Shown here one piece after another: positions 1 to 18,849 of a stretch of DNA of 18,849 nucleotides (within the stretch, counting starts at the first letter, position 1; each line of letters begins with the position of its first letter). The position numbers and the translations under genes were made by a program. Under the pieces are notes generated by a model. That model saw nothing but the letters and a program-made list of their open reading frames with translations, was not told the origin of the DNA and ran no database searches. The stretch is from Stephanodiscus triporus (lineage: Eukaryota; Bacillariophyta; Thalassiosirophyceae; Thalassiosirales; Thalassiosiraceae): contig JALLAZ010000253.1 in assembly GCA_036939755.1 (NCBI GenBank), forward strand, positions 1-18,849, in the 5' to 3' direction.

Positions 1-211
1 CTTTTTTTTATCTAGAGAGCGCCGCTAACAAAAGATAAGGGGGGGATCACCTTAAGCCCAACGTATCGGAAATTCATAGAAATCGAGCGACCGCTCGGAC
101 TGGGACCGACACACACCAGCTCGTTGTTGGGAGACTGAAAGAGAAGCTGGAGTGCGGTGGATTTGTACCCTTCGACTCGTTCGAGCCCCGGGATCGCTTA
201 CCGTTATTCCC

Positions 212-1134
212 ATGAGGGCCTTATTACTTGTTTTCTGCTGCATCCATCTAGCAACCGCTTTCGTCTCATCGGCCTGCATGCCGCGAGTTTTGACGGAGAT
301 GAGAGGAGGCTATGACGCCACCGTTGGCACCGATCCTTCGACGCCTATTCAATTTTTTACACTTCCTGGTTGCACGTGCCCATACGCACAGCGAGTACAT
401 ATTGCATTGCTTGAATTATTACTTCCATTTGACATGACGGAGATATCGTTGCCAAAGCCTGACTGGTACTTAAAGATCAATCCAGTAAGTACAATTTCTG
501 ATGGTTTGATCTTTTTGAGTCTTTTCTGGGGCATTGTATAACTTCCTCCCACTTTTGCTGTATCGAAAAGCGTGGTAAAGTTCCCGCACTCAGAATACCA
601 GCTGAACAGAATGCAGTAATATACGAGTCGGCCATATGCAACGAGTTTTTGTGTGATTATGCAACAAAATTGCAAAAACATCATACTTTGATGCCTATGG
701 ACCCAATTCATAAAGCAAAAATACGCTTGCTCAATGATCACTGTGACAATGTCTTTTCCAAGACGCAATTCACTTATCTCATGAACAAAGATGATGAAGC
801 GGATGCAGGTTTACGTGCGGAGATGGAAAACGCACTGAAATGTTACGAGGACGCTCTAGTGGAGAGCAAGGGCCCTTATCTGATGGGGGAGTTTTCCGTA
901 GCTGATTTGCATGTTTTTCCATTCATTCAGCGGTTGTTGATCACGCACAAGCAATGGAAGGATTATGTGCTGCCGAGCGACAAATTTCCTAATCTTTTGG
1001 CATGGCATGATTCATGCTTGGAAAGAGAATCGGTAAAGAAATCTTCCATGTCGAAGGATAAGACAATTGAAGTGTATGGGCGTTTTGTTGCCGCTGACTA
1101 TAAATTTGGAGGCCTGAATAAGAGTAGTTTGTGA
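212..1134 (+). CDS. Glutathione S-transferase-like protein, omega-type, probably plastid-targeted
   Basis: Two exons, 212-484 and 571-1134. The 86-bp intron (485-570) has a GTAAGT donor and AAAG acceptor, and splicing in phase 0 gives 278 aa. The open frame runs upstream to a GTG at 152, but the first ATG is at 212. That start gives a hydrophobic leader ending A14-T15-A16-F17, which matches the diatom A-x-A-F signal/transit junction, so plastid import is likely. Residues 46-115 form a thioredoxin-fold GST N-domain: CTCPYAQR contains the catalytic-type Cys56 as in omega GSTs and glutaredoxins, Val95-Pro96 is the cis-proline pair, and Glu110-Ser111 is the glutathione gamma-Glu site. The rest is a helical C-domain with GEFSVADLHVFPF near its core. 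Omega-type enzymes usually do thiol transfer or dehydroascorbate reduction rather than conjugation. The substrate cannot be told. The stop lies only 73 bp from the convergent gene on the other strand. Confidence 0.85.
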
Positions 1135-1207
1135 TGGTCGTTTTACTGAACTAAGGTTGTGCCATAATGATCTTTTAGGGTTAGTTTTTTCACTCTTTAG
1201 ACGGAAA

Positions 1208-4200
1208 TCAATCAGACTTGGACATGCTTGCTTCGAGAACGGCATTCTCCAAAGAATCTTTTACATCCGAAAACGGCGCCAAAACTGTTACCTTCTGTTG
1301 TCCCTGCGGACCTCGGCCAAAAATGCTAACAACTAAAGGGACTTCTTCCTTTGATAATTCTCGCAAGTCAAGTGGCGATAGACCAGCCAGACCCGAATGT
1401 CCTGCAAAGAAAATTTGTCCCAGGGGTCCATCACCCGTGTCAAAATCCCTCTCCGATCTCCACCATATAAAACGGTGTCCTTCAATGAGACCAAAAGCGG
1501 GCTCCCAGCTCCAATTTCTTGACGAGATTGATGTAGAATAGTCTACTTTCTTCTCCTTCAGCTCAATGGCTCCATACCATTTTGCTTTCCAAAGTTTTTC
1601 GAGACGACTGTGACGCTTGGCATTAGCCTGGCGCAAGCATTAGTGGCAAGAAACACCATTTCAGATAGTAGGATGCAGTACTTAACAACATGAATCAAGG
1701 TGAATTCATCGCCGACTTACGAATCTTTTGCGTTCCTTCTCTCCCACACGACGTGCCTCCCAAAAATAAGTTCTGCGCAAATCTTCATCCGTAGGAATGG
1801 ACAGGAAAAGATTCTCTAATGGGTTGCCCGTGTTTGCCGAATCAACAATTTCTCTAGCTGTTCCATGAATGGATTTATCCGGCGGCGCAAGGAACTTGGC
1901 GTAGTACGTAGCACCAAATTGTGCCTAGGGCAGATGGTAGACAAAATGGGAGACGTCATGCTCGTTGAGTTAGCTGCGTGCATGCCTGTCAAACCAAAAC
2001 AAACGATGTCATAAATTTCGTATTCTCACCAATCCGCCAAACAAAATGACTATTCGGGTGGGAATCCGCGCCAATACAATCCAGAGGATCGTCAGGCACA
2101 GAAGAATGAAACACGATATTCTTGGATTCGAAAAGTTGAAAGCATTTCTTCCTCGTTCTAGCATGTCAACAACGTAACTTAATTGGTTTTGTAACTTCCC
2201 CCCCAGAGTTCGAACAGTGTTGATTGTATTCAGGGATGATCCTATCACCCCGATGCTGTTTTCTTGTGCCATTGAAGCGGTGCGACTCATCTCCTCACAA
2301 ACAACTTTGAAAGACTCAACATCATCTCCTGAAGATGCGTCTCCAGCAAGAGATTGTCGTGGGGAAAACTTGACTTTGACATGCAATTCGGGAAACTCTA
2401 CAGTAGGAATTGATCCGTCTTCGTCTTTACTATCGAAATCTTCACTTACTTCTTGAGACTTCACAGCAGTATCATCTGGTGACTCTCCTGGAATAGTGTC
2501 CGTGGTTCCGACATCGAGGAGGCGAAACCAACCCTCAACTACCCTTCCACTTCCCGCGAGCTTTGCTAGAGGTATGGCTACTTCTCCTAATACACTGTCA
2601 AACAAATGAAATGACCCCAGTACGTCACTAAAGCGAACTTGAATTACAACTGCACCAGAAGATTGTTCCCAAGGCATCAATGTGATACCCCTACCGCGTC
2701 CACTGTCAGCATCTTCACCACTGGAACCACAATCTGTGACTGGCTGAAGAATTGGGTAGGTAATAGAAGCATTCATTTCCTCCATAGGCCTCCAGAGCCG
2801 ATCATTGGGTAATAAATATTTCAGCCGCATGAGTTCTGGGCTCTCCTGCAGTTCGTTCCAAATTGGACTAGACGTAATACCCGGGCTGGTTGTGGCTCCA
2901 ACCTGATGACTACAACCGCTTGATGAATCGATTTTTATGAGAGATGATTTCACTTTTTCGTCCGCATACCGTAGAGGATCATAAAAAATGGATGCGTAGA
3001 AGCTACCCGGCAGACCTAAATCTCGTGATCTGAGATTTTTTCCTCGCAGGTCACCAACCTGCAGAAGACCTAGCGGCCTGAAAATAGATTGATTTGTTTC
3101 AATCTTTGTCTCTGACTTGATGAGAGCCTCTTTCTCCTGCAAAGTCCAACGATCTTTAAAATGACCGTTGACTCTTATGTAGCCCAGGTATATCATATAT
3201 AATACAAGGAAACCAATCGGCAAAGACCCAAGATATTCTATGTTGAATCTAAGAGTGAGGAAAACAAAAATTACCTAAACAGTGTGGAAACGTGCGCAAG
3301 AATGTTGGTTGTTGTTTGTTGTGCAATATGCTAACATTGGCGCGGTCAAATGCAGACATGATCTCACCATGTATGCACCGGTAAGTTCTTGATTCTCCCA
3401 GCTCACAGCATATAAGTAGGTCGAAGCTACTTGTTGAAGGCTCTCAACTATCGCGGTAATTCTAGCTATGTGGAGTTGAATGATGTTGACATCAAATTCT
3501 TCTTCTGGCCTACCGATTTGTCGCGGATTGGTCGAATAAAATAATTGCCTATCTTCTTCCAAATGAACATCAATTTCCAGCCATCCAGATATTTCACCGG
3601 GGCGTTGTGAAGATACTTTTCCCTCGTTGGGGTCTCCTGCTGAAATAGAAGAATTGTAAAAGTTCAACCCGAAACCGTTCTTGACTCCTGTCCGTAGCTC
3701 CAACTTCACCCGACGAAGCTCGGAATAATTTCGCAAGTGGAAAAATGATAGAATTGTCCGGTCCAAACTCGCGAATATGTCATCTCGTTGCCATTGGAGC
3801 AAGCCTTGGGCTGACAGTAGGCATAATCCAATAGGCTTGTCTGTATTCGCATCCACCACCTCTAGTTTGTACTCCATTCCGTAGTGAGGAACATCGAACA
3901 CCATTTCTTCTGAATCAAAGAGGGGTTTGGGTGTCTGTAAGACTGTCTTAGTACGCTGTGACTCCTTGCTTCCGAGCCAAGACACGCGGACGTAATGATC
4001 ACCGTTGCGGAGATTGAAGTCTGACTCGAAAATTTCGTTCGGCTCTGCCTCTGGTGGGAAAGTTTTGTCAAAGAGACAAGCCCTCAGAATCCTAATATTC
4101 AATATTCCTATCCCGTCTATGGATCTTCCCTCGTGAGAAAGTACATTGAAATTAGATTGACCATACGATTTTTGGTGACTCGAATCACCTTCACTACCAA

Positions 4201-6955
4201 ATTCAAGTGACGCCTTTTCCATGTCAAGATGTGGTGCTATTGTCGTCATGATCTGGCTAAAGGTTGGCACCTGGTACTGCTGTGCCTTTTTTACGGCAAT
4301 CGTTGCGAGTTCTGATCCACATGGAATACGTGCATCTACCTGCAGCTGACAATCTCGACAGCAGACAAGGTGACAAGCCTCGCATTCGAATCCTTGCACC
4401 CAACCGGTGATAATCGGCCGGGAACAGATGGAGCACCATGTTGGAGTCCAGAAAGTTCGGACGCGGAGTAAGTGTGATTTGGTTACTGTAGCGCCACGAG
4501 GGATAAGTGCCGGCGTTAATGTGGACGACGCTTTGGATATGCTATCGTCGTCTAACAAACCACGACGAGTAGGGCGAATGATGAGCGGTACAGACCCTAG
4601 CCTTTCTGAATCTCTTGAAATATTGAAGAGATCTGAATCGTCGACTTCTGTCTCTCCCTCCATAATTATTTGGCTTGAGATGTTGTTTGATACAGTAAGT
4701 CTTGTCGCTTTGGGCTCAAAGCATGCTTCCAGTAACACCAATGGACCAATTTCAGCATCAGATAAATCATTTGCAGGGAACCATTTACGCGTCCAGCTTC
4801 GAGGGTTTCGCAAAAGATCATGACATGGGACTGATATTGAGCATAAAAATCGATCAAAAACCCCGCCCAACGACGCACCAAACGACGATCGTAATTCTAG
4901 AATGATGGCAGGAACAGGTGTATCTGGATTGTTGTAAGCATGCACCATCGAATGGGGACAAGGCTCTTTGTCAACAGGTTCGCGATCCTTGCTGCTACCC
5001 GATCTGCTCCCTGATCGTTTTTGATCTGACGGCTTGTCCCACCTCAAACACACTCCCGCTCCCACCGGGCCTTCGACGGCTATGTGTGCTGGGATGCGAA
5101 TCCGTCCATTCCATGGTTGGAGAGATAACGTTGCATTGATGAACGTCCCAGATGTACACGGGAGGCGCTGCGCGCGCAGTAGCCTGACATGAAAAAATCC
5201 GTACCGATTAAGCGATGGATCCCATGACGGATTGCTGTCGTCTTCAATTTGCGGAAAGGCTGGCGATGGGACGGCAAAGTCATCCAACTCGTTGGATTCA
5301 GTGAGCTCACTATCATTGCTACTTTGAGAATGGAATGAGTCGTCGGAGAAGGACCCACCATCATCATCGGCATGATTTTTCTCGACAACTCCTTGCTTCT
5401 CTTCTCCCTGATATGTACTGCTCGATCTAATTTTTGCGTGGCCATCAGAGTCAGCATTTGCATGAAAAGAATGTTCGTCTCCTCTCCTTCTTTCTGCTCG
5501 GGCGTCAGCATTATAATCATTTTCGTGATCTGTCGCTGTCTGTACAGGACCAAGGACCAACGCTGACCTATCACTAGCCATCTCGATTGGTGACATAGAC
5601 GACGCCAACTTGCGACTTTGAGCAATGAGTGTTGTCTTATCATGAACGGGCGGTGGTATTGCACCGAATCGTTGCTCCCCGACCCCTCCCAACAAGGAAA
5701 TATTGTCATCCCAGTAGTCAGCAGTCGGTGAAGCCATGGTGAGATCAGATGCACGATCAGCACTTGCTCTTGCTAATTTACTGCCTTTGTTCTTTTCTTT
5801 CACCTTGCCACCCAAAGCGGTGGCCTTTGATGCCACCTCAGCATCTGATGGAACGAATGGTGGCAACGGTACCGATGATGAACTATACACCTTCTTTGTG
5901 GCGTCACTGTCTGACCATGATTGTGCGGGACTCTTTGGAGGAGAGAGTGACGGCTCGCGTAACGTTTGTCGAATGACGCCGGGTGTTGGCCGGTTGTTTG
6001 CCCGTGTTGCTGGTCGAGCGACGGCAGTAGGTAGATGTTGGGCACGAGTAGAGTTGTGACTGTTTAGTGGCTCCGATGGGAGAGGCGGGAAGAATTTAAT
6101 GGGAGAAGGTTGATGCTGATTCTGTGTGCTCGGCACTTGAATGACAAACGTTGATGATGATGGAGGTAATTGAGATATATAATGTGAAGTATGCCTCGGT
6201 CGCTCGCTTGTAACTTGGGAAAATAGCATCGGTGGAGGGGGGGGACGAGGTGGATGTGGTGGGGAAATCGACGTAATCGTCGTATCATCGACGTCATCGT
6301 CTTTATTTCCCAGATTGTCAATGTGTATGTTCAGATATGCCCGAGAAGCCGTGTCCCTGTCCCCGATAGTAACTTTGGTTGGAGCCGGAGAAGCAAGAGC
6401 AAAATCATGCATTTGTGACAGTAGGGGTGATGCTATATCATCCAAATAATGTGACATGAGAGGTAATTGGTGTTGTGATTGAAACGCAGTATCGGTCTCT
6501 CCTCTCAATGTCGTTGCTGCAACTGCAGCGTCTTCATCAAAAATGGTGTTCCGGTCCACATTTTCAGCACGATTTATTACATATGACGGATTGGGTGGTT
6601 CGTCAAGAGCCAAATATTCGCCCGCCATTGCCATCAGCGGAGTGGATGAACAAGCGTCTGGTGATTGGTTTGCCCGTTTGGTTGGCGATGTCGGTGGTGG
6701 TGAGATTTCAGGTTTGCTTCCTGTCTCTTGAGGTGGGGGCTGCGGCGGGGGCGGCGGCTGCGGCGGCCGAGATTTAGTGGCAATGTTTTGCACGAAGTTG
6801 TCCGCAACGCGATTGGCATTCAATAATTCATTTGCAGTATTGTCGACTACTGTGTCGCCGCCATCGGGAGCAGACCCGGCAAAAGAGGCTGCCTCCTTGG
6901 ACTGAGAGCCTAGCACCCAATCTAGCGCATCGTCTACCTTGTTGAGCCATTGCAT
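1208..6955 (-). CDS. MCTP-like multi-C2 membrane protein with a C1 domain and PH-like C-terminus
   Basis: Four exons on the minus strand: 6955-3368, 3274-2030, 1924-1721 and 1627-1208. The introns are 93, 105 and 93 bp, all phase 0, giving 1818 aa. Residues 1-580 are low-complexity, with proline runs and acidic/serine stretches. A first C2-like domain spans about 585-748 (begins YGFFHVRLLRAQRLP). A C1 zinc domain follows at 828-879, with His828, Cys841, Cys844, Cys858, Cys861, Cys869 and Cys879. A second C2 lies at about 950-1086. A hydrophobic hairpin at about 1197-1231 after VSWENQELT resembles the first membrane hairpin of MCTP proteins. A third C2 with large inserts (about 1265-1501) comes next, then an amphipathic helix ending ERGRNAFNFSNPRIS and a second hairpin (about 1583-1611). 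The final exon looks PH-like by strand pattern and terminal helix. MCTPs bind lipid and Ca2+ at ER-plasma membrane contacts. A similar role here is inference, and the PH call is the weakest part. Confidence 0.78.
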
Positions 6956-7397
6956 GATTGGTCCACTCCTCTGCTATAGTATCAGTGAGCCGGCGACAAC
7001 CTCGCTTTTCTTTTCATAATTGAGAATTTGTAGGAGGTCGATGCGAAGTCTGCATCACAATCTCCGCGGTTGTGATAAGTAGACAATAGTTAACCATATT
7101 GTACGTTCGCCACTCACAATCCCTCGCTCCTTCTGCCTCGCTCTGATAAAAACAACTTTCCAGCAGCTAGCACCCCTCGTCGCCATCGTTAGCCGGCGGA
7201 ATCATCGCCATCGCACTCCTCCCGCTCGCGATCGCGTCGACGCCATCCCCGCGGGGGGACGAGGACTACACCGCCGACGATAGTACGCCTGACGAAATAA
7301 CAATCGCGTCATCGAAGACACAACATCGACGACGACACTAACGACGACAGGAGCCGGAGCGTCACACGAGGCGGTACAGCGGAACTTTGGTGGTTCA
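6956..7397. promoter_or_regulatory. Divergent intergenic region, probable shared promoter
   Basis: This 442-bp stretch separates the start codons of the MCTP-like gene (-) and the homocysteine methyltransferase gene (+), so both promoters and 5' leaders must lie here. The frame upstream of the methyltransferase ATG stays open back to a TGA near 7288 but contains no ATG. That fixes the start at 7398. I see no convincing TATA box, RNA gene or repeat beyond short ACG/GAC runs around 7320-7350. Confidence 0.5.
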
Positions 7398-8530
7398 ATG
7401 GAGACAAAAAAAATAGTAATCCTTGATGGTGGCATTGGGCATGAACTAAAGCTGAGGGGAGTTTCGGACGGCACCTTCGTTGCCGGAGTCCTGGCCAATG
7501 AAGATTGTTCCGCCAACAATGTCGTTGAAGCCATTCATAGGGACTATCTTGCCGCTGGCTGCGTTGTCATCACGACGAATAGTTTTGTCGCTGTGAGTAT
7601 CTTGAAGAGAGGACTTCTTTTACGATGTTCTCGGTGTGTTTCTCAATAATCGACATCACTCAGGTTCCTCAAAGGATGCTTGAGTGTGACCTGGCAACTA
7701 ATGACTCGGATTCCAAACGACGCGCGTCGCAACTAATTATAGCCGCAGTTAATCGAGCGAGGGGTGCCATCGCAAAACATTACGAGAATGTTGAAGTGGA
7801 CAAGCGCAACAAGATGATTGCAGTTGCAGGGTGCATACCACCTCTCACTGAGTGTTATTTTTCGAACAAAGTTCCTTCATCTGTAGAGTGCCTAACGCCA
7901 GAGTACACCGTGATTCTATCCACGCTATTAGAATGCAATGTTGACATTCTTTTGGCAGAGACATTATCAACAACCCGAGAGGCACGAGCTATTCTTCGTT
8001 CCTTGTATTGCATATGTCAGACAGGAAAGCATCTCATTCCGCCACTTTGGATGTCTTTTACCATACATGACGATCAGCCATCGAAACTTCGATCGGATGA
8101 ACCGTTGGATATGGTGTGCCAATCAATCCTCCGTGAGGCTGCCGCTCTCAATCTTCCACTTGAGGCTGTGGGTATCAACTGCTCGACACCAAGTGCAATT
8201 TCTGATGCCGTTAAGATTCTCGTAAAATTAGTAGAGGGCACAGGCATTAAAGTATGCGCATACGCTAATTGTTTCAAGACGACGACATCGGAATGGATTA
8301 AAACCGTAAATGATAATGCCAATGATAGTGATGATGCATGCACTGCTGAGCTGAGATCAGAGGTGGAAATTTGTGCAAAAGATTACGACGAAGAGGGATT
8401 GACTACAGATGCCTATGCAAGATTTGCTCTCGAGTGGGCTCGGTCAGGTGCTCAAATAATTGGTGGGTGTTGCGGAAGCAGGCCAAAACACATGAGCAAA
8501 GTTGCAACAGCATTAAAGGACTTTGTGTAA
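7398..8530 (+). CDS. Homocysteine S-methyltransferase
   Basis: Two exons, 7398-7592 and 7664-8530, with a 71-bp intron (GTGAGT donor, CAG acceptor, phase 0), giving 353 aa. The protein opens with the (beta/alpha)8-barrel signature ILDGGIGHELKLRG and has TTNSF after the third strand. The zinc-binding cysteines of the Hcy-binding family are all present: Cys238 in GINCS, and Cys334-Cys335 in GGCCGSRP. The family moves a methyl group from S-methylmethionine or a similar sulfonium or betaine donor to homocysteine, making methionine in the cytosol. The donor cannot be read from the sequence. Length is normal for single-domain enzymes (about 300-350 aa), and there is no cobalamin or folate module, so this is not MetH. 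The segment 306-320 region before the final helix carries acidic residues of no obvious function. No targeting peptide is visible. Confidence 0.9.
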
Positions 8531-8893
8531 ATAGGGAGCAGATAGCCAAGACGAGATACCTATCATCGACTGGCACATAACGTTGCTGCCGCATGATACA
8601 TCGCACTGAAAACAAGGTTATTAGTGCCCTGGCAAACTAAGCAACATGAATGAGAATTCGAGCTAGTGATATGTACCTTTGTTCGCAATGAACACTTAGT
8701 GAACCAATTTTTAGTGCACTCCCTACCATGCTTCATCTTTTTCTGGTGCCTAATATTCTTGATTGACACTGCTATGATTTATTGCGTGGGTAAAAGTGGT
8801 CAATAACTTCGTTCACGACAAGACAATTATGACCAATGATAATCATACTCAAGATGTGACCTTATCCATCCCGTGCATGTTGTTTCCCACTCT
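8531..8893. other. Convergent 3' intergenic region
   Basis: This 363-bp, fairly AT-rich spacer lies between the stop codons of the methyltransferase (+) and the helicase (-). It should hold both 3' UTRs and polyadenylation signals. The short ORFs here (60-70 codons) have no recognisable domain, and I see no RNA gene or repeat. Confidence 0.5.
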
Positions 8894-10889
8894 TCACAGT
8901 ACACTGTAACGCCCTCCTCCTCCTGAAGACCGAGCACCGACACGGAGAGTTTCTTCATTCAAAAGCCTCTTAATCTCTAAGATACAATTTTGCAAGATTT
9001 GACTGGATTGTGCCTCTAAGTGAAGATACAACTTCCTCTCTCCTTCAGCCGGGGTTTTACCAGATTCAATGTACTGCCCCTTGAGGGTGACTGCAGTCTG
9101 AAACTCATCCTGGAGACGTGAGGTGGTTTCTTTCTGGGTAACCTTCCAACGAGCCTGTTGGGGGTAGTCGTTGATTTCGAGTTCCTCCAGAAAATGATTT
9201 TCACCCATCGAAGTTGGCCCGTCGTCCACGGGGAGCATACCCGCCTTCTTCATGAGGGCCTCGCGCATGCCCGGGATGGTCAGTACGTCTGCCGATACAT
9301 TAGCTAGCATGCCCACGGCATCCTTCTTCCTGATGCCGGAGGCGGCAGGTCTACCTTTGGCACCCGCCTCACCACTGTCGACATAATCATCTTGATCTTG
9401 ACCCTTGGCCTCTTCTTCATCGGGGTCAAGAAGACCTGCTTCAATAAGAGCCTGTCGCTTTTCCATTTGTGCCAACTTCTGGGCATCGCTAATCTCTGAC
9501 GAGTCATAGGAGTAGCCTTTGCCCTGATAGCCACTGTTCGCCCATCGAGCCTCTCCCTTGGCAACCTTCTCCTTGAACGACTCCGACAAGTCCTTCAGTT
9601 CCTGGCTCAAATTCTTGGAGTGACCCGCCTCGATGAGTGCCCTTACGACGATCGGTGCGAACTTAGCTTCGTCCGTGGAATTTACGAACGTATATGCTAC
9701 GCCACGATTGCTCGCCCGGCCTGTCCTACCGACTCGATGAACGTAATCCTCCAAATGATTCGGAGCCGAATAGTTGACTACGCACCCGCACGAGGGCACA
9801 TCCAAACCCCGTCCTGCCACAGACGTGGCAACCAGGAGCTGAGGTCCGTCAGCGCGCTTGAAATCAGACATGTTCGAATCACGATCCTCTTGATCCATTC
9901 CTCCGTGAATGGAGAGCGAAGAATACCCGCATCGCGTCAGCTGCTCAAAAAGCGAATCGGCCTGCTCCTGCCTTCCCACGAAGACAATAACCTTCTTCTC
10001 GCCATCTGCGTGCTCGCCCAATATTTGAAGTAAACGCAGAAATTTGTCTTCCTCTTCCACCAACTCCGCATATTGATCGACCGAATCTGACGCCACAGAC
10101 CGGCCGCCCACGATGATCTCGAGGGGCGACCTCAACGACTTCTTCGCGAGATTCTCGACGGCCTTTGGGAACGTCGCGCTGAACATGACCATTTGTCTAT
10201 CAGGTCTTACGGCCGACAGAATCGCCGATATCTGCGGCTCAAACCCCATGTCGAAAGCGCGATCGCTCTCGTCGAGGCACACCATGCTTACGCGCTGTAG
10301 CGAGATCAATTTTCCCGATTGCATCGTTAGAATGTCGATCAAACGTCCTGGGGTTGCACAGAGGATGTGGGTGCCGCGCTTCAGGTCGCCGATCTGCTCA
10401 GCCACGCCCGCGCCGCCGTAGACAGCCGTCGATTTCAGCCCAAGGAACTTTGTGAGTCCCTTGCAAACGACGTGGATCTGATACGCCAACTCTCGTGCCG
10501 GCGCGAGGATCAGCCCTATAGGGCCCGTCTCATTCGGCGCGAGCGGGGGCTGGTCCAATATGTGGCGCAACATCGGCAGCACGAAAGCCAGAGTCTTTCC
10601 GCTCCCCGTCTTGGCGATGCCAATCACATCCCTACCTGCCATGATGCATGGCAAACACTGCGCCTGCACCGGGAACGGGTCGCTGATTCCCTTCTTCTCC
10701 AGCACGGATAGTATTCGCTCGGACAACCCCGCCTCGCTGAATTTCGACACGGGCGCCGGCGCTCCCTTCCCCCTGACCTTCACTCCCAGTCTCGCGCGCC
10801 GTTCCGCCACATCCGTCGGGGTCAATGCCGCGAGCGATCGTGGGACGATGTAAAGATTCTTGCGAACAGGGAGGTAATCCACAGCGAGA
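8894..10889 (-). CDS. PRP5: PRP5/DDX46 DEAD-box RNA helicase, catalytic core and C-terminus (5' part missing here)
   Basis: Continuous exon of 664 codons after a split Ser codon. PRP5/DDX46 is the U2 snRNP helicase that proofreads branch-site pairing during prespliceosome assembly. Visible motifs, in order: DYLPVRKNLYIVPRSL (the PRP5 lead-in), Q-motif, AKTGSGKT (I), PARELA (Ia), TPGR (Ib), DESD (II, normally DEAD), SAT (III), HGGMDQEDRD, ATSVAGRGLDV, HRVGRTGR (VI). The tail EELEINDYPQQARWKVT through GGRYSVL is characteristic of DDX46 rather than DDX42. The frame can be read upstream to 10948, but only from a TTG, and the first ATG falls inside the helicase fold. The bases TTACTTTTTTAG just before 10889 form a good splice acceptor, so a 5' exon is required. 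The segment 10890-11072 contains no suitable exon. The best candidate is the acidic exon at 17436-18706. The human protein is about 1030 aa, so roughly 350-400 N-terminal residues are missing here. Confidence 0.88.
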
Positions 10890-10901
10890 CTAAAAAAGTA
10901 A

Positions 10902-10915
10902 GGGCAGATCTGCCC
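10902..10915. repeat. 14-bp perfect palindrome beside the helicase splice acceptor
   Basis: GGGCAGATCTGCCC is its own reverse complement and ends about 12 bp upstream (minus strand) of the helicase acceptor. A second, 10-bp palindrome, GCCCGCGGGC, lies at 10951-10960. Function unknown. The pair sits at one edge of the 6.5-kb block separating the two PRP5 parts. Confidence 0.6.
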
Positions 10916-11072
10916 GGATCGGAAAAAATTGGGACAGGGACAGACCAAAAGCCCGCGGGCAGAAAAAATAGAGGCTTTCCTTAGAGACTTTAAACGTTTT
11001 GGTTTCGTCTCTTAACTCAGTTCAGGAACAATCCGCCATCGCCCGGCCGGCCGGGAAGATTATCTCCACGAG

Positions 11073-12245
11073 ATGTCCAAGAATGCACCCCGGTTCCTCG
11101 ACTACCGCCGCAGCCCGCTGCCGTTGGACGTCGCGCTCTCCTTCGCCGTCGCCACTCACACGACGTCGACGACGACGACGACGAGAACAATATACATTCG
11201 TAACGACGTGGGGACATCCACGCCGCGCGAGCTCGTCCTCTCGGGGAGGGTCCGCGTGAACGGCATCGTGGCAACGTCCCGGCATCGCCTCGTGCGTCGG
11301 AAGCACGATCGCATCGAGGTCCTGATGTGCGGCGACGAAGTAGAGCACGGAGCCTCCTGGATGGACGTCGTCGTCGCCATGCCGCGGTACTACGCCTGCT
11401 ACAAGCCCCGTGGGGTGGTGTGCTCCGCGGGTAGGAACGAGGGCATCGACAGGGCGGATTCGGTCTTGATATCCGACTGGCTCGAGGGCATCGTGTCCGG
11501 CGGCGGCCGCGGTCTCGAAAACATACAAAAATGCGCGATGATGATGAAGACGGTTGGCAGGCTCGACGAGGAATCGGAGGGACTGCTCCTCCTGACTGAC
11601 GACGGATCTTTCTCGAGGCTGCTGTGCGATCCGGAATTCGGACTGAAGAAGACGTATCGGGTCGTGATGAGGGGGAGCGGCGACTGCGGCGATACGACGA
11701 CGACCGACGCCACCGCGGGTCGACGCGTTGACGATCGTCGTCGTCCTCGTCGTCGTCTCGCCGAAATGGTCGCCGACATGATTCATCGCGGCCAGTCGAC
11801 GAGGCCGCATTTCACTTACGAGTCCTGCCGCGTCCTCGACGCCGGGAGGCTCCCGACGCAGCATCCCTCCGACGATAGCTTTTACGCCCTCGCGGACCTA
11901 GTCTTGCGCGAGGGGAAGAGGCACGCCGTGCGTAGGATCATAAAGAATGCCTCGGTCGGGGGCGGCGGCGGCGGCGGCGGAACGCTGCGAGTATGCTACC
12001 TGTCGAGGATAGCTGTGGAGGGCCTAGCGTGCGGCGTGGTCAAGCCGGAATCATTGATTGAGGCCCAGGCGATGGGATTCTTGCCTGTGGATGGCGAAAG
12101 ACATCGGAAGGAGGTGCCGGCGGGGAAATTGGTCCTCAGCGACGACGACGACGACCGTTCGATGCTACATCCCGGACACTTGGTGGAACTGAGCGGGTGC
12201 GATGTGGATACGATATTTTCTTTGCGGAGTTTAGGCTACAGATAG
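11073..12245 (+). CDS. RsuA/RluB-family pseudouridine synthase
   Basis: Single exon, 390 aa. An in-frame TAA about 80 bp upstream with no ATG in between supports the start at 11073. An S4-like RNA-binding segment lies at about residues 48-85 (LVLSGRVRVNGIVATSRHRL). The synthase domain begins at YYACYKPRGVVCS (107-118). The catalytic motif GRLDEESEGLLLLTDDG (162-178) carries the nucleophile Asp165; bacterial relatives usually have T-S-G where this has E-S-E-G. FGLKKTYRV and EGKRHAVRRI are further family motifs. The enzyme isomerises uridine to pseudouridine, classically in the large or small rRNA of bacteria, so an organellar rRNA target is likely, although no clear targeting peptide is visible. 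Lineage-specific inserts are a Thr run (30-37, encoded by ACG repeats), an Arg-rich loop (about 203-229) and a Gly run near residue 295. The gene is GC-rich. It lies antisense between the two PRP5 parts. Confidence 0.88.
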   Translation: MSKNAPRFLDYRRSPLPLDVALSFAVATHTTSTTTTTRTIYIRNDVGTSTPRELVLSGRVRVNGIVATSRHRLVRRKHDRIEVLMCGDEVEHGASWMDVVVAMPRYYACYKPRGVVCSAGRNEGIDRADSVLISDWLEGIVSGGGRGLENIQKCAMMMKTVGRLDEESEGLLLLTDDGSFSRLLCDPEFGLKKTYRVVMRGSGDCGDTTTTDATAGRRVDDRRRPRRRLAEMVADMIHRGQSTRPHFTYESCRVLDAGRLPTQHPSDDSFYALADLVLREGKRHAVRRIIKNASVGGGGGGGGTLRVCYLSRIAVEGLACGVVKPESLIEAQAMGFLPVDGERHRKEVPAGKLVLSDDDDDRSMLHPGHLVELSGCDVDTIFSLRSLGYR

Positions 12246-12335
12246 CATATCTTCAGCCGCATTTATTGTGCTGAGAGGTCAGGCCGCGCGACACGGCGGC
12301 GCCTAAATATTTTATTGGTAACGGAGTGCCGACTC
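12246..12335. other. Short convergent spacer
   Basis: Only 90 bp separate the stop codons of the pseudouridine synthase (+) and the LPMO-chitinase gene (-). Base composition drops here from GC-rich to AT-rich. Nothing else is visible. Confidence 0.4.
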
Positions 12336-15300
12336 TCAAGGGAAATCTTGCTCATCGGATTGGCGGCGAGCTGGGATAATTCCAGGTGAATCATTGCGCT
12401 CTGTCTCGTCCTCCACGTCGATACCACCCTCCTTGCCAATGGCGATATCAAACGATCGATCCTTTCCGTCCGATTCATCTTTACACTCAATGTCATTGCC
12501 GAACGATTGTCTCTGTCCCTCCGATTCGTCTTCGTCATCAATGCTATCTTTGCTTTCTTCTTTGTTGTTTGCTCCCAAATAATTGCTAATATTCATCTCG
12601 CTGCCGTGCTGAATATCTGAAGCGTGCAATTCTTTTTTCTTCTTATCCTTTTGTGAGCGCATAAATCGCGTGAATCGTCCTATCTTCTTCGTTTCCTGCC
12701 CCTCCTCGAAATGTTGATTGGGATTACCATGGAAGGCAGGTTCAACCTCGATAGTTTGCGGTTGATCACCAGTTCTGTCATGATATCTAATCTCATATGA
12801 ATCGACAGCTAAGTGATTTGGATTGTCATCATAAGTCTCTAATGAATTATGAGTTTTCCTCCATGATTCGAGAGCCATCCTCCAAGTTTTCTCTGTAGAT
12901 TCTAGTGTGTGCACTTCTTCTGAAGTACATCTTGTTTGTGGTCTTCTTCGTTTCCTGACTGCAAACAAAAGGACTCCAAGCAAGGCAATGACAAATACAC
13001 TGAATAAAATAGCAATTATCATGGTGGTGGTCCCTTCCTCACTTTGCGGTTGCGACGCCGTGAGAGAATTGGGAACCGTAATGTTTGATTCAAGAAGGTC
13101 GCCGAAAATCACTTTCTTAACATTTGCCGATTCATACGCACCCAAGACCATGTCCATGCGAATGGCAAAGACGAGCTCGTCCCTGATTTCTTTCAAGACT
13201 GCGTCAGACGTCTCCGATTTAACTTTAACTGTCAATCTTCCCATCATTGAATAGCATATTGTTGGCACATCCATTGTGGTAATATTGATTGAGCATGGAA
13301 CTGCAAATAACAAGGTAAGAAATGAAAACAAAGAAAGATGAGAACAAATAAAAAAAGTCAAGCAAAGTACAAGTTTATAGTCGCTGTGCATTGGAACATA
13401 CGGTGACCAGCGACCTCTCAAGGCAATTCAAGTACTGTACTGCTTACCATTCTGGTGTAAGTCTGTAGGAGCAGATTCTAACGCCTTTACATACTCTCTC
13501 GATAACAAGAGTGACTTGCTACTGGAAATGCGCAACATGCTCGAAGAACTGGTGCAACGGAGCTGGCTGGCAATACTTGTTAACATGGCGCTCTTTACTT
13601 CTATCAAGACATCAGATTTTGGAACGCTAACACCACCGTGCAGTTCATACCAGAAGGAGAGATCTAGCGATTTTGAATCAGCTATGTTAAACGTAGTTTG
13701 TTGGGTGCCACATAGAAACACTGTTGATGGCTGACCAACGGCTGATACTTCGCTCGATGTCACTGGCTGACCAATGACTGATGGGGCGGTCGATGTTGCT
13801 GGCTGGCCAATGGCTGATAAGTCGGTCGATGTTGCTGGCTGACCGATGGCTGATGGTTCAGGATTACCTGGTGAGGATTCATATGTTGCTGGAGTTGGGG
13901 GAACTCCCTGATCAACTTGTATATCTCCACCCTCCTCTGGGTAAATTCCTGGTTCCCCGCAGCTTAAGTCAGGATTTTGCAGCTTTTCATTGGTCATATC
14001 AAGCAATGGAGTCGATAGATCGTCCATTAGATCGCCAGTCAACTCCCATATGATGAATCCTGCCAGATTATTTTCGATTGCATATTGCACCTTGGCGCAT
14101 ATCGCGTTTTCGTTGTCAAAGGAAACCAAGCCACCATCCTCGAAATAAGCATATTGTGTCCATGTTTTCTTGTCCCATACGCTTGTCATACTAGGAAGCT
14201 TGGCGATGATATTGAAGTATTGTGGAGTTCCTTTAATGATTTTGGGCGAAGATGTTGTAGACAGAACACATCAGATTTGATCAATGGAAATCGAATATCT
14301 CATGTTGTCAACACTGGTGCTCACCATCATCAATGCCCCAATTTAGTTGATCGGCACCACTATTCCCAAATTTATCGCAAGCGCCAATAGTGAGAACGAA
14401 ACCATTTCATTTTGAGAAAAGCGCAGATAGTTGCAAAGACTCTACCTGTGTTGCTGGTTCAAACCTGTAGCTGTGGCGAAGGAGCGCCCATAGAAGGGCA
14501 GCCCAATGTCTGCAGCAAATTAAGGTTTCAAGTTAGAAAAGCGACTCTAGTATGGTGCTAGGGTCAGGGTCGGCACTCACTGATCTTATCACGACTGCCA
14601 CCCCCTTCTAACCAGTTTTTCACGCAATTGTGAACGTCAAAGTCAGCTTCACCCCAGCCTTGGTCGTATAGGGGAGCGTTGGTACCAGTTGTTGCGGAGA
14701 ATGAGCCGTGGAAATCTTTTTCCAAAACAAAATTTTAGACAGCTATGACAAAACAATATGCGTAAGAGCAGGAACAGTTATAATAACTCACCGTATGTCA
14801 TCAAATTCAATTGGGATAAGGTATTGGAGACATGTGCAATGTCCATATTCGCGATATGAGTAGGTCCACAAGGAAGCGCCGCTGTCAATCCATAGAACTT
14901 CCCCGTCTGCGCTCCAAGCTCATCGAGCTTGGTCCGAACGTCATTGAGCAGGAGATTAAAATTGTCTTTGTCTTGCGGGGTACCCGAGTGGTCGACATAA
15001 CCGGGATACTCCCAGTCAATATCGATGCCTTTAGGATATGGCATACGGATAAGAATAAAGTAAGGTTAGACGAGAAATGACTCACATCGACGACTAAAAA
15101 GAAATCACTTACCATCGAAATCATATTCCACGATGAGATCGACGCAGTTCTGAGCAAATGTCGCCCTCGCCGAGGCATCGGCCGCCATCTTCGGAAAGGC
15201 ATCGCTGAGAGTCCAGCCGCCAAGACTCGGATAAATCTCGGCCCCGGCCGCTTTGACGAGATGGATCAACCCCTTTTCGTAATCATGGTGATTGCACGCC

Positions 15301-16859
15301 TTGTTCGATGGACCGTCCCACGAGCAACGTTCCATCGACCCTTCGCTCGGATTCCAGTTGTAAGGCCCGAACAACACGATGGGATCTGCCCAGGAGTCAG
15401 TGCCCCATATGGCTCCCTGGGTGTCGGTTTGGAAGAAGGCAAAGTTAACTGGGGTATGCAGCGCAGAAAGACAGTGCGTGAGGGAGTGAGGATGATGTAC
15501 AAGCTGCGAAAGAATCCTGCAGAGAGGAACAACCTGGAACAACTTACCCCTTTGTACTTTTGTGAAGTCCATGCTCTCGGGCGCCGCCTTGTTGTTCCTA
15601 TCGTACCATTGCCATGACTTGGGAGGTGTCGAGATGTAAGTGAAAGAAAGTAGCATGCACAATCAGATCATGATACATGACGACGGCCAACTCACTGCGT
15701 AGTATCCCACGATTGTCTTGCCGGCGGAGGGAGGGTTGTTACCTTCGCTCTGTGACGGCATACTCGCCGACGTGAATAATTCTGTTGACGCATCGGCGGG
15801 AGCTGGCACATCGACTATTCCTGATGAAGTTTCGGCGGGAGTGGGCGTAGCGACCGGGGGATTGGGAGACGGAACTGTATTGGGTTCTTGCGATATTTTC
15901 ACCTCCGCACAATTCCTAGAGGACAATATGCATCGCGACGGACGCTCGTTAAAGATCGGGGGTTTTATGCACGATTTCGCTCTTGCATAAAAATCTCACC
16001 AGAACTGTTCGGGTACGCCAGTCCCATCCGAGCTGATCTCCCCACAGGCCACGGTAGACGGGGTGGACCAGCCGTCCGGCCATTCGTACGACTGGTACCC
16101 CTCGTGATGGCAGCTGTTCGCCGTCAAATAATACCTGCGGACAAATAATATAACACGGCGAAATACGGCAAATCCAGCCGTACACTCAGACTACATTCGG
16201 AATTCCTGCAAGTCCGTGCGGCTTGGAACACGCCCAAAAACTCACCACTGGATCAGGACGAGGTCGCCATACAAATCGGGAGGCAGGCGCATCTTGAACG
16301 ACAACGACATGACAGCCGCCGAGGACGTGTAATCGGGCACGTAATTCGGATCGCCGTTCGGCGGCACGTACGCTCTCTCGGGATGGTTCGGATCATATTG
16401 GGCACCGTGGAGCAGATCCTCCACGAACGTCAGCCTGTTCGCGTCGAAGCAATCCTGACTCGGTATCTCGCCCGGCGAGATCGGACAGCCCGAGAATACG
16501 AAGTGTCCGCCGTGCACGGCCGTGAGCGACACGTCCACCGTGATCTCCTGACCCCGAACGTACGCGGCCTGGACGGACGGCGGCATGTCGCCCCCGAGGG
16601 CGTTCCTGGGAGCGTCGTAATTCCGCCCGTTGACGAGGCCGCACCGCGCCAGACTCCCGCCTAGGTTCAGGCAGTGGGGACACGATTCCGGCTCGGGATC
16701 GTTCTCGGTCTGCGGCCACCAAACCGTCTCCTCGTAGGCGCGGAGGTTGCGCGAGCGCGGACTCGCTAGGTAGCCGTGGCCGCTGACGCCCCAGAGCCAG
16801 GCCCCGCCGGAGGAGGCGAGGAGCGAGTAGAGTAGGTTCGCTCCGTTCGGCGTCATCAT
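12336..16859 (-). CDS. Membrane-anchored LPMO-like / GH18 chitinase fusion protein
   Basis: Eleven exons: 16859-16246, 16134-16000, 15915-15696, 15617-15548, 15448-15113, 15028-14792, 14715-14581, 14509-14446, 14359-14325, 14230-13448, 13300-12336. All ten introns (71-147 bp) are GT-AG and phase-consistent, giving 1197 aa. The frame extends upstream only to a TTG at 16877; the first ATG is at 16859. A 27-residue signal peptide ends before His28 (HGYLASPRSRN). That leaves the N-terminal His of an LPMO/chitin-binding type-4 domain (28-253), with His116 in AVHGGHF as probable second copper ligand. A Pro/Thr/Ser linker leads to GH18 (about 316-699), with SLGGW at 421-425, DGIDIDWE with acid Glu465, and Trp677. 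Then come 12-residue repeats (741-785), a Cys-containing ectodomain, one TM helix (970-991), an Arg/Lys stop-transfer and a 200-residue acidic tail. Exon 3 alone encodes LPMO end, linker and GH18 start, so the fusion is not a splicing guess. Likely role: cell-surface chitin remodelling. Confidence 0.85.
13722..13856 (-). repeat. 36-bp tandem repeat encoding a 12-residue stalk repeat
   Basis: Nearly four copies of a 12-residue unit of the form S-A-I-G-Q-P-A-T-S-T-x-x, degenerating along the protein (SAIGQPATSTD, SAIGQPATSTA, SVIGQPVTSSE, SAVGQPST). They lie within exon 10 between the GH18 domain and the ectodomain. The Ser/Thr/Pro content suggests an extended, possibly O-glycosylated spacer. 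The close nucleotide similarity points to recent tandem duplication. Confidence 0.85.
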
Positions 16860-17225
16860 CTGGGCCGTGGTGGGCAAAACGATTGATGCGTTGGGCGAGA
16901 TGTGTAGAGCGGCGACGAACTCTTAGGATAAATGGGATCGGTTCGCCATGGCGATTGATTCGACAAGTTTGTTTGTCCGCGTCTCGGTGGTACGCACGAT
17001 CGATCGAATATTACGTACTCTGTTTCAAGGTCAAAAGGAGAGAAGAAGGCCGACTGCATCATTACTCTATGATGTGTATCGTAGTGTCGCTGCCAAAAAA
17101 TCTCCAGTCGGGGCGATCGTGCGGGGCTGATCAAGCGAGACTCGTGTACAAATCAAAAAAGTATTAAAATCGGCTTGAGAGTTAAGCGATCCTCTTAGCG
17201 ATGTCGTACGTACCATACCGCCGCT

Positions 17226-17255
17226 CCCGCCCGCCCGCCCCGCCCCGCTCCCCCC
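17226..17255 (-). other. G-quadruplex-capable tract upstream of the chitinase gene
   Basis: Six runs of 3-6 cytosines separated by 1-3 bases on the plus strand give six G-runs with short loops on the minus strand. The tract lies about 370 bp upstream of the chitinase ATG, on its coding strand. Folding and function are inference. Confidence 0.55.
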
Positions 17256-17283
17256 ACTCAAATTCGAACACTGTGACGGAGCT

Positions 17284-17324
17284 ACTGTATGTAACTTCCA
17301 CAAAGGTAGGAAGGTACATACAGT
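17284..17324. repeat. Inverted repeat, 16-bp arms with one mismatch, 9-bp loop
   Basis: ACTGTATGTAACTTCC (17284-17299) pairs with GGAAGGTACATACAGT (17309-17324) except at one position, around a 9-base loop. The hairpin lies about 110 bp downstream of the acidic exon's donor on the minus strand and about 23 bp from the undetermined base at 17347. It could be a transcript-end hairpin, a small transposon relic or a sequencing-difficult structure. Confidence 0.7.
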
Positions 17325-17435
17325 GCAGATCCGTCAAAGACTCGACCNCTTCAACGCAGGAATCGATGTCGGAATTCTCTTTAACTTTACCAACGCCCTG
17401 CGCGATGTCTGACGCAGCCATGTCAACGAACTGAC

Positions 17436-18706
17436 CTAAGCTCCTTCTTCTTATTCATCTCCGCCAGCACCTCCAGGGCGTCTGGCGCCGCCGTCAACGC
17501 CGCGAGTGTCCGTTCTGCCTCCTCCATGACCCCGCCTTCGCCATCGTTGTACATTCGCCCCACGTCGACGGCGACGTGAGTCTGCCTTCGCAGGCGTTCG
17601 GCCTCAAGGGAGAGCTGCTTGACGGCGTCCTCGCGGCGTTGTTTCTCTGATCTAACCTCAGATTTGGTTTCATACTCGTCGTCCCCGTCCTCACCATTGT
17701 TGTTGTTGTTGTTGTTGCGGCCACCATTCGACATCACGGCGACGGCAGCCTCGGGGAGAGGGGCCGACCGTTTCAAGGCATCGATTAATGCGCGTCGCGC
17801 CAATTCCTCCTCCTCGTCGTCGTCCGTCTCCTGATCTTCCGTTTCATTCCCACCCTGAGAATTTTCATTGTAGGGAGTGGCTGGCGCGTCTGATTCCCAA
17901 TCGCTGTAAGTGTAATTCGCCGTTGCCGCCGTCGTCGTCGCGGTTTCCAATGTCGTTGCGGCGTTGATAGCTGTTTTCCGTACGGACAACGACGACGTTG
18001 CCGCGACGGGGACATTAGACATAGCACGAATATCAGCTTTGACGGAGGTCCTTGCCATTCTTACCATAGATCCCGAAGAATCGATGTATGATGACGGCTT
18101 CGATCGTTTCCGTCGCTGGTCGTCGGCGGTCGGCCCCTCCTTCTTATCCGATGGACCACCGCTTCCGGCGTCGTCGTCGTCGTCGTCGTCGTCCGCCACC
18201 GCATCGCCCGCCTCGAGACGCATCATGAAGGCGTCGAGGGCATCATCCACCCCCTCCTCGGTGGATCCTTCTCCGACGAGATTGTTAACCGCCGCTGTCA
18301 TCGGCTCCTGGGAGGCCTGGTGATCGTCGCCCTCCTTGACGTCCCATCGTCCCCGCCGTCTCCTTTTGAGGGGGGGCTCACCCGAAGATGTGCCCCCATC
18401 CCCCCTGTCGCCCCCCCGTTGCTGCTCCTGCTGCTCCTGCCGCGGCTGCTGTTGCACCTGTGTCTTGGCGATCGATGAAGACGCGGTAACACTCAAAATA
18501 TTCAATTCATCCACGCCCAGCAGGCCAGCACGGGACTTGCCGGCGGCCGCTGCATCCTCGTCGCCGTTTTCGTCGTCGTCATCGTCGTTGATCTTCTTCT
18601 CGTCTCCCAAAAATTCGACGCCGGTGGTCCGTCGAATCGCGTCGTTCTTCTTCTTCTTCTTCTTCCGTCCCCTGATGTTAGACGTGCCCCCCGTGGCAAT
18701 GTTCAC
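17436..18706 (-). CDS. PRP5: Acidic exon resembling the N-terminal half of PRP5/DDX46 (partial)
   Basis: Open frame of about 423 codons with no ATG at its upstream end: the apparent first codon is GTG. A CCTCAG acceptor places the exon start at 18705, so an upstream exon is expected, possibly beyond the right edge. The protein is disordered and charged: a Lys6 run, Asp runs, a KRRRRGRWDV patch, SDWESDAPATP and an Asn7 run. Two features point to PRP5/DDX46. One is DALDAFMMRLE (about residue 155), matching the DPLDAFM-type motif of PRP5/DDX42 helicases. The other is the final LAEMNKKKELRSV, which resembles the segment just before the helicase lead-in. A good donor (AG|GTCAGT) ends the exon at 17436 in phase 2, exactly what the helicase exon at 10889 needs. 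Without splicing the frame stops four codons later. Joined, the parts would give about 1088 aa, close to the family length. Identity rests on motif memory, not alignment. Confidence 0.62.
17697..17717. repeat. (TTG)7 microsatellite encoding an Asn run
   Basis: Seven TTG units on the plus strand encode seven asparagines in the acidic PRP5-like exon on the minus strand. Slippage-prone coding repeat. Confidence 0.9.
18170..18193. repeat. (GTC)8 microsatellite encoding an Asp run
   Basis: Eight GTC units on the plus strand encode eight aspartates in the acidic exon. Together with a (TTC)7 tract at 18645-18665 (Lys run), it shows that much of this exon's charge comes from triplet expansion. Confidence 0.9.
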
Positions 18707-18849
18707 TGAGGTGATGTGTATGGTAGTGATGACATTGGTTTTATTTCTTGGTCGACGCCCCCCGTCAGCGACGAGACGTGGGAGTGATTGTCCGTGTCAT
18801 CTAGTAAGTGATTGTTGCTGCCGCTAGCGGCGGCCGTGGATCCCTGGGT

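Follow-up and report, generated by a model that had tools for sequence, protein, structure and literature searches.

The locus at positions 12336 to 16859 of contig JALLAZ010000253.1 from the diatom Stephanodiscus triporus raises the question of whether a single gene encodes an LPMO, a GH18 chitinase, and a membrane anchor and, if so, where and on which chitin such a protein would act. The window, which is the whole stretch of DNA that was analyzed, comprises 18,849 nucleotides, and all features of the gene described below are located on its minus strand. An independent rebuild of the gene model yielded 11 exons (16859-12336) with a total of 3594 nt, encoding a protein of 1197 residues, with GT-AG borders in 10 of 10 introns and zero in-frame stop codons. 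All 10 exon junctions were spanned by relatives in the alignment. Each was covered in 9 to 11 of the 12 listed relatives that carry the juxtamembrane (JM) domain described below, and the mean identity at the junctions across these 12 relatives ranged from 6.1 to 12.5 of 13 residues, with the minimum at junction 10. The full domain order was also present in two transcript-derived relatives, P0003, an MMETSP transcript ORF labeled as complete, and P0006 from MMETSP0737, which has the taxid of Thalassiosira minuscula. The claim of an earlier note on this DNA, a single eleven-exon gene for LPMO, GH18, and anchor, was thus confirmed.

Exon 1 (16246 to 16859) encodes a predicted but weak signal peptide (residues 1 to 27) and most of the LPMO domain, as indicated by splicing, Pfam, and the structure model m69efce4b2415. 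The C-terminal part of the domain follows in exon 2 (16000 to 16134; splicing and a weak piece of alignment), and its end, to about position 15894, in exon 3 (15696 to 15915; splicing, Pfam, and junction alignment). Exon 3 continues with a Pro/Ser/Thr linker into the start of GH18 from about position 15713, and the rebuilt model bears out the earlier statement that the LPMO-GH18 join lies within this one uninterrupted exon (15915-15696). Both predicted domains matched their Pfam profiles, residues 28 to 255 as LPMO_10 (PF03067; 5e-11, 44 bits compared to a cut-off of 23) and residues 318 to 682 as Glyco_hydro_18 (PF00704; 4.8e-68).

The presumed copper ligands of the LPMO are His28 (16778-16776) and His116 (16514-16512), both in exon 1. 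His28 was assigned by its position at the presumed mature N-terminus and was present in 38 of the 38 rows that reach this position, which is where the cut of the signal peptide would fall. His116 was aligned in profile alignments with His91 of 5msz, the position being counted by hand, and this second His was found in 43 of 44 rows of the LPMO alignment. The presumed axial residue, Phe249 (16004-16002, exon 2), was aligned with Tyr184 of 5msz in a weak separate piece of the PDB profile alignment; all 42 rows having a letter at this position contain Phe. An axial Phe has been reported in most chitin-active AA10s and in TdAA15B, which was produced in that study as a chitin-specific LPMO (PMC5823890). 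The structure 5msz was the sole LPMO found in the PDB profile search (1.5e-7) and the only Foldseek match at E≤0.001 of the model of exon 1, which covers 177 of 230 residues with a mean pLDDT of 88; the identity in this structural alignment was 19%. Judged by this best match of a predicted fold, the LPMO domain is of the AA15 type. An AA10 identity was considered instead and dismissed given how the matches ranked by structure and by profile, which place the domain nearer to AA15 than to AA10 or AA9 structures.

The signal peptide is predicted mainly from the position of His28. The hydropathy peak at the N-terminus was just 0.99 in a 19-residue window or 1.14 in an 11-residue window, and values above 1.6 were reached among the 12 relatives only in P0003 and P0008. 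For the signal peptide noted before, a His lies at the expected cut, but the hydropathy of the stretch ahead of it is low.

The GH18 domain (14031 to 15713, residues 318 to 682) extends from exon 3 to exon 10, as seen from Pfam and from six-frame PF00704 matches on the contig. It includes exon 4 (15548 to 15617), exon 5 (15113 to 15448), exon 6 (14792 to 15028), exon 7 (14581 to 14715), exon 8 (14446 to 14509), and the 35-nt exon 9 (14325 to 14359), all placed by splicing and, in the case of exons 5 and 6, also by junction alignment. The catalytic DGIDIDWE is divided between these two: exon 5 ends one base after the codon of D458, and exon 6 supplies the remainder. The DxxDxDxE motif was located as D458, D461, D463, and E465 and is intact, as had been claimed.

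Exon 10 (13448 to 14230; splicing, hydropathy, and alignment A1) encodes the C-terminus of GH18, the stalk, and the first half of the JM domain; the join of GH18 and stalk is thereby internal to this exon (14230-13448), again in agreement with the earlier reading. The stalk (13722 to 13854) is a tandem repeat with a period of 36 nt and 3.7 copies of a 12-residue unit of the SAIGQPATSTDL type. The JM domain (13065 to 13727, residues about 784 to 955), defined by alignment A1, a profile search, and a model of the relative P0121, is split by intron 10 and contains four invariant Cys. Exon 11 (12336 to 13300; splicing) adds its second half, the predicted membrane helix, the tail, and the stop codon. 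The helix (12963 to 13031, residues about 967 to 989, followed by RKRRR) was predicted from hydropathy, which showed one strong peak of 3.18 near residue 971, as expected for the single helix of the earlier note. Eleven of the 12 relatives have an equivalent peak; only P0004, whose sequence ends short of the helix, lacks it. The tail of 206 aa, counted from RKRRR, contains 47 D+E and 32 K+R; the "long acidic tail" is acidic, but its acidity is moderate only. Within a conserved tail motif (12870 to 12899), W1016 and A1019 match residues that are invariant in alignments of 11 relatives. This layout would place the protein at the cell surface with its tail in the cytosol.

In the model of P0121, the JM domain has a predicted beta-alpha-beta-beta-alpha-beta fold. 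The interior of the domain had no Pfam match, comparison with PDB profiles gave nothing convincing (best E 0.19), and the whole P0121 model had no Foldseek match at E≤0.001, on which grounds JM as an already known domain was set aside. A second Foldseek look at this model revealed only middling ferredoxin-like matches.

The best 120 of 232 matches were taken as relatives, and trees were built on proteins from those. Strong matches to the JM profile were found in 12 of 121 fetched proteins, the remaining 109 being at E 0.29 or worse; 10 of the 12 were members of the profile, with P0004 and P0121 outside it. The search for the architecture in other diatoms revealed at least seven relatives with LPMO, GH18, JM, and helix in one protein (P0001, P0003, P0005, P0006, P0007, P0008, and P0009 of the 12 JM-bearing relatives listed), while the other 5 are truncated at one end. 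The CCRYP tag of P0007 assigns it to Cyclotella cryptica. Two region searches of a large database for JM proteins gave P0121 alone in one case and P0121 plus P0001 in the other. Because the method requires shared exact words, these small numbers are uninformative on rarity. Among the matches listed, those that carry both JM and a species label come from several genera of Thalassiosirales, except P0010. This protein is labeled Alexandrium tamarense, yet it was placed within the diatom clade in both trees.

All 12 JM rows in the GH18 tree formed a single clade (SH-aLRT 98), as did 11 of 11 in the LPMO tree (SH-aLRT 100), both being quick trees calculated without bootstrap from proteins of the best 120 of 232 matches. 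A coverage rule had dropped P0121 from the GH18 tree and P0025, P0026, P0027, P0036, and P0039 from the LPMO tree. Since all JM-bearing rows are in one clade in each of the two separate trees, the enzyme pair and the anchor would most simply descend as a unit.

Fusions of AA15 LPMOs to GH18 have been reported in Bacillariophyceae (Sabbadin et al. 2018, PMC5823890), so the earlier view that the architecture had not been described is only partly right. As in those fusions, which are from Bacillariophyceae, Chlorophyta, and tunicates, an AA15-type LPMO and a GH18 domain are combined here in one polypeptide of a diatom, but the available text of that paper mentions no membrane helix, juxtamembrane domain, or cytosolic tail. 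For the tethered form, the literature search found no description of the tether, of a conserved JM domain, or of JM on a second chitinase-like head, in the parts of the papers available. The chitinases of Thalassiosira pseudonana have LPMO_10 among their auxiliary domains, and membrane helices were predicted in 6 of 24 (PMC7874618). The accessible text on the families of T. pseudonana and T. weissflogii (PMC7874618, PMC12028343) likewise describes GH18 with LPMO_10 as auxiliary domain and some proteins with helices, but names no holder of LPMO_10 or of LPMO_10 plus helix and describes no JM or shared anchor. TpChi5, which has a predicted helix and one of three auxiliary domains and is outside the seven named CBM_14 proteins (PMC7874618), may be an orthologue of this gene.

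The nearest LPMO relatives listed (SH-aLRT 94) are the diatom LPMO-CBM14-GH18 proteins P0012, P0016, P0017, P0019, P0020, and P0023, which share the catalytic pair but, unlike this protein, contain CBM14 and have no JM match. A chitin-active LPMO within a chitinase polypeptide is also described for the multi-modular chitinase of Jonesia denitrificans. That enzyme is bacterial and secreted and combines a GH18 chitinase domain with an AA10. As would be the case here, ScLPMO10D of Streptomyces coelicolor is a chitin-active LPMO that stays attached to the cell that makes it. It is an AA10 anchored in the cell wall, but by a sortase-type anchor and with no chitinase domain mentioned in the text available (PMC10067821).

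Taken as an AA15-type LPMO and a GH18 joined via a stalk and a four-cysteine JM domain to a predicted helix, the protein should be, with a probability of roughly 60%, a tethered enzyme that nicks and then hydrolyzes the diatom's own β-chitin at the spinning site. The LPMO would open crystalline β-chitin through oxidative cuts, and the adjoining GH18 would act from the newly made ends. The stalk would give the enzyme pair reach, JM and helix would hold the protein at the plasma membrane or at a secretory or silica-vesicle membrane, and the tail with its conserved W-x-x-A would couple it to a cytosolic partner. Centric diatoms of the Thalassiosirales spin β-chitin fibres (PMC10134812), and the timing and reason of chitin breakdown in diatoms have been stated to be unknown (PMC5124317). 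A membrane-fixed LPMO-chitinase would be a concrete candidate enzyme for trimming or shaping the fibre at its exit, and it would be a natural case of oxidizing and hydrolyzing chitin enzymes joined on a living cell. A point against this explanation is that secretion depends on a signal peptide that is weak by hydropathy.

The tether may be transient, so that the protein is cut at or near JM or stalk and a soluble LPMO-chitinase is shed into the wall space or medium. This is rather unlikely, although JM adjoins the membrane and has a predicted beta-alpha-beta-beta-alpha-beta fold. Some juxtamembrane domains with such a fold are processed in animals. The single-helix diatom membrane protein TpSAP3 undergoes proteolysis (PMC5647440). 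On the other hand, the position after the invariant Gly in the JM motif is occupied by R, S, Y, or Q in alignment A1, so conservation does not extend to a fixed motif for self-cleavage, and the invariant W and A of the tail argue for use of the intact form. An SEA-type structure was absent from the Foldseek match list, an absence that excludes nothing.

With about the same low probability, the protein may reside in the membrane of the silica deposition vesicle and, in the manner of a silicalemma protein, edit the chitin scaffold of the forming wall silica rather than surface fibres. Chitin in diatom cell walls is said to be a scaffold on which silica is deposited (PMC7874618). The layout resembles that of the silicalemma associated proteins (SAPs), which are also diatom membrane proteins with a signal peptide, a low-complexity, serine-rich lumenal part, one helix, and a short conserved segment of 28 residues on the cytosolic side (PMC5647440). 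This likeness is by description only, the SAP descriptions available name no catalytic domain, and the conserved segment of the SAPs directly follows the helix, whereas W-x-x-A is about 27 residues past the helix here.

Less probable still is a role in digesting chitin from other organisms at the cell surface, whether as food or as a defence against parasites with chitin walls. An LPMO and a chitinase are a classic degradation pair. Diatoms are also rich in chitinases, with 22 in C. cryptica (PMC5124317). However, the species-labeled JM relatives listed, save P0010, are Thalassiosirales and thus from a lineage that secretes chitin fibres (PMC10134812), and this genome carries two strong Chitin_synth_2 matches (554 and 537 bits), albeit to a profile that also matches 4 of 14 control genomes, including E. 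coli. Lineage and chitin synthase matches together point to the diatom's own chitin as the probable substrate.

Similarly improbable is a mere chitin-binding module that positions the GH18 without oxidase activity. The match to AA15 is distant, as the structural identity indicates, and conservation was judged only at the presumed copper site, but two His and a Phe kept in nearly all rows exceed the needs of binding. Finally, two or three adjacent genes read as one, an artefact conceivable for a locus model built from genomic sequence, is most improbable and was rejected, since the key joins are internal to exons 3, 10, and 11, relatives align over every junction of the rebuilt exons, and the transcript-derived relatives P0003 and P0006 show the identical order.

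The LPMO-GH18 protein is not the sole carrier of this predicted anchor in the genome, which is a 21.65-Mb draft, so that gene counts are lower bounds. A gene on another contig, C1219, had a JM match of 5.1e-11 in the genome search and a JM profile score of 93 bits, compared to 6.3 for the best of 5000 shuffles. It displays the JM-helix-tail layout behind a GH19-like head unrelated to LPMO-GH18. This head did not match the Glyco_hydro_19 profile at E≤10, was missed by a GH19 profile search of the genome, and gave just an endolysin (E 0.37) in the PDB profile search. It is named GH19-like instead of GH19 because its match to diatom GH19 is only a partial profile-profile match (68 columns, probability 93%). 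The presence of the layout behind an unrelated head suggests that JM, helix, and tail are an anchor that diatoms can reuse for chitin-active enzymes, a cassette that would not be peculiar to the LPMO-GH18 enzyme. The shared anchor could serve as a sequence handle for further tethered wall enzymes.

A broader proposal is tentative, and we consider it doubtful as a whole: unrelated chitin-active heads, LPMO-GH18 here and GH19-like on C1219, would be grafted onto a low-complexity stalk, a four-cysteine ferredoxin-like JM domain, a helix, and a cytosolic tail, and the tails would let the cell control from inside where and when extruded β-chitin is oxidized and cut. A neighbour on the minus strand of C1219 also stands out with the A1 profile (38.9 bits, whereas the best of 3000 shuffles reached 9.6). 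A site on C338 (12.3 compared to 10.2 for shuffles) is marginal and was left out of the count of JM relatives, and weak JM rows occur on C181, C497, and C817 at E 0.01-0.03.

The minus-strand gene at 12336-16859 was rebuilt from the DNA as a single gene of 11 exons, as had been proposed, with a coding length of 3594 bases for 1197 residues, zero in-frame stops and GT...AG borders in 10 of 10 introns. A Pfam search agreed with the claim of an N-terminal LPMO and a chitinase, placing LPMO_10 at residues 28-255 (5e-11, above the profile cut-off) and GH18 at residues 318-682 (4.8e-68). Both domain joins lie within single exons, as the earlier note had stated: exon 3 holds the end of the LPMO, the linker and the start of GH18, and exon 10 the end of GH18 together with the stalk, which is encoded by a tandem repeat with a period of 36 nt. 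One strong hydrophobic peak around residue 971 is followed by RKRRR. The N-terminal stretch is weakly hydrophobic (best 19-residue window, 0.99), and the signal peptide is therefore a prediction based mainly on His28 and the relatives.

The only PDB LPMO matched by the LPMO sequence profile was the Thermobia AA15 structure 5msz (1.5e-7), which was also the only structure match at E<=0.001 of a model of the part encoded by exon 1 (177 residues, mean pLDDT 88). With positions counted by hand, the second His aligned with His91 of 5msz in the profile alignment and a Phe with Tyr184 in a separate, weak aligned piece; the first His is outside the aligned part. His1, His91 and Tyr184 are named for TdAA15A, and an axial Phe is reported for TdAA15B, treated as chitin-specific, and for most chitin-active AA10s (PMC5823890). 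The first His was present in 38 of the 38 rows reaching that position, the second in 43 of 44, and the Phe in 42 of 42. The axial Phe would fit a chitin substrate.

A total of 232 proteins in a large protein database matched at E<=0.001, and the relatives were taken from the best 120. Among these, the same domain order was found in P0001 from Cyclostephanos tholiformis (61% identity across 98% of the query), P0005 from a Thalassiosira, P0007 (tag CCRYP, read as Cyclotella cryptica), P0008 (labelled Skeletonema menzelii), P0009 from Stephanocyclus meneghinianus and two transcript-derived MMETSP sequences, P0003, labelled complete, and P0006 (MMETSP0737, taxid Thalassiosira minuscula). All named source species belong to the Thalassiosirales. 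Each of the ten exon junctions was covered by 9 to 11 of 12 aligned relatives.

Between the stalk and the predicted helix is a juxtamembrane (JM) domain of about residues 784-955, with four invariant Cys and further invariant residues in 11 aligned sequences. Its profile strongly matched 12 of the 121 relatives, 10 of them part of the profile itself, and none of the remaining relatives better than E 0.29. The seven proteins P0001, P0003 and P0005-P0009 extend from the LPMO N terminus through the tail; the LPMO start is missing in P0002 and P0010, P0018 is without an LPMO, P0121 has no LPMO and little of GH18, and P0004 ends within the JM domain. The gapped GH18 domains of P0005 and P0009 and the single missing GH18 residue of P0008 look like gene-model faults. 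AlphaFold modelled P0121 with low confidence overall (mean pLDDT 47, pTM 0.32), and the JM domain within it with a pLDDT of about 75-89, in the order strand-helix-strand-strand-helix-strand; structure searches with this model found no specific kin of the JM domain. C-terminal of the helix, 11 relatives share the W and A of a W-x-x-A motif without exception, pointing to a cytosolic partner; other parts of the tail vary. An extra conserved segment of the type ELKKELEIYGVDxSN...EFVDAI ends P0007, P0009, P0010 and P0018, and the window protein is without it.

Two quick trees without bootstrap were drawn from the fetched relatives. In the GH18 tree (106 rows) a single branch (SH-aLRT 98) separated all 12 JM-bearing rows from the others, and in the LPMO tree (44 rows) all 11 grouped together (SH-aLRT 100), adjoining six LPMO-CBM14-GH18 proteins (SH-aLRT 94). 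Most simply, the tethered form would thus be one old subfamily. The assembly behind P0010 bears the label Alexandrium tamarense, yet both trees placed this protein within the diatom clade, and it is therefore probably a mislabel or contamination.

To judge by the layout of JM domain, helix and tail, the anchor is not private to the LPMO-GH18 enzyme. The JM domain plus helix also matched contig C1219 of the same genome, G000 (28% identity, 5.1e-11). The plus-strand gene there (L016, 2809-5841), an intronless frame of 1010 residues, encodes a predicted signal peptide and a head of some 350 residues, joined by a stalk of Pro-rich repeats to the JM domain, after which come a hydrophobic helix and a tail. 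Its JM domain scored 93 bits, and the highest score among 5000 shuffles was 6.3. Pfam did not recognise the head, which is 62-65% identical to C-terminal parts of P0101, P0016 and P0120, proteins that also carry an LPMO domain; a profile of the head matched diatom GH19 with a probability of 93%, across 68 columns that surround a GRGxIQ motif, and the head may be called GH19-like. In the three proteins an LPMO domain is fused with the GH19-like domain, the latter not recognised by Pfam in P0016 and P0101, and P0016 combines LPMO, CBM14, GH18 and GH19-like domains in a single chain. A second C1219 gene, next to it on the minus strand (L026, 583-2424), also encodes a predicted membrane protein, with an unclassified head and a JM domain that is more distant (38.9 bits, against at most 9.6 in 3000 shuffles). 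A plus-strand frame of 1039 residues on contig C338 (L025, 2253-5369) has two similar head repeats, a stalk and a similar Cys pattern ahead of a hydrophobic stretch, with a marginal JM profile match.

The earlier note had regarded the architecture as undescribed, which holds in part. The LPMO and GH18 pair is shared with published AA15-GH18 fusions of Chlorophyta, Bacillariophyceae and tunicates (PMC5823890), and AA15 LPMOs that carry GH9 or GH18, and a disordered region at the C terminus, are also reported (PMC8615602). LPMO_10 is among the domains of the T. pseudonana chitinases, with helices predicted in 6 of 24; these include TpChi5, which has an auxiliary domain and is absent from the seven CBM_14 proteins named in the text (PMC7874618), and the picture in T. 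weissflogii is similar (PMC12028343). The tethered form, the JM domain and its sharing were not found in the literature searched, with thin coverage of subscription papers, figures and supplements.

β-Chitin fibres of Thalassiosirales are reported to leave the cell by way of fultoportulae, and when expressed in Phaeodactylum a chitin synthase of T. pseudonana was located in the Golgi and plasma membrane (PMC10134812). The draft genome (21.65 Mb, 1324 contigs) contains two matches (554 and 537 bits) to Chitin_synth_2, a profile that also matches 4 of 14 control genomes. It has GH18 matches on six contigs, the window contig included, and two LPMO_10 matches, this gene and a separate one on C18. 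The sequence itself shows the enzyme pair and is the basis for predicting the tether; where the enzyme works, in which order its two parts act and how they are controlled we infer. The LPMO would cut chains within crystalline β-chitin and GH18 act from the newly made chain ends, while the stalk would supply reach and the anchor hold both at the site of extrusion, with the tail inside. A tethered LPMO-chitinase working on chitin at this site is given a probability of about 0.6, lowered from 0.62 to 0.60 because of the weak signal peptide. The predicted topology puts both enzymes outside or in the lumen of a secretory or silica vesicle, and a silica-vesicle location is an open alternative, as are shedding of the enzyme from the membrane and digestion of foreign chitin.

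Minus-strand frames at 17423-18796 (no Pfam match) and 8894-11011 (DEAD, Helicase_C and KH_12) look like two parts of a single PRP5/DDX46-type helicase, the former its N-terminal exon and the latter the rest. A splice donor at 17435 would join an acceptor at 10891-10890 in phase, as read by hand. As one gene, this would place the chitinase gene and the RNA pseudouridine synthase gene (11016-12245, plus strand) inside an intron of about 6.5 kb, unusual for a diatom, or else the contig would be misjoined. A lone N is at 17348. The other neighbours are genes for a GST-like protein (502-1134) and a homocysteine S-methyltransferase (7583-8530), both on the plus strand, and for a C1-domain protein (3275-6973) on the minus strand.
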